Program-made: the position numbers and the translations under genes
In this document: piece after piece, positions 1 through 64,000 of the stretch
Layout of the letters: every line of letters begins with the position of its first letter
Position numbering within the stretch: the first letter of the stretch is position 1
The notes under the pieces: generated by a model
Told to the model about the DNA's origin: nothing
The model's database searches: none
Seen by the model: the letters and a program-made list of their open reading frames with translations, nothing else
Origin: Streptacidiphilus sp. P02-A3a
Lineage (GTDB): Bacteria > Actinomycetota > Actinomycetes > Streptomycetales > Streptomycetaceae
Length of the DNA: 64,000 nucleotides
Direction of reading: 5' to 3'
Assembly (NCBI RefSeq): GCF_014084105.1
Contig: NZ_CP048289.1
Span: 6,085,922 to 6,149,921 of the forward strand

Positions 1-175
1 CCGCCAGGTCCACCGGGGCGGCGGGGCGGCCCGCCGTGCCCGCGCCGATCGCGGCGGCGGTGGCCGCCGCCTGCGGGTCGCGGTCCAGCAGATAGGTGTC
101 CACCCCCCGGCCGGTGAGGGCCAGGGCGATGGAGGTACCGATCAGGCCGGTACCCACCACTGCGGCGGTGCGCAT
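1..175 (-). CDS. Prephenate dehydrogenase, N-terminal part (runs off left edge)
   Basis: Only the first 58 codons are in the window; the gene continues beyond position 1. The N-terminus is a Rossmann dinucleotide-binding motif (VVGTGLIGTSIALAL) typical of TyrA/Pdh enzymes, with an acidic residue later (LLDRD) suited to NAD binding. Prephenate dehydrogenase makes 4-hydroxyphenylpyruvate, the substrate of the 4-hydroxymandelate synthase encoded upstream in the same operon. Dedicated pdh copies are a known part of hydroxyphenylglycine loci in glycopeptide clusters. The ATG overlaps the TGA of the PhyH gene by one base (TGATG), which indicates translational coupling. The assignment rests on the nucleotide-binding motif plus context, because the catalytic domain is not visible. 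Confidence 0.72.
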   Translation of the reverse strand, partial: MRTAAVVGTGLIGTSIALALTGRGVDTYLLDRDPQAAATAAAIGAGTAGRPAAPVDLA

Positions 176-1092
176 CAGCTGCTGCGCCACAGCACGGGGC
201 AGAACTCCGGGTCGCTGTAGTCCGGCGTGCCCTCGGCCGTCCGGCGGACCAGGCTGTCGTGGTTGTACGACACCGTCGAGCCGTCCGAGCGGAGGAACTC
301 GCGGTAGCGGTTCTCGCCGTCCTGCAGGTGGAAGGAGATCGCCCGGCGCGGGCGGTCGCTGACGTTCGCGCCGCTGCCGTGGTAGGTGCGGCAGTGGTGG
401 AAGCTGACGTGCCCCTTCGGGATCTCCATCGGGACCTTGACGACCTCGGTGCCGTTGAAGCGGGCGTTCTCGTCCAGCATCGCGTCGAGCTGGCTGCGGT
501 CGCGCTCGGCGAAGTGCAGCGAGGTGGAGTCGTTGACGGCGGTCTCCTGCCAGCGGTGGCTGCCGTCGACCATGGTGATGGTGCCGAGCTCCACCGTGCA
601 GTCGTGGAACGGGATGAACGCCGTCAGCATCCGCTCCGAGGTGCAGGTGGCCCAGTAGTGGCGGTCGAAGTGCCAGGGCACGATGTTCGACTGCTCACCG
701 GCCACCGGCGGCTTGTAGATCAGCGTGGACTGGAACGCCCGGATCTCGTCGGCCTGCGCCAGCCGCGCGGCGATCGCGCCCAGCACCGGCTTGCGCAGGA
801 TCGCGGCGATCGTGTCGTCCTCGTAGTGGATGTAGTCGTTGTGCCGCTGTACCGGGCCGTGCTCGGGCTCCCAGTAGGCGAGCTTCGGCGGCCGGGTCGG
901 CAGCGTGCGGTCGCGGTGACCCGCGTAGAAGCGCTCGCTCGCGGACTCCAGCAGGTCGGTCTCGGCGTCGGTGAAGATCTTCCCCGACAGGTACCAGCCG
1001 CGCTCGGCGTACGCCGCGACCTCGCGGTCGGAGGGCAGCAGTTCCCGCTCCGCCCCGGTCAGCGTGAACAGTTCGGATTCCTGGACAGTCAC
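175..1092 (-). CDS. Phytanoyl-CoA dioxygenase (PhyH)-family Fe(II)/2-oxoglutarate oxygenase
   Basis: A 305-aa protein starting at GTG, with AAGGAAG-type ribosome binding sequence upstream. The facial triad is visible: H141-F-D143 in VPWHFDRHYW and the distal H238 in YHGSGANVSDRPRR, whose arginine (R249/R250) would bind the 2-oxoglutarate carboxylate. The MVDGSHRW segment just after the first half is typical of PhyH proteins. Such enzymes hydroxylate, halogenate or desaturate small or carrier-bound substrates. An Asp sits in the HxD position, so halogenation is not expected. It lies 57 bp downstream of the hydroxymandelate synthase and is coupled to prephenate dehydrogenase. A tailoring role on an amino-acyl or acyl intermediate is inferred; the substrate is unknown. 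Confidence 0.85.
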   Translation of the reverse strand: MTVQESELFTLTGAERELLPSDREVAAYAERGWYLSGKIFTDAETDLLESASERFYAGHRDRTLPTRPPKLAYWEPEHGPVQRHNDYIHYEDDTIAAILRKPVLGAIAARLAQADEIRAFQSTLIYKPPVAGEQSNIVPWHFDRHYWATCTSERMLTAFIPFHDCTVELGTITMVDGSHRWQETAVNDSTSLHFAERDRSQLDAMLDENARFNGTEVVKVPMEIPKGHVSFHHCRTYHGSGANVSDRPRRAISFHLQDGENRYREFLRSDGSTVSYNHDSLVRRTAEGTPDYSDPEFCPVLWRSS

Positions 1093-1149
1093 GGTGCTTT
1101 CTCTTCCTTCGGTACGTGTTCGGTACGTGGGTCGATGGAGCGACGGCCG

Positions 1150-2217
1150 TCAGGCGTCGACCGTCTCGTCGTGGGCCACCGCCGCGTACAGCGCCTTGAT
1201 GTTGCCGCTGCCGAAGGTGCGCGCCCCGTGCCGGTCGATGAGCTCCCAGAAGAAGGTCCGGCGGACGTGCATGGACTGGGTGAAGATCTGGAAGACCTGT
1301 CCCCAGTGGTCCCGGTCGACCAGCACGTTGGTGTCACGCAGGTCGCTGATCGCCAGGTCGGGCAGGCCCAGGCGCTCCTCCAGCTCGGCGTAGTACGCCT
1401 CGGGGGTGCTCAGGAAGCGCACCCCGCGGCCCTCCAGCGTCTTCACCGCGCCGACGATGTCGTCGCCGAGCAGCGCCAGGTGCTGGACGCCCGCGCCGCC
1501 GTGCCGGGCGAGGAAGTCGTCGATCTGGCCGGGCTTGCGGTCGGCCACCGGCTCGATCAGGGTGAAGGTGATCTTGCCGGACGGGCTCTGCACCACCTTG
1601 GAGTCCATGGCCTGCTCGCCGACCTCGATGAACTCCTCGAAGATCTGGCTGAAGCCGAAGACCCGCTGGTAGAACTCGACCGTGGGGCCCAACTCACCGG
1701 CGGGCAGGCAGATCGCGGCGTGGTCCACCACGGTCACCAGGTCGTCGCTCTCCTCCGGGTCCGGCACGAACATGTCGAGCGCGCCGGGCAGGAAGGTCTC
1801 CGGGTCGCCGGAGCGCTCCACGAACCGGTGGCTGACGTCGCCGAAGCCGATCACCGAGGAGGTGACCACCCGGTCGTCGCCGACCTGGTACCGCACCGGC
1901 TCGTCGACCACGACCGCGCCCCGGGAGACGGCGGTCGCCAGCGCCTCGGCGGCGTCGTCGACCTCGAACGCGATGGCGGCGACGCCGTCGCCGTGCCGGG
2001 CCACGTAGCGGGCCGCCGGGTGCCGCTCGTTCAGCGGTGAGGTGAGCAGCAGCCGGATGCCGCCCTGACGCAGCAGCAGCGAACGCTGGTCGGCTAACCC
2101 GGTCTCCGGGCCGCCCTGGCCCACCACCCGGAAGCCGAACGCGGTGCACAGGTAGAACGCGTACTGCTGGGCATCGCCGACATAGAACTCGACGTGGTCC
2201 ACGCCATCGATCCTCAT
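1150..2217 (-). CDS. hmaS: 4-hydroxymandelate synthase (HPPD-family dioxygenase)
   Basis: A 355-aa two-domain vicinal-oxygen-chelate dioxygenase. Fe(II) ligands can be read as H166 (VVDHAAICL), H246 (GVQHLALL) and E325 (FFWELI). The C-terminal block DHWGQVFQIFTQSMHVR and the segment SPSGKITFTLIEP look like HmaS of glycopeptide producers rather than primary HPPD. HmaS converts 4-hydroxyphenylpyruvate to (S)-4-hydroxymandelate, the first committed step of HPG formation. The start is ATG 2217, which forms ATGA with the ketosynthase stop and has AAAGGAA upstream; a longer open frame continues upstream only as a shadow of the ketosynthase. HPPD activity is the alternative, but co-occurrence with the other three HPG genes favours HmaS. 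Confidence 0.9.
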   Translation of the reverse strand: MRIDGVDHVEFYVGDAQQYAFYLCTAFGFRVVGQGGPETGLADQRSLLLRQGGIRLLLTSPLNERHPAARYVARHGDGVAAIAFEVDDAAEALATAVSRGAVVVDEPVRYQVGDDRVVTSSVIGFGDVSHRFVERSGDPETFLPGALDMFVPDPEESDDLVTVVDHAAICLPAGELGPTVEFYQRVFGFSQIFEEFIEVGEQAMDSKVVQSPSGKITFTLIEPVADRKPGQIDDFLARHGGAGVQHLALLGDDIVGAVKTLEGRGVRFLSTPEAYYAELEERLGLPDLAISDLRDTNVLVDRDHWGQVFQIFTQSMHVRRTFFWELIDRHGARTFGSGNIKALYAAVAHDETVDA

Positions 2218-3506
2218 GCGTGTTCCTTTCTGTCCACGCGGCGGCGGGCCCGCGTGGTGGAGGGTGCGCCGAGCAGCAGGCTCACGTTGTGGCCGCCGAA
2301 GGCGAAGGAGTTGGACAGCACGGCCCGGACGTCCTGCCGCCGCGCGCCGCCGCGCACGTGGTCCAGATCGCAGGCGGGGTCCGGGTCTTCCAGGTTGTGG
2401 GTGGGCGGCAGCGCGCCCTCGGCGACGGCCAGCGCACAGATGGCCGCCTCCACCGCGCCGGAACCGCCGAGCAGGTGCCCGGTCATCGACTTGGTGCCGC
2501 TGACCGCCGGGGAGCGGTCGCCGAAGACCGAGCGGATGGCCTTGGTCTCGGCGACGTCGCCGAGCTTGGTGGCGGTGCCGTGCGCGTTGACGTAGTCGAT
2601 GTCGTCGGGGGTGAGCGAGCCGGACGCCAGCGCGGCGCGCATGGCCTGCGCGGCGCCCTCGCCGTCCGGGCGAGGGGCGGTGGGGCGGTAGGCGTCGGTG
2701 CTGCCGCCCCAGCCGAGCAGGTCCGCGTATCCGGCCGCGCCGCGCGCCTCGGCGAACCCGGCCCGCTCGACCACCAGGACGCCCGCGCCCTCGGACAGGA
2801 CGAAGCCGTTGCGCCTGCGGTCGAACGGGCGGCTCGCGGCCTCCGGGTCCTCGAAGCCGTGGGCCAGCGCCCGGGCGTGGGCGAAGGCCAGCGCGGTGGT
2901 GGCGTTCAGCGGCGACTCGGCGCCGCCGCAGACCACCACGTCGGCCTCGCCGTAGCGGATCAGCCGGGCGGCCTCGGCGACCGCGTGCGCCCCGGCCGAG
3001 CAGGCCGTGGCGATGGCCGAACTCCAGCCCCGGATGCCGTACTTGATGGCGATCCTGGCCGCCGCCATGTTCGGCAGCATGCCCGGCAGCAGGTACGGGC
3101 TGACGGCGGTCGGGCCGCGGGCGGCCCGCTCCAGTGCCTGCGCCTCGTAGGTGGTCAGGCCACCGGCGCCGCTGGAGACCACGATCGCCACCCGGGTCGG
3201 GTCCACGTCGGTGCCGATGGTGATTCCGGCGTCGGCGATCGCGTCGTCGGCGGCGGCCATCGCCATCAGCACGAAGCGGTCGACCAGCCGACCCTCGCTG
3301 GGCGGCAGCACCTCGGCCGCGGTGATCTCCGGCGCCATGCCGATCTCGTTGACCACCCCGGCCAGCTGGTGGCCCTCGGGCGGTCGGCGCAGCCCGGACT
3401 TGCCGTGGCAGAGCGCGTCGAACAGGTCGGCGGCGCCCCGGCCGAGCGGGGTGAAGGTGCCGAGGCCGGTGACCACCGCGGCGTTGGCACCGCTCGCCGT
3501 GCTCAC
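2214..3506 (-). CDS. FabF/KAS II-like beta-ketoacyl synthase
   Basis: A 430-aa free-standing ketosynthase beginning at GTG 3506, overlapping the preceding ligase stop as GTGA. The Cys-His-His triad is intact: C169 (ATACSAGAH), H309 (NAHGTATKLGD) and H344 (MTGHLLGGSGA), so it is a condensing enzyme and not a chain-length factor. There is no acyltransferase or CLF partner nearby. It sits between an ANL ligase and hydroxymandelate synthase in the ACP-led operon. It probably makes a C-C bond (decarboxylative Claisen) or transfers an acyl group between carrier-bound intermediates. A resistant copy of FabF is a less likely alternative, discussed with the enoyl reductase. Confidence 0.9.
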   Translation of the reverse strand: MSTASGANAAVVTGLGTFTPLGRGAADLFDALCHGKSGLRRPPEGHQLAGVVNEIGMAPEITAAEVLPPSEGRLVDRFVLMAMAAADDAIADAGITIGTDVDPTRVAIVVSSGAGGLTTYEAQALERAARGPTAVSPYLLPGMLPNMAAARIAIKYGIRGWSSAIATACSAGAHAVAEAARLIRYGEADVVVCGGAESPLNATTALAFAHARALAHGFEDPEAASRPFDRRRNGFVLSEGAGVLVVERAGFAEARGAAGYADLLGWGGSTDAYRPTAPRPDGEGAAQAMRAALASGSLTPDDIDYVNAHGTATKLGDVAETKAIRSVFGDRSPAVSGTKSMTGHLLGGSGAVEAAICALAVAEGALPPTHNLEDPDPACDLDHVRGGARRQDVRAVLSNSFAFGGHNVSLLLGAPSTTRARRRVDRKEHA

Positions 3507-5143
3507 TTGGCACCCGCCGGGGCGGCGGCCGGGACCGCGCCGCTGCGGAAGCTCTCCCGCAGCAGGACCTTGCGGACCTTGCCGGTCGGGCCGAGCGGGA
3601 TCAGCGCCGGGTCGACCACCGTGACCCGCTCGACGGTGGCGGCGACCTCCTTGTCCAGCAGCGCCAGCACCTCGGCGGTGCGGTCGGTCGCCGGGTCGGC
3701 GGCGGGGTCGAGCACCAGCAGGACCGAGCTGGTGACCTTGTCCTCCTCGCGGACCGCGACCACGGTGCACTCCAGCACGTCCGGGCAGCCCGCCAGCACC
3801 TGCTCCTCGGCCAGCGCCGTGTACAGCTTGTGGCCGTCGCCCAGGTCCACCGCGTCGACCAGGCGGTCGACGTGGAAGAAGTACCCGGCCTCGTCCCGGA
3901 ACACCAGGTCACCGGTGAGGAAGTAGCCGTCCCTGCGGGTGCGGTAGGTGGTCACCGAGTCGTTCCAGTAACCCAGGGCCAGGGTCGGCGCGTTGATCCC
4001 GAGCTGGCCGATCTGGCCGACGCCCAGCTTCTCGCCGTCGTCGTCGAGCACGGCGACGTCGGAGAAGGTGTGCGGCTTGCCGATGCAGCGGGCGTAGCGC
4101 CGGGTGTCCGGGGTGTGCGTGATGAAGAACTGCGAGTGGCCCATCTCGGTCGAGCCGAGGCCGTCGATGAAGTGCGAACCGGGGCTGCGCCGCCGGGAGG
4201 CGCCGACGCCGACCTCGCGGCTGCCGACCGCGACCAGCTTGCGGATGTGCGCCTCGTGGGCGCAGTCCCCGGTGTTCCACCAGGACCGCACCGACTCCAG
4301 GTCGCGGCCCGACAGGTCGTGCCCGGCCAGCTCGGACCAGGTGGCGGAGAAGCCGAGCACGCACTCCGGCTTCCAGCGCTCGATGGCCGCCAGCACGTTC
4401 TCGCCGTCGGAGCCGGAGAGCAGCGCCAGCTGCACCCGGTTGGCCAGCGCCAGGTTGACCGCGATCACGGTCGCGGCGTGGGCGGAGGGCAGCGCGCCGA
4501 GCATCCGGTCCAGGCCCTGCGGCTTGGGCAGCAGCAGTCGGTGCCGGATCGAGGCGAACAGGCTGTGGTGCGAGTGCGCCACCGCCTTGGGCAGCCCGGT
4601 GGTGCCGGACGAGTGGGTGATCACCACCGGCTCGTTGCCGTGGTGCCGGTAGGGGCGGGGCGCGTCCGCCGGGTCCGCCGCGCCCAGGTCGGCGACGTCC
4701 GCGAGCAGCGGCGCGCCGAGGTCGAAGCCGTCCAGCACCGCCCGGTGGGCGGCGTCGGTGAGCACCCCCACCGCGCGCAGCCGCTGGATGTACCGGCTGG
4801 CCGGATCACCCGCCAGCCGTGCGTTGATCAGCGCCGGGATCGCGCCGATCCGGGCCAGCGCCAGGTAGTTGAGCACCTGGTCGGCCGCGTTGCCGACGAA
4901 CACCGCGACCGGGTCGCGCGGGGCGACGCCCAGGGCGTGCAGCGCCGCGGCCCGGGCGGCCACCCGTTCGCCGAGCTCGGCCAGGGTCAGCGGCTGCCAG
5001 GCGGGGTACCCGTCAACCTCGGTGTCGAAGGTCAGCGTGGGCAGGTCGAGGCCGTGGCCCCGTTCGATGAGCGCGGTCAGGACGTTGCCGACGCCGAGCT
5101 CCTGGTCCGCCGCCAGCTCCGCGCGGTCGTTCATGGCAGTCAT
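3503..5143 (-). CDS. ANL-superfamily acyl/aminoacyl-AMP ligase
   Basis: A 546-aa adenylate-forming enzyme. Core motifs: P-loop ITHSSGTTGLPKAV, adenine-contact DGLGSTEMG, YFLTGDL with the ribose-binding Asp, and the C-terminal lysine region GPTGKVRK. The hinge region (HVDRLVDAVDLGDG) departs from the usual GR-x-DD-x-IK. It lies directly downstream of the carrier-protein gene and overlaps the ketosynthase, so loading an acid or amino acid such as HPG onto that carrier protein is a reasonable inference. The specificity cannot be read with confidence by eye. ATG 5143 has GGTGGAG upstream; ATG 5134 is an alternative. Confidence 0.85.
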   Translation of the reverse strand: MTAMNDRAELAADQELGVGNVLTALIERGHGLDLPTLTFDTEVDGYPAWQPLTLAELGERVAARAAALHALGVAPRDPVAVFVGNAADQVLNYLALARIGAIPALINARLAGDPASRYIQRLRAVGVLTDAAHRAVLDGFDLGAPLLADVADLGAADPADAPRPYRHHGNEPVVITHSSGTTGLPKAVAHSHHSLFASIRHRLLLPKPQGLDRMLGALPSAHAATVIAVNLALANRVQLALLSGSDGENVLAAIERWKPECVLGFSATWSELAGHDLSGRDLESVRSWWNTGDCAHEAHIRKLVAVGSREVGVGASRRRSPGSHFIDGLGSTEMGHSQFFITHTPDTRRYARCIGKPHTFSDVAVLDDDGEKLGVGQIGQLGINAPTLALGYWNDSVTTYRTRRDGYFLTGDLVFRDEAGYFFHVDRLVDAVDLGDGHKLYTALAEEQVLAGCPDVLECTVVAVREEDKVTSSVLLVLDPAADPATDRTAEVLALLDKEVAATVERVTVVDPALIPLGPTGKVRKVLLRESFRSGAVPAAAPAGAK

Positions 5144-5188
5144 AGCGATGACTCCACCTCTCTGCTCTGTGCGGTGACGGGCCTGCGG

Positions 5189-5452
5189 TCAGGAGGAGAC
5201 GGCGGAGGGGGCGGCCCGCTCGACGATCTCCTTGACCAGCCCGGCGACGGTGAGCAGGGCGACGCTCTCCATCTCGTCCTCTTCGAACTTGACCCCGTAG
5301 GTGTCCTCGACCTGGATCGCGATCTCGGCCAGCGAGAGCGACTCCATGTCCAGACCGGCCGGGCCGAGCGGGGTCTCGCCGGTCACGTCGGCAACGTCGT
5401 AGTTCATGTTCTTCAGGGCCTCGATAACGAACTGGTGGACCTCGGCGGACAT
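5189..5452 (-). CDS. Acyl/peptidyl carrier protein (first copy)
   Basis: An 87-aa carrier protein. The phosphopantetheine attachment serine is in GLDMESLSLAEI (S38 from this start), matching the L-[DE]-S-L context at the head of helix II, and the acidic helix II-III (QVEDTYGVKFEEDEM) is typical of ACPs. ATG 5452 is preferred because GGAG lies eight bases upstream; an in-frame GTG at 5461 would add three residues but overlaps that ribosome binding sequence. It heads the leftward operon ACP - ligase - ketosynthase - HmaS - PhyH - Pdh. It should be activated by one of the two PPTases encoded in the cluster. Confidence 0.92.
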   Translation of the reverse strand: MSAEVHQFVIEALKNMNYDVADVTGETPLGPAGLDMESLSLAEIAIQVEDTYGVKFEEDEMESVALLTVAGLVKEIVERAAPSAVSS

Positions 5453-5469
5453 CTGGTTCACTCCGATTC

Positions 5470-6132
5470 ATGAGCGTGGACGGACACCCGACGCCGGCGG
5501 CTTCGGGCTTGGTGAGGGTTTTGTGGAACAGCACGGACGGGGACGAGCGCGCCAGAGCGCACCTACTGCTGCTGCGCGCCGCGGCGGTGGAACTCGGTGT
5601 CCCGGCGTCCGAGATCTGGGTGGAGCACGAGCCCGGTGGCCGCCCACTGCTGGGCGGGGCCGGCCGGGGGCTACAGGTCAGCGTCAGTCACGCCCGGCGG
5701 GCGTTGGCGGTGGCGCTGTGCGACGGTGCTCCGGTGGGTGTGGATGTCGAGCCGCTGCGCGGCCTCTCCGGCGCGGCACTTGCCGGGAAGTGGCTCGCCC
5801 CGGCCGAGGCACGCTGGGTCCAGGAGCTGCCGCGCCCGCGACAGGCCCTGGGGTTCCTGTGGCTGTGGACCCAGAAGGAGGCGGTCGGCAAGGCCCTGGG
5901 CCTGGGGCTGCGGGACGGTGGGATGAGCAGGCTGGTGGCCCTGCCGGAGGACTGGCCCCCGGCCGGGGACGGGACCGTGGTGCTGCGTCCGCTGCCCGGT
6001 GACCCGACGCTGCTCTCGGGTGCCGCGCTCGCCGACGGCGGTCGGCTGGTGCTCGGGGCCGCGGTGCGCCGGGACGGCGCGGTCGGCCACCGGGTCGAGG
6101 TGCGTCGGGTGGAGCTGCCGGACCCGGGCTGA
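5470..6132 (+). CDS. Sfp-type 4'-phosphopantetheinyl transferase
   Basis: A 220-aa protein with the Sfp/EntD signature: VGVDVEPL (Mg2+-binding D92 and E94) and LWTQKEAVGKALG (K136-E137-A). H74 in SVSHARR fits the conserved histidine that contacts the CoA phosphate. It would transfer phosphopantetheine from CoA to the carrier proteins. The annotated ATG is only 17 bp from the divergent ACP start and shows no ribosome binding site, so translation may be leaderless or begin at GTG 5509. It ends 10 bp from a convergent ligase gene. A second, AcpS-type PPTase domain exists in the same cluster. Confidence 0.9.
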   Translation: MSVDGHPTPAASGLVRVLWNSTDGDERARAHLLLLRAAAVELGVPASEIWVEHEPGGRPLLGGAGRGLQVSVSHARRALAVALCDGAPVGVDVEPLRGLSGAALAGKWLAPAEARWVQELPRPRQALGFLWLWTQKEAVGKALGLGLRDGGMSRLVALPEDWPPAGDGTVVLRPLPGDPTLLSGAALADGGRLVLGAAVRRDGAVGHRVEVRRVELPDPG

Positions 6133-6142
6133 GCTGCCCGGG

Positions 6143-7558
6143 TCACCGGGCGGCCGGTTGCCGCGCGGCCGCCTGGAGCACCTGCGCGTTGCGGACCGGC
6201 TTCCCGGTCGCGGTGCGCGGCAGCTCGGACAGCAGGTGCAGCGTACGGGGGCGCTTGTAGGGGGCGAGCCGGGTGGCCAGCGTGTCGGCCAGGCCCTGCG
6301 AGGTGACCTCCTCGCGGACGGTGACGTAGGCCTGGATACCGGCCTCGTGCACCACCACCGCGTCGGTGACCCCGGGCAGTGCCCGGATCAGCGCCTCGAC
6401 CTCGGAGAGGTCCACCTTCAGGCCGCCGATGGACACCTGGGAGTCCAGCCGTCCGTGCACCGTGAGCAGGCCGGTGGCCTCGTCGAGGCTGCCCGCGTCC
6501 TTGGTGTGCAGCCAGCCGTCCCGGTAGCGGGCCGGGTCCTCCAGGCCGACGTACGGGGAGTCCGGCAGGCCGAGCAGGATCTGGCCGTCGGCCACCCGGA
6601 CCCGCATCCCGGACACCGGGGTGAGTCCGGGGCTGGTGGCGCCGCTCAGGTCGGTGGCGATGACCCCGGCCTCGGTCATCCCGTACATGGCGCCGAGTTG
6701 CGCGCCGTAGCCGGTGGTGAATCGTTCCCGCACCTGGTCGTTGAGCAGTTCGCCGCCGGTCACCATCCGGCGCAGCTGCGGCAGCCGGGGCGGGTTCCGG
6801 GCAGTGGCCAGCAGCGAGGTCTGCGAGGGCACGCCCAGCAGGGTGGTGGGTTCGGGGCCGGCCGCGACGGCCTTGAGTATGCCTTCCAGGGTCTGCGTGC
6901 CGGGCAGCACCACCTGGGTACCGCTGGCCAGCCCGTAGAGCAGGCCGCCGACCAGGCCCAGCACGTGGACGATGGAGGCCAGTACGACCGTGCGCTCGCC
7001 ACGCTGTGGGAAGCCGTCCAGCCGCGCGTAGCGGTCGATCTCCTCCAGCAGGCTGTCGACGCGGCGGCCGATCACCTTGGAGGGTCCGGTCGATCCCGAG
7101 CTCAGCTGGAGCAGCGCGTGATCGGTGGCGGCGACCTGGTGGCCGCCACGCAGCGGGGTGACCCGGGTGCGGATGTCGACGTAGCCGCGGAGCTTGCCGG
7201 TGACCTCCTGCTCCGGCTCGACCACCAGTTGCGGGCTCAGCCTGGCGATCGCCCGACCGACCTCGTGGGTGGTCAACCGGTAGTCCAGCAGGGCCACCTG
7301 GGCTCCGCTGCGCCAGCCGGCCAGCATCGCGACGATGCAGCCGAGGGAGGGCGGGAGCCGCAGCGCGAGGCCGCCACCGGGTAACAGACCGGCCTCCTGG
7401 TAGCGGGCCTGCTCCGCCGCGACCAGCCGACGCAGTTCCACCCGTTCCACCGGCTGCCCCAGGTGCAGGGCGACCTCGCGGTCCGGCCCGGATAACAGGA
7501 CCTCGTCCACCCAGCCGCACCTGCTGCCCACAGGCCTGCCCGGTGCTGTTCCCTCCAC
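6143..7558 (-). CDS. ANL-superfamily adenylating ligase (second copy)
   Basis: A roughly 471-aa AMP-forming ligase with LQLSSGSTGPSKVI (P-loop), AMYGMTEAG (A5), the weak DGWLHTKDAG (A7), GRLDSQVSIGGLKVDL (A8 hinge) and RTATGKPVRN (catalytic Lys). The motifs are typical of small-acid CoA/ACP ligases or stand-alone A domains. Start choice: GTG 7558 has GGTGGGGA a few bases upstream; the frame is open to GTG 7621, which would add 21 residues of poor similarity. It is alone between a convergent PPTase gene and an upstream 258-bp region containing a 17-bp palindrome. Its substrate is unknown. Confidence 0.82.
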   Translation of the reverse strand: MEGTAPGRPVGSRCGWVDEVLLSGPDREVALHLGQPVERVELRRLVAAEQARYQEAGLLPGGGLALRLPPSLGCIVAMLAGWRSGAQVALLDYRLTTHEVGRAIARLSPQLVVEPEQEVTGKLRGYVDIRTRVTPLRGGHQVAATDHALLQLSSGSTGPSKVIGRRVDSLLEEIDRYARLDGFPQRGERTVVLASIVHVLGLVGGLLYGLASGTQVVLPGTQTLEGILKAVAAGPEPTTLLGVPSQTSLLATARNPPRLPQLRRMVTGGELLNDQVRERFTTGYGAQLGAMYGMTEAGVIATDLSGATSPGLTPVSGMRVRVADGQILLGLPDSPYVGLEDPARYRDGWLHTKDAGSLDEATGLLTVHGRLDSQVSIGGLKVDLSEVEALIRALPGVTDAVVVHEAGIQAYVTVREEVTSQGLADTLATRLAPYKRPRTLHLLSELPRTATGKPVRNAQVLQAAARQPAAR

Positions 7559-7621
7559 TGCGATCCCCACCCATCTGGTATTTCGGATGATTCCGTGCAG
7601 CAATTGACGACCTCTGGTCAC

Positions 7622-7816
7622 AGACTTTCAGCAGCACCCGCATATGGCAAGCAAAATATTTATTAACAGCTACTGGCGGGTAGCCGGGATAAATTATCCC
7701 GCTCTTCCGTCCGGGCATGACCCGGTTGCGCGCCGACGCCTGCGGACGCGCTACAGATCACGGTTGGTCACATTATTCCAGGAAGACGCGGATGACGCAT
7801 CAAATTCGCGCCAAAT
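7622..7816. other. Intergenic region between two leftward genes, AT-richer than its surroundings
   Basis: 195 bp with no credible ORF between the hydroxymandelate oxidase stop and the second ligase. It is distinctly richer in A+T (for example around 7650-7672 and 7685-7701) and holds the palindrome described separately. It likely contains the promoter of the second ligase gene, so that ligase may be transcribed independently of the oxidase gene. Confidence 0.5.
7685..7701. promoter_or_regulatory. Perfect 17-bp palindrome, candidate operator
   Basis: CGGGATAA and TTATCCCG flank a single central A, giving two perfect 8-bp arms. The one-base spacer rules out a stable hairpin, so a dimeric repressor site is more likely than a terminator. 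It lies about 127 bp upstream of the preferred ligase start. It is unlike the three-copy motif near the TetR gene, which suggests a different regulator. Confidence 0.5.
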
Positions 7817-8896
7817 TCAGCTCCGAGACACGCCCGCTGGGCCGAAATCCGACACACCAGGTAGCCCCATAAGGGCCATGACCTCTTCGAACTCGTCAAT
7901 CAACAGCCGCAGGACGGCCGCCGCGCCGGCGCTTCCGGAATGGCTGAGACCCCACAGGACGGGACGCCCCACCATTACCGCGTCGGCGCCGAGGCAGAGC
8001 GCCCTGGCGATATCCGCACCGTATCGCACGGCACCGTCGAAAATGATCCGACATCGGCCGGCCACGGCGTCCGAGATTTCTGGCAGCGCGTCGGCCGCAG
8101 GCACCGCGAAATCAAGCTGCCGACCCCCGTGATTGGACACGACAATTGCCTGGACGCCGTGCTCGGCGGCGAGCACCGCGTCCTCCGCGGTGAGCACGCC
8201 CTTCAGCACCAGCGGCAGTGAGCTGCGTTCCTGGAGCCAGGCCAGGTCGGCCCAGGTGATCGAGGCGTCGAACTGCTCCCGGGAGTGCCGGGCGATCGCC
8301 GACGCGCCCGCCCGCTCCTGGTGCGAGGCCGACATCAGGGCCGGGGCCACGTTCACCGCGCTGATGCCGTCCGGCACCGTGAAGCCGTTGCGGATGTCGC
8401 GGTACCTCCGGGCGACCCGGGGCGCGTCGACGGTCAGCACCAGTGCCCGGTAGCCCGCCGCCTCGGCCCGGCCGACCAGCTCGACCAGCTGCTCCCGGTC
8501 CCTGAGCCAGTACAACTGGAGCCAGAGGGGGGCGGTGGTCGCGGCGGCGATGTCCTCCAGCGTGCGGCTGGCGAACATGCTCACCGTGAACAGCGCGCCG
8601 ACCTCCCCCGCCGCCCGGGCGGTGGCCACCTCGCCCTCGGGGTGGGCGAGTCGGTGGTACGCCATCGGCGCGACGGCGAGCGGGGCCGCCAGCGGGGCCC
8701 CGAACAGCGTGGTCCGCGGATCCGGCTCGGAGACGTCGACCAGGCAGCGCGGACGCAGCCGCAATCGGTCCAGCGCGGCCCGCGCGGCGATCGGCATGGA
8801 CTCGGTTCCACTGGCACCCGCCAGGAAGTCCCAGACCGGAGCCGAAAGCGCGGCCCTGGCCGCGGCCTCGTACCCAGCGAGCGACAGCGGTGCCAT
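7817..8896 (-). CDS. hmo: FMN-dependent 4-hydroxymandelate oxidase (alpha-hydroxyacid oxidase family)
   Basis: A 359-aa TIM-barrel flavoprotein of the glycolate oxidase/lactate dehydrogenase family. Visible motifs are VAPMAYHRLAHPEGE (FMN side), LQLYWLRDRE (substrate Tyr), LVLKGVLTAEDA (FMN-binding Lys), SNHGGRQLD (catalytic His and substrate-binding Arg) and the phosphate-binding FDGAVRYG / GADAVMVGRP. In HPG biosynthesis Hmo oxidises 4-hydroxymandelate to 4-hydroxyphenylglyoxylate. ATG 8896 has GGGGGA upstream; upstream in-frame codons are not needed. It is divergent from the TetR gene, with a candidate operator in between. Confidence 0.88.
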   Translation of the reverse strand: MAPLSLAGYEAAARAALSAPVWDFLAGASGTESMPIAARAALDRLRLRPRCLVDVSEPDPRTTLFGAPLAAPLAVAPMAYHRLAHPEGEVATARAAGEVGALFTVSMFASRTLEDIAAATTAPLWLQLYWLRDREQLVELVGRAEAAGYRALVLTVDAPRVARRYRDIRNGFTVPDGISAVNVAPALMSASHQERAGASAIARHSREQFDASITWADLAWLQERSSLPLVLKGVLTAEDAVLAAEHGVQAIVVSNHGGRQLDFAVPAADALPEISDAVAGRCRIIFDGAVRYGADIARALCLGADAVMVGRPVLWGLSHSGSAGAAAVLRLLIDEFEEVMALMGLPGVSDFGPAGVSRS

Positions 8897-9118
8897 GTCA
8901 CGGTCCCCCGTTAAGAACACTCGACCCTCAGAACACTTGACGTATCTCGACGTATCCGGTTCGGCTGAAGCACCGCAAGACCAAAGTAAACGCACGCCCG
9001 TGCTGGAAGCCCAGTCTGGCATAGTGTCCGCACGGTCGTCCACTTAGTACCATAATGGATCACGGGAGGTCCTCCACCGGAATCAGCGGCCTTCCCATGA
9101 AGTGAGAAGAGGTGGCGC
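8897..9118. promoter_or_regulatory. Divergent promoter region, hmo / tetR
   Basis: 222 bp between the two starts. It contains a -10-like CATAAT at 9051-9056 facing tetR, a direct repeat GACGTATC around 8940-8957, and the 14-bp motif at 9029-9042. This layout (a TetR gene divergent from a biosynthetic gene with a shared operator) is the common autoregulated arrangement. Confidence 0.55.
9029..9042 (+). promoter_or_regulatory. Candidate TetR operator, copy 1
   Basis: CGCACGGTCGTCCA. Aligned with copies at 13965-13978 (reverse strand) and 14519-14532 it fits CG-n-ACG-R-TCGT-n-C, whose core ACGRTCGT is palindromic or nearly so. It is located between hmo and tetR. Confidence 0.5.
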
Positions 9119-9763
9119 ATGCCAGGCGTGAGCAAGGACAACCGGATCGAGCGGGGCAACCAGACCCGTCGACTGATCCTGGGACGTACCGTCCAGATCG
9201 CGTCAGTGGAAGGCCTGGAAGGCCTGTCGCTCGGCCGGCTGGCCTCTGAACTGGAACTCAGCAAGAGCGGCGTGTTCGCCCTGTTCGGTTCCAAGGAGGA
9301 GCTGCAACTCGCCACCGTCCGCGCCGCCATAAAGATCTACATCGAGCACGTGGTCCAGCCCGCACGCGACGTCCCGCCCGGCATCGGCCGGATCTGGACC
9401 ATGTGCAGCACCTGGCTCACCTACTCCGAGCAGCGGGTCTTCCCCGGCGGCTGCTTCTTCTACTCGGTGACCGCCGAGTACGACGCCCGCAAGGGCCTGG
9501 TCCACGATACGGTGGTCCAGGCCCGCGACAACTGGCTCTCCTTCGTGGAGCAGACCATCGAGGGCGCGCGTACGGCCGGTGAGGTGGACCAGGACATCGA
9601 CGTCCCCCAACTCGCCTTCGAGCTGACCGCGTTCCTTGAGGCGGCCAACGCCGAGTCGGTCCTGCACGACGACGCGACCAGCTATCCCAAGGCAACCAAG
9701 GCTGTCCTCAACCGGCTGCGCGCCATCGCCACCGATCCGTCGCTGCTGCCCGACAGTCCCTGA
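9119..9763 (+). CDS. TetR-family transcriptional regulator
   Basis: A 214-aa protein with an N-terminal TetR DNA-binding domain: the helix-turn-helix SLGRLASELELSKSGVFALF followed by GSKEELQLATV. The C-terminal ligand domain contains FPGGCFF and a helical WLSFVEQTIEGA stretch resembling the TetR_C_6-like class. GAGAAGAGG lies upstream of the ATG. It is divergent from hmo and is the only classical regulator seen in the cluster portion in view. It most likely represses its own promoter and the cluster promoters that share the 14-bp motif; this is inferred. Confidence 0.9.
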   Translation: MPGVSKDNRIERGNQTRRLILGRTVQIASVEGLEGLSLGRLASELELSKSGVFALFGSKEELQLATVRAAIKIYIEHVVQPARDVPPGIGRIWTMCSTWLTYSEQRVFPGGCFFYSVTAEYDARKGLVHDTVVQARDNWLSFVEQTIEGARTAGEVDQDIDVPQLAFELTAFLEAANAESVLHDDATSYPKATKAVLNRLRAIATDPSLLPDSP

Positions 9764-9884
9764 CCGACCGGAACGCGGGGGGCGGGAGCGGGAGCGGCCA
9801 TCGCCCCGCGACGCCGCCCCCCGGGTTGCGGTCGGTCCTCACTTGGCCGCGGCCGCCGGGGCCGGGCCCTGGCCGGAGAGACCC

Positions 9885-10850
9885 ATGGCATTCGACCCGC
9901 AGTTCCAAGCCCTTTACCAGGCCCGGGCGGCGCACGACGTCCGCCCGCTCTACACCATGACGCTCGACGAGGCCCGGGCCGCGGACCTGGCCGCGATCCA
10001 GGCCGACGCCGGGACCCCGGAACCGGTCGCCGAGGTCGTCGACCGGTTCTTCCCCGGGCCGCAGGGCCCGCTGCCGATCCGGATCTACCGGCCGACGCCG
10101 CCGGACGGCCAGGTCCCGGAGCAACTGCCGGTCCTGGTCTACTTCTTCGGCGGCGGCTGGACCCTCGGCAGCCTCGACACCGGCGACGCGATCTGCCGCA
10201 GCCTGACCAACGCGGTCGGCTGCCTGACCGTGGCCGTCGGCTACCGGCTCGCCCCCGAGCACGTCTTCCCCGCCGCGGTCCACGACTGCTTCGCCGCGGT
10301 GCGTTGGATCGCGGACCAGGCGCGGGAGTTGGGCGCCGATCCGGCGCGGATCGCGGTCGGCGGCGACAGCGCGGGCGGCAACCTGAGCGCGGCGGTCACC
10401 CTGCTGGCCCGGGACGCGGGCGGCCCGGCGCTGGTCGCGCAACTGCTGGTGTACCCCAACACCGACCACCTCGCGGACACCGCGTCCCGGCGGGAGAACA
10501 GCGACCCGCTGCTGTTCAACGACAAGTCCGTGCAGTGGTACTGGGACAACTACCTGGCCACGCCGGAGGACGGGGCGAACCCGCTGGCCTCCCCGCTGCG
10601 CGCGGCCGACCTGTCCGGACTGCCGCCCGCGCTGGTGGTCACCGCCGAGTACGACCCGCTGCGGGACGAGGGCGAGGCCTACGCGCAACGGCTGCGCGAC
10701 AGCGGGGTGGCGGTGCGGCTGACCCGCTACCCCGGCGTGCCGCACGGCTTCTTCGCGATGGCGGGCAGCCTGGACGCGGGCCGCCGCGCGGTCCAGCAGG
10801 CCGCCGGGTACCTGCGCGACACCTTCGACAACACCGACCCGAGAGGCTGA
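9885..10850 (+). CDS. Hormone-sensitive-lipase-type alpha/beta hydrolase
   Basis: A 321-aa esterase-fold protein. The nucleophile elbow GGDSAGGN (S162), the acid in AEYDPLRDEG and the histidine in GVPHGFF give an intact catalytic triad. The usual HGGG oxyanion-hole motif reads FFGGGW, with Phe in place of His, which is uncommon. ATG 9885 is supported by GGAGAG four bases upstream; the open frame upstream is a shadow. It lies four bases upstream of the aminotransferase start, so they are cotranscribed. It could release or hydrolyse a carrier-bound ester or thioester, or act on a finished product. Confidence 0.85.
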   Translation: MAFDPQFQALYQARAAHDVRPLYTMTLDEARAADLAAIQADAGTPEPVAEVVDRFFPGPQGPLPIRIYRPTPPDGQVPEQLPVLVYFFGGGWTLGSLDTGDAICRSLTNAVGCLTVAVGYRLAPEHVFPAAVHDCFAAVRWIADQARELGADPARIAVGGDSAGGNLSAAVTLLARDAGGPALVAQLLVYPNTDHLADTASRRENSDPLLFNDKSVQWYWDNYLATPEDGANPLASPLRAADLSGLPPALVVTAEYDPLRDEGEAYAQRLRDSGVAVRLTRYPGVPHGFFAMAGSLDAGRRAVQQAAGYLRDTFDNTDPRG

Positions 10851-10854
10851 CACC

Positions 10855-12180
10855 GTGCCGGCGACCATCCCCGTGACCGAGCCGCAGGCGCTCGACCGCA
10901 CCGAGCTCCACGGTTCGCTCAACGATCCGCTGCTGGACGCCATGAACTTCCTCAACGAGGCCGCGGGGCGCTTCCCCGAGGCGCTGTCCTTCGGCGCCGG
11001 GCGGCCCACCGAGGGCTCCTTCGAACCCGAGCAACTCGCCGGTCACCTGCGGTCGTTCACCGACCACCTGGAGCAGGAGCGCGGCTGGAGCCGGGACCGG
11101 ATCCGCACCGCGCTCTACCAGTACGGCCGCACCAACGGCATCATCCACGACCTGATCGCCCGCACCCTGGTCAACGACGAGGGCATCGAGGTGCCGCCGG
11201 AGGCGGTGGTGGTCACCACCGGCGCGCAGGAGGCGATGCTGGTGACCCTGCGCGCGCTGTTCGCCCGCCCGGAGGACACGCTGCTGGTCAGCTCGCCCTG
11301 CTACGTCGGGATCACCGGCGCGGCCCGGCTGCTGGACATAGCCGTCCAGCCGGTACCGGAGGGGGCACTCGGTCCGGACCCGGAGGCGGTCCTGGCGGCG
11401 GTGCGCACGGTCCGCGCGGCCGGCGGCCGACCGCGCGCGCTGTACCTGGTGCCGGACTTCGCCAACCCCTCGGGCGCGAGCATGACCGTCGAGGCCCGCC
11501 GGGGGCTGCTGGAACTCGCCGAGCAGGAGGACCTGCTGATCCTGGAGGACAACCCGTACGGCTTCTTCGTCCGCGACGGCTCGGCCCGGCCGACGCTGAA
11601 GTCCCTGGACCGCGGCCGCCGGGTGCTGTACTTCGGCTCCTTCGCCAAGACCGCGCTGCCGGGGGCGCGGGTCGGCTACGTGGTCGCCGACCAGGAGGTC
11701 ACCGGCCCGCAGGGCGACCGCACGCTGCTCGCCGACGAGCTGTCGAAGATCAAGAGCATGACCACCGTGAACACCTCGGCGATCAGCCAGGCCGTCATCG
11801 GCGGCATGCTGGTCGAGTCCGGCTTCCGGCTGCGGGAGGCCAACGCCGAGGCCATCGCCTTCTACCGGGCCAGCATGGACGCGCTGCTGGCGGAGCTGGA
11901 ACGGCACTTCCCGGCCGAGCGCCGGGCCGAACTCGGACTGGACTGGAACCGCCCGGAAGGCGGCTTCTTCCTGGTGGTGACCGTGCCCTTCACCGCCGAC
12001 GGCAAGGCACTGGAGCGCTCCGCCCGGGACCACGGAGTGCTCTGGACGGCGATGTCCGACTTCTGCATCGACGGCGGCGGCCGGAACCAGATCCGGCTCT
12101 CCTGCAGCACCCTGACGCCTGATCAGATCGTGGAGGGGGTGGCCCGGCTGGCCGGCTTCATCGAGCAGGAGGCCGGCTGA
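10855..12180 (+). CDS. hpgT: PLP-dependent aminotransferase, HpgT-like
   Basis: A 441-aa fold-type I aminotransferase without an N-terminal GntR domain. The PLP lysine is K265 in GSFAKTALPGARVGY; VPDFANPSG and LEDNPYG give the cofactor-contacting Asn and Asp/Tyr. The overall form (an N-terminal SFGAGRP motif) matches class I/MocR-like transaminases such as HpgT, which converts 4-hydroxyphenylglyoxylate to L-HPG, usually with tyrosine as amino donor so that hydroxyphenylpyruvate is regenerated. Start GTG 10855 has GAGAGG upstream. Context with HmaS, Hmo and Pdh makes HpgT the best call. Confidence 0.85.
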   Translation: MPATIPVTEPQALDRTELHGSLNDPLLDAMNFLNEAAGRFPEALSFGAGRPTEGSFEPEQLAGHLRSFTDHLEQERGWSRDRIRTALYQYGRTNGIIHDLIARTLVNDEGIEVPPEAVVVTTGAQEAMLVTLRALFARPEDTLLVSSPCYVGITGAARLLDIAVQPVPEGALGPDPEAVLAAVRTVRAAGGRPRALYLVPDFANPSGASMTVEARRGLLELAEQEDLLILEDNPYGFFVRDGSARPTLKSLDRGRRVLYFGSFAKTALPGARVGYVVADQEVTGPQGDRTLLADELSKIKSMTTVNTSAISQAVIGGMLVESGFRLREANAEAIAFYRASMDALLAELERHFPAERRAELGLDWNRPEGGFFLVVTVPFTADGKALERSARDHGVLWTAMSDFCIDGGGRNQIRLSCSTLTPDQIVEGVARLAGFIEQEAG

Positions 12181-12191
12181 CCCAGTCAGCG

Positions 12192-12230
12192 CTGTGGGGC
12201 CCGGCAGTCGTCGACTGCCGGGCCCCACAG
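12192..12230. terminator. Bidirectional stem-loop between convergent genes
   Basis: A perfect inverted repeat with 19-bp arms (starting CTGTGGGGCCCGGCAGTC) around one base lies 11 bp after the aminotransferase stop and 31 bp after the enoyl reductase stop. It can terminate both transcripts. Confidence 0.85.
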
Positions 12231-12260
12231 CATTACTGACAGTTCTCACATCGCGCGGCG

Positions 12261-13040
12261 TCAGGCGCCGATGGCGTGCACCCCGCCGTCGACGTGCACG
12301 ATCTCGCCGGTGGTCTTCGGGAACCAGTCGGACAGCAGCCCGACCACCCCGCGCGCGGCGGGCTCGCTGTCGGTGACGTCCCAGCCGAGCGGCGCCCGCT
12401 GCTCCCACACCTCGCGGAACAGGTCGAAGCCGGGGATGGACTTGGCGGCCGTGGTCCGCACCGGACCGGCCGCGACCAGGTTGCAGCGGATGCCGCGCCC
12501 GCCCAGGTCCCGGGCCAGGTAGCGGGAGGTCGCCTCCAGCGCGGCCTTGGCCACACCCATCCAGTCGTACGCGGGCCAGGCCAGCTGGGCGTCGAAGTCG
12601 ATGCCCACCAGCGCGGCCCCGCGCTCGCCGATCAGCGGCAGGCAGGCCACCGCCAGCGCCTTCAGCGAGTAGGCGGAGACCTCGACCGCGGTCGCCACCG
12701 ACGGCCAGCCGGTGTCCAGGAAGCCGCCGCCCATCGCGTCCTGCGGGGCGAAGGCGATCGAGTGCACGATGCCGTCCAGGGTGGCGTCGGCGCCCAGCCG
12801 CTCGCGCACCCGCTCCGCCAGCGAGTCGAGCTGCGCCTGGTCCTGCACGTCGAGTTCGATCACCGGCGGCGGTTCCGGCAGCCGCTTGGCGATCCGCTCC
12901 ACCAGGCTCAGCCGCCCGTAGCCGGTCAGCACCACCTCGGCGCCCTGCTCCTGGGCCAGCCGCGCGGCGTGGAAGGCGATCGAGGACTCCATCAGCACGC
13001 CGGTGACCAGCACCCGCTTGCCCGCCAGCAGCCCGCTCAC
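12261..13040 (-). CDS. InhA/FabI-like enoyl-ACP reductase
   Basis: A 259-aa SDR-type enoyl reductase. The active-site pair is in AYDWMGVAKAALE (Tyr-x6-Lys, as in InhA), with N-terminal VLVTGVLMESSIAFHAA replacing the classical GxxxGxG, as in FabI/InhA, and HSIAFAP for the NADH pocket. It reduces enoyl thioesters on ACP. GTG 13040 overlaps the hydrolase stop (GTGA). No ketoreductase or dehydratase is seen in the cluster, so those steps would have to come from primary metabolism. It may saturate a pathway-specific chain, or be an inhibitor-insensitive target copy. Confidence 0.9.
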   Translation of the reverse strand: MSGLLAGKRVLVTGVLMESSIAFHAARLAQEQGAEVVLTGYGRLSLVERIAKRLPEPPPVIELDVQDQAQLDSLAERVRERLGADATLDGIVHSIAFAPQDAMGGGFLDTGWPSVATAVEVSAYSLKALAVACLPLIGERGAALVGIDFDAQLAWPAYDWMGVAKAALEATSRYLARDLGGRGIRCNLVAAGPVRTTAAKSIPGFDLFREVWEQRAPLGWDVTDSEPAARGVVGLLSDWFPKTTGEIVHVDGGVHAIGA

Positions 13041-13924
13041 CGGGTCCGGGCCCCGGCCTCGGTACCGGCCGCGCTGGGGTCGGCGGTGACGAAGTCCACC
13101 ACCTCGGTGACCACCGCGGCATCCGCCAGGATCCGCCGGTGGCCCAGGCGGCGGGTGGTCACCAGCCGCGCCTGGTCGCCGTAGGCCGCGGTGATCCGCA
13201 GCGCCTGCTCCGGCCGCACCATGTCGTCGTTCTCGTCCTGCACCACCAGGATCGGCGCCGACACCCGCTCCGGCTCGTGCACCACCGAGAAGCGGCTCCA
13301 GATGTCCGCCTCCTGCGGGAACAGCTCGTGCTCGATCCGGCCCCGCAGCTCCGCCCGCACCTGCTCGCGCAGGCCGAGCTTGGAGCAGAAGGCCTCGACC
13401 ACGTAGTCGAAGTCGACCACCCCTCCGATGACGGAGACCCGTCCGGCCCGCACGCCCTGGCGCAGCGCGAAGAAGCTGGCCGTGGCCCCCAGCGAGTGCG
13501 CCACCACCGCCTCGAAGTCGCCGTGCTCGGCGTGCAGTTGGGTGATCACGTCACGGTACTCAAGGATGGTCGTGGTCTTGCCGGTGGACTCGCCGTGGCC
13601 CGGCGCGTCGAAGGTGACCGGGCTGTAGCCGCGTTCCAGCAGCGCGGCGGCGAAGGCGGAGAAGCGCGAACCACGCGACTCCCAGCCGTGCACCAGCAGC
13701 ACCGGACGCTCGCCGCTGCCCCAGTGGTAGGTGGCCACCGACTTCCCGTGGACCTCCAGCCGCCCGGTCCGCGCCCGCTCCATCACCGGGTGTTCGGAGG
13801 GGCGCAGCTTGCTGTGCCCCATCGGGTTCCGGAACAGGCCGAACGCGCCCTTGCCGGCCAGTCGCTCCGAGACACAGGAGGTGCTGTTGATCGCCGTTCG
13901 AACGACTGCCGCGGTGGCATCCAT
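13037..13924 (-). CDS. Alpha/beta hydrolase-fold protein
   Basis: A 295-aa hydrolase. Motifs: VLLVHGWESRG (oxyanion HGW), VVAHSLGATASF (nucleophile Ser in A-H-S-L-G), QDENDDMV (acid) and RLGHRRIL (His). The resemblance is to serine-aminopeptidase/2-succinyl-type hydrolases. GAGGAGG lies upstream of ATG 13924. It heads a two-gene leftward operon with the enoyl reductase and faces the 14053 gene. A -10-like TACTAT and a motif copy sit just upstream, so it is probably under the cluster TetR. The substrate is unknown; thioester release or editing is possible. Confidence 0.83.
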   Translation of the reverse strand: MDATAAVVRTAINSTSCVSERLAGKGAFGLFRNPMGHSKLRPSEHPVMERARTGRLEVHGKSVATYHWGSGERPVLLVHGWESRGSRFSAFAAALLERGYSPVTFDAPGHGESTGKTTTILEYRDVITQLHAEHGDFEAVVAHSLGATASFFALRQGVRAGRVSVIGGVVDFDYVVEAFCSKLGLREQVRAELRGRIEHELFPQEADIWSRFSVVHEPERVSAPILVVQDENDDMVRPEQALRITAAYGDQARLVTTRRLGHRRILADAAVVTEVVDFVTADPSAAGTEAGARTR

Positions 13925-13959
13925 GCCACATCCTCCTCGGGAGGGTCACTAGTCACAAA

Positions 13960-13978
13960 ATAGTAGCACGACCGTTCG
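13960..13978 (-). promoter_or_regulatory. Promoter -10 with candidate TetR operator, copy 2
   Basis: Reading leftward, CGAACGGTCGTGCT (13978-13965) overlaps by one base a -10-like TACTAT (13965-13960), about 36 bp before the hydrolase start. The arrangement of motif then TA-x-TAT is the same as at 14519-14537, which supports both as real promoters. Confidence 0.55.
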
Positions 13979-14052
13979 CTCAGTTTTATGATGGAATCAG
14001 GCCCTCAGCCCACGCGTGGAGCGGTGCGCACGCAGAGCAGTGGAGGCACGTC

Positions 14053-14727
14053 ATGCCCGGTCCCATCTGGAGCGCCCCCTGGAAGGCGGGCCCGGACGCG
14101 GACCGGCCGCCCCGCGGACCGGTACTGGTCAGCGTCACCGAGTTCCGCACGCACCAGCACTGGCGGGCGCTCGGCGTCCTGGCGGCCGGGCTGCGGCTGC
14201 GCCGCTCCTGGCCCCGGACCGACGGCGCGATCGGGCTGCTGCTGTGGATGGACCCGGACGCCCGGCGCTCGGGATCGGTCTCCGTCTGGACCGACCCGGG
14301 CGGCCTCGACGGCTTCGTGGCCCGCCCGGACCACCGGCGGATCATGCGCGCCTTCCGGGACCGGGGCCGGATCCGCTCCTACAACCGGACGGCCGCGCAC
14401 TGGGACCCGGACGCGGTCTGGACGGAGGCCCGCCGGACGCTGACCGGCGAGGCGCCCTGGCCGCTCCCCGGGCCCGAAGCGGACCCGAGAACCGCGGTAC
14501 CAGGACAAAGAAACAATACGTACGATCGTGCTAATATCCCACGCGTCAGCACTCCACCTGGAGGAGACATGGCTCTCGCCACCCCGCCCGTCGGGTCACC
14601 GTCCCAACTCGACGGCCCGAACCAGGAGTTCAAGGATGAGCTGGACCGGCTGATCGACGAGCAGCTGTTCCCGCAGCAGTCCGACCGCAAGCCGTCGGCA
14701 GCCGCCGCCTCGACCGAGCGCGGGTGA
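14053..14727 (+). CDS. Hypothetical protein with alpha+beta-barrel-like N-terminal part; frame reads through into a downstream small ORF
   Basis: The start has an excellent GGAGG six bases upstream. Residues 1-~140 contain the pattern VSVTEF...RALGVLAAGLRLRRSW...SVSVWTDPGGLDGFV..PDH, reminiscent of the ferredoxin-like dimeric barrels of DUF3291/spheroidene-monooxygenase-type proteins, but I cannot name the family firmly. The frame then crosses an A+T-rich stretch holding a promoter-like sequence (14509-14537) and continues in frame with no stop through a separate, well-supported start at 14569, ending at 14727. The functional protein may therefore be about 150 residues with an accidental tail, or a genuine 224-aa fusion. 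Confidence 0.6.
   Translation: MPGPIWSAPWKAGPDADRPPRGPVLVSVTEFRTHQHWRALGVLAAGLRLRRSWPRTDGAIGLLLWMDPDARRSGSVSVWTDPGGLDGFVARPDHRRIMRAFRDRGRIRSYNRTAAHWDPDAVWTEARRTLTGEAPWPLPGPEADPRTAVPGQRNNTYDRANIPRVSTPPGGDMALATPPVGSPSQLDGPNQEFKDELDRLIDEQLFPQQSDRKPSAAAASTERG
14519..14537 (+). promoter_or_regulatory. Internal promoter with candidate TetR operator, copy 3
   Basis: CGTACGATCGTGCT (14519-14532) overlaps a -10-like TAATAT (14532-14537), 31 bp before ATG 14569. The core ACGATCGT is a perfect palindrome. The local base composition is far more A+T-rich than coding DNA in this genome, supporting a promoter even though the upstream reading frame passes through. It would drive the 14569-20318 genes. Confidence 0.58.
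14569..14727 (+). CDS. Small acidic 52-aa peptide of unknown function
   Basis: ATG 14569 has GGAGGAG directly upstream and a promoter-like element 31-50 bp before it. The peptide starts MALATPPVGSPSQLDGPNQ, then has an acidic, probably helical stretch (EFKDELDRLIDEQLF), and ends in a Ser/Ala-rich tail. No cysteines, no leader-type motif and no similarity I recognise. It is in the same frame as the 14053 ORF, so it could also be the C-terminus of that protein. Its stop overlaps the next gene's start (GTGA). As the first gene of a long operon it may be a conserved small cluster protein; a role as carrier-protein partner or precursor is only speculation. Confidence 0.5.
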   Translation: MALATPPVGSPSQLDGPNQEFKDELDRLIDEQLFPQQSDRKPSAAAASTERG

Positions 14728-15365
14728 CCGGCATGGACCTCCTCGAACTCGACCGCAGCGCCGTCCTTGAGTCCGTGCGCATCCTGGAGTCGGCAGGCCC
14801 CATCGACTGGGAACTGCCCACACCCTGCCCGCAGTGGACGCTCCGTCAGCTGGTGGAGCACATGGCGGCGGGACACCGCGGCTTCGCCGCCGCGACCCGG
14901 GGTGAGGCCGACGACCTCGCCGCCTGGCACGCCCACCCGCTGCCCGGTGACCCGCTCGACGGCTACCGCGAGTCGGTCGCCGCCGTGCTCGAAGCCTTCG
15001 CCCAGCCTGGAGTTCTGGTACGGGAGTTCACCCTTCCGGAGATCACCACCAGGATCACCTTCCCGGGCCGGGTGGCGGTCGGCTTCCACCTGCTCGACTA
15101 CGTCGCGCACTCCTGGGACGTCGCCGCCGCCCTCGGCGCGCGCACCGAGCCCGCGCCGGAGCTGGCCGAGGCCGCACTGGCGATCGCGCTCCAGGTGCCC
15201 GACGACGAGCGCCGGCTCACCCCCGACGCGCAGTTCCAGCCCAGCATCCTGCCGCCGCCCGGGACCGGGACCTTCGAGCTGTTCCTGTACTCGATCGGCC
15301 GCGACCCCCACTGGTCCGCCCCCAAGGACCCCGTCAACTCACAGGAAGACAGCCATGTTCGCTGA
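14724..15365 (+). CDS. DinB/MDMPI-like (TIGR03086 family) metal-binding protein
   Basis: A 213-aa four-helix-bundle protein. PTPCPQWTLRQLVEHMAAGH near the N-terminus and FHLLDYVAHSWDVA in the middle are the marks of the TIGR03086/mycothiol-dependent maleylpyruvate isomerase N-terminal family; H46, H122 and H129 are candidate metal ligands. Some members catalyse thiol-dependent isomerisation or transfer, but most are uncharacterised. GTG 14724 overlaps the previous stop; ATG 14733 is an alternative start. It overlaps the downstream carrier protein by 11 bp, so translation is tightly coupled. Its role in the pathway is unknown. Confidence 0.78.
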   Translation: MTGMDLLELDRSAVLESVRILESAGPIDWELPTPCPQWTLRQLVEHMAAGHRGFAAATRGEADDLAAWHAHPLPGDPLDGYRESVAAVLEAFAQPGVLVREFTLPEITTRITFPGRVAVGFHLLDYVAHSWDVAAALGARTEPAPELAEAALAIALQVPDDERRLTPDAQFQPSILPPPGTGTFELFLYSIGRDPHWSAPKDPVNSQEDSHVR

Positions 15366-15612
15366 GATCAGGACGAATATCGCCCGCCGGCTGACGCTCA
15401 CCGAGGAGGAGGTGTTCGACGGCCGCACGCTGTCCGCCGTGCTGGTGGCCTCCCCGACCGCGATCAACTCCATCGACTTGCTGGACGCCTTCGCCGGCGC
15501 CCTCGCCGACGCCGGTCTGGACGACGACGTGGAACTGCCGACGATGACCCTGGACCACACCGCGGACGATGTCCTCTCGGCCCTGCGCAAGCAACTCGCC
15601 CCCGCCGTCTGA
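15355..15612 (+). CDS. Acyl carrier protein (second copy)
   Basis: An 85-aa carrier protein whose phosphopantetheine serine is S39 in AINSIDLLDAFAGAL, an N-S-I variant of D-S-L. The N-terminal EEEVFDG and acidic DAGLDDDVEL are ACP-like. AGGAAG lies upstream of ATG 15355. It sits just before the desaturase gene, so it is the likely carrier for the desaturase substrate, loaded by the FAAL-like ligase further downstream. It differs clearly from the first carrier protein, suggesting two separate carrier lines. Confidence 0.88.
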   Translation: MFAEIRTNIARRLTLTEEEVFDGRTLSAVLVASPTAINSIDLLDAFAGALADAGLDDDVELPTMTLDHTADDVLSALRKQLAPAV

Positions 15613-15634
15613 TCTGATCCAAGGAGCCCCTCCC

Positions 15635-16615
15635 ATGCTGATCATGACCGACGTAGTCAAGGAACTCCGCGCCGGAGCGACCGTCACCGACGTGCTGCGG
15701 GTCCAGCAGAGCTACCACGAGCACCGCCGCTGGTCCACCGACAAGCTGTTCGACGGCCGCCGCCTCTCCAGCAACGTCAGCCAGGTCGACAAGGCCGCGC
15801 TGTGGCACTCCTCCCGCGCCGAACTCACCACCCAGCCCGCCGGGATCCGGCTGGCCGTGGACGGCGTCAAGCTCGCCAACGAGCTGCGCGAGACCAACCC
15901 GCTGGGCTCCGACGTGCTGCACGTCGCCGCCGCCTGGTCGGCCCGCTACTGGCTGGAGGAGGAGGCCCACCACGAGGTCGCCTTCGGCCGACTGCTGGAC
16001 ATGGCCGGAATGGACGCGATCGACGTCGACGACGTCATCGAGCACCGCGGGCCGTTCCCGACCGACAACTACGCCCGGGTGTCCATCCTTCAGGCCTGCG
16101 TCGAGATCGAGGCCTGCGTCTCCTACGGCTGGGTGTCCCGGCAGAGCGAGGACCCGCTGGTCCGCGACGTCTTCCACACGATCATGAAGGACGAGGTGCA
16201 GCACCGCCAGTACTTCGCCTCCTTCGCCAAGGCGCTGGTGGACTCCGGGGTCTACCCGATCAAGGACGTCCTGTCGATGGCGTACACCTGGATCCGCCCC
16301 GACGGCGGCGAGACCTTCGGCTCGGCCCGCGAGGCCCAGAGCGAGCGCCAGGGCTACGTCAACTGGTGGGAGCAGACCCGCACCGCGGACGGCGACGAGT
16401 TCGCCCTCGGTGACGACGCGCTGCACGAGGGCTCGGTCCACGCCAAGAAGCTGACCAGCGTCTTCGCCCTGGTGCGCGAGGCGACCGGGATCCAGACGGA
16501 ATCGTACGATGACCTCAAGCGCGCCTACTTCGCCAGCCTCCGGACGAACGATGTCGACCGGATTCGATCTGCAGTCAGTGCCGGAGCTGCGCGCGAAGCG
16601 GCACTTGCTGGATAG
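15635..16615 (+). CDS. Ferritin-like diiron acyl-ACP desaturase homologue
   Basis: A 326-aa protein of the stearoyl-ACP desaturase/DesA type. Iron-ligand motifs: EEEAHH (residues 108-113; E-x-x-H) in helix 2 and DEVQH (E187, H190) in helix 4, with Glu in ILQACVEIEA (helix 3). The spacing and the segment DPLVRDVFHTIMKDEVQH match acyl-ACP desaturases better than AurF N-oxygenases, which remain an alternative. The reaction would be O2-dependent desaturation (or a related oxidation) of an ACP-bound chain, with electrons from the ferredoxin encoded at the end of the operon. AAGGAG eight bases upstream fixes ATG 15635. Confidence 0.82.
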   Translation: MLIMTDVVKELRAGATVTDVLRVQQSYHEHRRWSTDKLFDGRRLSSNVSQVDKAALWHSSRAELTTQPAGIRLAVDGVKLANELRETNPLGSDVLHVAAAWSARYWLEEEAHHEVAFGRLLDMAGMDAIDVDDVIEHRGPFPTDNYARVSILQACVEIEACVSYGWVSRQSEDPLVRDVFHTIMKDEVQHRQYFASFAKALVDSGVYPIKDVLSMAYTWIRPDGGETFGSAREAQSERQGYVNWWEQTRTADGDEFALGDDALHEGSVHAKKLTSVFALVREATGIQTESYDDLKRAYFASLRTNDVDRIRSAVSAGAAREAALAG

Positions 16616-17507
16616 CGGACTGCTCTTCACCGGCGGTGAGCGTGCCCACTGCCGGACCCGGCCCGACCCGTACGCCTCCCTCGGCGGGCTGTTCGCCGCC
16701 AAGGAGGCGTTCGTCAAGGCCGTCAGCTCGCTCGGCGGGGCTCCCGCGTACACCTTTCCCGACATCGAGGTGGTGCACGGCCCCGCCGGGCAGCCGAGGA
16801 TCCGGCCGCGCGGTCAGATCGGCCGCTGGTGCGCCGAGCGGCAGCTGACCGTGGAGCTGTCGATCAGCCACACCGGCGACCTGGCGGGCGCCGTCGTCGT
16901 CCTGCTCTCCCAGGACGGCGACGGCGCCACCGCGGCGGACCGCGCGGCCCGGCGGCGCCCCGAGCCGAACGAACCCGAGCCGAGTCAACCCGAGCAGAGT
17001 CAACCCGAGCAGAGCCAAGCCGAGACCCGAGGGAGTGACGCAGTGAGCGCGGCCGACCTGCTGGACCTGGTGGAACACCGCTGCGAGGTGGCGCTGCGGC
17101 CGAACGACTTCGACTGGGCCGGACACCTCAACAACAGCGTCTACCCGCAACTGTTGGAGACCGGCCGCTGGGAGTGGGGCCTGGCCAACGGCGTCGATGT
17201 GAGGAACAGTCAACTCATCGCGGTGGTCGTGCAGTTGCACCTCGACTACCTGATCCCGGTGCTCTGGGACCCGGTCGGCCGGGTCGCCGTCCGCAGCCGG
17301 GTGGCGGAGCAGTCGCCGTACAGCTTCACCCTCGCCCAGGACGTCGAGCGGACCGACGGCACGGTGGTCGCCCGCGGGATGGTCAAGCTCAGCCTGGTGG
17401 ACCGGGGGACCCAGCGCATCCACCGCGCCAACCGGCACTCGCTGTTCGGCGTGCGCGCCGAGCCGAGCGCGGGCGTGCCCGTCGGCGCGTACGGCGGTGC
17501 CGCGTGA
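16551..17507 (+). CDS. AcpS-type PPTase fused to a hotdog (4HBT-like) thioesterase
   Basis: A 318-aa two-domain protein. Residues 1-120 look like holo-ACP synthase: FDL near the N-terminus (D6, Mg2+), then FAAKEAFVKAVSSLGG (E52) and LSISHTGDLAGAVV. Residues 138-160 are a Glu/Pro/Gln/Ser linker encoded by 15-bp repeats. Residues 165-318 form a hotdog thioesterase with NDFDWAGHLNNSVYPQ (D188 and H192 region, as in 4-hydroxybenzoyl-CoA thioesterase). GTG 17043, with GAGGGAG seven bases upstream, could also start the thioesterase alone. It overlaps the desaturase gene by 65 bp; ATG 16509 would add 14 residues. Confidence 0.78.
   Translation: MSTGFDLQSVPELRAKRHLLDSGLLFTGGERAHCRTRPDPYASLGGLFAAKEAFVKAVSSLGGAPAYTFPDIEVVHGPAGQPRIRPRGQIGRWCAERQLTVELSISHTGDLAGAVVVLLSQDGDGATAADRAARRRPEPNEPEPSQPEQSQPEQSQAETRGSDAVSAADLLDLVEHRCEVALRPNDFDWAGHLNNSVYPQLLETGRWEWGLANGVDVRNSQLIAVVVQLHLDYLIPVLWDPVGRVAVRSRVAEQSPYSFTLAQDVERTDGTVVARGMVKLSLVDRGTQRIHRANRHSLFGVRAEPSAGVPVGAYGGAA
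16973..17017 (+). repeat. 15-bp tandem repeat encoding the inter-domain linker
   Basis: Three near-identical 15-bp units (ACCCGAGCAGAGTCA type) encode the peptide repeat PEQSQ/PEPSQ between the AcpS and thioesterase domains. The unit length keeps the reading frame, so copy-number change would only alter linker length. Confidence 0.8.
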
Positions 17508-19060
17508 GCACCGTCGTCAGCACCGGCGCGGACGCGGCGCCCCGCGCCGCCGAGTACCCGACCCTCTCCCAGGCCATCGCCGCGCAGGCGCACCGGACCG
17601 ACGCGGCGGTCACCTTCGGCACCTCGGCCCGACGCGAACGGCGGAGCTTCCCGCAGCTCGCGGAGGAGATCGCGGCCGCCGCCGCCGGCTTCGCCGACCA
17701 GGGCGTGCGCCCCGGCGACCGGGTGATGCTGCGCGCCGTCGGCTCCCACGACGGCGTGATCGCGCTGCTCGGCCTGATGCACGCCGGGGCGGTACCGGTC
17801 TCGGTCAAGCCCAAGGTCCCGGGCGCCGTCACCGGGCAGTACCTGGCGACCGTCGCCGAGCAGCAGCGCACCCGGTTCGCCTTCCGGGTCTCCGGCACCG
17901 GCCTGGCCGAGCTCGACCTGCGGCTGCGCCCCGGCGCCGGGGGCACCATGGCCGCGCCCGGCGAGCCGGAGCAGATCGCCTTCGTGCAGTACACCTCCGG
18001 TTCCACCGGGATGCCCCGGCCGATCCCGCTCAGCCACCGCGCGGTGCTCACCAACATCCGGGCCATCGGCACGGTCGCGGGCATGCGTCCGGGCCACACC
18101 GGCCTGGTGGCGCTGCCGCTGCACCACGACATGGGGCTGGTCGGCATGCTGAGCACCCTGGTCGAGGGGATCAGCCTGGTGATCGAGGAGCCGGGGACCT
18201 TCCTGCGCCGCCCGATGGCGGCGCTGAACCTGGCCCGCGAGTACGAGGGGGTGCACAGCGCCTTCCCCGACTTCATGCTGCGCTACCTCTCGGCCCGGAT
18301 CAGCGAGGTCGGCGGCTACCCGGACCCGGGACTGCTGGCCGGCTGGCGCACGGTGTTCTGCGGCGCGGAGCCGATCCGCCGCGCGTCGGTCCGCAACTTC
18401 CTTGAGCGGACCGCCCCCTGGGGCTTCGACCCGACCGCGCTGCTGTTCTGCTTCGGCCTGGCGGAGGCCGCGCTGATCGCCACCAGCCACCGCTACCGCT
18501 CCGATGCCGTCTCCTTCCACGAGCAGGGCAACAGCGCCGTGGCCTGCCTCGGCGAGCCCATCCCCGGGCTCACCCTGGCGCTCCTGGGACAGGACGGACT
18601 CCCCTGCGCGGAAGGTGAGTTGGGCACGGTCCAGCTACGCGGCGAGACGATGTTCAGCGGCCACGACGGGGTCACCGACCACCGCCGGGTCTGGTTCGAC
18701 ACCGGCGACCTGGGGGTGCTCCGCTCCGGGCAGCTGTACCTCAGCGGGCGTCGCGGCGACCGGATGTCCGTCAACGGGGTCAACATCTTCGTCACCGACA
18801 TCGAGCAGCAGGTGATGCGCGAACCCGGGGTCGAGGAGTGCGTGGCCCTGCCGCAGGGCGACTCCTACACCGTGCTGGTGGTCCCGGCCCGCACCGCCGG
18901 GATCGACGCCGCGCGGATCGCCGAACGGCTCACCGCGGACTTCGGTGTGGCGCCGCTCTCGGTCCGCGAGGTCCGGCACAGCGACATCACCCGCACCGCC
19001 AGCGGCAAGCCGGCCCGCACCCACATGACCGCACAGCTGGAGAAGGGAGCACAGGTATGA
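17504..19060 (+). CDS. Fatty acyl-AMP ligase (FAAL)-like enzyme
   Basis: A 518-aa ANL enzyme starting at GTG 17504 (GTGA overlap with the fusion gene). VQYTSGSTGMPRPIPLSHR is the P-loop, and LPLHHDMGLVGMLSTL is the H-x-M-G-L-x-G block characteristic of FAALs and long-chain acyl ligases. WFDTGDLGVL gives the ribose-binding Asp, LYLSGRRGDRMSVNGVNI the hinge, and TASGKPAR the catalytic Lys. FAALs activate free fatty acids as acyl-AMP and pass them to ACP. With the second ACP, the desaturase and the ferredoxin in the same operon this forms an activate-load-desaturate module. Confidence 0.85.
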   Translation: MSTVVSTGADAAPRAAEYPTLSQAIAAQAHRTDAAVTFGTSARRERRSFPQLAEEIAAAAAGFADQGVRPGDRVMLRAVGSHDGVIALLGLMHAGAVPVSVKPKVPGAVTGQYLATVAEQQRTRFAFRVSGTGLAELDLRLRPGAGGTMAAPGEPEQIAFVQYTSGSTGMPRPIPLSHRAVLTNIRAIGTVAGMRPGHTGLVALPLHHDMGLVGMLSTLVEGISLVIEEPGTFLRRPMAALNLAREYEGVHSAFPDFMLRYLSARISEVGGYPDPGLLAGWRTVFCGAEPIRRASVRNFLERTAPWGFDPTALLFCFGLAEAALIATSHRYRSDAVSFHEQGNSAVACLGEPIPGLTLALLGQDGLPCAEGELGTVQLRGETMFSGHDGVTDHRRVWFDTGDLGVLRSGQLYLSGRRGDRMSVNGVNIFVTDIEQQVMREPGVEECVALPQGDSYTVLVVPARTAGIDAARIAERLTADFGVAPLSVREVRHSDITRTASGKPARTHMTAQLEKGAQV

Positions 19061-19977
19061 CTGCCACCGGTACCGGCCAGGGGCCGGGCGTGGGCATCGC
19101 GATCGCCTCCGGAATGCTCAAGGGGGTCTTCGGCCACGGCGTCCTGTCCGCCTTCGAGGAGCACGGGCTGCGCGCCGATGTCTACGGCACCGCCTCCTCC
19201 TCCGTGCTCTCCGGCGGCCTGGCCGCGAGCGGCCGGGCCCGCGAGGTGGGGGTCCGCTACTGGCAGCAGGCGGCGCGGGGCGCGGCCGAGAAGGGCATGA
19301 GCCAGGTGGTGCTGGACAGCATCGCCGAGTTCGGCCCCGGCCTGCGCGAGGGCCTGTTCCGGGCCGACGCCCCCGACTTCCTGCTGGCCGCCAGCAAGGT
19401 GGTCAGCGCCGAGGCCGCCGCCGTCACCCAGGGCTCCGGTGCCCGGCAGCTCGGCCGCGACCTGCTCCGCAACGTCTTCACCGGCGACCGGAGCTGGGTC
19501 ACCGCGAACCTGGCCACGACGATCTTCAGCAACCGCCCGGCCCCGGACCACGCGGAGCTGACGCCGGAGAACTTCGACGCGGTCAGCTACGCCTCCACCC
19601 GGATGCTGCACGCCTGGGCGATCCCGGCCGAGGTCGGGGGCCAGGCGTACGTGGACGCCTCCTACACCTGCGGCTGCCCCGCCCGCGAGGTCGCCGCCCA
19701 TCCCGGGGTGACCACCCTGATCGCGATCGGCGCCGACCCGTTCCCGCTGTTCCGGGACATCTACGCGTCCGAGGAGATCGTCGACGGCGCCGAGCTCGGC
19801 GGCGCCCGGGTGCTGGTGGTCAAGCCCGCCGAGGACCTGAAGCCGCTGGGCGTCGACTACGCCGTCGCCACCGAGGAGGGCCTCGACCGGGCCTACGCCC
19901 TCGGGCTGGAGGCGGGCCACCGCTTCGCCGAAGAACACGCCAAGGAACTGGAAGCCGTCTCCGGGAGGGCCGCATGA
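19057..19977 (+). CDS. Patatin-like acylhydrolase with degenerate motifs
   Basis: A 306-aa protein with the patatin plan: an N-terminal glycine-containing strand (IASGMLKGVFGHGVLSAF) as oxyanion region, a nucleophile region YGTASSSVLSGG, and YVDASYTCGCP as the catalytic-Asp region. The canonical G-x-S-x-G reads T-A-S-S-S and D-G-G reads D-A-S, so the Ser-Asp dyad may persist but the motif glycines are lost. Possible roles are acyl transfer or product release; loss of hydrolase activity is also possible. ATGA overlaps at both ends couple it to the FAAL and ferredoxin genes; AAGGGAG precedes ATG 19057. Confidence 0.75.
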   Translation: MTATGTGQGPGVGIAIASGMLKGVFGHGVLSAFEEHGLRADVYGTASSSVLSGGLAASGRAREVGVRYWQQAARGAAEKGMSQVVLDSIAEFGPGLREGLFRADAPDFLLAASKVVSAEAAAVTQGSGARQLGRDLLRNVFTGDRSWVTANLATTIFSNRPAPDHAELTPENFDAVSYASTRMLHAWAIPAEVGGQAYVDASYTCGCPAREVAAHPGVTTLIAIGADPFPLFRDIYASEEIVDGAELGGARVLVVKPAEDLKPLGVDYAVATEEGLDRAYALGLEAGHRFAEEHAKELEAVSGRAA

Positions 19978-20318
19978 CCCACGTCGTCACCGAGGGCTGT
20001 GTCCACTGCAAGTACGCCGAGTGCATCACCTACTGCCCGGTCGCCTGCTTCCGCGAGGCCGACACCTTCCTGGTGATCGACCCGCTGGAGTGCATCGACT
20101 GCGGCAACTGCGTGCAGGCCTGCCCGACCGACGCGATCTACCCCGAGGAGGAGCTCCCCGACGAGCTGGCCGCGGCCCTGGAGTGGAACGCCCGGCTGTC
20201 CACCGCGCTCCCGCTGGCCACCACCCGGGTCCAGCCGCTCGCGGACGCCGACGCCTGGAACGGCACCCCGGACAAGTGGCGCTCGCTGCCGCCCGAGCAG
20301 GCCCCGGCCCTAGGCTGA
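19974..20318 (+). CDS. 7Fe ferredoxin of the Azotobacter FdI / FdxA type
   Basis: A 114-aa ferredoxin. C9, C17, C21 and C50 fit the [3Fe-4S] ligand pattern and C25, C40, C43 and C46 the [4Fe-4S] pattern. The tail (TTRVQPLADADAWNG...) follows the long C-terminal extension of Azotobacter FdI. It is the last gene of the operon and the obvious electron donor for the diiron desaturase. An electron source for the ferredoxin itself (a reductase) is not encoded in the window. Confidence 0.92.
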   Translation: MTHVVTEGCVHCKYAECITYCPVACFREADTFLVIDPLECIDCGNCVQACPTDAIYPEEELPDELAAALEWNARLSTALPLATTRVQPLADADAWNGTPDKWRSLPPEQAPALG

Positions 20319-20335
20319 CCCCGCTCACTGCCGGT

Positions 20336-20376
20336 ACGGACCGCGGCCCCCGGAAAACCCGGGGGCCGCGGTCCGT
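20336..20376 (+). terminator. Strong stem-loop ending the biosynthetic operon
   Basis: Perfect 18-bp arms (ACGGACCGCGGCCCCCGG and its complement) around AAAAC, 17 bp after the ferredoxin stop. This marks the probable right border of the cluster, because the following genes are housekeeping-like. Confidence 0.9.
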
Positions 20377-20489
20377 CCAAGGACACCCGCAACCGCCGGT
20401 GGTGGAGCGATACTTGTCCTGTGCCGGGCAGCGGCCTCACCGGTCCCGCACCGCGGCACGATGGGCGACCCGGAGTCCAGGTGAGTGGT

Positions 20490-21392
20490 ATGCGTTCGCG
20501 TTTCGCTTCCGATCGGCAGCTGACCGTGCGGATGGTCAGTGTCATCTTCCTCCTCGGCCTGCTTTACGTGGCCTTCATCGCCGCGCTGATCGTGCTGCTC
20601 AAGTCGGCGGTGGCGGTGGTGGTCATCGTCGGCGGCCTGCTGGTGGCCCAGTACTGGTACTCGGACCGGATCGCCCTGTTCGCGATGCACGCCACCGAGG
20701 TCACCGCCGACGACCAGCCGCACCTGCACGGAGCGGTGGACCGGCTCTGCGCGGTGGCCGACATGCCCAAGCCCCGGGTCGCCGTGGCCGACACCGACCT
20801 GCCGAACGCCTTCGCCACCGGCCGCAACGCCGACCACGCGGTGATCTGCGTGACCACCGGCCTGCTGCGGCGGCTGGAGCCCGAGGAGTTGGACGGCGTG
20901 CTCGCGCACGAGCTGTCGCACGTGGCGCACCGCGACGTCGCGGTGATCACCATCGCCTCGTTCCTGGGCGTGCTCGCCGGTCTGATCGCCCGCTTCGCGC
21001 TGTACTCCGGAATGCTCCGCGGGCGGCGCGGCAACCCGCAGCTGGCGCTGGTCTTCGCGGCGGTGATGGGGGCGTCGGTGACCGTCTACGCGGTCAGCTT
21101 CCTGCTGATCCGCACCCTGTCCCGGTACCGCGAGCTGGCCGCCGACCGGTCCGCCGCCGAGCTCACCGGGCGCCCGTCGGCGCTGGCCTCGGCGCTGGTG
21201 AAGGTCAGCGGGGACATCGCCCGGATCCCCAGCCGGGACCTGCGCACCGCGCAGAACTTCAACGCCTTCTTCTTCGCGCCCGCCCTGGGCAGGCAGCGCG
21301 ACCTGTCCACCCTGTTCGCCACCCACCCCAGCCTGGAGCAGCGGCTGGACGCGCTGGCCAAGATCTCCGCCCGGCTCGGCGAGGGCGCCTGA
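20490..21392 (+). CDS. htpX: HtpX-like M48 membrane metalloprotease
   Basis: A 300-aa protein with an N-terminal membrane hairpin (residues ~15-50), the zinc motif LAHELSHVAHRD (HExxH), further membrane segments and the third-ligand region SRYRELAADRSAAELTG. HtpX degrades damaged membrane proteins. ATG 20490 gives the usual N-terminus seen in actinobacteria; GTG 20481 would add three residues and has GGAG upstream. Monocistronic, convergent with the next gene. Confidence 0.92.
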   Translation: MRSRFASDRQLTVRMVSVIFLLGLLYVAFIAALIVLLKSAVAVVVIVGGLLVAQYWYSDRIALFAMHATEVTADDQPHLHGAVDRLCAVADMPKPRVAVADTDLPNAFATGRNADHAVICVTTGLLRRLEPEELDGVLAHELSHVAHRDVAVITIASFLGVLAGLIARFALYSGMLRGRRGNPQLALVFAAVMGASVTVYAVSFLLIRTLSRYRELAADRSAAELTGRPSALASALVKVSGDIARIPSRDLRTAQNFNAFFFAPALGRQRDLSTLFATHPSLEQRLDALAKISARLGEGA

Positions 21393-21402
21393 GGGCCTCC
21401 GG

Positions 21403-22035
21403 TCAGCCCACCGGCGCGGCGGCCCGCTGCCGGGACCGGACCCCGCCGAGCAGGATCAGCAGCGACATGACCGCGGTGAACGCCACCGTGATGATCACCG
21501 ACCAGACCGCCACGTGCTGGTAGCCGCCGGGCAGCCGCGGGTCCAGGAAGTCGTACGGGTACCAGTGCGCGTACGGGCCGCGGATCAGCGAGTAGGCCAG
21601 GTAGGCCAGTGGGAAGACCAGCCACGGCAGCCCCTTCGACCAGCGCAGCGGCCGCGCGGGCGGGCGCAGCAGCCAGTCCGCGAGCATCGCGGCCGGCATC
21701 ACGCCGTGCACCGTGTCGTTCGCCCAGACGATGGTCTGCGCGTCGATGGTGTCGGCCAGCAGTGCCCAGTACACCGCCCCGGTGATCACCAGGTAGAGGG
21801 TGGCCGCGCCGCGCAGCCGGTCCGGCACCGGCCTGCCGCCGCGCAGCAGGGCCAGGCCGCCGATCAGGAAGGTCGCCGCGCCGAGCAGGTTGGAGAGGTT
21901 GGTGAAGTAGGACACCCAGTTGGCCACGCCCTCGTCGGTGTGGACGGCCTGGTCCAGCGTGGTCGCGAGGGCCGCGACCGCCAGCAGTGCGAGTGCGACC
22001 TTGGCCGAACCCTCGATCTTGGTGCTAAGAGCCAT
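21403..22035 (-). CDS. Pr6Pr-family six-helix membrane protein
   Basis: A 210-aa integral membrane protein with about six hydrophobic segments and the motifs VSYFTNLSNLLG, ANDTVHGVMP and YPYDFLDPRLPGGY, typical of the Pr6Pr family (FAR-17a/AIG1-like). The function is unknown, although related eukaryotic proteins are lipid-ester hydrolases. Divergent from the universal stress protein gene. Confidence 0.85.
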   Translation of the reverse strand: MALSTKIEGSAKVALALLAVAALATTLDQAVHTDEGVANWVSYFTNLSNLLGAATFLIGGLALLRGGRPVPDRLRGAATLYLVITGAVYWALLADTIDAQTIVWANDTVHGVMPAAMLADWLLRPPARPLRWSKGLPWLVFPLAYLAYSLIRGPYAHWYPYDFLDPRLPGGYQHVAVWSVIITVAFTAVMSLLILLGGVRSRQRAAAPVG

Positions 22036-22249
22036 CCCCGGATGTTACTCAGAGGTAAGCGGTACGGGTAGTCCGGACCCGCGGCGGACCACCCGGGCGC
22101 CGGGCCGGTCGGTCCGGGCGCCGGTCCGGGCGGGTCGGGCGGGTCGGTCCGGGCGGCGACGGGCGGCGACGGGCGGCTCGGGCGACGATGGGGGCAGGGC
22201 AGCCGCGCACCGTCGCGGGGCCGCGACCGCCGCACGCTAGGAGCGCACC

Positions 22250-23209
22250 ATGGCAGACCCCGTGATCGTCGGCGTCGACGCCGCACCGGGGATGGCCGGC
22301 ACCGTCGACTGGGCCGCTGACGAGGCCCGGCACCGGGGCACCCGGCTGCACCTCGTCCACGCCTGGCTGCCGCAGCCCGAGGACACCCCCGACGCGGGCT
22401 GCGACCCGGTGCTGCGCCGCGCGGCCGAGCTGCTGCTCGCCGACCTCGCGGCCCGGGCCGCCGCCCGGCAGCCCGGCCTCGCGGTCAGCAGCGGAATCGT
22501 GGTGGACGGACCCCGGGACGCGCTGACCGCGCTCAGTGCCGCCGCCGAGCTGCTGGTGCTCGGTGCCCGGGGCTCGGGCGGCTTCCCCGGCCTGTTGGCC
22601 GGGTCCACCAGCCTGTACCTGGCGGCCACCGCCGTCTGCCCGGTAGTGGTCGTCCCGGCCGCCTGGGCGGACGGAACGGGCGACGCGGCGGGCGCCGCGG
22701 CGGGCGCCGCGGCGGGCGCCGCGGCGGGCGCCGCGGCGGGCGCCGCGGCGGGCGGCCGGGCGGGTTCCGGCGGCGGGGTGGCGGTCGGGGTGCGCGGCAA
22801 GGGCGCCGCCGAGGCGCCGCTCTCCTTCGCCTTCGAGACCGCGCAGCGGCTGCGGCTGCCGCTGCGGGTGGTCCACGCCTGGCGCAATCCCCCGCTGCTG
22901 ACACGCGGCCGGGCGCTGCCGCCGGTCTACGAGGCGGGCCAGATCGCGGACGAGCAGGCCCGGCTGATGGCCGAGATCCTGGCCGGGTGGCGGCAGCGGT
23001 ACCCCGACGTCGCGGTCGAGGTGGACACGGTGCGCTCCGGGGCGGCCAAGCACCTGGTGGAGCTCTCCCGGACGGAGCGGCTGCTGGTGCTCGGCCGCCA
23101 CGGCACCCCGGAGGGGGTGATCGGCCGGCTCGGCTCGGTGAGCCAGGCCGTGGTCCACCACTCGCGCTGCCCGGTCGCGGTGCTGCCGCCGACCCCGTCC
23201 GGGGACTGA
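22250..23209 (+). CDS. Universal stress protein, tandem Usp domains with repeat linker
   Basis: A 319-aa protein of two UspA domains. Domain 1 (residues ~4-140) has GVDAAP and the ATP-binding GARGSGGFPGLLAGSTS. Domain 2 (~175-315) keeps GRHGTPEGVIGRLGSVSQ but its N-terminal strand is less standard. The domains are joined by an Ala/Gly linker made of five AAGA units. Usp proteins bind ATP and support dormancy or stress survival. Confidence 0.9.
   Translation: MADPVIVGVDAAPGMAGTVDWAADEARHRGTRLHLVHAWLPQPEDTPDAGCDPVLRRAAELLLADLAARAAARQPGLAVSSGIVVDGPRDALTALSAAAELLVLGARGSGGFPGLLAGSTSLYLAATAVCPVVVVPAAWADGTGDAAGAAAGAAAGAAAGAAAGAAAGGRAGSGGGVAVGVRGKGAAEAPLSFAFETAQRLRLPLRVVHAWRNPPLLTRGRALPPVYEAGQIADEQARLMAEILAGWRQRYPDVAVEVDTVRSGAAKHLVELSRTERLLVLGRHGTPEGVIGRLGSVSQAVVHHSRCPVAVLPPTPSGD
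22685..22744 (+). repeat. Five exact copies of a 12-bp tandem repeat
   Basis: The unit GCGGCGGGCGCC is repeated five times without error inside the universal stress protein gene and encodes the AAGA linker repeats. An exact repeat of this length is prone to slippage; the 12-bp unit preserves the frame. Confidence 0.95.
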
Positions 23210-23233
23210 GGCCGGGTCAGCGGGCGGACCGGG

Positions 23234-23449
23234 TCACGGAACCACCCGGACCGCCCGGTAGTCGTAGCCGTCCTGCTTGAAGCCGGGTGCCTCCCAGTCG
23301 AGTTCGACCCGCTGACCGGGGGTGAGCCGACGCAGCCCGCGCATCGCCACATCGCTGAAGTGGACGAAGCAGCCACCCGGTGTCTCGGGCGAGTCGAGTA
23401 CGCCCCAGCCGTCCTCTTCGTACCATTCGCGAACAGTCGCCGTCGTCAT
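23234..23449 (-). CDS. Cold-shock-domain-like small protein
   Basis: 71 aa with EEDGWGVLDSPETPGGCFVHFSDV, which follows the RNP1/RNP2 pattern (GxGF/GWG...VFVHFS) of cold-shock proteins; the rest forms the OB fold (GQRVELDWE...YDYRAVRV). It is slightly divergent from canonical CspA and lacks part of the aromatic surface. Probably binds single-stranded nucleic acid. Confidence 0.82.
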   Translation of the reverse strand: MTTATVREWYEEDGWGVLDSPETPGGCFVHFSDVAMRGLRRLTPGQRVELDWEAPGFKQDGYDYRAVRVVP

Positions 23450-23546
23450 GTCGACACTCTAACCACCGGTTGCTGACCGGCAGGTGACCATATCCAACTC
23501 GGCGAAGGGGTAGCCGGAGTCGTGGGGTCCCGGCGATGATGGGGCC

Positions 23547-24023
23547 ATGAAGGCTGCATGTCGCGCCTGGGAACAGCTGGAGTCCTGGGCCGACCTCACC
23601 ACCGCACCCGCCAGTTGCGGCCAGGGCCGGGCCCTGATCGCGAACGGCGGCGAGATCGCCCACCTCCACAACGACCACGACGCCGATCTGAACCTGACCG
23701 ACGAGGCCATCGAGCGGATGCGCACGGAGCTGGAGCAGTCCACCGCCGTACGCCTGCACTCGGGTACCGGTTGGGTCACCCTGCGTCTGGACTGCGACCA
23801 GGACGCCGAACTGATGGTCTCCCTGGTCAGTATCGCGCTCCAGGCGCACGACCGGCACCGGCCGCGGACCCCGGTCCGGCCGTGCAACCTCGGTCACATC
23901 TCGATCATGCACGCGGAGCAGCAGTCCGCGGGCGCCGGGAAGTCCGGTGCGCCGCGCAGGTTCCACGTGCCCCGGCTCGCCCTCGGACGGGCCCGCCCGC
24001 AGCAGGGCCGCCGGATGGCCTGA
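23547..24023 (+). CDS. DUF5519-like ('luciferase domain') protein
   Basis: 158 aa. GGEIAHLHNDHDADLNLTDEAIERM followed by AVRLHSGTGWVTLRL resembles the small actinobacterial domain labelled luciferase-like/DUF5519, with conserved H-L-H and D-L-x-L-T. The tail is basic and rich in Arg. No biochemical function is known to me for this family. Confidence 0.6.
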   Translation: MKAACRAWEQLESWADLTTAPASCGQGRALIANGGEIAHLHNDHDADLNLTDEAIERMRTELEQSTAVRLHSGTGWVTLRLDCDQDAELMVSLVSIALQAHDRHRPRTPVRPCNLGHISIMHAEQQSAGAGKSGAPRRFHVPRLALGRARPQQGRRMA

Positions 24024-24084
24024 GCCGGTCGGCGGCGGACGCCCGCTCCTCGCGGGGTCCGCCGCCGAAGGCAGCGAGGGGGCG

Positions 24085-24435
24085 TCAGCGCCCGTCGGCG
24101 GTATCGGGGTCGCCGACCACGGCGAGCCGGTGACCGGCGGCGTCCAATCGCTCGCGCAGCACCCGCGCCGCGTACTCGCGCGGCACCGATCTGAGGCCGA
24201 AATCCCAGTAGGCGCGCCGCTGGACCTCCCGCACGGCCACCACCGGCACCGTTCCGGCGCCGGGGCGCCGCCGGGCGTGGGCGATGGCCCGGTCGGCCGC
24301 CTTGTCCAGCTGCCCCCGGTAGCGGTGCGCGGACACCCGGTGCAGCTCCGGCCCGCAGCGTCGGCCGCGACGCACCCGGCCCAGGGCCATGACCGGCAGC
24401 ACCGCCGCGAAGGCGGTCAGGAGTCGGGTGTGCAT
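24085..24435 (-). CDS. Hypothetical protein with hydrophobic N-terminus
   Basis: 116 aa from ATG 24435, which has GGAG five bases upstream; the longer frame to 24492 lacks support. Residues 3-18 (TRLLTAFAAVLPVMAL) form a short hydrophobic segment, which could be a signal or anchor. The rest is Arg-rich and charged, with no motif I recognise. Confidence 0.55.
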   Translation of the reverse strand: MHTRLLTAFAAVLPVMALGRVRRGRRCGPELHRVSAHRYRGQLDKAADRAIAHARRRPGAGTVPVVAVREVQRRAYWDFGLRSVPREYAARVLRERLDAAGHRLAVVGDPDTADGR

Positions 24436-24682
24436 GAGGTCTCCAATCGGCCCGTTTCGTCCCCGGGCCGGAGCCATTGTCCGGGTCGGCACCTAACAGC
24501 GGGGTAACAGCGTCCGGGCCCCGGAACCGGCTGTCCGGCGCCCTCGGATCCGGCAACGGCGGGGCCCCGGAGAGGCTTTATAGTCGGCTCAGCCGAGTGG
24601 TGTCCCCCGTCGGCGCGGCAGCGCGCGGGGTGTGCTCGGAGTGCGCGTTGCTGATCCGAGAAGGCCACACGAGAGGGATGTC

Positions 24683-25531
24683 ATGCGAGGTTCGGCCAAG
24701 CCGTCGGGGTCGGGGCGGGAGCCGCTGGCCGCCAAGGTCCCGGAGATCACCGCGCTGTTCTGGGTGGTCAAGATCCTGACCACCGGCATGGGCGAGGCGA
24801 CCTCGGACTTCCTGGCGAACGGCAACCTGGCCGTGGCCGGGGTGGTCGGCTTCGGCCTGTTCTGCTTCGCGCTGTGGCTGCAGTTCCGGGTGCGGCGCTA
24901 CCACTCGGCGGTGTACTGGCTGGCGGCGGTCTCGGTGGCGGTCTTCGGCACCATGGCCGCCGACGGGCTGCACGTCGGCCTCGGCGTCCCGTACGTGGGC
25001 ACGGTCACCCTGTACGCGGTGTTCCTGATCGTGGTGCTGGTCACCTGGTACCGCAGTGAGGGGACGCTGTCGATCCACAGCATCACCACCCGGCGGCGCG
25101 AGGTCTTCTACTGGTGCACGGTGTTGGCGACCTTCGCGCTGGGCACCGCGCTCGGCGACTTCGCGGCGGTCACGCTGAACCTGGGCTTCCTCGACTCCGG
25201 GCTGGCGTTCGTCGCGCTGATCGCGGTGCCGCTGCTGGCCTGGTGGAAGTTGGGCATGAACTCGATCCTGGCGTTCTGGTTCGCCTACGTGGTCACCCGG
25301 CCGCTCGGTGCGTCCTTCGCCGACTACCTGGGCAAGCCGAAGTCGATCGGCGGCGTGGGCTTCGGCGACGGCACGGTGGCCGCGGCGGCGTCCGTGGTGA
25401 TCATCGCGCTGGTGGCCTACGCGATGGTCTCGCGCGGCGACGTCCAGCGCCCGGCCGAGGCCGGGCCCGCCGGGGCGCCCCGCGACGACGACACCGTGCG
25501 ACTGCTCTCGGTGAACCTCCCGCGGGAGTAG
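24683..25531 (+). CDS. COG4705-type integral membrane protein
   Basis: 282 aa with about seven to eight membrane segments. KVPEITALFWVVKILTTGMGE and the repeat-like FYWCTVLATFALGTALGDF, two related halves, are typical of COG4705 membrane-anchored proteins. AGAGGGA precedes ATG 24683. The function is not established; it has a cytoplasmic polar C-terminus. Confidence 0.75.
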   Translation: MRGSAKPSGSGREPLAAKVPEITALFWVVKILTTGMGEATSDFLANGNLAVAGVVGFGLFCFALWLQFRVRRYHSAVYWLAAVSVAVFGTMAADGLHVGLGVPYVGTVTLYAVFLIVVLVTWYRSEGTLSIHSITTRRREVFYWCTVLATFALGTALGDFAAVTLNLGFLDSGLAFVALIAVPLLAWWKLGMNSILAFWFAYVVTRPLGASFADYLGKPKSIGGVGFGDGTVAAAASVVIIALVAYAMVSRGDVQRPAEAGPAGAPRDDDTVRLLSVNLPRE

Positions 25532-25568
25532 CCCGGCGGCGGGCGGTGACCGGTCAGTGGGGGGGACC

Positions 25569-27032
25569 TCACGGGCCCCCGCCCGACGCGTTCCCCCGCG
25601 CGTTGCCCCGCGCCGTCCGGCCCGGGCGGCGGGCGACCGTGGTCCAGCCGAGCACCGCGCAGGCCGTCAGTACCGCGAAGGCCGCGGCGATCCCGGTCCG
25701 GCCCGGGACCAGGTGCAGGGTCAGCGTGACGGCGGCGACGCCGAGCGCGGTGCCGAGGCCCCGGGTCATGTTGACCATGCCGCCGCCGGTTCCGGCGGCG
25801 GTGGCCGGGACGGCCCGCATCACGGCGGTGTTGTTGGCGGGCAGGAAGACCCCCAGCGCCAGTCCCAGCAGCGCCAGCGGCGCGGGCAGCAGGGCCTCCC
25901 GCAGCGGCAGCAGCGTCATCAGCGCGAGTGCGAGGACGCAGCCGAGGGTTCCGGCACGGCTGCGGGCGCGGTTGTCCCAGGCCGGTGGCAGCAACCGGTC
26001 GGCCAGGGTGGCGGCGACCGCGAAGCCGACCGGCAGCGCGGTCAGCACCAGGCCGGACTGGAGCGCGCCGATGCCCTGCCGGGCCAGGCCGACCGGGACC
26101 AGCACCAGCGGGCCGAACAGCACCAGGTAGCCGCAGAGCCCGCCGAACAGCCCCGGCGCCGTCCCGCCGGTGCGCAGCAGTCGCAGGTCCACCAGCGGGT
26201 CGGCGCAGCGGGCCTGGCGGCGGACGAAGGCCCAGCCGGCGGCCACGGCCAGTGCCAGCAGCGCGGCGGCGGCCCACTGCGGCAGGCCGAGACCGGAGGC
26301 CACCGACAGGGCGAGCAGCAGCGCGGTGGTGGAGGCGGCCAGCAGCGCCACCCCGGGCAGGTCGATCCGGTCGCCGCCGGAGCGCTGCCGGGTGCGCGGC
26401 AGCAGGTAGTGCCCGGCGACCAGGGCGACGATGCCGACCGGGACGTTGATGCCGAAGACCCAGCGCCAGCCGATGGTGTCGACCAGCGCGCCGCCGATGG
26501 TCGGGCCGAGGGCCAGCCCGATCGCCTGTCCGGCGGCCTGCATGCCCAGGGCGGCGCGCATCCTCTCCGGCGGGGCGCTGGTGGTGACCAGCGCGACGCT
26601 GTTCGCCTGGAGCATGGCCGCGCCCGCCGCCTGGACCACCCGGAAGACGATCAGCAGGCTCAGCGTCGGGGCCAGTCCGCAGGCGGCGGAGGCGGCGGTG
26701 AACAACCCGAAGCCGTACAGGTAGACGAGCTTGCGCCCGTGCTTGTCGGACAGTCGGCCGACCGGGATGAGCAGCGCGACCAGCGTCAGCATGTAGGCCA
26801 GCGAGACCCACTGCACGGCCGCGAGCGGGGTGTGGAACTGGTTCCGCAGCGCTTGGTAGGTGAGCGTGACGATGCTGGCGTCGAGCTGGCCCATGAAGGC
26901 GCCGAAGCAGACGGTGGCCACCGCCAGCCGCCAGGCCCAGGGGCGGGTGCGGATCAGCTCGGGGCGTGGTCGCTCCCAGGTGAGCAGCGCCCAGCCGCGC
27001 GGGCGGCGAAGGTCGGAGTCTGACAGGGCCAT
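25569..27032 (-). CDS. DHA2-family MFS drug exporter
   Basis: 487 aa with about 14 hydrophobic helices. Motifs: GAFMGQLDASIVTL (helix 1), GRLSDKHGRKLVY (motif A), and ALGPTIGGALVD (motif C of antiporters). Best fits the EmrB/QacA class of proton-driven efflux pumps. The promoter region holds a short dyad CCGATATATTCGG at 27093-27105, a possible operator. The gene is far from the metabolite cluster, so a link to its export is not supported. Confidence 0.88.
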   Translation of the reverse strand: MALSDSDLRRPRGWALLTWERPRPELIRTRPWAWRLAVATVCFGAFMGQLDASIVTLTYQALRNQFHTPLAAVQWVSLAYMLTLVALLIPVGRLSDKHGRKLVYLYGFGLFTAASAACGLAPTLSLLIVFRVVQAAGAAMLQANSVALVTTSAPPERMRAALGMQAAGQAIGLALGPTIGGALVDTIGWRWVFGINVPVGIVALVAGHYLLPRTRQRSGGDRIDLPGVALLAASTTALLLALSVASGLGLPQWAAAALLALAVAAGWAFVRRQARCADPLVDLRLLRTGGTAPGLFGGLCGYLVLFGPLVLVPVGLARQGIGALQSGLVLTALPVGFAVAATLADRLLPPAWDNRARSRAGTLGCVLALALMTLLPLREALLPAPLALLGLALGVFLPANNTAVMRAVPATAAGTGGGMVNMTRGLGTALGVAAVTLTLHLVPGRTGIAAAFAVLTACAVLGWTTVARRPGRTARGNARGNASGGGP

Positions 27033-27336
27033 GGCTTCCTCATCCCGCGGGACCGGCGTCGACGGTGGCGTACTCCGACCATACCTCTGTCACCGATATA
27101 TTCGGAAGACGAGATAGTAGGATCTAGACATGACGAGAGCATGAGCAATTCTGTGTGCGACATGATCTGTGCCAGAGTCGCCGTGAACACCCCCGGCGAC
27201 CGGCTCGCGACGCACAGCGAAGGTCCGGGATCCTCTCAGCAACGGCCCCGGGGCGAAACCGACCGCGGCGATCCTTCATCCTGATGTGAAGAGGACACTC
27301 GCGCCGCGACCGGGGCGCGACCGATTTGGGGTGGAT
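27033..27336. promoter_or_regulatory. Divergent promoter region, MFS exporter / penicillin-binding protein
   Basis: 304 bp without a gene, A+T-richer in 27085-27170. It contains the imperfect palindrome CCGATATATTCGG (27093-27105) some 60 bp upstream of the exporter start. No regulator gene is adjacent. Confidence 0.45.
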
Positions 27337-29028
27337 ATGAACGGCGGCGTCAAGGCCGGAGTGATAGGCGCGTGTGTGGTGGTGCTCGCGGCGGGCGGGT
27401 ACGGCGCGTACCAGCTGGTCGGCAAGGGCGGTGTCGGGGGCAGTCCGAAGCCGGACCCCTCGGCGACGATGATCTCGGCCACGCCGCCGACGGATCCGCT
27501 GGCACTGAAGCAGGCCCAGGCCTTCCTGGACGCGTGGGCCTCGGGGGCCGCCGGCTACCCGAAGGCCGCCGCCGACACCGACGCCGCGGCCACCGCGCAG
27601 CAGGCGCTGACCAGCTACAGCAGCGGGCTCGGCCTGAGCACGATCGCCTTCGGCAAGCCGCTGACGGCGGTGCCGGACCCGGCCGTCCCGAACGCCGTCA
27701 AGGTGGGATTCACCGTCACCGCCAAGGTCGGCGGCCCCACCGGGCACCTCTGGTCGTACCCGGACTCCCTGGACGTGGTGCAGACCAACAGCGGTGTCAC
27801 CTCGGTCAGGTGGAGCAGCGCGGTGCTCTACCCGAAGCTCGGGACGGGCCAGTCGCTGAAGGCCGGAGCGGTTCCGGCCGCCCCCGGCACCGCGACCGTC
27901 CTCGCCTCCGACGGCACCCCGCTGACCGCGGCCAAGTACCCCTCGCTCACCCAGATCATCCCCACCATCGCCGGCAGCGCCGAGGGCCTGCGGGCGGTGA
28001 CCGGGGGCAGCGGCGGCAGCGGGGTGGTGGTCACCAACGCCGCCGGCACCACCGTCTCCACCGTCAAGGTCTTCACCCCGGCCACCGGCGGCACCATCAC
28101 CACCACCATCAACGCCTCGCTCCAGGCGGTCGCGGAGCAGGCGGTGGTGGCCCCCACCCTGGACGGCAAGCCGGGCTCGGTGGTGGCGCTGGACCGCACC
28201 AACGGCCACATCCTGGCCATCGCCTACAGCGGGCACAGCGGCAACACCGCCATCAACGCCGAGCTGGCCCCGGGCTCCACCATGAAGATCATCACCTCGG
28301 CGGCGCTGTTCGACGACGCCGGGCTCAACCCGTCGAGTCCGGCTCCGTGCACGGCCGACGTGGTGGCCGACGGCCAGGTGTTCCACAACGACAGCGACAT
28401 CACGGCGAACCCCAGGACCACCATCGAGCAGGGCTTCGCCGAGTCCTGCAACGCCTCCTTCATCAAGGACGGCTACGACGACCTGGTGCACGGCAGCGAC
28501 GCCACCGCGCTGGCCAAGGAGGCCGACGACGTGTTCGGGCTCGGCAACTGGGACATAGGCGGTGGCGTCGAGACCGCCAACCCGCAGGTGCCGATGAACC
28601 CGGCCGGCTCGAACGCGGCGGCCGACCTGATCGGCCAGGGCACGGTCACCATGAACCCGCTGGTCCTGGCGTCACTGGCGGCGACCGTCCGGGACGGCGC
28701 GTTCCACCAGCCGATCATCCTGCCCGGACAGCCGCAGCCCCCGGCCGCGAAGGCGATGAACCCGACCACCGACGGCTACCTGCGGCAGATCATGGCCTTC
28801 GACGCCAACAACTCGATGGGCACCGCCTATCCGCGGATGAACCAGATCCCCGGCAGCGGCGCCAAGACCGGCACCGCCGAGGTCGGCCCGACCGGCAACA
28901 CCACCACCAACGGCTGGTTCACCGCCTACGACGACAACATCTCCGCCGCCGCGCTGGTCCAGGGCGGCACCACCGGTGTCGGCACCGCCGGGTACATCGT
29001 GCAGAGCCTGCTGAACGCCGACCACTGA
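27337..29028 (+). CDS. Penicillin-binding transpeptidase with NTF2-like N-terminal domain
   Basis: 563 aa from ATG 27337 (GTG 27331 is equally possible). Residues 6-26 form a signal anchor, ~45-155 an NTF2-like (MecA-N) domain, and ~235-560 the transpeptidase. The penicillin-binding motifs are S314-T-M-K317, S370-C-N372 and K510-T-G. It cross-links peptidoglycan outside the membrane. The length and domain order match actinobacterial class B PBPs of the PbpA/MecA-N group; there is no glycosyltransferase domain. Confidence 0.9.
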   Translation: MNGGVKAGVIGACVVVLAAGGYGAYQLVGKGGVGGSPKPDPSATMISATPPTDPLALKQAQAFLDAWASGAAGYPKAAADTDAAATAQQALTSYSSGLGLSTIAFGKPLTAVPDPAVPNAVKVGFTVTAKVGGPTGHLWSYPDSLDVVQTNSGVTSVRWSSAVLYPKLGTGQSLKAGAVPAAPGTATVLASDGTPLTAAKYPSLTQIIPTIAGSAEGLRAVTGGSGGSGVVVTNAAGTTVSTVKVFTPATGGTITTTINASLQAVAEQAVVAPTLDGKPGSVVALDRTNGHILAIAYSGHSGNTAINAELAPGSTMKIITSAALFDDAGLNPSSPAPCTADVVADGQVFHNDSDITANPRTTIEQGFAESCNASFIKDGYDDLVHGSDATALAKEADDVFGLGNWDIGGGVETANPQVPMNPAGSNAAADLIGQGTVTMNPLVLASLAATVRDGAFHQPIILPGQPQPPAAKAMNPTTDGYLRQIMAFDANNSMGTAYPRMNQIPGSGAKTGTAEVGPTGNTTTNGWFTAYDDNISAAALVQGGTTGVGTAGYIVQSLLNADH

Positions 29029-29044
29029 CCGCTCACGCCCGCGC

Positions 29045-30016
29045 TCACGGCCGGGTGAGCAGCGCCGCGTCCTCGGCCGGCAGCCAGCTGCCGGCCGGTC
29101 GGCGCAGCCAGCCCTCGCGCGCGCTCAACGCGCGGGCGGCCTCGCACAGCGCCGCCAGCCCGGGATGCCGCAGGTCGGGGCGGTGCACCAGGCTGACCAG
29201 GCTGAGTGGTACCGGTCGAATCAGTGGCCTGGTCACGGTGTTGGGGATGTCCGGGCCGCCGGTGGTGGTCAGCACCGGATCGCGGTGCCGCCCGACGTAG
29301 TGCGCCATCTCGTCCACGCCGACCGGCGGCGAGTACGGCGGCGCGGCGGCGAGGCCGTGCTCGGCCAGCAGGCGGCTGCCGAGGTCGCTCCACTCGGTGG
29401 TGGCCGGGTTGCCCGCGCAGATGTCGACCCGGTAGCCGTGGAGCTCGCGCAGCGGGACCGACCGCCGCGCCGCCAGCGGATGGTCCTCGGCCAGGATCAC
29501 CGCCATCGGCTCCACCCGCAGCGGGACGTGGTGCAGTTGCTCGCGGACCCGGGCCGGCAGGCCGGAGAAGCGGCCGAAGGAGACGTCGAGCCGCCGGGCC
29601 AGGATCTCGGCCGCGCCGGCGGCCAGCCCGCCGTGGAACCGGGCCAGCAGTTCGGCCTCCGGGGCGTTGCCGCGGGCCAGGGCGAGGATCCGGTGCGCGG
29701 TCAGGTCCGGTCCGGCCAGGCCGGGGCTGCTCAGGTCGACCAGCAGCGGCCCGGCGGTGTCGCCGCGGGCGATCTCGTCGTGCAGTGCGAGCAGCCGGAC
29801 GGCCCTGGGCAGCAGCCGCTCCCCGGCGGATGTGAGTTCCACCCTGCGAGTGCTGCGGTCGAACAGGTTGAGGCCCAACTGCCGTTCCAGGGACTGGATG
29901 TCGCGGCTGACGGCCTGCTGGGCGAGCGGGATCCGGGCGGCGGCCCGGCCGAAGTGCAGCTCCTCGGCCACGGCGACGAAGGCCCGCAGCAGGCGGGGGT
30001 GGATGTCGGCGGGCAC
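29045..30016 (-). CDS. LysR-family transcriptional regulator
   Basis: 323 aa, GTG start. N-terminal winged helix-turn-helix: LLRAFVAVAEELHFGRAA...AVSRDIQSLERQLGLNLFDR, followed by a periplasmic-binding-like effector domain. Divergent from an MFS gene, which it probably regulates, through a TGACA-N9-TGTCA dyad at 30045-30063 that contains the LysR T-N11-A pattern. Confidence 0.9.
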   Translation of the reverse strand: MPADIHPRLLRAFVAVAEELHFGRAAARIPLAQQAVSRDIQSLERQLGLNLFDRSTRRVELTSAGERLLPRAVRLLALHDEIARGDTAGPLLVDLSSPGLAGPDLTAHRILALARGNAPEAELLARFHGGLAAGAAEILARRLDVSFGRFSGLPARVREQLHHVPLRVEPMAVILAEDHPLAARRSVPLRELHGYRVDICAGNPATTEWSDLGSRLLAEHGLAAAPPYSPPVGVDEMAHYVGRHRDPVLTTTGGPDIPNTVTRPLIRPVPLSLVSLVHRPDLRHPGLAALCEAARALSAREGWLRRPAGSWLPAEDAALLTRP

Positions 30017-30044
30017 CGGCCCAGGTTAACAACCCCGGCCGGAT

Positions 30045-30063
30045 TGACAACACAACTGTGTCA
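30045..30063. promoter_or_regulatory. Candidate LysR box
   Basis: TGACAACACAACTGTGTCA: TGACA and TGTCA arms separated by nine bases, in the divergent region 29 bp upstream of the lysR start. Confidence 0.5.
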
Positions 30064-30120
30064 GTCGCCCGGAAAAGGTGTTGGACCAGCGGTGACGTCA
30101 CCGCCAGGCTGGTGCCTCCA

Positions 30121-30159
30121 CCCCAGTGCCCAGCCCCAGTGCCCAGCCCCAGTGCCCAG
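30121..30159 (+). repeat. Three exact 13-bp tandem repeats
   Basis: CCCCAGTGCCCAG occurs three times head to tail in the LysR/MFS divergent region, between the LysR box and the MFS start. The length is not a multiple of three, in keeping with non-coding DNA. Confidence 0.85.
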
Positions 30160-30185
30160 CCCGGGGCCGTCCCGTCAGGAGCCCT

Positions 30186-31403
30186 GTGTTCTCCGGTTAC
30201 CGCCGCATATTCGACGCCCCCGGCAGCGCCGCCTTCGCCGTCAGCGGCCTGCTGGCCCGGTTCCCGATCGGGATGACCGGCGTCGGTGCGATCTTCATGA
30301 TCACCGCGGCACGCGGCTCCTACGGCCTGGCGGGTGCGCTGTCCGCCACCGTGCTGCTGGTGGTGGCGGCGGCCGGGCCGCAGCTGGCCCGGCTGGTGGA
30401 CCGGCACGGACAGGCCCGGGTCGCGGTCCCGGCGCTGGTGGTGGCGGTGGCCGGCGGGCTGGCGGAGCTCCTCTGCCTGCGCCTCCACGCCCCCGGTTGG
30501 ACGCTGTTCGTCAGCGCCGCCGTCACCGGCCTCGGCCCCAACTTCGGTTCGCTGTCCCGGGCCCGCTGGTCGGCGCTGCACCAGGGCGACGAGGCGGCGC
30601 TGCACAGCGCGTACTCGCTGGAGTCGGTGCTCGACGAGCTCTGCTTCATCCTCGGTCCGCTCGCGGCGACCGCGCTGGCCACCACGCTCTTCCCGGCGTC
30701 CGGCTTCCTGGCGGCGATGCTGCTGCTGCTCGCGGGCGGGCTGGCGTTCTGCGCGCAGCGACGCAGCGAGCCGCCGGTGCGCCGGGGCCCGGCCGGTACC
30801 CGGGGTTCGGCGCTGAGCTCGCCCGGGCTGCGGATCCTGGTCGCCTCGCTGCTGGCCACCGGCGGGGTGTTCGGGATCATCGAGATCACCACCATCGGCT
30901 TCGCCGACGCCCACCACCACAAGGCCTACGCCAGCCTGGTGCTGGCCTGCTACGCGTTCGGCTCCTGCCTGTCCGGGCTCGCCTTCGGCAGTTGGCGGCC
31001 CAGGGCGAGCGCGGCCGAACGCCTGCCGCGGTGCCTGCTGGCGATGACCGTCAGCCTGGCTCCGCTGCCGTTCGTGGGGAGCCTGCCGGTACTCGCCGGG
31101 GCGCTGCTGCTGGCCGGGCTGACCACCGCGCCGACGATGGTGACCAGCATGGCCCTGGTCCGCGAGTGCGTCCCGGCCGTCCGGCTCACCGAGGGCTTCA
31201 GCTGGGCCACGACCGGCCTGCTGCTCGGCGTCTCGGCGGGAGCCGCGGTGGGCGGCTGGGCGGTCCAGCACCTGGGACCCGGTGTCGGCTACCGGATCCC
31301 GGTGGCGACCAGCGCGCTGGCACTGCTGATCGCCCGCGCCGGTGCCCGCGCACTGCGCGGGCACCGGCAGGGGGTCCGTACCGACGGTCAGCCGACGGTG
31401 TAG
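30186..31403 (+). CDS. MFS transporter, 12 helices
   Basis: 405 aa from GTG 30186, which has AGGAG four bases upstream; the frame upstream passes through the tandem repeats and is not coding. Twelve hydrophobic segments, with ARLVDRHGQARV as motif A. Similar to small actinobacterial MFS proteins of unknown substrate. Its 3' end overlaps the convergent protease gene by 16 bp. Confidence 0.85.
   Translation: MFSGYRRIFDAPGSAAFAVSGLLARFPIGMTGVGAIFMITAARGSYGLAGALSATVLLVVAAAGPQLARLVDRHGQARVAVPALVVAVAGGLAELLCLRLHAPGWTLFVSAAVTGLGPNFGSLSRARWSALHQGDEAALHSAYSLESVLDELCFILGPLAATALATTLFPASGFLAAMLLLLAGGLAFCAQRRSEPPVRRGPAGTRGSALSSPGLRILVASLLATGGVFGIIEITTIGFADAHHHKAYASLVLACYAFGSCLSGLAFGSWRPRASAAERLPRCLLAMTVSLAPLPFVGSLPVLAGALLLAGLTTAPTMVTSMALVRECVPAVRLTEGFSWATTGLLLGVSAGAAVGGWAVQHLGPGVGYRIPVATSALALLIARAGARALRGHRQGVRTDGQPTV
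31338..31368. terminator. Stem-loop inside the 3' end of the MFS gene
   Basis: Perfect 14-bp arms (GCCGGTGCCCGCGC) around ACT, within the coding end of the MFS gene and 20 bp beyond the convergent protease stop. It can end the leftward protease transcript. Confidence 0.65.
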
Positions 31404-34400
31404 CTGTACGGCAGGGCCGCCAGTACGTCACCGGAGACGGACAGCAGGTACTCGTTGGTCTCGCTGATCGCGTTCGGCGCGGACACCAGGTAGAGCACAC
31501 CGTGCACCTGGCTGCCCTTCGCCCCGCTCGGGGTGACCGTCACCTGGAGGGTGACGGTGGCTCCGGGCTGGACCAGCACCGGGTGCGCCGGGGCCGCCGA
31601 GGCGTTGACCGAGGCCGCGAACGGGTCGCCCGCGCTGGAGGACACCGCCTGGTCGAAGCCCTGGGTGAGCGCCGAGGCGGTGACCGTGGTGCTGCCCGCC
31701 GGAGCGCCGGCGACCGGGAACGGCCCGACCTGCTGCACGAACGCGGCCCAGAGGCCGGGCGCGACCCGGTCCCCGGAGGCGGCGACCGAGCGGGCGGTGG
31801 AGACCGTCGAACCGTTCTGGGCGGCGGTCAGGCTGCCGAAGACGTCCGGCAGGCCGGTGTTGTTCTCCAGCTCCAGCTGCGCCGGGGTGGTGGACACCGC
31901 CGTCGACTCGACCGCGGCCGTGCCCGGGGGCACCAGGAAGCTCGGCGGGAACGCGCTGCTCACCGGCAGCGGCACGGTCGCCGGGCCGATCGGCGCCAGC
32001 GCGAGCTGGGCCAGCGTGTCGAGCCGGCCGTCGACGCCCAGCCACTGCGGCGCGCCGGTGGTGTTCCGGTAGCTGACCTCGACCTGGGCGGGCTTGCCCG
32101 CCGCCAGCCGGGTACCGGTACCGGTGGGCAGGCCCTTGGCCGTGGCCCGGTCCCGGTCGAAGCCGATGGTGCCGGTGTACTGCTGGGAGAGCTCGGCGCC
32201 GCTCACCGGGTTGGCCACCTCGACCACGAACCGCCAGCGTCCGGGCACCGGGTCGAGCGCGGTGGTGGACAGGGTCGGCCCGGTGCCGGTGGGCACGCCC
32301 TGCGCGTTCAGCAGGTAGTTGCTCTCCGAGTCGACCGGGTTGTTGTCCGGACTGATCAGCACGCCCTGGACGGCCACGTCGGAGTCCTCCGCGAGGGCCA
32401 GGCCGACCTGGAGGTCCTTCTTGCCGCTGGGCACGTCGAAGGCGTAGGTGGAGGTCTGCGCCTGGGCGGCCTCGCGGGCGTTGCCGCCGGTGATCGTCCC
32501 GGTGAAGCTGCCGGAGCCGCCGGAGGTGTCGACCAGGGCGCGCAGGGTGACCGGGACGCTGAGCCGCTGCCCGTGCGAGCCGGTGACGTCGACCGACTCG
32601 GAGCTGTCACCGCTGCTCGCCGGGGTGGTCAGCCGGACGTGGAAGGTCGCCGTGTGTCCGGGCGCGACCGTCAGCGAACGGGGGCTGACGCCGCCGTCGG
32701 TGACCGCCCGCTGGGTGGCGGTGTCCAGCAGTACCGGACCGGTGAACCCGGCCGTCCCGGACGCCGTGTAGAGGATGGCGGTCCAGGTGCCCGCGACCGG
32801 GTGCGCCACGTCGACCAGGCCGAAGTTGGCCGACACCGCGCCGCCCTGCGGCCTGGTGTTGGTCTCGAACCGGCCCGAGGGGTCGAGCAGGGTCAGCCGG
32901 ACGACCGGGGTGACCGAGGCGCCGCCGGACTGCTGGGCCGCGCCCTGCCAGGCGATGGACGCGGCCAGCCGGGCCGCGCCGGACGGGACCTGGAAGGTGG
33001 TCTTCCGCTCGACCCAGGACGCGCCGTTGGTCGGGTAGACGAAGGGCTGGTCGGTGCTGGAGTCGAGCTGGACCGTCTGGGTGCTGTCGGCCAGCGGCGC
33101 GAAGGCGCGGGTGGCCGCGCTGACCGTGGTCGGCTTGGTGCCGGTGTTGGCCACGGTGACGTTCTCGTTGTGGACCGAGCCGGGGTGGCCGGTGATGTCG
33201 AGCTGACCCGTGGTCACCGCCAGGCTCTCGGCGGGGTCGGCGGCGGATCCGGCGTGGTAGCCCTCGGCGGCCTGGACCGCGGCCCGGGCGTCGACCAGTC
33301 CCGCGCCCTGCTCCGAGGACGGCAGCCCGAGGTCCGCGGCGGTGCCCTCCAGCAACTGCTTCACCAGCGCCGGGGTGGGCGAGGCGCCGTGGTGGGTGTT
33401 CCGGTAGGCCTCGATCACCAGCGCCGCCGCACCCGAGGTCAGCGGCGCGGCCTCGCTGGTCCCGCCGAACGCCTGGATGTCGCTGGGCCGGCCCGCGTAG
33501 TTCACGCAGTCCGAGTACCTGGCGGTGTCGGCCGAGCAGAGCGCCCAGTTGGCCTCGCCGGGCGCCACCAGGTCGACGGTGCCGCCGTCCTGGGTGTAGC
33601 CGCCCGAGGAGAGGGCCGAGATCTGGTTGTTCGCCCAGGTGCCGTTGGACTGCCGGGCCAGCGCGTAGCCGGTCTGCTCGTAGAGCTGGGAGTCGGTGGA
33701 GGCGCCGACCGAGATGACGTTGGGGTCCGAGGCCGGGTTGCCGATGGTGCCGGTGACCCCGGCGTCCCCGGAGGACGCGACCACGGTGACCCCGGCCGCG
33801 GCGGCCTCGCCGTTGAACACCTGCAGGGTGTCGCCGAGCCCGCTGTCCGGGGTCTCGTTCTGGATGAAGGACTCGTTCAGGACGTCCACGTGGGCCACGG
33901 TGACCGCGTAGTTGATGGCCTGGAGGATGGACGAGGTGCTGAACACGTTGCCGTCGGCCTTCAGCACCACCAGCGAGGCGCCGGGCGCGACGCCCTGGAT
34001 CCGGATGTCGCAACCGGCCGGGAGCGGGTACGCCGGGTTGACGTACTGCGAGAGGTCGTAGGAGACCCGGCCCTGGGCCGCGATCGAGGAGGCGTCACCG
34101 AAGGCCTCACCACCACCGGTCGGGGCGCTGGTGCCGACACCGGAGAAGTCCTCGTAGTCGGCGACCACGTGCTGGCCGTCGGCCCGGATGAAGTCGGGGT
34201 TGTCCGGGTCCAGGCCGTCGGCTATCAGTCCGACCTTGACCCCGGAGCCGTCCACCACGGCGGAGGCGCCGGGCGCGCCCGGGCTGCTCGCCACGTGCAT
34301 GGAGTAGAGCGCTTCCGGCTCCAGCAGCGGCTTGGACGGGCTGGACGGGCAGACCGCCTGCGGGCTCGGCGCCGCCTGGGTCTTCCGGGCCGAGGGCGTC

Positions 34401-34855
34401 GCGGCGCCCTTGCCCGGGGCGGCCGGGGCGGTGGTGTGCGCCGGGGCGGTGGTGTTCGCCGGGGCCACTGGCACGGCCAGGTCCGGCACCACCGAGGCCA
34501 CCGCCGGGTCGGCCGCCAGCGCGGCCTCCAGCGCCGGGCTGACCGTGGCCGAGAACGCGTTGCCGAGGACATAGCTGACGATGTGCGTCGCCCCGGCCGC
34601 CCTGGCCTCGGCGATCAGTGGCTGCTGTGCGGCAGCGGTCTGCTGTTCGCGCGCGCTGAGATGGTCCGCGTCCGCGGGGACGGCCGCCAACTGGTCCTTG
34701 AGCACCACGATCACCGGGACCGGGGCGCCGCCGGTCGCGGTCGTGGCCGGGGCAGCGGTCACCGGTGCGCCGTTGGCGTTGGCGCCCATGGTCAGGACCA
34801 CGGACGCGGCGGTGATGGTGACCGCTGCAAGTTTCGCCTTGCGCCAGCCGATCAT
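31388..34855 (-). CDS. Secreted subtilase-fold serine peptidase with sedolisin-like catalytic residues
   Basis: 1155 aa from ATG 34855 (AAGGGA upstream). Residues 1-29 are a signal peptide and ~46-130 an I9-like propeptide. The S8-type core spans ~200-520: VGLIADGLDP (D213), and GGTSEAAPLTSG (S467). Where subtilases have G-H-G-T-H the sequence is GGGEAFGDASSIAAQG, with no His but E250-x3-D254; the oxyanion Asn is replaced by D364 in VVASSGDAG. E-x3-D, S-G-D and G-T-S in that order are the sedolisin (S53) pattern. Residues ~560-1155 are repeated beta-sandwich modules ending in NEYLLSVSGD. Probably an extracellular protease; activity at acid pH would be predicted. Confidence 0.85.
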   Translation of the reverse strand: MIGWRKAKLAAVTITAASVVLTMGANANGAPVTAAPATTATGGAPVPVIVVLKDQLAAVPADADHLSAREQQTAAAQQPLIAEARAAGATHIVSYVLGNAFSATVSPALEAALAADPAVASVVPDLAVPVAPANTTAPAHTTAPAAPGKGAATPSARKTQAAPSPQAVCPSSPSKPLLEPEALYSMHVASSPGAPGASAVVDGSGVKVGLIADGLDPDNPDFIRADGQHVVADYEDFSGVGTSAPTGGGEAFGDASSIAAQGRVSYDLSQYVNPAYPLPAGCDIRIQGVAPGASLVVLKADGNVFSTSSILQAINYAVTVAHVDVLNESFIQNETPDSGLGDTLQVFNGEAAAAGVTVVASSGDAGVTGTIGNPASDPNVISVGASTDSQLYEQTGYALARQSNGTWANNQISALSSGGYTQDGGTVDLVAPGEANWALCSADTARYSDCVNYAGRPSDIQAFGGTSEAAPLTSGAAALVIEAYRNTHHGASPTPALVKQLLEGTAADLGLPSSEQGAGLVDARAAVQAAEGYHAGSAADPAESLAVTTGQLDITGHPGSVHNENVTVANTGTKPTTVSAATRAFAPLADSTQTVQLDSSTDQPFVYPTNGASWVERKTTFQVPSGAARLAASIAWQGAAQQSGGASVTPVVRLTLLDPSGRFETNTRPQGGAVSANFGLVDVAHPVAGTWTAILYTASGTAGFTGPVLLDTATQRAVTDGGVSPRSLTVAPGHTATFHVRLTTPASSGDSSESVDVTGSHGQRLSVPVTLRALVDTSGGSGSFTGTITGGNAREAAQAQTSTYAFDVPSGKKDLQVGLALAEDSDVAVQGVLISPDNNPVDSESNYLLNAQGVPTGTGPTLSTTALDPVPGRWRFVVEVANPVSGAELSQQYTGTIGFDRDRATAKGLPTGTGTRLAAGKPAQVEVSYRNTTGAPQWLGVDGRLDTLAQLALAPIGPATVPLPVSSAFPPSFLVPPGTAAVESTAVSTTPAQLELENNTGLPDVFGSLTAAQNGSTVSTARSVAASGDRVAPGLWAAFVQQVGPFPVAGAPAGSTTVTASALTQGFDQAVSSSAGDPFAASVNASAAPAHPVLVQPGATVTLQVTVTPSGAKGSQVHGVLYLVSAPNAISETNEYLLSVSGDVLAALPYSYTVG

Positions 34856-35172
34856 CGATATCCCTTCGTCAGAAGTGACGTCGGGGGGAGCGGACCGAGT
34901 CGCGGTCGGCACTTGCGAGACGTGCGTATCATCTCGGAACACCCCTCCCGGCAAGCTCAGGCATTCCAACGCACTTGATGCCACTCTGACAAGGGGGTGA
35001 TTCGCCCGGCTCCGGGGCTGAACGGAAGGCATGAGTCCGGTCTGCCTCCCACCGCAGCTCAGCGCCGTTCGCGGGGCGCACCTGCAACGATGCCACCTGA
35101 TGGATCATCAGATATTGGCACCCCGGCCCGGGGTGGCGACAGCCACGACCGGCATGACTGACGACATGTCAG
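34856..35172. promoter_or_regulatory. Upstream region of the secreted protease gene
   Basis: 317 bp with no credible gene. It contains a two-part dyad at 35091-35120 (TGCCA, CTGATG-GAT-CATCAG, TGGCA), described separately, and the downstream flank of the glycosidase gene's terminator. Confidence 0.5.
35091..35120. promoter_or_regulatory. Nested inverted repeat, candidate operator
   Basis: The inner arms CTGATG/CATCAG (35097-35102 and 35106-35111) are perfect; the outer arms TGCCA/TGGCA (35091-35095, 35116-35120) add a second shell. Located about 240 bp upstream of the protease start. Confidence 0.4.
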
Positions 35173-35207
35173 AGCGGGCCGGTGGCAGTCGCCGCCACCG
35201 GCCCGCT
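35173..35207 (-). terminator. Stem-loop after the glycosidase gene
   Basis: Perfect 14-bp arms (AGCGGGCCGGTGGC) around a 7-base loop, 24 bp beyond the glycosidase-like gene's stop on the leftward strand; ends the sugar operon. Confidence 0.8.
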
Positions 35208-35230
35208 CCCCCCTCCCCCGGGGTGGCCGG

Positions 35231-37225
35231 TCACTCCCAGGCGAGGACCAGCCACCCCCGGTCCGGGAGCTCCTGCTCGACGCACACCCGCGCGCCGAGC
35301 ACGGCGGCGGGCACCGGCCTCGGCTGCGCCAGCGGCGCCAGCAGGGTCGCCCGGGGCTCGGTCGGCGCCCGCGGGTAGTCCACCCGTACCCGCGCCGGAT
35401 CGGCGCAGCCGTTGCCGACCGCCAGCCGCCGTACGCCGTTGGCCCGCGACAGCTGCGGGATCAGGTACGGGCCGCCGCTGACCAGCGGCAGCCGTGGCTG
35501 GTCGCCCTCCAGGAAGCGGACCATCGCGTGCAGCAGGCGCTGCCCGTCGTCGTTGTACGGGAGTTCGTCGACCGCGGTGGCCGCCAGCACCGCTACCCGG
35601 CCGCCGAGTTCGTTGCGGAAGCCGAAGCGCCCGGTCCCCCAGTCGCGGCCGTCCGGGGTCACCACCGCCGTCCACCGCCGGGCCGCGTCGACCGGCTCCA
35701 GCCGGGCCAGCGCGGGCTGGACGTTGACGCTGAGCAGCATGCCCACCGCGCTCGGGTCGTCCGCCAGCAGTACCTGTTCGGCGGCGTAGGGGCCGGAGGC
35801 CGTCCGCTCCTCCCGGTCGACCAGCCGGGCCTCGCGCAGGCCGAGCAGGGAGCCGAAGCCGCGCTCGACCAGGACCGCGGCGGCGACGCCGTCCAGCAGC
35901 AGCCCGCCCGCGAGCAGCGCGCGCACCTCGTCGTCGTCGAAGGCCCGGGCGAGCTGCCCGAACAGCGCGGCCACCGGCGCCGGACCGGCGGTGATCGGGA
36001 CGCCGAACCGCAGCAGGAAGTCCGCGGCCGGTCCGGGACCGGCCGCCAGCGCCTCCAACTCGGGTGTGTGAGCCTGCACATGGGCGGCCGCGTCCTGCTT
36101 GAAGGGCACCGAGACGCCCTCGGTCACCAGGTCGCGCGGCTGCTGGTCGGCGATCCAGTCCAGCGCCGGGCGCGACCGCGACAGCAGGTCGCCGACCTCG
36201 GGGAAGCGGTCGGCCCGCCGGGCGTGCATCGGGTGGACGTTGAGCAGCAGCGCGTCCGATCCGGCCAGTTGCGCGGCGGCCATCTCCGACCAGGTCTGCG
36301 TGTCCGACTTGGACCAGGCGGTGTGCGGCCAGTTCTCCACCTCCGGCTCGCAGCCCGCGGTGGCCGGGCGGAGCGCCCGCTGGAGTTCCAGCGTCCATAC
36401 CGAGAAGCTGAGTTCGCGTCCGGGGGCGTCGCTGTAGGGGGCGAAGTGGGGCCGGTGGGCGACCCGGCCCTCGACCGCGAGCGCGTCGAACAGGGCGGGC
36501 CAGTCCCGGCCTTCGATCGAGGTGGTGTCCAACCAGGAGCTCATCAGCCCGAGTTGCGAGCGTCCACCGGAGCGTTCGGCGACGGTGTCGGCGAGCAGCC
36601 GGGCGACCTCCAGTTGCGCGGTGCGCCAGACCTGCTGCAACTGGGCCCGCCAGGGGTGCGGCGGCCCGGGGGCGGTGATCGCCGCGACCAGCTGTTCGCG
36701 GGTCGGCCGCGCGCCGCTGAGTTCGGCGAAGCGTCGCAGCATCAGCGGTTCGAAGCCGCCGCCCCAGGACAGCGGGGCGTGGTTCTGGTAGCGGAAGTCG
36801 TCCTCGATCCAGAGCACCCGGAAGCCGAGTTCGGCGTACCGGCCGTAGTGGTCGGTGAGCCAGCGGCGCCAGCGGGGGCAGGCGAACGAGGCCTGGGCGG
36901 TGGCGGTCTCGCCGGTGGGCGAGACCATCGGGGCGAAGCCGAGGTCCTCCCGGCGGCCCCGGTCGGCGTGGCCGACGGTGACCCACGGGTTGAGGCTGAC
37001 CCCGATCCCGGCGTCGAGCAGGACCGACCGGGCCTCGGCGACGGTCTCGAACCAGCTGTCGGCCTCGGCCCCGGTCAGGTGCCCGGTGTACAACTCCTCG
37101 GCGTCGAGCAGCAGTACGACCTCGTCCACCGAGGCGGCGGCGCAGGACTTCGCCAGCGCGACGGCGTCCGCGCGGGCGTCCGGGCCGGGGTGGATCTGGA
37201 ATCTCAGGTGGTAGCGGGCCGGCAC
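35231..37225 (-). CDS. Putative intracellular glycoside hydrolase of unassigned family
   Basis: 664 aa, GTG start, no signal peptide. The N-terminal half looks like a TIM barrel (FQIHPGPDARADAVALAKSC, VLWIEDDFRYQNHAP with adjacent acidic residues, LMSSWLDTTSIEGRDW). The second half (LLAGGLLLDGVAAAVLVERGFGSLLGL) resembles the middle domain of GH42-like enzymes, followed by a small beta domain. It is the last gene of an ABC sugar-importer operon, 10 bp after a permease gene, so it should process the imported glycan. I cannot assign a family or identify the catalytic acids with certainty. Confidence 0.65.
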   Translation of the reverse strand: MPARYHLRFQIHPGPDARADAVALAKSCAAASVDEVVLLLDAEELYTGHLTGAEADSWFETVAEARSVLLDAGIGVSLNPWVTVGHADRGRREDLGFAPMVSPTGETATAQASFACPRWRRWLTDHYGRYAELGFRVLWIEDDFRYQNHAPLSWGGGFEPLMLRRFAELSGARPTREQLVAAITAPGPPHPWRAQLQQVWRTAQLEVARLLADTVAERSGGRSQLGLMSSWLDTTSIEGRDWPALFDALAVEGRVAHRPHFAPYSDAPGRELSFSVWTLELQRALRPATAGCEPEVENWPHTAWSKSDTQTWSEMAAAQLAGSDALLLNVHPMHARRADRFPEVGDLLSRSRPALDWIADQQPRDLVTEGVSVPFKQDAAAHVQAHTPELEALAAGPGPAADFLLRFGVPITAGPAPVAALFGQLARAFDDDEVRALLAGGLLLDGVAAAVLVERGFGSLLGLREARLVDREERTASGPYAAEQVLLADDPSAVGMLLSVNVQPALARLEPVDAARRWTAVVTPDGRDWGTGRFGFRNELGGRVAVLAATAVDELPYNDDGQRLLHAMVRFLEGDQPRLPLVSGGPYLIPQLSRANGVRRLAVGNGCADPARVRVDYPRAPTEPRATLLAPLAQPRPVPAAVLGARVCVEQELPDRGWLVLAWE

Positions 37226-37235
37226 GGCCGCCTCC

Positions 37236-38111
37236 TCATTTGACGCTGCCGGCGACCAGGCCGGAGCGCCAGAAGCGTTGCAGGGACAGGAACAGGACGA
37301 CGAGGGGGACGGCGGAGAGCATCGCGGCGGTGATGACGATGTTGAACGGGACCGAGGAGCTGCCGATCCCGCGCAGCGACTGCCAGCCGACGATGCCGAC
37401 GGTGACCGGCTGCAGGTTGCTCTTGGCCAGCATCAGCACCGGCAGCAGGTAGTTGGTCCAGATGCTGACGAACTGGAAGAGGAAAACGGTGACCAGCGCG
37501 GGCGCCATCACCCGCATGGAGATGGTCGCGAAGATGCGGAACTCCCCCGCTCCGTCCATGCGTCCGGCCTCGATCAGCTCGTCCGGGACCGAGGCCCCCG
37601 CGTAGATCCGGGAGAGGTAGACCCCGAACGGGCTGACCATGCTCGGCAGCAGCACGCCCCAGTAGGTGTTCACCAGGTGGACCGGGGAGAACATCAGGTA
37701 CAGCGGGATGGCCAGCAGCGGCTGCGGAATCAGCACCGCGGCGAGCACCAGGTTGAAGGTGAACTCCCGCCCCCGGAACCGGTACTTGGCCAGGGCGTAG
37801 CCCGCCATCGCGGACAGCAGGGTGCTCACGGCGGCGCCGCCGACGGCGTAGACGGCGCTGTTCAGCAGCCAGCGCGAGAAGATCCCGCCCTGCTCCGCGA
37901 AGACCGTGCGCACGTTGCCGAAGAAGGCGAAGTGGCCGAACCAGAAGCTGTTGCCGGTGAACAGCCCGGAGCTGGTCTTGGTGGACGAGACCAGCAGCCA
38001 CCACACCGGGGCCAGGAAGTAGACGGTGGCCAGCAGCATCACGCCCAGGGTCAGCCACCGGGTTATCTCCAACTGCCTTTTCCTGGGGCCGGTCCCGGTC
38101 GTGTCGGTCAC
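37236..38111 (-). CDS. ABC sugar transporter permease (MalG type)
   Basis: 291 aa, GTG start overlapping the previous stop (GTGA). Six membrane helices and the cytoplasmic EAA loop GASVPDELIEAGRMDGAGEFRIF that contacts the ATPase. No ATPase is encoded here, so a shared MsiK-type ATPase is expected, as in other streptomycete carbohydrate importers. Confidence 0.92.
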   Translation of the reverse strand: MTDTTGTGPRKRQLEITRWLTLGVMLLATVYFLAPVWWLLVSSTKTSSGLFTGNSFWFGHFAFFGNVRTVFAEQGGIFSRWLLNSAVYAVGGAAVSTLLSAMAGYALAKYRFRGREFTFNLVLAAVLIPQPLLAIPLYLMFSPVHLVNTYWGVLLPSMVSPFGVYLSRIYAGASVPDELIEAGRMDGAGEFRIFATISMRVMAPALVTVFLFQFVSIWTNYLLPVLMLAKSNLQPVTVGIVGWQSLRGIGSSSVPFNIVITAAMLSAVPLVVLFLSLQRFWRSGLVAGSVK

Positions 38112-39052
38112 AGCGTTTCCCCCCGTCGTTGCATGAATTTGAGGAAGCCGAAGGACAGCACGAACGCGAGCACCGCCAGGATCACCGACTCCGCCGCCGC
38201 CGCGTTGAAGTTGTTGTTGTTGATCTGGTCGTAGGCGGCGAAGATCGGCGTGTAGTCGCTGCTGAGGTTCGGTGCGACGTTGTGCAGGATGGCGGGCTCG
38301 TTGTAGAGCTGCGCGGTGCCGATGACCGAGAACACGGTGGTCAGCACCAGGGCCGGACGGACCATCGGCACCTTGATGTGCCAGGCGATCCGCAGCGGCG
38401 AGCAGCCGTCCATCCGCGCCGCCTCGCTGAGTTCGGCCGGGATGGCCTGTAGCGCGGAGTAGATGATCAGCATGTTGTAGCCGGTCCAGCCCCAGGTCAG
38501 CATGTTGCCGATGGTGGGCGCCAGCAGCGCGTTGGAGGTGAGGTCCAGGTGCAGGCCCAGGTGGTGGGCGGCGGCGGTGATCGGGCTCAGGCCCGGCGCC
38601 ACCAGGTAGGACCACATGATGGCGCCGATCACGCCGGGGAGCGCGTAGGGCAGGAAGAAGGCCAGCCGGAAGAACCGCTTGAACAGCGTCCGCCTGGCGT
38701 CCAGCAGCAGCGCCAGGGCGAGCGCGAGCAGCAGCATCACCGGTACCTGGACGATGCCGATGAGCAGCACCCGCAGCAGCGAGCCACGGAAGGCCGGATC
38801 GTCCAGTGCGGTGCTGTAGTTGCCCAGGCCCGCGAAGACGGTGGTGGGCGCGGACAGGCCGAGGCCGTCGTGGTGGGTCCTGAACAGGCTCTGGTAGACG
38901 GTGTACCCGATCGGCGCGAGGTACATCCCGGCGAAGAGGACGGCGAACGGGGCGATGAAGGCGGCTGCCGTCCTGGACTGTCGGCGCTGGTGGTGCGCGG
39001 GGCGTCGCGGGGTCCGGGCGACGGCCGGTGGTTCGGTGGTGGCGCTGGTCAT
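38108..39052 (-). CDS. ABC sugar transporter permease (MalF type)
   Basis: 314 aa from ATG 39052, with GAGAGGGA upstream. Six membrane helices and the EAA loop AIPAELSEAARMDGCSPLRIAW. Follows the binding-protein gene with a 50-bp gap. The extended open frame upstream is a shadow of the binding-protein gene. Confidence 0.92.
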   Translation of the reverse strand: MTSATTEPPAVARTPRRPAHHQRRQSRTAAAFIAPFAVLFAGMYLAPIGYTVYQSLFRTHHDGLGLSAPTTVFAGLGNYSTALDDPAFRGSLLRVLLIGIVQVPVMLLLALALALLLDARRTLFKRFFRLAFFLPYALPGVIGAIMWSYLVAPGLSPITAAAHHLGLHLDLTSNALLAPTIGNMLTWGWTGYNMLIIYSALQAIPAELSEAARMDGCSPLRIAWHIKVPMVRPALVLTTVFSVIGTAQLYNEPAILHNVAPNLSSDYTPIFAAYDQINNNNFNAAAAESVILAVLAFVLSFGFLKFMQRRGETL

Positions 39053-39102
39053 GGTGGGAATCCCTCTCCGACCGTCGGGGCGGGGTGCGCGGCTGCCGCC
39101 GG

Positions 39103-40425
39103 TCAGCCGCCGGAGACGCTCAGGCCCTGCTGCTTCATCTCGGAGACCGTCTTGCTCTGCACCGTGCCGAGGACCGCGGGGAGTCGGGCACTGCCTGCCT
39201 CCACCGTGCCGAGGCCGTCCGCGAGGTCGTTGGAGGCCTGGGTCATCGTCGGGCCCCACTGCCATTCGGTGTTGATGTGCGGCATCTCGGCCTTGAACAC
39301 GTCGAAGATGGTCTGGCCGCCGTAGAAGGGGTCGGCGGCGGTCAGCGCCGGGTTGTCCAGGCCGGCGGTGGCCGCCGGGTAGATGCCGGTGACCTTGATC
39401 AGGTTGCTCAGGCTGCCGGGGTCGGTGCTCATCCAGGTGGCGAACTCGGCGGCCTGCTTGCTGTCCTTGCAGCCGCTGAGCACGGCGGTGGCCGAGCCTC
39501 CGTCGTTGCCGTACTGCGGGTTGGCGGCGTCCCACACCGGCATCGGGGCGACCGCCCAGTCGCCGGAGGTGGTCTTCACGCTCGACGCCAGGATCGGGGT
39601 GTCCCAGACCGCGTTGACGTCGGAGAGGATCTTGCCCTTGGCCATGTCGCTGTACAGCGAGGGGTCGTAGCTCGGGTCGTTCTTGAGCAGCCCCTGGCTC
39701 TCCAGGCCCTGCCAGAACCCGGCGACCTTCTGGTTGGCCGCGCTGTCCACGCTGACCTGCCACTGGTCGCCGCCGGTGCCGAACCACTGCGCGCCCGCCT
39801 GCCAGGCCAGGCCCGCGTAGTTGTACGCGTCGTTGCCGAAGTCGCCGAGGTAGACGGACGGGTCGGCGTGGTGCACCTTGGCCGCGTCGGCGGCGTACTC
39901 GGCCCAGGTCGCCGGGGGCTGGGTGATGCCGTACTTGGCGAACAGGTCCTTGCGGTAGAGCAGCGCCATCGGGGCGGTGTCGACCGGCGCGCCGTAGGTC
40001 TTGCCGTCGATGGTGACCTGGTTCCAGGTCCAGGCCGCGAACTGGCTCCGGTCGGCGCTGACGTCCTGGGTGACGTCCTGCAGCGCCCCGGCCGCCGCGA
40101 AGCTGGGCAGCGTCTCGTAGCCGACCTGGGCCAGACAGGGGGCGTTGCCCGCCTTCACCGCGGTCAGCATCTTGGTGTAGCCGCCCTTGGCACCGGAGGC
40201 GGTGGTGTCGAAGGTGACCTGGATGTCCGGGTGGGACTTGTTCCACAGCGCGACCGACTGGGCGTAGCCCGGTGCCCAGCCCCAGAAGTCCAGCTTCACC
40301 GGGCCGCTCGCGGTGCTCCCGGTGCTGCCGGAACCGCCGGAGCCGCTGGAACCGCATCCGGCCACGGCGGTGGCCATGGCGGCGGTGGCCACGACGACGG
40401 CAACGCGCATCCATCTGACTCTCAC
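39103..40425 (-). CDS. Sugar ABC transporter substrate-binding lipoprotein
   Basis: 440 aa from GTG 40425, with GAAGGAG eight bases upstream. A lipobox AVAGC (C24) follows a hydrophobic signal, then a Gly/Ser linker and a family-1 solute-binding fold (VKLDFWGWAPGYAQSV, PATWAEYAADAAKV). First gene of the operon binding protein - two permeases - glycosidase. The ligand is likely an oligosaccharide; identity unknown. Confidence 0.92.
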   Translation of the reverse strand: MRVRWMRVAVVVATAAMATAVAGCGSSGSGGSGSTGSTASGPVKLDFWGWAPGYAQSVALWNKSHPDIQVTFDTTASGAKGGYTKMLTAVKAGNAPCLAQVGYETLPSFAAAGALQDVTQDVSADRSQFAAWTWNQVTIDGKTYGAPVDTAPMALLYRKDLFAKYGITQPPATWAEYAADAAKVHHADPSVYLGDFGNDAYNYAGLAWQAGAQWFGTGGDQWQVSVDSAANQKVAGFWQGLESQGLLKNDPSYDPSLYSDMAKGKILSDVNAVWDTPILASSVKTTSGDWAVAPMPVWDAANPQYGNDGGSATAVLSGCKDSKQAAEFATWMSTDPGSLSNLIKVTGIYPAATAGLDNPALTAADPFYGGQTIFDVFKAEMPHINTEWQWGPTMTQASNDLADGLGTVEAGSARLPAVLGTVQSKTVSEMKQQGLSVSGG

Positions 40426-40489
40426 GCTGGGAACTCCTTCGGCTGGGGCATGGCCCGGACGGGTCCGGGGAATGCCTTGAGGGGGCCTA

Positions 40490-40514
40490 TTAGTTCGGCT
40501 ATTGTCCGAACTAA
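40490..40514. promoter_or_regulatory. Perfect inverted repeat, candidate ROK operator
   Basis: TTAGTTCGG and CCGAACTAA, perfect 9-bp arms separated by seven bases, in the 216-bp divergent region between the binding-protein gene and the ROK regulator. Position and symmetry make it the likely site through which the ROK protein controls both genes. Confidence 0.65.
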
Positions 40515-40641
40515 CTCTGGTAAAGTCAACAGGTACGTGGGGTGGATTCGGGACTGCCCCCCAGCTGGCCCTGGATCCACCAGACTTCAGGGCGCGGGGC
40601 TGCGCGAGGCAGCCAACCGCCGGACCGGTGAGGAGCACGTG

Positions 40642-41892
40642 GTGACAACAGCCCGCAGCCTGGCGATGACGGGATCGGCCAAACCGACCGATCGCGCGTC
40701 CATCCGCCGTACCAACCTGGGCCTGGTGCTGCGCCTGCTGCGGGACTCCGGCGCGCGCTCGCGGGCCCGCATCGCCACCGACACCGGCCTGCCCAAGGCC
40801 ACCATCTCCAGCCTGATCGGCGAGCTGGTCGAGCACGGCCTGGTCATCGAGGGCGAGTTGGAGCGCGACGGCGCGGTCGGCCGCCCCGGGCACGCGGTCG
40901 AGGTGGACGGCCGGACGGTCTGCGGCCTCGGGCTGGAGGTCAACGTGGACTACCTCAGCGTGATCGCGCTCAACCTGCGCGGCGACCTGGTCGCCGAGGA
41001 CCGGATCGCCGTGGACGTGCGCGAGGCCGGTCCGGAGTCCGTCCTCGACAGCCTCGCCCGGCTCACCCGGGACACCATCGCCGCGCTGCGGGAGCGCGGG
41101 ATCCGCAGCCTGGGGGTGACCATCGCCGCGCCCGGCATGATCGACCTCGACTCCGGCACGGTCAGCTACGCGTCCAACATCGGCTGGCGCGGCGTCGCCG
41201 CCGTGGACGGGCTGCGGCGGCGGCTCGGCCCGGCCGCCCCGCCGATCCACCTGGAGAACGACGCCAAGCTCGGCGCGGTCGCCGAGTACCTGGTCGCCTC
41301 GGCGGCCGGGATCCACGACCTGCTCTACCTGACCGGCGAGACCGGCGTCGGCGCCGGGATCATCGCCGGTGGACGGCTGCTGCGCGGCACCGCCGGATTC
41401 GCCGGCGAGGTCGGCCACCTGCCGCTCGGACTGGACGGCCCCCCGTGCGCCTGCGGGCGGACCGGCTGCTGGGAGACCGCGGTGGGCCTGGCCGCGCTGC
41501 TGCGCTACGCCGCCGACCCGGACGACATGGTCTGCGACCCGTCGGTGGACCTGGTCCAGCGGTTGGCCGAGCTGCGCCGCCGGGCCGACTCCGGCGACCA
41601 GCGCACGCTCACCGCACTGGAGCGGATTGCCGACGGGCTCGGCCCGGGACTGGTGCTGCTGCTGGACGTGCTGAACCCCCGACTCGCGGTGCTCGGCGGC
41701 TACTTCGCCTACTTCGGCGACTACCTGATCGACACCGTGCGGCGCCAGGCCAACACCTCGGTGATGGCGCCGAACGCCGGTGGCTGCGAGATCGGCCTGT
41801 CCACCCTCGGCTTCACCGCCGCCGCCCGGGGCGGGGCCTACCTGGCCCTGGACACCGTGTACGAGGACCCGATCGGCGCCGTGTCACCCTGA
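40642..41892 (+). CDS. ROK-family transcriptional repressor
   Basis: 416 aa from GTG 40642 (AGGAG six bases upstream). N-terminal winged helix-turn-helix (RARIATDTGLPKATISSLIGELVEHGLV), then a ROK sugar-kinase fold with HLENDAKLGAVAEY and the zinc motif CACGRTGCWE. Catalytic features suggest sugar sensing rather than a true kinase. Divergent from the ABC operon; expected to be released from DNA by the imported sugar or a derivative. Confidence 0.92.
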   Translation: MTTARSLAMTGSAKPTDRASIRRTNLGLVLRLLRDSGARSRARIATDTGLPKATISSLIGELVEHGLVIEGELERDGAVGRPGHAVEVDGRTVCGLGLEVNVDYLSVIALNLRGDLVAEDRIAVDVREAGPESVLDSLARLTRDTIAALRERGIRSLGVTIAAPGMIDLDSGTVSYASNIGWRGVAAVDGLRRRLGPAAPPIHLENDAKLGAVAEYLVASAAGIHDLLYLTGETGVGAGIIAGGRLLRGTAGFAGEVGHLPLGLDGPPCACGRTGCWETAVGLAALLRYAADPDDMVCDPSVDLVQRLAELRRRADSGDQRTLTALERIADGLGPGLVLLLDVLNPRLAVLGGYFAYFGDYLIDTVRRQANTSVMAPNAGGCEIGLSTLGFTAAARGGAYLALDTVYEDPIGAVSP

Positions 41893-42275
41893 CCCGGCCC
41901 CCCGGCCGGGAGCGGCCGACGTGTTGGATGTTGTGCCGATCGGTGTCTTGACAGCCGCGGATGTCCAGCCCAAGCTACCCCTGTGTGACTGAAGATGAGC
42001 GAAACAGCGCAGTAGCAATCAAATCCGATCACGATGCCTGCCGTTGACTGAGCTGTCCCCCGGACAGCCCGGCCGCCTCCGCCGCGCCCGCGTACCCGAC
42101 CCCTCCTCCACGGGCCCGGCGGACGCCCCGGCACGCCGGGCGCCGCGCCCCGGTGATCACCGCCGTCCCGGCAACCGCCGACAGTCACCGCTCCCGCGCC
42201 CACCGGCCCCGGGCCGGTTCGGCGCACCTCCAACACCCGCACTCCCCCTGACAGTTCGACCGAAGGGACCCCTCA
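41893..42275. promoter_or_regulatory. 383-bp gene-free region with weak promoter
   Basis: A TTGACA hexamer at 41948-41953 is followed 18 bases later by AAGCTA, a passable -35/-10 pair that could serve the downstream secreted protein, with a long leader (about 290 nt). I see no ORF with codon bias and no clear riboswitch in the leader. Confidence 0.35.
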
Positions 42276-44771
42276 GTGCCACACCTTCGAAGGGCGCTAG
42301 CAGCCGCAGCGACCACCCTCGCCCTGCTCACCGGCGGCGCGTTGACCCCGGCCGTCGCCTCGGCGGCCACCCCCAGCGCCGGCTACACCGTCTCCATCGG
42401 CTCGACCGGCAGCTTCAACTACGCGGACGACACCCCGGCCAGCGGCTACATCGACAAGGACGGCACCTTCTACTTCCAGTCCTCGCACTCGCTGTACGGC
42501 GCCACCGACCCCCGCTCCTGGGACTTCTACACCGGGACGAACTTCGACACCGCCAGTGACGACACCGCGATCGACAACGCGGTGAACCCGGCCAACGCCA
42601 AGGACTCCAACGCCGACACCACCTGGCGCTGCGACAACAGCCCCACCGGCCTGGAGGCCACCACCGCGGGCTCGGGCTCCGGCTACGCCGAGGCCAACTA
42701 CTGCGACCTGGTGGGGGTCTGGGTCGATCCGGACACCGGGAACTGGTACGGCCTGGTGCACGACGAGTTCACCCCGCAGCCCTTCGGCGACGGGCTGCAC
42801 TACGACTCCATCGACTACGCCGTCTCCACCGACCAGGGGAAGGTGTGGAGCATCAAGGGCCACGTGATCACCTCCCCCTACAGCACCGCCCGCGACGACA
42901 CCGCCGCCTTCCCGAACCAGACCTACGACTACGGTGACGGCGACCCGAGGCTCTACGTGGACACCGCCTCCGGGTACTTCTACGTCTACTACGGCTCCCG
43001 GATCGTGCCCAAGGGCGGGGTCGGCGGCAGCACCGGCGGCCTGGCGCACGTCGCCCGCGCGCCGATCTCCGGCAAGATGGCGACCGGCACCTGGCAGAAG
43101 TGGTACGACGGCGCCTGGTCGCAGCCCGGCGTGGGCGGCCAGGAGAGCAACATGGAGCCGGTGACCGCCGCCGATCCGAACGGCTACACCCCGGTCGCCG
43201 GGGACTACAGCCCGAAGACCACGGGCAATGTCGACCAGCAGGTCGCGGCCGGTGAACTGCCGTCCAAGTCACCGCTGTTCATCATGAACATCACCTACGA
43301 CGCCTACCTCGGCCTGTACCTCGGCGAACCCGAGGTGGTCTCCGGCGTCCAGCCGCAGCAGTTCTACGCCACCTCGAACCTGGCCACCCAGAAGTGGTCC
43401 CTGATCGGCACCTCGGGCAGCGACTACACCTCCGACTCCTGGTACCGCTGGTTCGTCGACAGCGCCAACCGGACCAGTTCCACCATCGTCGGCAAGAGCT
43501 TCCGCTCGTACTGCGCCATCGCCTGCGCCCACTCCGACGGCGAGTACGCCAACGTCACCGTCGGCTCCAGCGCGCCGGTGGCCGCGCCGGTCGACCCGAC
43601 CGAGGCGTACCGGATCAGCAGCGGCACCGGCCGGGTGCTGGCCCAGGTGGCCGGGAGCCCGGCGACCACCTCGCAGAGCGACGCGGGCCGGTCGAAGCAG
43701 GCCGAGTGGTCCTTCGTCAGCGACGGCGACGGCTCGTACCAGATCGTCAACATCGGCAGCGGCCGGGCGCTCGGCGTCGACTCCGGCACCACCGCGTCCC
43801 GGGCCTGGGGCACCGAGCCCACGGTCACCCCGGTCGGCGCCGCCGGTCCCACCGTCGGGCAGCAGTGGTTCGTCATCGCCGACACCAACCCCCGTACCGG
43901 CGCCAGGACCGGGAGCTACCGGCTGGTCAACCGCTACAGCCAGCTGGTGCTGGACCTGACCGGGCACGCCGGTCAGCTCACCGGGACCACGCCGACCCGC
44001 AGCTGGACCAACACCACCGGCAACGCGGTCGGCGGCCGCGGCTCCGCCGCCGAGCAGACCCTGCGGCTCACCCCCGCCGGTCGGATCCCGGGACCGGACC
44101 GGGTCAGCGTCTACACCCCGGGCGCGCAGACCGGCACCGTCGGCACCGCCGTCTCGGTCCAGGTCAACGCCGCCGACTCGACGGGCCGCACGCTCGGATT
44201 CACCGCGTCCGGGCTCCCGGCCGGGCTGTCGATCAGCTCCACCGGGCTGATCACCGGCACCCCGACCGCCTCCGGCACCGCCACCGTCAAGGTCACCGCC
44301 TCCTCCGGCCGGGCCCACGGCTCGACCGGCTTCGGCTGGACCGTCATGCCGCTCGCCCCGGACCTGACCGGCACGCACACCGTCTCACTGTCCGGTCAAG
44401 CCCTGGAGGACCCCGCCGCCTCGCAGTCGGACGGCCAGCAGCTGGACACCTCGGCGCTGACCGGCGCCCAGGACCAGAGCTGGACCTTCACCCGGCAGAC
44501 CGACGGCTCGTACACGCTCACCAACGGTGCCTCGGGCCAGTGCGCCAACGACAACGGGGGGTTCACCACCCCGGGCGACTCGGTGATCCAGTGGCCCTGC
44601 GGCAGCGGCGACAACCAGGACTGGACGGTGACCGAACTGCTCTCCGGCGGCTACACGCTGACCAACGTCAACAGCCGACTGCTGCTGACCACCGCCTCGA
44701 CCGCGAACGGCGCGCTGGTCACCCAGCAGCCCGACACCGGCTCCGCGCTCCAGCAGTGGACCATCCACTGA
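42276..44771 (+). CDS. Secreted beta-propeller-like protein with ricin-type lectin and Ig-like domains
   Basis: 831 aa, GTG start with GAAGGGA upstream. Signal peptide to about residue 31 (AVASA). Residues ~35-430 look like a five-blade glycosidase-type propeller (repeated DPDTGNWYGLVHDEF, YDYGDGDPRLYVD, TYDAYLGLYLG). Residues ~435-595 are a ricin-B-like domain (YRISSGTGRVLAQ, YQIVNIGSGRALGVD), ~605-685 a putative Ig domain (LGFTASGLPAGLSISSTGLITG), and ~695-831 a second ricin-like domain with QxW motifs. An extracellular carbohydrate-active role is likely; the catalytic family is not recognised. Confidence 0.78.
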   Translation: MPHLRRALAAAATTLALLTGGALTPAVASAATPSAGYTVSIGSTGSFNYADDTPASGYIDKDGTFYFQSSHSLYGATDPRSWDFYTGTNFDTASDDTAIDNAVNPANAKDSNADTTWRCDNSPTGLEATTAGSGSGYAEANYCDLVGVWVDPDTGNWYGLVHDEFTPQPFGDGLHYDSIDYAVSTDQGKVWSIKGHVITSPYSTARDDTAAFPNQTYDYGDGDPRLYVDTASGYFYVYYGSRIVPKGGVGGSTGGLAHVARAPISGKMATGTWQKWYDGAWSQPGVGGQESNMEPVTAADPNGYTPVAGDYSPKTTGNVDQQVAAGELPSKSPLFIMNITYDAYLGLYLGEPEVVSGVQPQQFYATSNLATQKWSLIGTSGSDYTSDSWYRWFVDSANRTSSTIVGKSFRSYCAIACAHSDGEYANVTVGSSAPVAAPVDPTEAYRISSGTGRVLAQVAGSPATTSQSDAGRSKQAEWSFVSDGDGSYQIVNIGSGRALGVDSGTTASRAWGTEPTVTPVGAAGPTVGQQWFVIADTNPRTGARTGSYRLVNRYSQLVLDLTGHAGQLTGTTPTRSWTNTTGNAVGGRGSAAEQTLRLTPAGRIPGPDRVSVYTPGAQTGTVGTAVSVQVNAADSTGRTLGFTASGLPAGLSISSTGLITGTPTASGTATVKVTASSGRAHGSTGFGWTVMPLAPDLTGTHTVSLSGQALEDPAASQSDGQQLDTSALTGAQDQSWTFTRQTDGSYTLTNGASGQCANDNGGFTTPGDSVIQWPCGSGDNQDWTVTELLSGGYTLTNVNSRLLLTTASTANGALVTQQPDTGSALQQWTIH

Positions 44772-44795
44772 CCGGTCGGCCCGCATAGCCGAACC

Positions 44796-44829
44796 GACCC
44801 GTGGTGGCGCGCCGGCGCCACCACGGGTC
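44796..44829 (+). terminator. Stem-loop terminator
   Basis: Perfect 15-bp arms (GACCCGTGGTGGCGC) around GCCG, 24 bp after the lectin-domain protein gene. Confidence 0.85.
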
Positions 44830-44985
44830 ACCGCGTCGGCCCCTCCCCGGCGGGCGAGGCCGGTGCTGAGGCCGGTGCTCAAGGACACCGTGCCAGGGAT
44901 TCGGTGGGGCTCACGGCGCTTGAGCGGCGGATGGTCGGGGAAGTGCGACAGGGACATGACAATAACGTCCAGCTCGGAGGTCCCG

Positions 44986-45681
44986 ATGGCGCGCAGAAGA
45001 TGGCTTCCCCTGGCGGCGGCGGTGTCGCTGGTGCTCGGCCTGGCCGGAGCCGCGCAGGCCAGCAACGTGGGCCCGGACAGCGGCGCGGCGCCGCGCGCGG
45101 TCACGGCGGTGGCCACGGCCCCCGGCTGCGGCTTCACAGCGGCGGTCCCGGCTGACCGCTTCAAGGGCATCCCGGCCTTCGACCAGGCCGAGGCGGCCCG
45201 CCCCTACACCGCGAAGCTCTACACCGACCAGGGCCTGATCGCCTTCCAGGCGCTGACCGCCCAGGCCCCGTGCACCACCTTCTCCTTCCGGTTCCTGGCC
45301 GACCACCAGTACTTCAACCGGACCCACTGCCACCGGCTCACCACCAAGGGCATCTACGTGCTCCAGTGCGGCGACCCGACCGGTACCGGCAGCGGCGGCC
45401 CCGGCTACTCCTTCAACGACGAGAACCTGGCCGGCGCCACCTACCCGGCCGGTACCGTGGCGATGGCCAACGCCGGGCCGAACACCAACGGCAGCCAGTT
45501 CTTCTTCGTCTGGAAGGACACCACCCTGCCGCCCGACTACACCCCCTTCGGCCGGGTGACCAGCGGCCTGGCGGTGCTGCGGAAGATCGCCGCCGCCGGT
45601 GAGGACGACCAGAACGGCCCCGGCGACGGCTTCCCCACCCTCCCGGTCGACATCGACCGGGTCGCGATCAGCCCCCGCTGA
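44986..45681 (+). CDS. Secreted cyclophilin-type peptidyl-prolyl isomerase
   Basis: 231 aa from ATG 44986, with GGAGG upstream; ATG 44956 would lengthen the N-terminus without a ribosome binding site. Signal peptide ending near AAQASN, then a cyclophilin domain with YFNRTHCHRLT (catalytic Arg) and NTNGSQFFF. It speeds proline isomerisation during folding of exported proteins. Confidence 0.92.
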   Translation: MARRRWLPLAAAVSLVLGLAGAAQASNVGPDSGAAPRAVTAVATAPGCGFTAAVPADRFKGIPAFDQAEAARPYTAKLYTDQGLIAFQALTAQAPCTTFSFRFLADHQYFNRTHCHRLTTKGIYVLQCGDPTGTGSGGPGYSFNDENLAGATYPAGTVAMANAGPNTNGSQFFFVWKDTTLPPDYTPFGRVTSGLAVLRKIAAAGEDDQNGPGDGFPTLPVDIDRVAISPR

Positions 45682-45684
45682 ACC

Positions 45685-45724
45685 CCCGTCGGCCCCGCCG
45701 GAGCACTCCGGCGGGGCCGACGGG
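45685..45724. terminator. Bidirectional stem-loop terminator
   Basis: 18-bp perfect arms (CCCGTCGGCCCCGCCGGA) around GCAC, between the convergent cyclophilin and DJ-1-like genes. Confidence 0.9.
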
Positions 45725-45756
45725 CAGCGGGGCGCGGGTGCTCGTCGTTCGCGGGG

Positions 45757-46452
45757 TCAGGACAGGTGCTTCAGCAGTTCGGTGGCCAGCGGGGCGGCGG
45801 AGGCGGGGTTCTGGCCGGTGATCAGGTTGCGGTCGACGACCACCTTCGGGGCCCAGGGCTCGCCCTCCTGGTAGTCGGTGCCGAGGGCCACCAGGCGGTC
45901 CTGGAGCAGCCACTTCGCCTTGTCGGCGAAACCGGCCTGGGCCTCCTCGGCGTTGCTGAAGCCGGTCAGCCGGTACCCGGCGAAGGGCGAGGAGCCGTCC
46001 TCGTTCCTGGCGGCCAGCAGCGCGGCCGGGGCGTGGCAGACCACGCCCAGCGGCTTGCCGGACTCCAGCGCCAGGGTGAGCAGCCGACCGGAGTCGGCGT
46101 TGACCGCCAGGTCCTCCATCGGGCCGTGGCCACCGGGGTAGAAGACCGCGTCGTAGTCGGCCAGGTCGACGTCCTCCAGCTTCAGCGGCCGCCGCAGCTC
46201 GGAGAATCCGGCGAGGGTGGCCGCGACCTGGTCGGCGCCCTCCTGGCCGCCGTTGAACGACGGGTCCAGGCTGCCCCGGTCCAGCGGCGGCTCGACGCCG
46301 CCCGGGGTGGCCACCGTGATCTCGTGTCCGGCCTGCTTGAACACCTGGTACGGGGCCGCCGCCTCCTCGGCCCAGAAGCCGGTGGGGTGCTTGCTGCCGT
46401 CCGCCAGCGTCCAGTGGTCGGCGCCGGTCAGCACGAAAAGGATCTTTGCCAT
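45757..46452 (-). CDS. DJ-1/PfpI-family protein (Hsp31/glyoxalase III-like)
   Basis: 231 aa. The nucleophile elbow VVCHAPAALLA gives the catalytic Cys-His; TGFWAEEAAAPYQVF holds the conserved Glu that activates it. YDAVFYPGGHGPMEDL is the family GGHG signature. Members detoxify methylglyoxal without cofactor or act as chaperones. Divergent from a LysR gene with a 93-bp intergenic region, so LysR control in response to electrophile stress is plausible. Confidence 0.88.
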   Translation of the reverse strand: MAKILFVLTGADHWTLADGSKHPTGFWAEEAAAPYQVFKQAGHEITVATPGGVEPPLDRGSLDPSFNGGQEGADQVAATLAGFSELRRPLKLEDVDLADYDAVFYPGGHGPMEDLAVNADSGRLLTLALESGKPLGVVCHAPAALLAARNEDGSSPFAGYRLTGFSNAEEAQAGFADKAKWLLQDRLVALGTDYQEGEPWAPKVVVDRNLITGQNPASAAPLATELLKHLS

Positions 46453-46545
46453 CTCACAACTCTCCGGGATTCGGATGCGGCGTCGCGCCGCCTGCCCTCG
46501 AAAGATAGGCCGCCCCCGGCATCGGCACCCAATAGAATCGCCACT

Positions 46546-47481
46546 ATGAGTGATAGGGAATCCCATGGCTCAGCGGGAATACCGCCGACGGCCGTCCCCG
46601 GGCCGGTGGACCTCAATCTGCTCCGCACCTTCCTGGCCGTGCACCGCACCAGTTCCTTCACCGCCGCCGCGCACCTGCTCGGGCTGTCGCAGCCGACGGT
46701 GACCACTCAGATCCGGGCCCTGGAGCGGCGGCTCGGCCGCGAGCTGTTCGAGCGCGGAGCACGCGGGGTGATGCCGGTACCGTTCGCGGACGAGCTGGCG
46801 GTGCGGGTGGTCGAGCCGCTGGACGCGCTTTCGGCCGTCACCGGCGGCCCGAACACCGAGGGCCTGACCGAGCCCGTCCACCTGGCCGGACCGGCGGAGC
46901 TGCTCTGCGCCCGGGTGCTGCCCGCGCTGGCCCCGCTGGTCGCGCGGGGGGTACGGCTGCGGGTGACCACCGGCCTGACCGATCCGCTGCTGGCCGCGCT
47001 CGTCGCGGGCCGCCACGACCTGGTCATCGCCACCAGCCGCCCGACCGGCCGGACGCTGCGGGCGCAGCCGCTGATGGACGAGGAGTTCGTGCTGGTGGCG
47101 GCGCCCGCCTGGGCCGAGCGGATCACCGGTGACCTGCCCGAGGCACTGGACCCGCTGCCGCTGCTCTCCTACGCCGAGGACCTGCCGATCGCCCGGCGCT
47201 ACTGGCGGCACGTCTTCGGCCGTCGGCTGAACAGCCGGGCCGCGGTCACCGTCGCCGACCTGCGCGGCGTCCTGGCCGCGGTCACCGCGGGCGCCGGTTT
47301 CAGCGTGCTCCCCCGCTACCTGTGCCAGGACGAGCTGGCCTCCGGCGCGCTGGTGCTGCTGCACCGGCCCGAGGACCCGCCGATCAACACCGGCTACCTG
47401 GTGCAGCGCCCCGGCCCCAGCCCCAACCCGCACCACGTGCTGGTCCACGACGAACTGCTCCGGGCCGCCCGGGACTGGTGA
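46546..47481 (+). CDS. LysR-family transcriptional regulator
   Basis: 311 aa. The winged helix-turn-helix LLRTFLAVHRTSSFTAAAHLLGLSQPTVTTQIRALERRLGRELF is intact (shown here only to define positions ~25-68), with a standard effector domain after it. Divergent from the DJ-1-like gene, its likely target. The start ATG 46546 lies within a small ATAG-N8-CTAT dyad that could be its binding site. Confidence 0.9.
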   Translation: MSDRESHGSAGIPPTAVPGPVDLNLLRTFLAVHRTSSFTAAAHLLGLSQPTVTTQIRALERRLGRELFERGARGVMPVPFADELAVRVVEPLDALSAVTGGPNTEGLTEPVHLAGPAELLCARVLPALAPLVARGVRLRVTTGLTDPLLAALVAGRHDLVIATSRPTGRTLRAQPLMDEEFVLVAAPAWAERITGDLPEALDPLPLLSYAEDLPIARRYWRHVFGRRLNSRAAVTVADLRGVLAAVTAGAGFSVLPRYLCQDELASGALVLLHRPEDPPINTGYLVQRPGPSPNPHHVLVHDELLRAARDW

Positions 47482-47507
47482 CCCAGGCCGCGGACACCGG
47501 CACGCGG

Positions 47508-47551
47508 AAGGGGCCGACCCGCGCAGGTGGCGCCTGCGGGGTCGGCCCCTT
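47508..47551. terminator. Bidirectional stem-loop terminator
   Basis: AAGGGGCCGACCC and its complement, extended inwards by GCGCAGG/CCTGCG with mismatch, between the convergent LysR and phosphoesterase genes. Confidence 0.85.
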
Positions 47552-47566
47552 CGGGGTGACGGTGGA

Positions 47567-49414
47567 TCAGGAGGCGTTGCCGCGGCGGCGGTTGCGGCGC
47601 GCGATGGTGTACGCGGTGCCCAGGCCGGCCAGCGCGGCGGCGCCGAGCAGGGCCGAGTCGGTCGCCGAGCCGGAGGTGCTGCTGGTGGCGGCGGTCTCGG
47701 TCAGCGGCAGGCTCTGCGGGGTGTCCTGGTTGTCCCAGTGGTGGATCCTGGTGACCGAGGCGACGCTGCCGTCGGTGTTCAGCAGCACCTGCTTGTTGTT
47801 CGGGTCACGGAAGTCGAACGCGCTCTCCAGGTTGCCGGCGGTGGCGTCGAAGGAGCCGCCGCCGACCCGGCCGGTGCGCCAGTTGTTCTCGATGAACGAC
47901 AGGACCGAGGGCTGGGTCAGGAAGGTGTGGTCCACGGTGTTGGTCTTCGCGTAGGGCGAGATGACCAGCAGCGGCTCACGCACGCCGGGGCCGCAGCGGT
48001 CCAGGTAGCCGTCGGTCGGGGCCTTGGCGCTGGCGGCGGCGACGCAGGCGGCGGCGTCCTGGGTCGAGTCCGAGGAGCCGTTGGTGGGCGCGTGGTAGAC
48101 GTGGTCGTACCAGCCGTCCGAGTCGTCGTAGGCGATCACGACGGCGGTCGAGGACCACTCCGGCGACTTCTGCAGCTCGTTGATCTCCTTGATCAGGAAG
48201 TCCTGCTCGTCCTTCGGGTCGGAGTAGCCCGCGTGGCCGTCCTGGTACTCGGCGGCCTTGAGGAAGCTCACCGCGGGCAGGTCGTCGGCGGCGACCGCCT
48301 GGTCGAAGTAGCTGAGGTCGTACTGGTGGTTCGCCTGGCCGTTGTGGCCGACCTCGGCGAGGTTCTTCGGCGCGGTGTGGTGCGGGTTGGACGTGGACTT
48401 GTAGTACTGGAACGGGTCGTGGTGCGGGCTGTAGTCCTCGGCCTGGGCGCCGCCGACGTTGGCGTGGGTGGTGCCGCCGCACTTGGCGTAGGTCCCGGCG
48501 ACCCCGGTGTAGGGGGTGCTGGGGGTGAAGCCGCCCTGGAACCAGCCCCAGGTGACGTCCTTCTTGTTGAGCAGGTCGCCGATGTTCTGGCCGGTCATCT
48601 CACCCAGCGCGGAGCCGCTGGTGTGGTCGTTGTCGGCGCAGTCGTCGTAGGCCGGGTCCGGGTCGGCGTTGACGGTGCCGACGCCCTGGGCGTTCGGCGA
48701 GTGGACCGTGTACGGGTCCGGCGTGGTGGTCAGGGTCGGGTTGGTGGTGCTGCCGGTGCCGGTCACCGAGACCACGCCGTGGGTCTGGCCCGAGATCAGG
48801 TTCAGCGCACCCGGGGTGGACGGCCCGTAGGTGGCGTCGAAGGCGTTGTCGGCCAGCGTGTACTGCTGGGCGTAGTTCCACAGGCCGGTGACGGTGTTGC
48901 CGTCGTAGTAGTCCATGGCCAGGCCCGGCGCCCCGTACAGGCCGCCCGAGCAGGTGTCCTTGGAGGTGTTCTGGACGAACAGGTCGTTCTTGCCGCCGTC
49001 GAACGCCAGCTGCTCCGGCGTGTAGCTGTGGTTCTGGTCGCAGGTCAGCACCTCGGAGGAGGTGAGCCGGGCCGGCGCGTAGAGGTTCGGGTTCTTGGTC
49101 AGCAGACCGGCCGCGGCCTCAGTGTTGATCTTCTTCGGGGTGTTCTTCGCGGCCGTGAACTTCGTGCCGTCGGTGTTCGCCGCCTTCGGGTAGGTGCCGA
49201 AGTAGTGGTCGAAGGACACGTTCTCGTCGTAGATGACCACCAGATGCTTGATCGGGGTCGTGGTGGTGGTGTGCCCGGGGGGCTTGGGGCGGTGGTGGTC
49301 GCCGCCGTTCCCCGCCCACGCGGTGGACGTCCCCGCCGCAGCGACCAGCGCCGCCGCACCCAGCAGCGCGGCCGCGCGCTGTCCGTGCCGCGCCCTACCC
49401 GTTGAAATCGCCAT
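47567..49414 (-). CDS. Secreted phosphoesterase (phospholipase C / acid phosphatase family) with C-terminal anchor
   Basis: 615 aa from ATG 49414 (GGAGGG upstream). Signal peptide ending near STAWAG. KHLVVIYDENVSFDHYFGTYP and AYDDSDGWYDH are the metal-binding blocks of the PF04185 phosphoesterase family; YGPSTPGALNLISGQTHG is also typical. The C-terminus has LPLTE, a hydrophobic segment (LLGAAALAGLGTAYTI) and an Arg cluster, the layout of a sortase signal, though the final Gly of LPxTG is Glu. It probably hydrolyses phospholipids or organophosphates outside the cell. Confidence 0.87.
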   Translation of the reverse strand: MAISTGRARHGQRAAALLGAAALVAAAGTSTAWAGNGGDHHRPKPPGHTTTTTPIKHLVVIYDENVSFDHYFGTYPKAANTDGTKFTAAKNTPKKINTEAAAGLLTKNPNLYAPARLTSSEVLTCDQNHSYTPEQLAFDGGKNDLFVQNTSKDTCSGGLYGAPGLAMDYYDGNTVTGLWNYAQQYTLADNAFDATYGPSTPGALNLISGQTHGVVSVTGTGSTTNPTLTTTPDPYTVHSPNAQGVGTVNADPDPAYDDCADNDHTSGSALGEMTGQNIGDLLNKKDVTWGWFQGGFTPSTPYTGVAGTYAKCGGTTHANVGGAQAEDYSPHHDPFQYYKSTSNPHHTAPKNLAEVGHNGQANHQYDLSYFDQAVAADDLPAVSFLKAAEYQDGHAGYSDPKDEQDFLIKEINELQKSPEWSSTAVVIAYDDSDGWYDHVYHAPTNGSSDSTQDAAACVAAASAKAPTDGYLDRCGPGVREPLLVISPYAKTNTVDHTFLTQPSVLSFIENNWRTGRVGGGSFDATAGNLESAFDFRDPNNKQVLLNTDGSVASVTRIHHWDNQDTPQSLPLTETAATSSTSGSATDSALLGAAALAGLGTAYTIARRNRRRGNAS

Positions 49415-49588
49415 GCCGACCCTCCGCGAACTCATCTTTACGCACAGTCCCACGGGTCACCTGACCCGCATCTCAGCGGGAATCCTGCCGGGCCGCAGCC
49501 ACGGGCCAAGGTGCCGACGATGAAGCGGACATGAACAGAACGTGAGAAGAATGAGAGAACTCCTGACCCGCCCTGATCCGGCCGCCGG

Positions 49589-53197
<3,609 letters not shown>

Positions 53198-53217
53198 CAG
53201 CCACCTCCCACGTATCC

Positions 53218-53292
53218 GGGGAGGCGCCCTTGAGTCGTCGGGAGAGCCGAGCGTGGCGGGCAGCAGCCCGTCGCAGCGCCTCTCGACTCCTG
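53218..53292 (-). promoter_or_regulatory. S-adenosylhomocysteine (SAH) riboswitch in the metH leader
   Basis: On the leftward strand the leader contains GAGGCGCTGCGAC, then a GGGC-TGCT-GCCC hairpin, then GCCACGCTCGGC, and finally AAGGGCGCCTC. The first GAGGCGC pairs perfectly with the last GCGCCTC, forming the SAH-riboswitch pseudoknot, and CGAG/CTCG gives P1. The order and wording match the published SAH consensus (GCGCUGCGAC ... CCAGGCUCG ... CGGCGCUC). These elements activate SAH-recycling genes when SAH is high. The ribosome binding site lies just downstream of the pseudoknot strand. Confidence 0.82.
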
Positions 53293-53353
53293 GCAGCAGC
53301 CTAGCGGAACCCGGCCCGGCCGCGCCGGAGAACACGCGCCGCGCCACGGCCGT

Positions 53354-53398
53354 CCGCACCGCCGACGGGTCGCCGGGCCGACCGTGGTGGCGGTGCGG
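53354..53398. terminator. Stem-loop between DUF5997 gene and metH leader
   Basis: CCGCACCGCC/GGCGGTGCGG arms enclosing a second GGTCG/CGACC hairpin, 54 bp beyond the DUF5997 stop on the leftward strand. Probably separates that transcript from metH. Confidence 0.6.
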
Positions 53399-53451
53399 CG
53401 CGGCCGACCCGTACCGCGCTTCCGCGGGGCCCGGTGACCGCCGGGACCGGC

Positions 53452-53859
53452 CTACTGCTGGGCCTGCTCCTTGGCCTGCCTCTCCTTCTGCTTCTCCTTG
53501 AGCCGCAGCGTCTCCTTGCGGACGTCCGTCTGGGTGGCCCGCTCGTGCTGGAGCCAGAGCGGGTTCTCCGCCTTCAGCGCCTCGACCTCGTCGGTGGTCA
53601 GCGCCTCGGTGACGCCGCCGCGGGCGAGGCCGGAGATGGAGATGCCGAGCTTGTTCGCGATCACCGGGCGGGGGTGCGGGCCCTCGCGGCGCAGGTCGAC
53701 CAGCCACGCGGGCGGCTCGGTCTGGAGCGAGCGCAGCTCTTCGCGGGAGACGACGCCCTCCTGGAACTCGGCGGGGGTGGCCCCCAGGTACACACCGAGC
53801 TTCTTCGCCGCGGTCGCGGGCTTCATGGTCTGGGTCGTCTTCGGCTTGAGCGTTGTCAT
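53452..53859 (-). CDS. DUF5997 family protein
   Basis: 135 aa. [30 protein letters not shown] and [21 protein letters not shown] are the conserved blocks of an actinobacterial family labelled DUF5997, ending in a long basic/acidic helix ([18 protein letters not shown]). Function unknown. Divergent, with 56 bp between, from a LysR-substrate-domain protein, a pairing that I recall as common in streptomycetes. Confidence 0.82.
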
Positions 53860-53915
53860 GGGGTCAAGGGTATCGAGCGGAAGCCCTCCCTGGTCACGGC
53901 CGGTAGCCTGGCCGC

Positions 53916-54719
53916 GTGACAGATACGGCAGCCCCCTCCTCGTTCCGGCTCGGGTACGTTCCCGGGGTGACCCCCACCAAGTGGGTGCACGTCTGGAAGG
54001 AGCGGCTGCCCGACGTCCGGTTGACCCTGGTCCCGGTGCCCGCCGCCGAGGGCGGCGGGCTGCTGCGGGACGGCGGCGCCGACGCCGGTCTGCTGCGGCT
54101 GCCGGTGGACCGGACCGTGCTCAGCGCGATCCCGCTCTACGTCGAGACCACGGTGGTGGTGCTCCCCAAGGAGCACCGCCTGGCCGAGGCCGCCGAGCTG
54201 ACCCTGGCGGAGCTGGCCGAGGAGCTGTTGCAGCACCCGCTGGACGACACGCTGGGCTGGGAGCGGCCCCCGGGCCTGCCCGCGATCGAGCGCCCGGCGA
54301 CCACGGCGGACGCGGTGGACCTGGTGGAGGCGGGGGTGGGGCTGCTGGTGGTGCCGCAGTCGCTGGCCCGGCTGCACCACCGCCGGGAGCTCACCTACCG
54401 GCCGGTGACCGACGCGCCGCAGTCGCAGGTCGCGCTGTCCTGGCCGGAGGAGCGGACCACGGACCTGGTGGAGGAGTTCATCGGGATCGTCCGGGGCCGC
54501 ACCGTCAACAGCTCGCGGGGCCGGGCCCAGGAGGCGGAGCAGCCGAAGGAGAAGCCGACGAAGCAGGCCAGGGCGAAGGCCGGCCAGCAGCCGAAGCAGG
54601 GCCAGAAGCCGGGCCAGGGGCAGAGGCAGGGCCAGAAGCAGGGCCAGAAGCCCGGCCAGCGGCAGGGCCAGCCGTCGAAGCGGGCCGCCGGGGGCGGCAA
54701 GCGCGGGCGTCGGTCCTGA
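53916..54719 (+). CDS. LysR substrate-binding domain protein lacking a DNA-binding domain
   Basis: 267 aa, GTG start. Residues 9-205 form a LysR-type effector domain (FRLGYVPGVTPTKWVHVW, TVVVLPKEHRLAEAAEL), but no helix-turn-helix precedes it. Residues 206-267 are a low-complexity basic tail of repeated Q/K/G/P (PGQGQRQGQKQGQK). Could be a small-molecule sensor that acts with the divergent DUF5997 protein or binds nucleic acid through its tail; this is inference. Confidence 0.82.
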   Translation: MTDTAAPSSFRLGYVPGVTPTKWVHVWKERLPDVRLTLVPVPAAEGGGLLRDGGADAGLLRLPVDRTVLSAIPLYVETTVVVLPKEHRLAEAAELTLAELAEELLQHPLDDTLGWERPPGLPAIERPATTADAVDLVEAGVGLLVVPQSLARLHHRRELTYRPVTDAPQSQVALSWPEERTTDLVEEFIGIVRGRTVNSSRGRAQEAEQPKEKPTKQARAKAGQQPKQGQKPGQGQRQGQKQGQKPGQRQGQPSKRAAGGGKRGRRS

Positions 54720-54750
54720 GGGCGCCGCGGGCCGCCGGTGGCGGACGGCC

Positions 54751-55431
54751 TCAGCCGCCCGGCGGCATCGGCCGGACCAGGCCCAGGTCGTAGGCCAGGA
54801 TCACCGCCTGGATCCGGTCCCGGGCGCCGATCTTCGCCAGCACCCGGCCGACGTGGGTCTTGACCGTGCTCTCCGAGAGCACCAGCCGCTCGGCTATCTC
54901 GCCGTTGCTCCAGCCCTGCCCGATGGCGAGCAGGATCTGGTACTCCCGCTCGGTCAGCGCCCGCAGCCTGGGGTGGGCCTGCGGGTCCGCCTCGGCGGGC
55001 GCGCCGGGCAGGTGGTGCGCGTAGGCGTCCAGCAGTCGGCGGGTCAGGCCGGGGGCGATCACCGCGTCCCCGGCGGCCACCGCCCGGATCCCGGCCAGCA
55101 GTTCCTCCGGCAGCGCGTCCTTGAGCAGGAACCCGCTGGCCCCGGCCCGCAGCGCGGCGTGCGCGTAGTCGTCGAGGTCGAAGGTGGTCAGCACCAGGAC
55201 CCGGGAGCGGCCACCGGCGGCCACGATCCGGCGGGTGGCCTCGATGCCGTCCACGCCGGGCATCCGGACGTCCATCAGCACCACGTCCGGGCGCAGGTCG
55301 GCCACCTGGCGGACGGCCTCCGCCCCGTTCGCGGCCTCGCCGACCACCTGCGTGCCGGGGGCGCTGTCCAGCAGCATCCGGAAGCCGAAGCGCTGCAACG
55401 GCTGGTCGTCGACGATCAGGACGGTGGTCAT
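54751..55431 (-). CDS. NarL/FixJ-type response regulator
   Basis: 226 aa. Receiver domain with DD near residue 8-9, phospho-acceptor Asp in VVLMDVRMPGVDG and K in FLLKDAL; LuxR helix-turn-helix LTEREYQILLAIGQGWSNGEIAERL...STVKTHV. ATG 55431 overlaps the kinase stop (ATGA). Likely regulates the adjacent ABC transporter operon. Confidence 0.95.
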   Translation of the reverse strand: MTTVLIVDDQPLQRFGFRMLLDSAPGTQVVGEAANGAEAVRQVADLRPDVVLMDVRMPGVDGIEATRRIVAAGGRSRVLVLTTFDLDDYAHAALRAGASGFLLKDALPEELLAGIRAVAAGDAVIAPGLTRRLLDAYAHHLPGAPAEADPQAHPRLRALTEREYQILLAIGQGWSNGEIAERLVLSESTVKTHVGRVLAKIGARDRIQAVILAYDLGLVRPMPPGG

Positions 55432-56720
55432 GGGGCCGCTCCCGCCAGCGGCGCCCGGTCCAGCAGCGCCTCCACCACCCAGCCGCCGCCGGGCCGCCGC
55501 GCGACCGTGACCGAGCCGCCGTACAGCGCCGCGCGCTCGCGCATCCCGGCGATGCCCTGGCCCTCGCCCTGCGGCGGCCGGGCCGCGCCCGGCTCGGCCC
55601 GGCCGGGCGGACGGCCGCTGTCCTCGACCCGGACCAGCACCCCGTCGCCCTCGACGGCCACGGTCAGCTGTGCCCGGGTGCTGCTCCCGGCGTGCTTGAG
55701 GGTGTTGGTGAGGGCTTCCTGGACGATCCGGTAGACCGCCAGCTGCCGACCCCGGTCCAGCGCGTCCACGTCCCCGACGGTGCGGTAGGTGACCGCCGGG
55801 CCCGCCGCGCGGACCCGGGCGCAGAGCTCGTCCAGGTCGGCGAGCCCGGGCTGCGGGCTGTACTCCGGGCCCTGCGGCCGCTCCTCGCGCAGCACGCCGA
55901 GCATCCGGCGCAGCTCGTCCAGGGCCTGGCGGCCGGTACCGGCGATCAGCCTGAGGGCCTCCCGGCTGTGCTCGGGGGCGACCGCGGCGGCGTAGCTGCC
56001 GCCGTCGGCGAGACCGATGATCACGGCGAGGTTGTGGCCGATGATGTCGTGCATCTCCCGGGCGACCCGGGTCCGCTCGGCGGCGGCGGCCAGGCGGCTG
56101 CGCTGGTCGCGTTCCACCTCCAGCCGGGCGGCCCGCTCCCGCAGCGCCTCCAGGTAGGCGGTGCCGATCCGCAGCGCCAGGCCGAGCACCGCGGCGGCGG
56201 TGGCGGCGCTGTACAGGAAGAACAGCGCGACCAGCGGCGACAGCACCACCGACACCCGGAACGCGACCAGGCCCAGCGCCGCCGCCGTCCCGGCGGCGAC
56301 CCACGGCAGCCGCCGCAGCGGGGCGTGCCGGGCCACGCTGTACAGCGCCACGAAGAAGGCGATGTCGGCGTGCAGCCAGACGTTCCAGGCCCACTGCGCC
56401 ACGAACACCGCCGATATCGCGGCGAACACCGCCGTCGGCCGACGCCGCCGCCACAGCAGCGGCAGGGCCAGGGCGAACTGGAGGCCGAGGGCCATGGTCA
56501 GCGGCAGCCGGTCGACCCGGTCGCCGGGTGCCTGGTGGGAGCCGTGCCGCAGGTCCGGCAGGCAGAAGACCAGCAGCACCACGGCGACCAGCAGCGCGTC
56601 GGCCGCCCAGGGCCGCTCCCGGTCACCGCGCCGCAGCCGCCGCCAGATCCGCAGCGCCCGGGCGACCAGGGGGTGCCCCCAGATCGCCTCCTCGGCCGCG
56701 CCGCCGGTCATCACCCTCAC
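55428..56720 (-). CDS. DesK-type sensor histidine kinase
   Basis: 430 aa. Residues ~40-190 hold about five to six membrane helices; the HisKA_3 box is RVAREMHDIIGHNLAV (phospho-His), followed by an HATPase with VYRIVQEALTNTLKHA (N box) and GQGIAGMRERAALYGG (G box). GTG 56720 and ATG 56708 are possible starts. Partner of the response regulator that it overlaps. Confidence 0.95.
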   Translation of the reverse strand: MRVMTGGAAEEAIWGHPLVARALRIWRRLRRGDRERPWAADALLVAVVLLVFCLPDLRHGSHQAPGDRVDRLPLTMALGLQFALALPLLWRRRRPTAVFAAISAVFVAQWAWNVWLHADIAFFVALYSVARHAPLRRLPWVAAGTAAALGLVAFRVSVVLSPLVALFFLYSAATAAAVLGLALRIGTAYLEALRERAARLEVERDQRSRLAAAAERTRVAREMHDIIGHNLAVIIGLADGGSYAAAVAPEHSREALRLIAGTGRQALDELRRMLGVLREERPQGPEYSPQPGLADLDELCARVRAAGPAVTYRTVGDVDALDRGRQLAVYRIVQEALTNTLKHAGSSTRAQLTVAVEGDGVLVRVEDSGRPPGRAEPGAARPPQGEGQGIAGMRERAALYGGSVTVARRPGGGWVVEALLDRAPLAGAAP

Positions 56721-56742
56721 CCGCCCATCGTCGCAGCCGCGC

Positions 56743-56768
56743 TCCGGGCCCCGGGACCGGGGCCCGGG
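56743..56768 (-). terminator. Short stem-loop between permease and kinase genes
   Basis: GGGCCCC (56746-56752) and GGGGCCC (56759-56765) around six bases, in a run of GGGCCC/CCCGGG palindromes. May attenuate transcription between the ABC operon and the kinase/regulator genes. Confidence 0.45.
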
Positions 56769-56780
56769 ACCCGGGGCCTC

Positions 56781-57616
56781 CTAGGCGTCGCTGCGCTTCA
56801 GCCGGAAGGCGGCTCCGGCCAGGGCCAGCGCGGTCCAGCCCGCGAGCACCAGCAGCCCGGCGGTGGCCGAGAGCGTGTGCACGTCCTGGTGCAGCGCGTA
56901 CATCGAGTCGCCCGCGTGGCTGGGCAGGTACTGGCTGACGTTGTTCTGCCAGCTCGTGGGGAGCAGCTCCATCAGTCCGGGTACCAGCAGCAGCGTGCCC
57001 AGCAGGATGGCGATGCCGCCCGCCACCGAGCGCAGCAGCGAGCCCAGGGCCGCGCCGCAGACGCCGATCAGCGCCAGGTAGGCACCGGCCATGACCAGCG
57101 CCCGGAGCACCCCGGCGGCGCCGAAGCCCAGCGCGGCCTGGTGGCCGGAGAGGATGCCGGTGCCGATGCCGAACGCGGCGAACGCGCCGACGAGGCCGAG
57201 CAGGAAGGCCACCGCGCCGAAGATCAGCGCCTTGGACCAGAGCACCGGCAGCCGCCGCGGGACCGCGGCCAGGGTCGAGCGGATCATCCCGGTCGAGTAC
57301 TCACCGGCGGTGACCAGCACCCCGAGCACGCCGACCGCGAGCTGGCCGAAGTTCAGCCCGAACAGCGAGAGTCCGACCGCGTTGGCGCCGAGCACCTCGG
57401 GGTCGTGCACATGGCCCGCGTTCATGATCACCGTGTAGCGCCAGTCCCGGATCAGGCCGAACGCCAGGATGAACACCAGGGCCACCCCGAGGGTGATCCA
57501 ACTGGAGCGCAGCGACCAGAACTTGGCCCACTCGGCGCGCACCACCCGGGCGGTGGTGACCTTGTAGACGGGACGCCCGGTGCGGGCCGCCCCGGCCGTG
57601 GCGGCGGTGGTGCTGC

Positions 57617-57620
<4 letters not shown>
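56781..57620 (-). CDS. ABC-2 type transporter permease
   Basis: 279 aa, ATGA overlap with the ATPase gene. Six membrane helices; VTTARVVRAEWAKFWSLRSSW at the N-terminus and VLVTAGEYSTGMIRSTLAAVPRR are marks of the streptomycete ABC-2 family that accompanies DesK/DesR-type systems. Confidence 0.92.
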
Positions 57621-58570
<950 letters not shown>

Positions 58571-58657
58571 CGGGTGCTTTCCCTCGCTCCTGGCCACCGG
58601 CAATGAATCCGGCCCGCGTCGTGCTCCCGACGCTAGGCGCCGCCGCGCCGCCGACCC

Positions 58658-58706
58658 GTAGTACCCGGGGGCGATCTTGGTTCCGCGCGTGGTACCCCGG
58701 TACTAC
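58658..58706. promoter_or_regulatory. Inverted repeat upstream of the ABC operon, candidate response-regulator site
   Basis: GTAGTACCCGGGG (58658-58670) and CCCCGGTACTAC (58695-58706) are near-perfect complements 24 bp apart, with another GGTACC in between. It lies about 90 bp before the ABC ATPase start. GTAGTACC/GGTACTAC dyads of this type are what I would expect for a DesR-like regulator. Confidence 0.6.
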
Positions 58707-58707
58707 A

Positions 58708-58750
58708 ACGCCCCGGCGCCGCACCGGTGCAGGGTGCGGTGCCGGGGCGT
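58708..58750 (-). terminator. Stem-loop terminator of the deacetylase gene
   Basis: 18-bp arms (ACGCCCCGGCGCCGCACC and near-complement with one G-T pair) around seven bases, 20 bp downstream of the deacetylase stop. Confidence 0.85.
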
Positions 58751-58770
58751 GGACGCGCCGCCGGGCGGGG

Positions 58771-59673
58771 CTACGGGGTGGTGAACCGGTAGCCCTCGTC
58801 GAGCAGCCGGGGCAGCCAGATCCGCATCGCCGCGACCGTCTGCGAGCGGTCGCCGCCGCCGTCGTGGTCCAGGATGATCGAGCCGGTCATGGTGGTCCGC
58901 ATGATGGTGGAGACGATCTTGTTGACACCGGGCCTGGACCAGTCGGCCGGGTCCACCGACCAGTCCAGCGGGCGCAGGCCCGCCGCGGCGGCGGCCTCGA
59001 ACACCGTGTGCGACCAGGAGCCGAAGGGGGCCCGGTACATGGTCGGGGTGATCCCGACGTCGGCCATGGCCTGGTTGGTCCGGTCGATCTGCGAGGTGAC
59101 CGCCTTCAGGGTCAACTTGCTCTGGTCGGAGTGGTCCCAGGTGTGGTTGGTGATGTGGTGTCCGGCCGCGGCCACGTCCCGGACGATCCCGGCGCAGTCC
59201 TTGATCTGCTCGCCGATCATGCAGAAGGTCGCCGTTATGTGATGGTCGCGAAGTATCTCCAGGATCTCCCCGGTGTACTCGCTCGGTCCGTCGTCCAGGG
59301 TGAGGGCTATCACCTTGTGTCCGGCGTCCACGTAGTACTGCGGCTGGGTCGGCACCTTCGGCAGCGGGTGGGTCGTGGATGTCGGCGAGGGGGCGGGCGG
59401 CTTCGGCGTGGCCACCGAGATCGGGGTGGTGGACGGGGAGTTGCCGGCCACCGGGCTCGCCGCCCCGTCGGCGGAGCCACCGTTCGCGCTGGCCGTCCCA
59501 CAGCCGGCGAGCAGCGTGATCCCGGCGCCGGCCAGCATCACCCGACGGGAGACCTGCCCGCCGGTATACCCGGAGCGCGGGCTCGGATCAGCGAGGACTT
59601 CCGCGTACATCCGGTCTGCCTGCGCGAGTTCGTCCATGCGTCGCGAGCGGCGGCGGGACGAGTTTTCTGCCAT
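58771..59673 (-). CDS. Polysaccharide deacetylase (CE4) with Tat-like lipoprotein signal
   Basis: 300 aa from ATG 59673. An N-terminal polar stretch of about 45 residues is followed by SRRVMLAGAGITLLAGCG: twin arginines, hydrophobic core and lipobox Cys. After a Thr/Pro-rich linker comes the NodB domain: ALTLDDGPSEYT (metal Asp pair), TNHTWDHS (H-x3-H), YRAPFGSW and ILDHDG. It probably removes acetyl groups from peptidoglycan or another wall glycan while tethered to the membrane. Confidence 0.9.
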   Translation of the reverse strand: MAENSSRRRSRRMDELAQADRMYAEVLADPSPRSGYTGGQVSRRVMLAGAGITLLAGCGTASANGGSADGAASPVAGNSPSTTPISVATPKPPAPSPTSTTHPLPKVPTQPQYYVDAGHKVIALTLDDGPSEYTGEILEILRDHHITATFCMIGEQIKDCAGIVRDVAAAGHHITNHTWDHSDQSKLTLKAVTSQIDRTNQAMADVGITPTMYRAPFGSWSHTVFEAAAAAGLRPLDWSVDPADWSRPGVNKIVSTIMRTTMTGSIILDHDGGGDRSQTVAAMRIWLPRLLDEGYRFTTP

Positions 59674-59790
59674 GGGTACGCACCTGTATCCGTGTTGCCG
59701 CGATCGCTGCGGCGCTTTCCTGAACGGTTGCCCTGAACTCTCTGACCGTATGACGTCGCAACACAGGCATTGGTTGACTGATAATCGGAA

Positions 59791-59810
59791 AACATTCAGG
59801 AACATTCAGG
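59791..59810. repeat. Two exact 10-bp tandem repeats upstream of the deacetylase gene
   Basis: AACATTCAGG occurs twice head to tail about 120 bp upstream of the deacetylase start, in a locally A+T-rich stretch. Direct repeats at helical spacing can be regulator-binding half sites. Confidence 0.6.
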
Positions 59811-59825
59811 GAGCCCACAGGCTCC
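59810..59825 (-). terminator. Small stem-loop downstream of the BASS transporter gene
   Basis: GGAGCC-CACA-GGCTCC, 77 bp beyond the transporter stop; weak on its own. Confidence 0.4.
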
Positions 59826-59901
59826 GCGCCGGGCCTCCGCCCGCTCCCCGGGCCGCGGCGGCGGGGACAGCGCCATGACCAGCGGGGACGGCGGCCCCGG
59901 G

Positions 59902-60891
59902 CTACCGCGTCGCCGCGGGGTCGGGCAACAGCCGGGGCACCAGGCGGACGTAGACCAGCATGCCCAGCACCTCCACCAGGGTCTGGGTGACCACCACCAC
60001 CGGAGCGACCGCCGGCGCGGCGGGCAGGGCCAGCGCCAGCGGGAGCACCACCAGCGAGTTGCGGGTGGCCCCGGTGAAGACGATCGCCCGCCCGGCCGGG
60101 ACGTCCAGCCGGAACGACCGGGCGACCGCCGTCCCGACACCGGCCATGACCACCAGGAAGGCCGCGTAGAACGGCACCACCCGGGCCACGTCGCCGAGGT
60201 CGTGGTGGATCCTGGGCACCTGCGGGGCGACCACCGTGAACAGCGTCGCGGCCATCAGCGGCACCATGGCCGCGGTCACCCCGTCGGCGACCCGCCGCCC
60301 GGCCGCCCGGCGGGCGGCCCAGGCCTGGGTCAGCCAGGCCAGCGCCAGCGGGACCACGATCAGGAACAGGAACGCCCGCAGGAACGGGCCGACCTCGACC
60401 ACGTCGGACAGTCCGGAGCCGAGGAACAGGTAGAGGTATCCGGGCAGCAGCAGCATCTGCGCCACCAGCAGCACCGGCGTGACCGCCAGCAGCCGCTGGT
60501 TGGCGGCCCCGGCCAGCCCGCTGAAGACGATGACGTAGTCCACGCACGGGCACAGCAGCACCAGCAGCACGCCCAGCCGGACCGCCTGGTCGGCGGGCAG
60601 CAGCGGCAGCATCGCGGCCACCAGCAGCGGCACCGCCAGGAAGTTCACCGCCAGCGCCGCCGCCAGGAACCGCCCGGCGCGCAGCGAGCGGACCAGCTCC
60701 CGCGCCGGGACCTGGAGGAAGGTCACGTACAGCAGCGCCCCGAGTACCGGGTCGATCGCCTGCTCCAGCCCCGGACCGGCTCCCGGCGCGGCCCACCCGG
60801 CCAGGCACCCCGCCGCCAGCGCGCCCAGGTAGACCGCCACCTGGTGCCGCTCCATCCGCGCTGCCAGGTTCTGCGACAGCTGCGACACCAC
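59902..60891 (-). CDS. BASS-superfamily transporter (Acr3/arsenic-resistance-like)
   Basis: 329 aa with about ten membrane helices. VLLVLLCPCVDYVIVFSGLAGAANQ resembles the Cys-containing motif of Acr3/ArsB-like members, and GATRNSLVVLPLALAL is the second half-site motif of the bile-acid/sodium symporter fold. Substrate could be arsenite or an organic anion; no arsR, arsC or other ars gene lies nearby, so the arsenic role is uncertain. Confidence 0.8.
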   Translation of the reverse strand: MVSQLSQNLAARMERHQVAVYLGALAAGCLAGWAAPGAGPGLEQAIDPVLGALLYVTFLQVPARELVRSLRAGRFLAAALAVNFLAVPLLVAAMLPLLPADQAVRLGVLLVLLCPCVDYVIVFSGLAGAANQRLLAVTPVLLVAQMLLLPGYLYLFLGSGLSDVVEVGPFLRAFLFLIVVPLALAWLTQAWAARRAAGRRVADGVTAAMVPLMAATLFTVVAPQVPRIHHDLGDVARVVPFYAAFLVVMAGVGTAVARSFRLDVPAGRAIVFTGATRNSLVVLPLALALPAAPAVAPVVVVTQTLVEVLGMLVYVRLVPRLLPDPAATR

Positions 60892-61061
60892 GGGTCTCCT
60901 CGAAGGCTCGGACTGCCCGCTCAGCCGGGCGACCCCCTGACCGTAGCCGTTCCCGCAGGTGAGGACCTACCCGCGCGGGCGCCGTCCGCTCCCGTCGGCG
61001 GGCACGTCGATCCGGAACCGCGGACGGCAGATCACCGCGTCGGTGTGCCGCCGCCGACCGG

Positions 61062-61751
61062 CTACGCGGTGGGCTCGGAGTAGCCGTGGGCGTAGGCGTA
61101 GCGCACCGCCTGGGTGCGGTCGCGGGAGCCGGTCTTCGCGAAGATCCGGTTGACGTGGGTCTTGACCGTCGCCTCGCTGACGAACAGGGACCGGGCGATC
61201 TCCCGGTTGGACTGCCCGCCCGCGATCAGCCGCAGCACCTCGGCCTCCCGCGGGGTCAGTTCGCCGTCCCCCGCGGCCGCGCCGACCGGCCCGGCGGCCG
61301 CCGGGACGCCGCGGGCCGCCGCCGACAGCAGCCGCTGCTGCACCCCGGAGTCGAGCACCGCCTGACCGGCCGCGGCGGCCAGCACCGCCCGGCCGATCTC
61401 CGCCCGGGTGGCGTCCTTGGTCAGGTAGCCGAGCGCCCCGGCCTGGAGCGCGCCCATGATCGACGCGTCGTCGGCGTAGGTGGTGAGCACCACCACCCGG
61501 GTGTCCGGATGCCCGGCGGTGACCCGCCGGGTCGCCTCGACGCCGTCGCAGCCGGGCATGTTCAGGTCCATCAGCACCACCTGCGGCCGGACCTCGGCGA
61601 CCAGCTGGACCGCCGCCTCGCCGTCCGCCGCCTCGCCGGTGACCACGATGCCGGGCAGGGTCCCGAGCAGCAGCACCAGGCCCTCGCGGACCGCGGACTG
61701 GTCGTCGGCGACCACGACGCCGACCGGCTCGGCGGAAGGTTCAGTACTCAT
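61062..61751 (-). CDS. NarL/FixJ-type response regulator
   Basis: 229 aa. Receiver with VVVADDQ, phospho-acceptor in [15 protein letters not shown] in VLTTY and YLTKDAT; LuxR helix-turn-helix [23 protein letters not shown]. It follows the kinase gene by 64 bp and probably acts on the hexamer array at 63025-63092. Confidence 0.95.
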
Positions 61752-61815
61752 GACGGGTCCTCGGCGTTGGGATCGGCGGGCGGATCGGTGGGTGGTTCGG
61801 CGGGTGGTTCGCGGT

Positions 61816-63003
61816 TCAGGTGGGCATCGTCAGGCAGACCCGCCACTCGCCCTGGACCGGCCCCGCCGACAGCGTGCCGCCGCCCAGCGCGGCCCGCTCG
61901 CGCAGGCCGGTGAGGCCGTACCCGGCGCCGGTGGGCGCCAGCGGTCCCGGTCGGCCCGCGGCCGGGAGCGGGTTGGCGACCCGGACGCTGATCCGCGTCG
62001 GCTCGAACTCCAGGGCCAGGCTGACCGGTTGCCCGGGGGCGTGCTTGCGCGCGTTGGTCAGCGCCTCCTGCGCGGCCCGGAAGGCGGCCAGGCCGACCTC
62101 GGCGGTGACCGGTCGCGGTGCTCCGGTGACCTGGAGGCCGACCGCCGCGTCCCCGTCGGCGCGGCCCTCGTCGGCCAGCGCCGACAGCTGGTCGGCCAGC
62201 GGCGCGAGGTCCTCCCGCAGGGCGAGGATCGCGCTGCGGGCGTCGGCCATTCCCTGCCGGGTGAGCGCCCCGGCCCGGCCGACGCACTCGATCGCCCGGA
62301 GCAGCTCCGGGGACTCGTCGGGCAGGGCCGCCAGCAGTCCCTCGGCGGCCTGGAGGTTCACCGACACCGCCGCCAGCGAGTGGGCGAGCACGTCGTGGAT
62401 CTCCCGGGCGATCCGGGCCCGTTCGGCGAGCGCCGCCGCCTGGGTCTCGGCCTCGCGCATCCGGCGGGTCTCCGCGAGCGTCCCCTCGGCCTGTTCGGCC
62501 CGGAGCAGGTAGTCGTGGCGGATCAGGCCGAAGACCCAGAGCCCGGCGAAGGTCAGCGGGTAGCCGAGCAGTGCCTCCACCGGTGCTCCGCTGACCAGCC
62601 CGGCGGTCAGGAAGGCGGCCACCGTCTCGGCGACGATGGCCAGCGAGGTCTCGGGGTTGAGCCGGATTCCGGCGGCGGAGGTGACCACGCAGCCGACCGC
62701 GACCGCGGTGCTGAGCGGCGCCAGCCCCGCCATCGCGCCGCCCGCCGCGCCCATCACCGCCAGCACGGACACCGTCAGCCGTTCCCGGCCGGCGGCGAGC
62801 AGCCACACCACCCAGCTGACGCCGGCCACGCCGAAGGCGACGGCCATGGCGACGCCGCGGGCGCCCACGCCCAGGCGGGGTTCCGCGAGCGGAACGGTGA
62901 CCAGGACCACCACGAGGACGAGCAGCCGGACGGCGTTCACCATCGAGGACACATCAGCGCTGATGGTCGCGTGCGCCCAGCGCCCGGTGAGCGAGCGAAT
63001 CAC
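61816..63003 (-). CDS. DesK-type sensor histidine kinase
   Basis: 395 aa. Five to six membrane helices in residues ~25-150; HisKA_3 [17 protein letters not shown] with the phospho-His, and HATPase N box [13 protein letters not shown] and G box [16 protein letters not shown]. Divergent from a small membrane protein gene. Confidence 0.95.
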
Positions 63004-63024
63004 GGGCCCACGCTATCCGGCCGG

Positions 63025-63092
63025 TCCACCGGGTGGATAGGGCGGCCGGGTGGACCCCGGGTGGACCCGGCCGCCTCCACCCGGCCTCCACC
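63025..63092. promoter_or_regulatory. Array of six GGTGGA hexamers
   Basis: TCCACC at 63025, GGTGGA at 63032, 63049 and 63060, then TCCACC at 63076 and 63087. The central four form GGTGGA-N5-GGTGGA-N10-TCCACC-N5-TCCACC: two direct pairs 11 bp apart, arranged as an inverted repeat. It begins 22 bp upstream of the kinase start and is in the shared divergent region. Confidence 0.65.
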
Positions 63093-63225
63093 TGGGGCGG
63101 TTCGGCTCTGCACCCGGGGTCAGGCCCCGGGTCGACGCGGCGGCAGCGGCCCGCCGCCTAACGTCGTCAGGGCAAGCACAGCACCGCGAAGTCCTCCACC
63201 GCTCGTTCCCCATCAGGGAGTTGTC

Positions 63226-63762
63226 GTGACCGCCGCCGTCCTTCTGCCCAACCTCGTCATCCTGGTCATGGTGCTGGCCTCCGACCTCGGCCACCGCAAG
63301 GTGACCAGGCTGCGGCTGATCCGCCCGTTCCTCGCGGCGGCCGTGATCATCCCCTTCTTCTTCAAGGGCGTCACCGGCTCGGGCAACGGCCTGGTGCTGG
63401 AGATCGCCGGTACGGCGGCGGGCCTGGCCCTGGGCGTCCTCGCCGCCGCCGCCATGCGGGTCTCCCGGGATCCGGAGTCGGGCCAGGCGGTCTCGTCGGC
63501 CACGCTGCCGTACGCGCTGGTCTGGATCGCCGTCATCGGCGCCCGCGTCTCCTTCGCCTACGGCGCCAACCACGTGTTCAGCGCGCAGCTCGGCCACTGG
63601 ATGCTGACCAACCGGATCACCGTGGACGCGCTCACCGACAGCCTGATCTTCCTGTCGGTGGCCATGCTGCTGGCCCGCACCGGGTCGCTGGCCGCCAAGG
63701 CCCGCCGGGCCCCCGGCCGCGAGCAGCACCGGACGGCCGCTCCGCTGACCACGGTCAGGTGA
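63226..63762 (+). CDS. Small integral membrane protein, unknown function
   Basis: 178 aa from GTG 63226, with AGGGAG upstream. About five hydrophobic segments; VRPF-type loop at [18 protein letters not shown] and [14 protein letters not shown] near the middle resemble CcdC/DUF1453-type membrane proteins. Divergent from the kinase/regulator pair across the hexamer array, so it is the likely regulated target. Confidence 0.72.
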
Positions 63763-63775
63763 GGACCGCTCCCCC

Positions 63776-63807
63776 GGGGCCCCCTCGGCACTCGCCGAGG
63801 GGGCCCC
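63776..63807. terminator. Bidirectional stem-loop terminator
   Basis: 14-bp perfect arms (GGGGCCCCCTCGGC) around ACTC, between the membrane protein gene and the convergent Fur-family gene. Confidence 0.9.
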
Positions 63808-63811
63808 GACC

Positions 63812-64000
63812 TCATGCCCGCGGTGCGCCGCCGGGCCCGGTCCCGGTTCGGCGGGGCCGGGCGCAGTCGGGGCACAGGCCGCGGTAGGTGACCTCGGCGA
63901 CGGCGACGGCGAAGCCGTAGCGCTCCGCGGGCGGGAGGTCGGCCAGCGGGTCGCGGGCCGGGTGGACGTCGCGGATCGTGCCGCAGCCGGAGCAGACCAG
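63812..64000 (-). CDS. Fur-family metal/peroxide regulator, C-terminal part (runs off right edge)
   Basis: The last 62 residues are visible. CSGCG near the edge and CPDCARP close to the end form the two CxxC pairs of the structural zinc site, with RYGFAVAVAEVTYRGLCPDC matching the C-terminal dimerisation domain of Fur proteins (Zur, PerR/CatR or Fur type). The DNA-binding domain is outside the window, so the subtype cannot be set. Confidence 0.8.
   Translation of the reverse strand: MVCSGCGTIRDVHPARDPLADLPPAERYGFAVAVAEVTYRGLCPDCARPRRTGTGPGGAPRA

Follow-up and report, generated by a model that had tools for sequence, protein, structure and literature searches.

Subtilases of the D-E-S type, with a Glu at the position of the catalytic His and the acid on the strand, were reportedly named by Siezen et al. 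2007, and for S53-like peptidases a conserved-domain entry exists. In PMC11593635, clan SB is divided into its two families by the place of the catalytic acid along the sequence, and the serine-carboxyl core is described as an E-x3-D pentapeptide combined with an Asn-to-Asp replacement. The Glu of the S53 sedolisins is given as homologous to the His of the S8 subtilases in PMC6278154. The protease gene analyzed here is located in a window of 64,000 nucleotides, the whole stretch of DNA that was analyzed, from Streptacidiphilus sp. P02-A3a (contig NZ_CP048289.1, positions 6,085,922 to 6,149,921; positions below are those of the window). With a probability of roughly 80%, we read its product as a secreted, probably acid-active endopeptidase in which an S8 body carries a sedolisin-type active site, with roles for E250, D254, D364 and S467; its side-chain geometry, activity, pH and substrate are what we infer. 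A description of a family with a subtilase body and this E/D/D/S set was not found in the literature searched, with subscription papers mostly outside reach.

The gene occupies positions 31388 to 34855 of the minus strand, on which all of its features lie, and is an open frame coding for 1,155 amino acids plus a stop. Its translation reproduces exactly the residue numbering of an earlier sequence-only reading (E250, D254, D364 within SSGDAG at 361 to 366, S467 within GGTSEAAP at 464 to 471, and IADGLDP at 211 to 217). Judging from its sequence, the product is probably a secreted pre-pro-protease with a tail. An RBS-like GAAGGGA (34861 to 34867) lies 5 bases ahead of the ATG, and residues 1 to 29 (34769 to 34855), a basic start followed by a hydrophobic stretch, would be a likely Sec signal peptide. 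Residues 48 to 128 (34472 to 34714) were assigned to an I9-type propeptide, as claimed before; the modeled region folds confidently and aligns with pro-subtilisins, but the Pfam I9 match (18.7 bits) falls below the cutoff of 21.2. The catalytic domain (residues 171 to 537, 33245 to 34345) matches the full profile (1 to 288) of Pfam Peptidase_S8 (PF00082), a model that also matches S53 proteins in part, with 91.8 bits versus a cutoff of 21.8. No NCBIfam model matched the 1,155-aa protein (best E 0.3). The rest of the protein, residues 538 to 1155 (31391 to 33244), is the long beta tail proposed from the sequence: a model of residues 534 to 1155 is all-beta (mean pLDDT 90, pTM 0.87). Tripeptidyl peptidase 2, the best Foldseek match of this tail, was discarded given a TM of 0.24.

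On the plus strand, opposite the protease gene, runs an open frame of 1,937 codons (29165 to 34978), which most likely reflects GC-rich codon use; such mirror frames recur in relatives. Conserved neighbor genes were sought and rejected, since the 12 largest shared-frame clusters printed (19 loci) overlap the protease gene and are mirror or shifted frames of it. At 35231 to 37225 (minus strand) lies a gene whose 664-aa product matched nothing in Pfam at E 1e-3; next to it are two frames with ABC permease domains (37236 to 40414).

Profile-profile comparison of the family (28 rows) with S8 (54 rows) and S53 (26 rows), a check proposed with the sequence-only reading, gave a score of 305 (E 1.9e-43) to S8 and of 121 (E 3.5e-16) to S53, the latter about equal to that of S8 versus S53 (131). 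In the family-S8 profile alignment, A212 (34220 to 34222) falls on the catalytic Asp, E250 (34106 to 34108) on the catalytic His, D254 (34094 to 34096) four places further on and D364 (33764 to 33766) on the oxyanion Asn; the Ser, S467 (33455 to 33457), is kept. The oxyanion column contains Asn in 54/54 S8 rows and Asp in 26/26 S53 rows. The claims that the GHGTH histidine block had been replaced by one with E250 and D254, and the oxyanion Asn by D364, are supported by this alignment. In the IADGLDP strand, taken before as an S8 feature, the residue at the catalytic Asp position is A212 and not D213.

Conservation was counted over 103 aligned catalytic domains (the protein itself, 80 loci from a contig scan and 22 from genome searches), which correspond to 101 distinct genes, as L021/L060 and L022/L049 are each one gene twice; L019, a second retrieval of the L047 gene, and L005/L017, which are the protein itself, had been left out before counting. 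Their pairwise identity has a median of 56% and a minimum of 40%, and 30 of the 367 catalytic-domain positions are invariant across all rows. E250, D254 and S467 are present in 103/103 rows, and D364 is Asp in 102/103, the exception (L047) falling inside a locally frameshifted stretch. The conservation of these four residues, which appear in sedolisin order as had been noted, is confirmed to be beyond chance. A212 is Ala in 100/103 rows, and E328 (33872 to 33874), an acid in VLNES, is Glu in 102/103. H488 (33392 to 33394), C282, C440 and C450 are invariant in the 103 rows, and C169 is invariant in a 66-row alignment (where it is C130). L047 (also recovered as L019), from Streptacidiphilus sp. 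4-A2, has its frame shift near residues 340 to 363, and its open frame spans just 854 aa, due to either decay or sequencing error.

One could propose that the acid partner of E250 is not D254 but D213 on the strand, as in Glu-for-His subtilases. D213 is Asp in 93/103 rows and Glu in 4/103, and a protein of such a kind exists: L242, subtilase-like, with a strand Asp and the Glu of DEGRAM at the His position, which was found in 1/346 genomes with a motif-based pattern. We nevertheless consider this arrangement unlikely, because D254 is kept in every row, whereas D213 is replaced by G, A or M in 6/103, and because the profile alignment puts A212, rather than D213, at the catalytic Asp position. 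L242 itself, read by eye, keeps the oxyanion Asn along with the strand Asp and has Met at Glu+4, unlike the family. From the sequences compared, the family is apparently more than a His-to-Glu subtilase, with the whole putative sedolisin set present.

The same counts bear on whether this is an enzyme at all. A dead protease that kept its fold for binding only would be consistent with an S8 triad devoid of both non-serine residues, but this reading is quite improbable, as all four sedolisin-type residues are kept over 101 distinct genes (save D364 in the frameshifted L047), also in some rows where D213 has been lost, and the propeptide region has near-invariant positions in the 66-row alignment.

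An AlphaFold2 model of residues 40 to 547, built from a 66-sequence alignment, reached a pTM of 0.89 and a mean pLDDT of 84. In it, the predicted strand 207 to 212 ends at A212; E250 is the second residue of predicted helix 249 to 259 (210 to 220 in the model), within which D254 also lies, and S467 is the second residue of predicted helix 466 to 487 (427 to 448 in the model). The best PDB matches by Foldseek are S8 peptidases, such as Tk-SP (3afg, E 3.6e-18), and VIA-align gave Z scores of 34.5 to 36 to 50 subtilase entries among the matches listed; with both programs, all 50 among the matches listed are subtilases by title. Pro-subtilisin E with its propeptide (3whi) was aligned by VIA-align with a Z of 35.9 over 340 residues at 2.7 angstroms. 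The subtilase body deduced from the sequence is thus supported by the Pfam, profile and fold matches alike. A His from elsewhere filling the active site, which would have spoken against the sequence-only reading, was rejected, as the sole invariant His of the catalytic domain, H488, is located immediately beyond the distal end of the S467 helix, which is 22 residues long, about 30 angstroms from S467 by an estimate from helix geometry.

Direct alignment to S53 placed the residues differently. In a global run of the family-S53 profile alignment, the S53 Glu and Asp fell on R263 and D267 instead of E250 and D254; of the 26 S53 rows in a 113-row alignment, 25 left the E250 column empty. Since R263 is no acid, both mismatches were read as misalignment around an insert relative to S8 (residues 262 to 286, 33998 to 34072), which contains the invariant C282 and separates the base helix from GVAPGA. 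What supports the equivalence of E250 and the S53 Glu is thus the S8 alignment, together with the published homology of the S53 Glu and the S8 His. In a free 90-row alignment, E, D, D and S share columns in 25/25 family rows and 26/26 S53 rows, while 0/39 S8 rows have all four residues and all of them have Asn in the oxyanion column.

The C-terminal motif [WFYR][DN]xx[STA]GxG is linked to the calcium site of S53. A first C-terminal pattern, which matched 0/26 S53 rows, was replaced by this one, found in 25/26 S53 rows (the one without it is short at its end) and in 1/54 S8 rows; it occurs in 0/80 family proteins (two end less than 100 residues past the serine) and is absent from the 1,155-aa protein. 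The Pro-kuma_activ domain (PF09286) gave no match up to E 1 in a Pfam search of this protein, versus 7/9 comparison proteins from its own genome. Besides the protease studied here, that genome (G000) encodes seven or more classical sedolisins, recognized by their Pro-kumamolisin domains (loci L007 to L016). An unusual true S53 member with drifted propeptide and C terminus would explain the identical catalytic set, and the Leu at position 253 in 15/103 rows fits the published fungal S53 motif EA/S/GxLD, but with the S53 propeptide and C-terminal motif missing and a far better match to the S8 profile it is very improbable, and the earlier label of S53-like clan member was too strong.

The family of the protease at 31388 to 34855 was found mainly in Actinomycetota. 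Matches at E 1e-50 or better were present in 19/61 genomes searched (its own genome and relatives). The contig scan gave 181 stretches with tblastn E values of 1e-3 or below; the best 80 were retained as family loci, and the record labels of these 80 comprise 74 Actinomycetota and two each of Acidobacteriota, Dormiibacterota and Melainabacteria, the labels outside Actinomycetota to be taken with care. For one record titled Acidobacteriaceae (L117/G352), the phylum draw around G352 returned apparently the Actinomycetota genomes, with identical sizes and an identical contig hit, and its label may be wrong. In an even draw across the phylum, with up to 6 candidates scored per genome, a clear member appeared in 3/296 genomes (its own included), with members scoring 415 bits or more and the next best 92.7 bits. 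Among plasmid records, a family copy was found in two records of one Streptantibioticus cattleyicolor strain, unannotated in that collection; a third match was weak (14%) and was not retained. No viral copy was confirmed in one scan with the 1,155-aa protein as query. The isolate names of several family hosts refer to bog or palsa, and the genus Streptacidiphilus, which the host shares with Streptacidiphilus sp. 4-A2, is acid-loving.

In the mechanism that we propose for an S8 body with a sedolisin-type site, the I9-type prodomain would, after export, aid folding and inhibit the enzyme before being removed. S467 would act as the nucleophile and E250, standing where S8 has its His, as the general base. 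E250 would presumably be held by D254, which lies one helical turn further on and would occupy the space that the catalytic Asp takes in S8 and that is vacated by the Ala of this protein. The oxyanion hole would receive a protonated carboxyl from D364, which takes the position of the oxyanion Asn, and low pH would be needed for this. A counterpoint to the role of D254 is that D213, which neighbors the former Asp site, carries an acid (Asp or Glu) in 97/103 rows and might be part of the active site. As far as its residues indicate, the protease should work like a sedolisin, without being classed as S53. The median isoelectric points of the domain are 4.29 for the family, 4.47 for S53 and 4.83 for S8; they were not taken as proof because the ranges overlap. 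In archaea, S53 has been reported to accompany life in acid, and in acid-loving genomes a negative association has been reported for S8 (PMC6411800).

The S8 and S53 rows of the phylogenetic trees all come from Actinomycetota, and 20 S8 rows come from nine genomes that have family members. By hand, 39 S8 and 26 S53 rows were chosen among some 100 loci, omitting repeats, fragments and some of the intact ones. The first tree, with active-site columns excluded, separated S53 (100), family (99) and S8 (93) and placed the family between S53 and S8. Because the S8 His had not fallen into the E250 column of the first alignment, the motifs were then anchored. In this anchored alignment the base was chosen by pattern in the S8 and S53 rows, so that counts for the base (and for base+4 in S53) hold by construction; L143 was anchored on the wrong HGT, and 5 S8 rows in which no base was found were dropped. 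The tree from the anchored motifs, with more S8 rows, placed the family inside S8 with weak support; for that set, a tree with S8 undivided fared slightly better (p-AU 0.526). A careful tree, of 93 rows after 15 (5 long and 10 near-copies) had been dropped, kept S8 undivided on one side in only 24% of its 200 bootstraps, with S8 branches between the family and S53 in the remaining ones; S8 as one side was not rejected by the AU test (p 0.338). The suggestion of an S8/S53 intermediate is possible and agrees with the first tree; the others break S8 up around the family, with weak support, and the AU tests leave S8 as one side unrejected. Given these trees and the S8-like profile and propeptide, a separate origin of the E/D/D/S site is somewhat favored. 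More tentatively, and at somewhat short of an even chance, a third subtilisin-clan lineage, in soil bacteria, may have built the complete sedolisin site on a subtilase body apart from S53, with the old Asp site turned into Ala. If true, serine-carboxyl catalysis would have arisen twice in the same fold.

Annotation based on Pfam would class this protease as a plain S8 peptidase. An S8 body with an S53-type site would make the exchange of histidine and carboxyl catalysis testable by mutation on a single scaffold, and the family would be a test case for the evolution of catalytic machinery, besides pointing to a source of acid-active subtilisin-like proteases. Compared to the S8 subtilases (Tk-SP 3afg, pro-subtilisin E 3whi), the family is alike in fold, in the GTSxxxP serine, in the C-terminal part of the domain and probably in an I9-type propeptide, but it has Ala for the catalytic Asp, Glu for the catalytic His, Asp for the oxyanion Asn and an additional Asp at base+4. 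With the S53 sedolisins it shares the published core of E-x3-D, oxyanion D and S, although it is devoid of the Pro-kumamolisin propeptide and the C-terminal YDxxTGxG-type motif and matches their profile more weakly. The Glu that replaces the S8 His is common to the Glu-for-His subtilases of the D-E-S type, from which the family differs by the Ala at the strand position and the invariant Asp at base+4.
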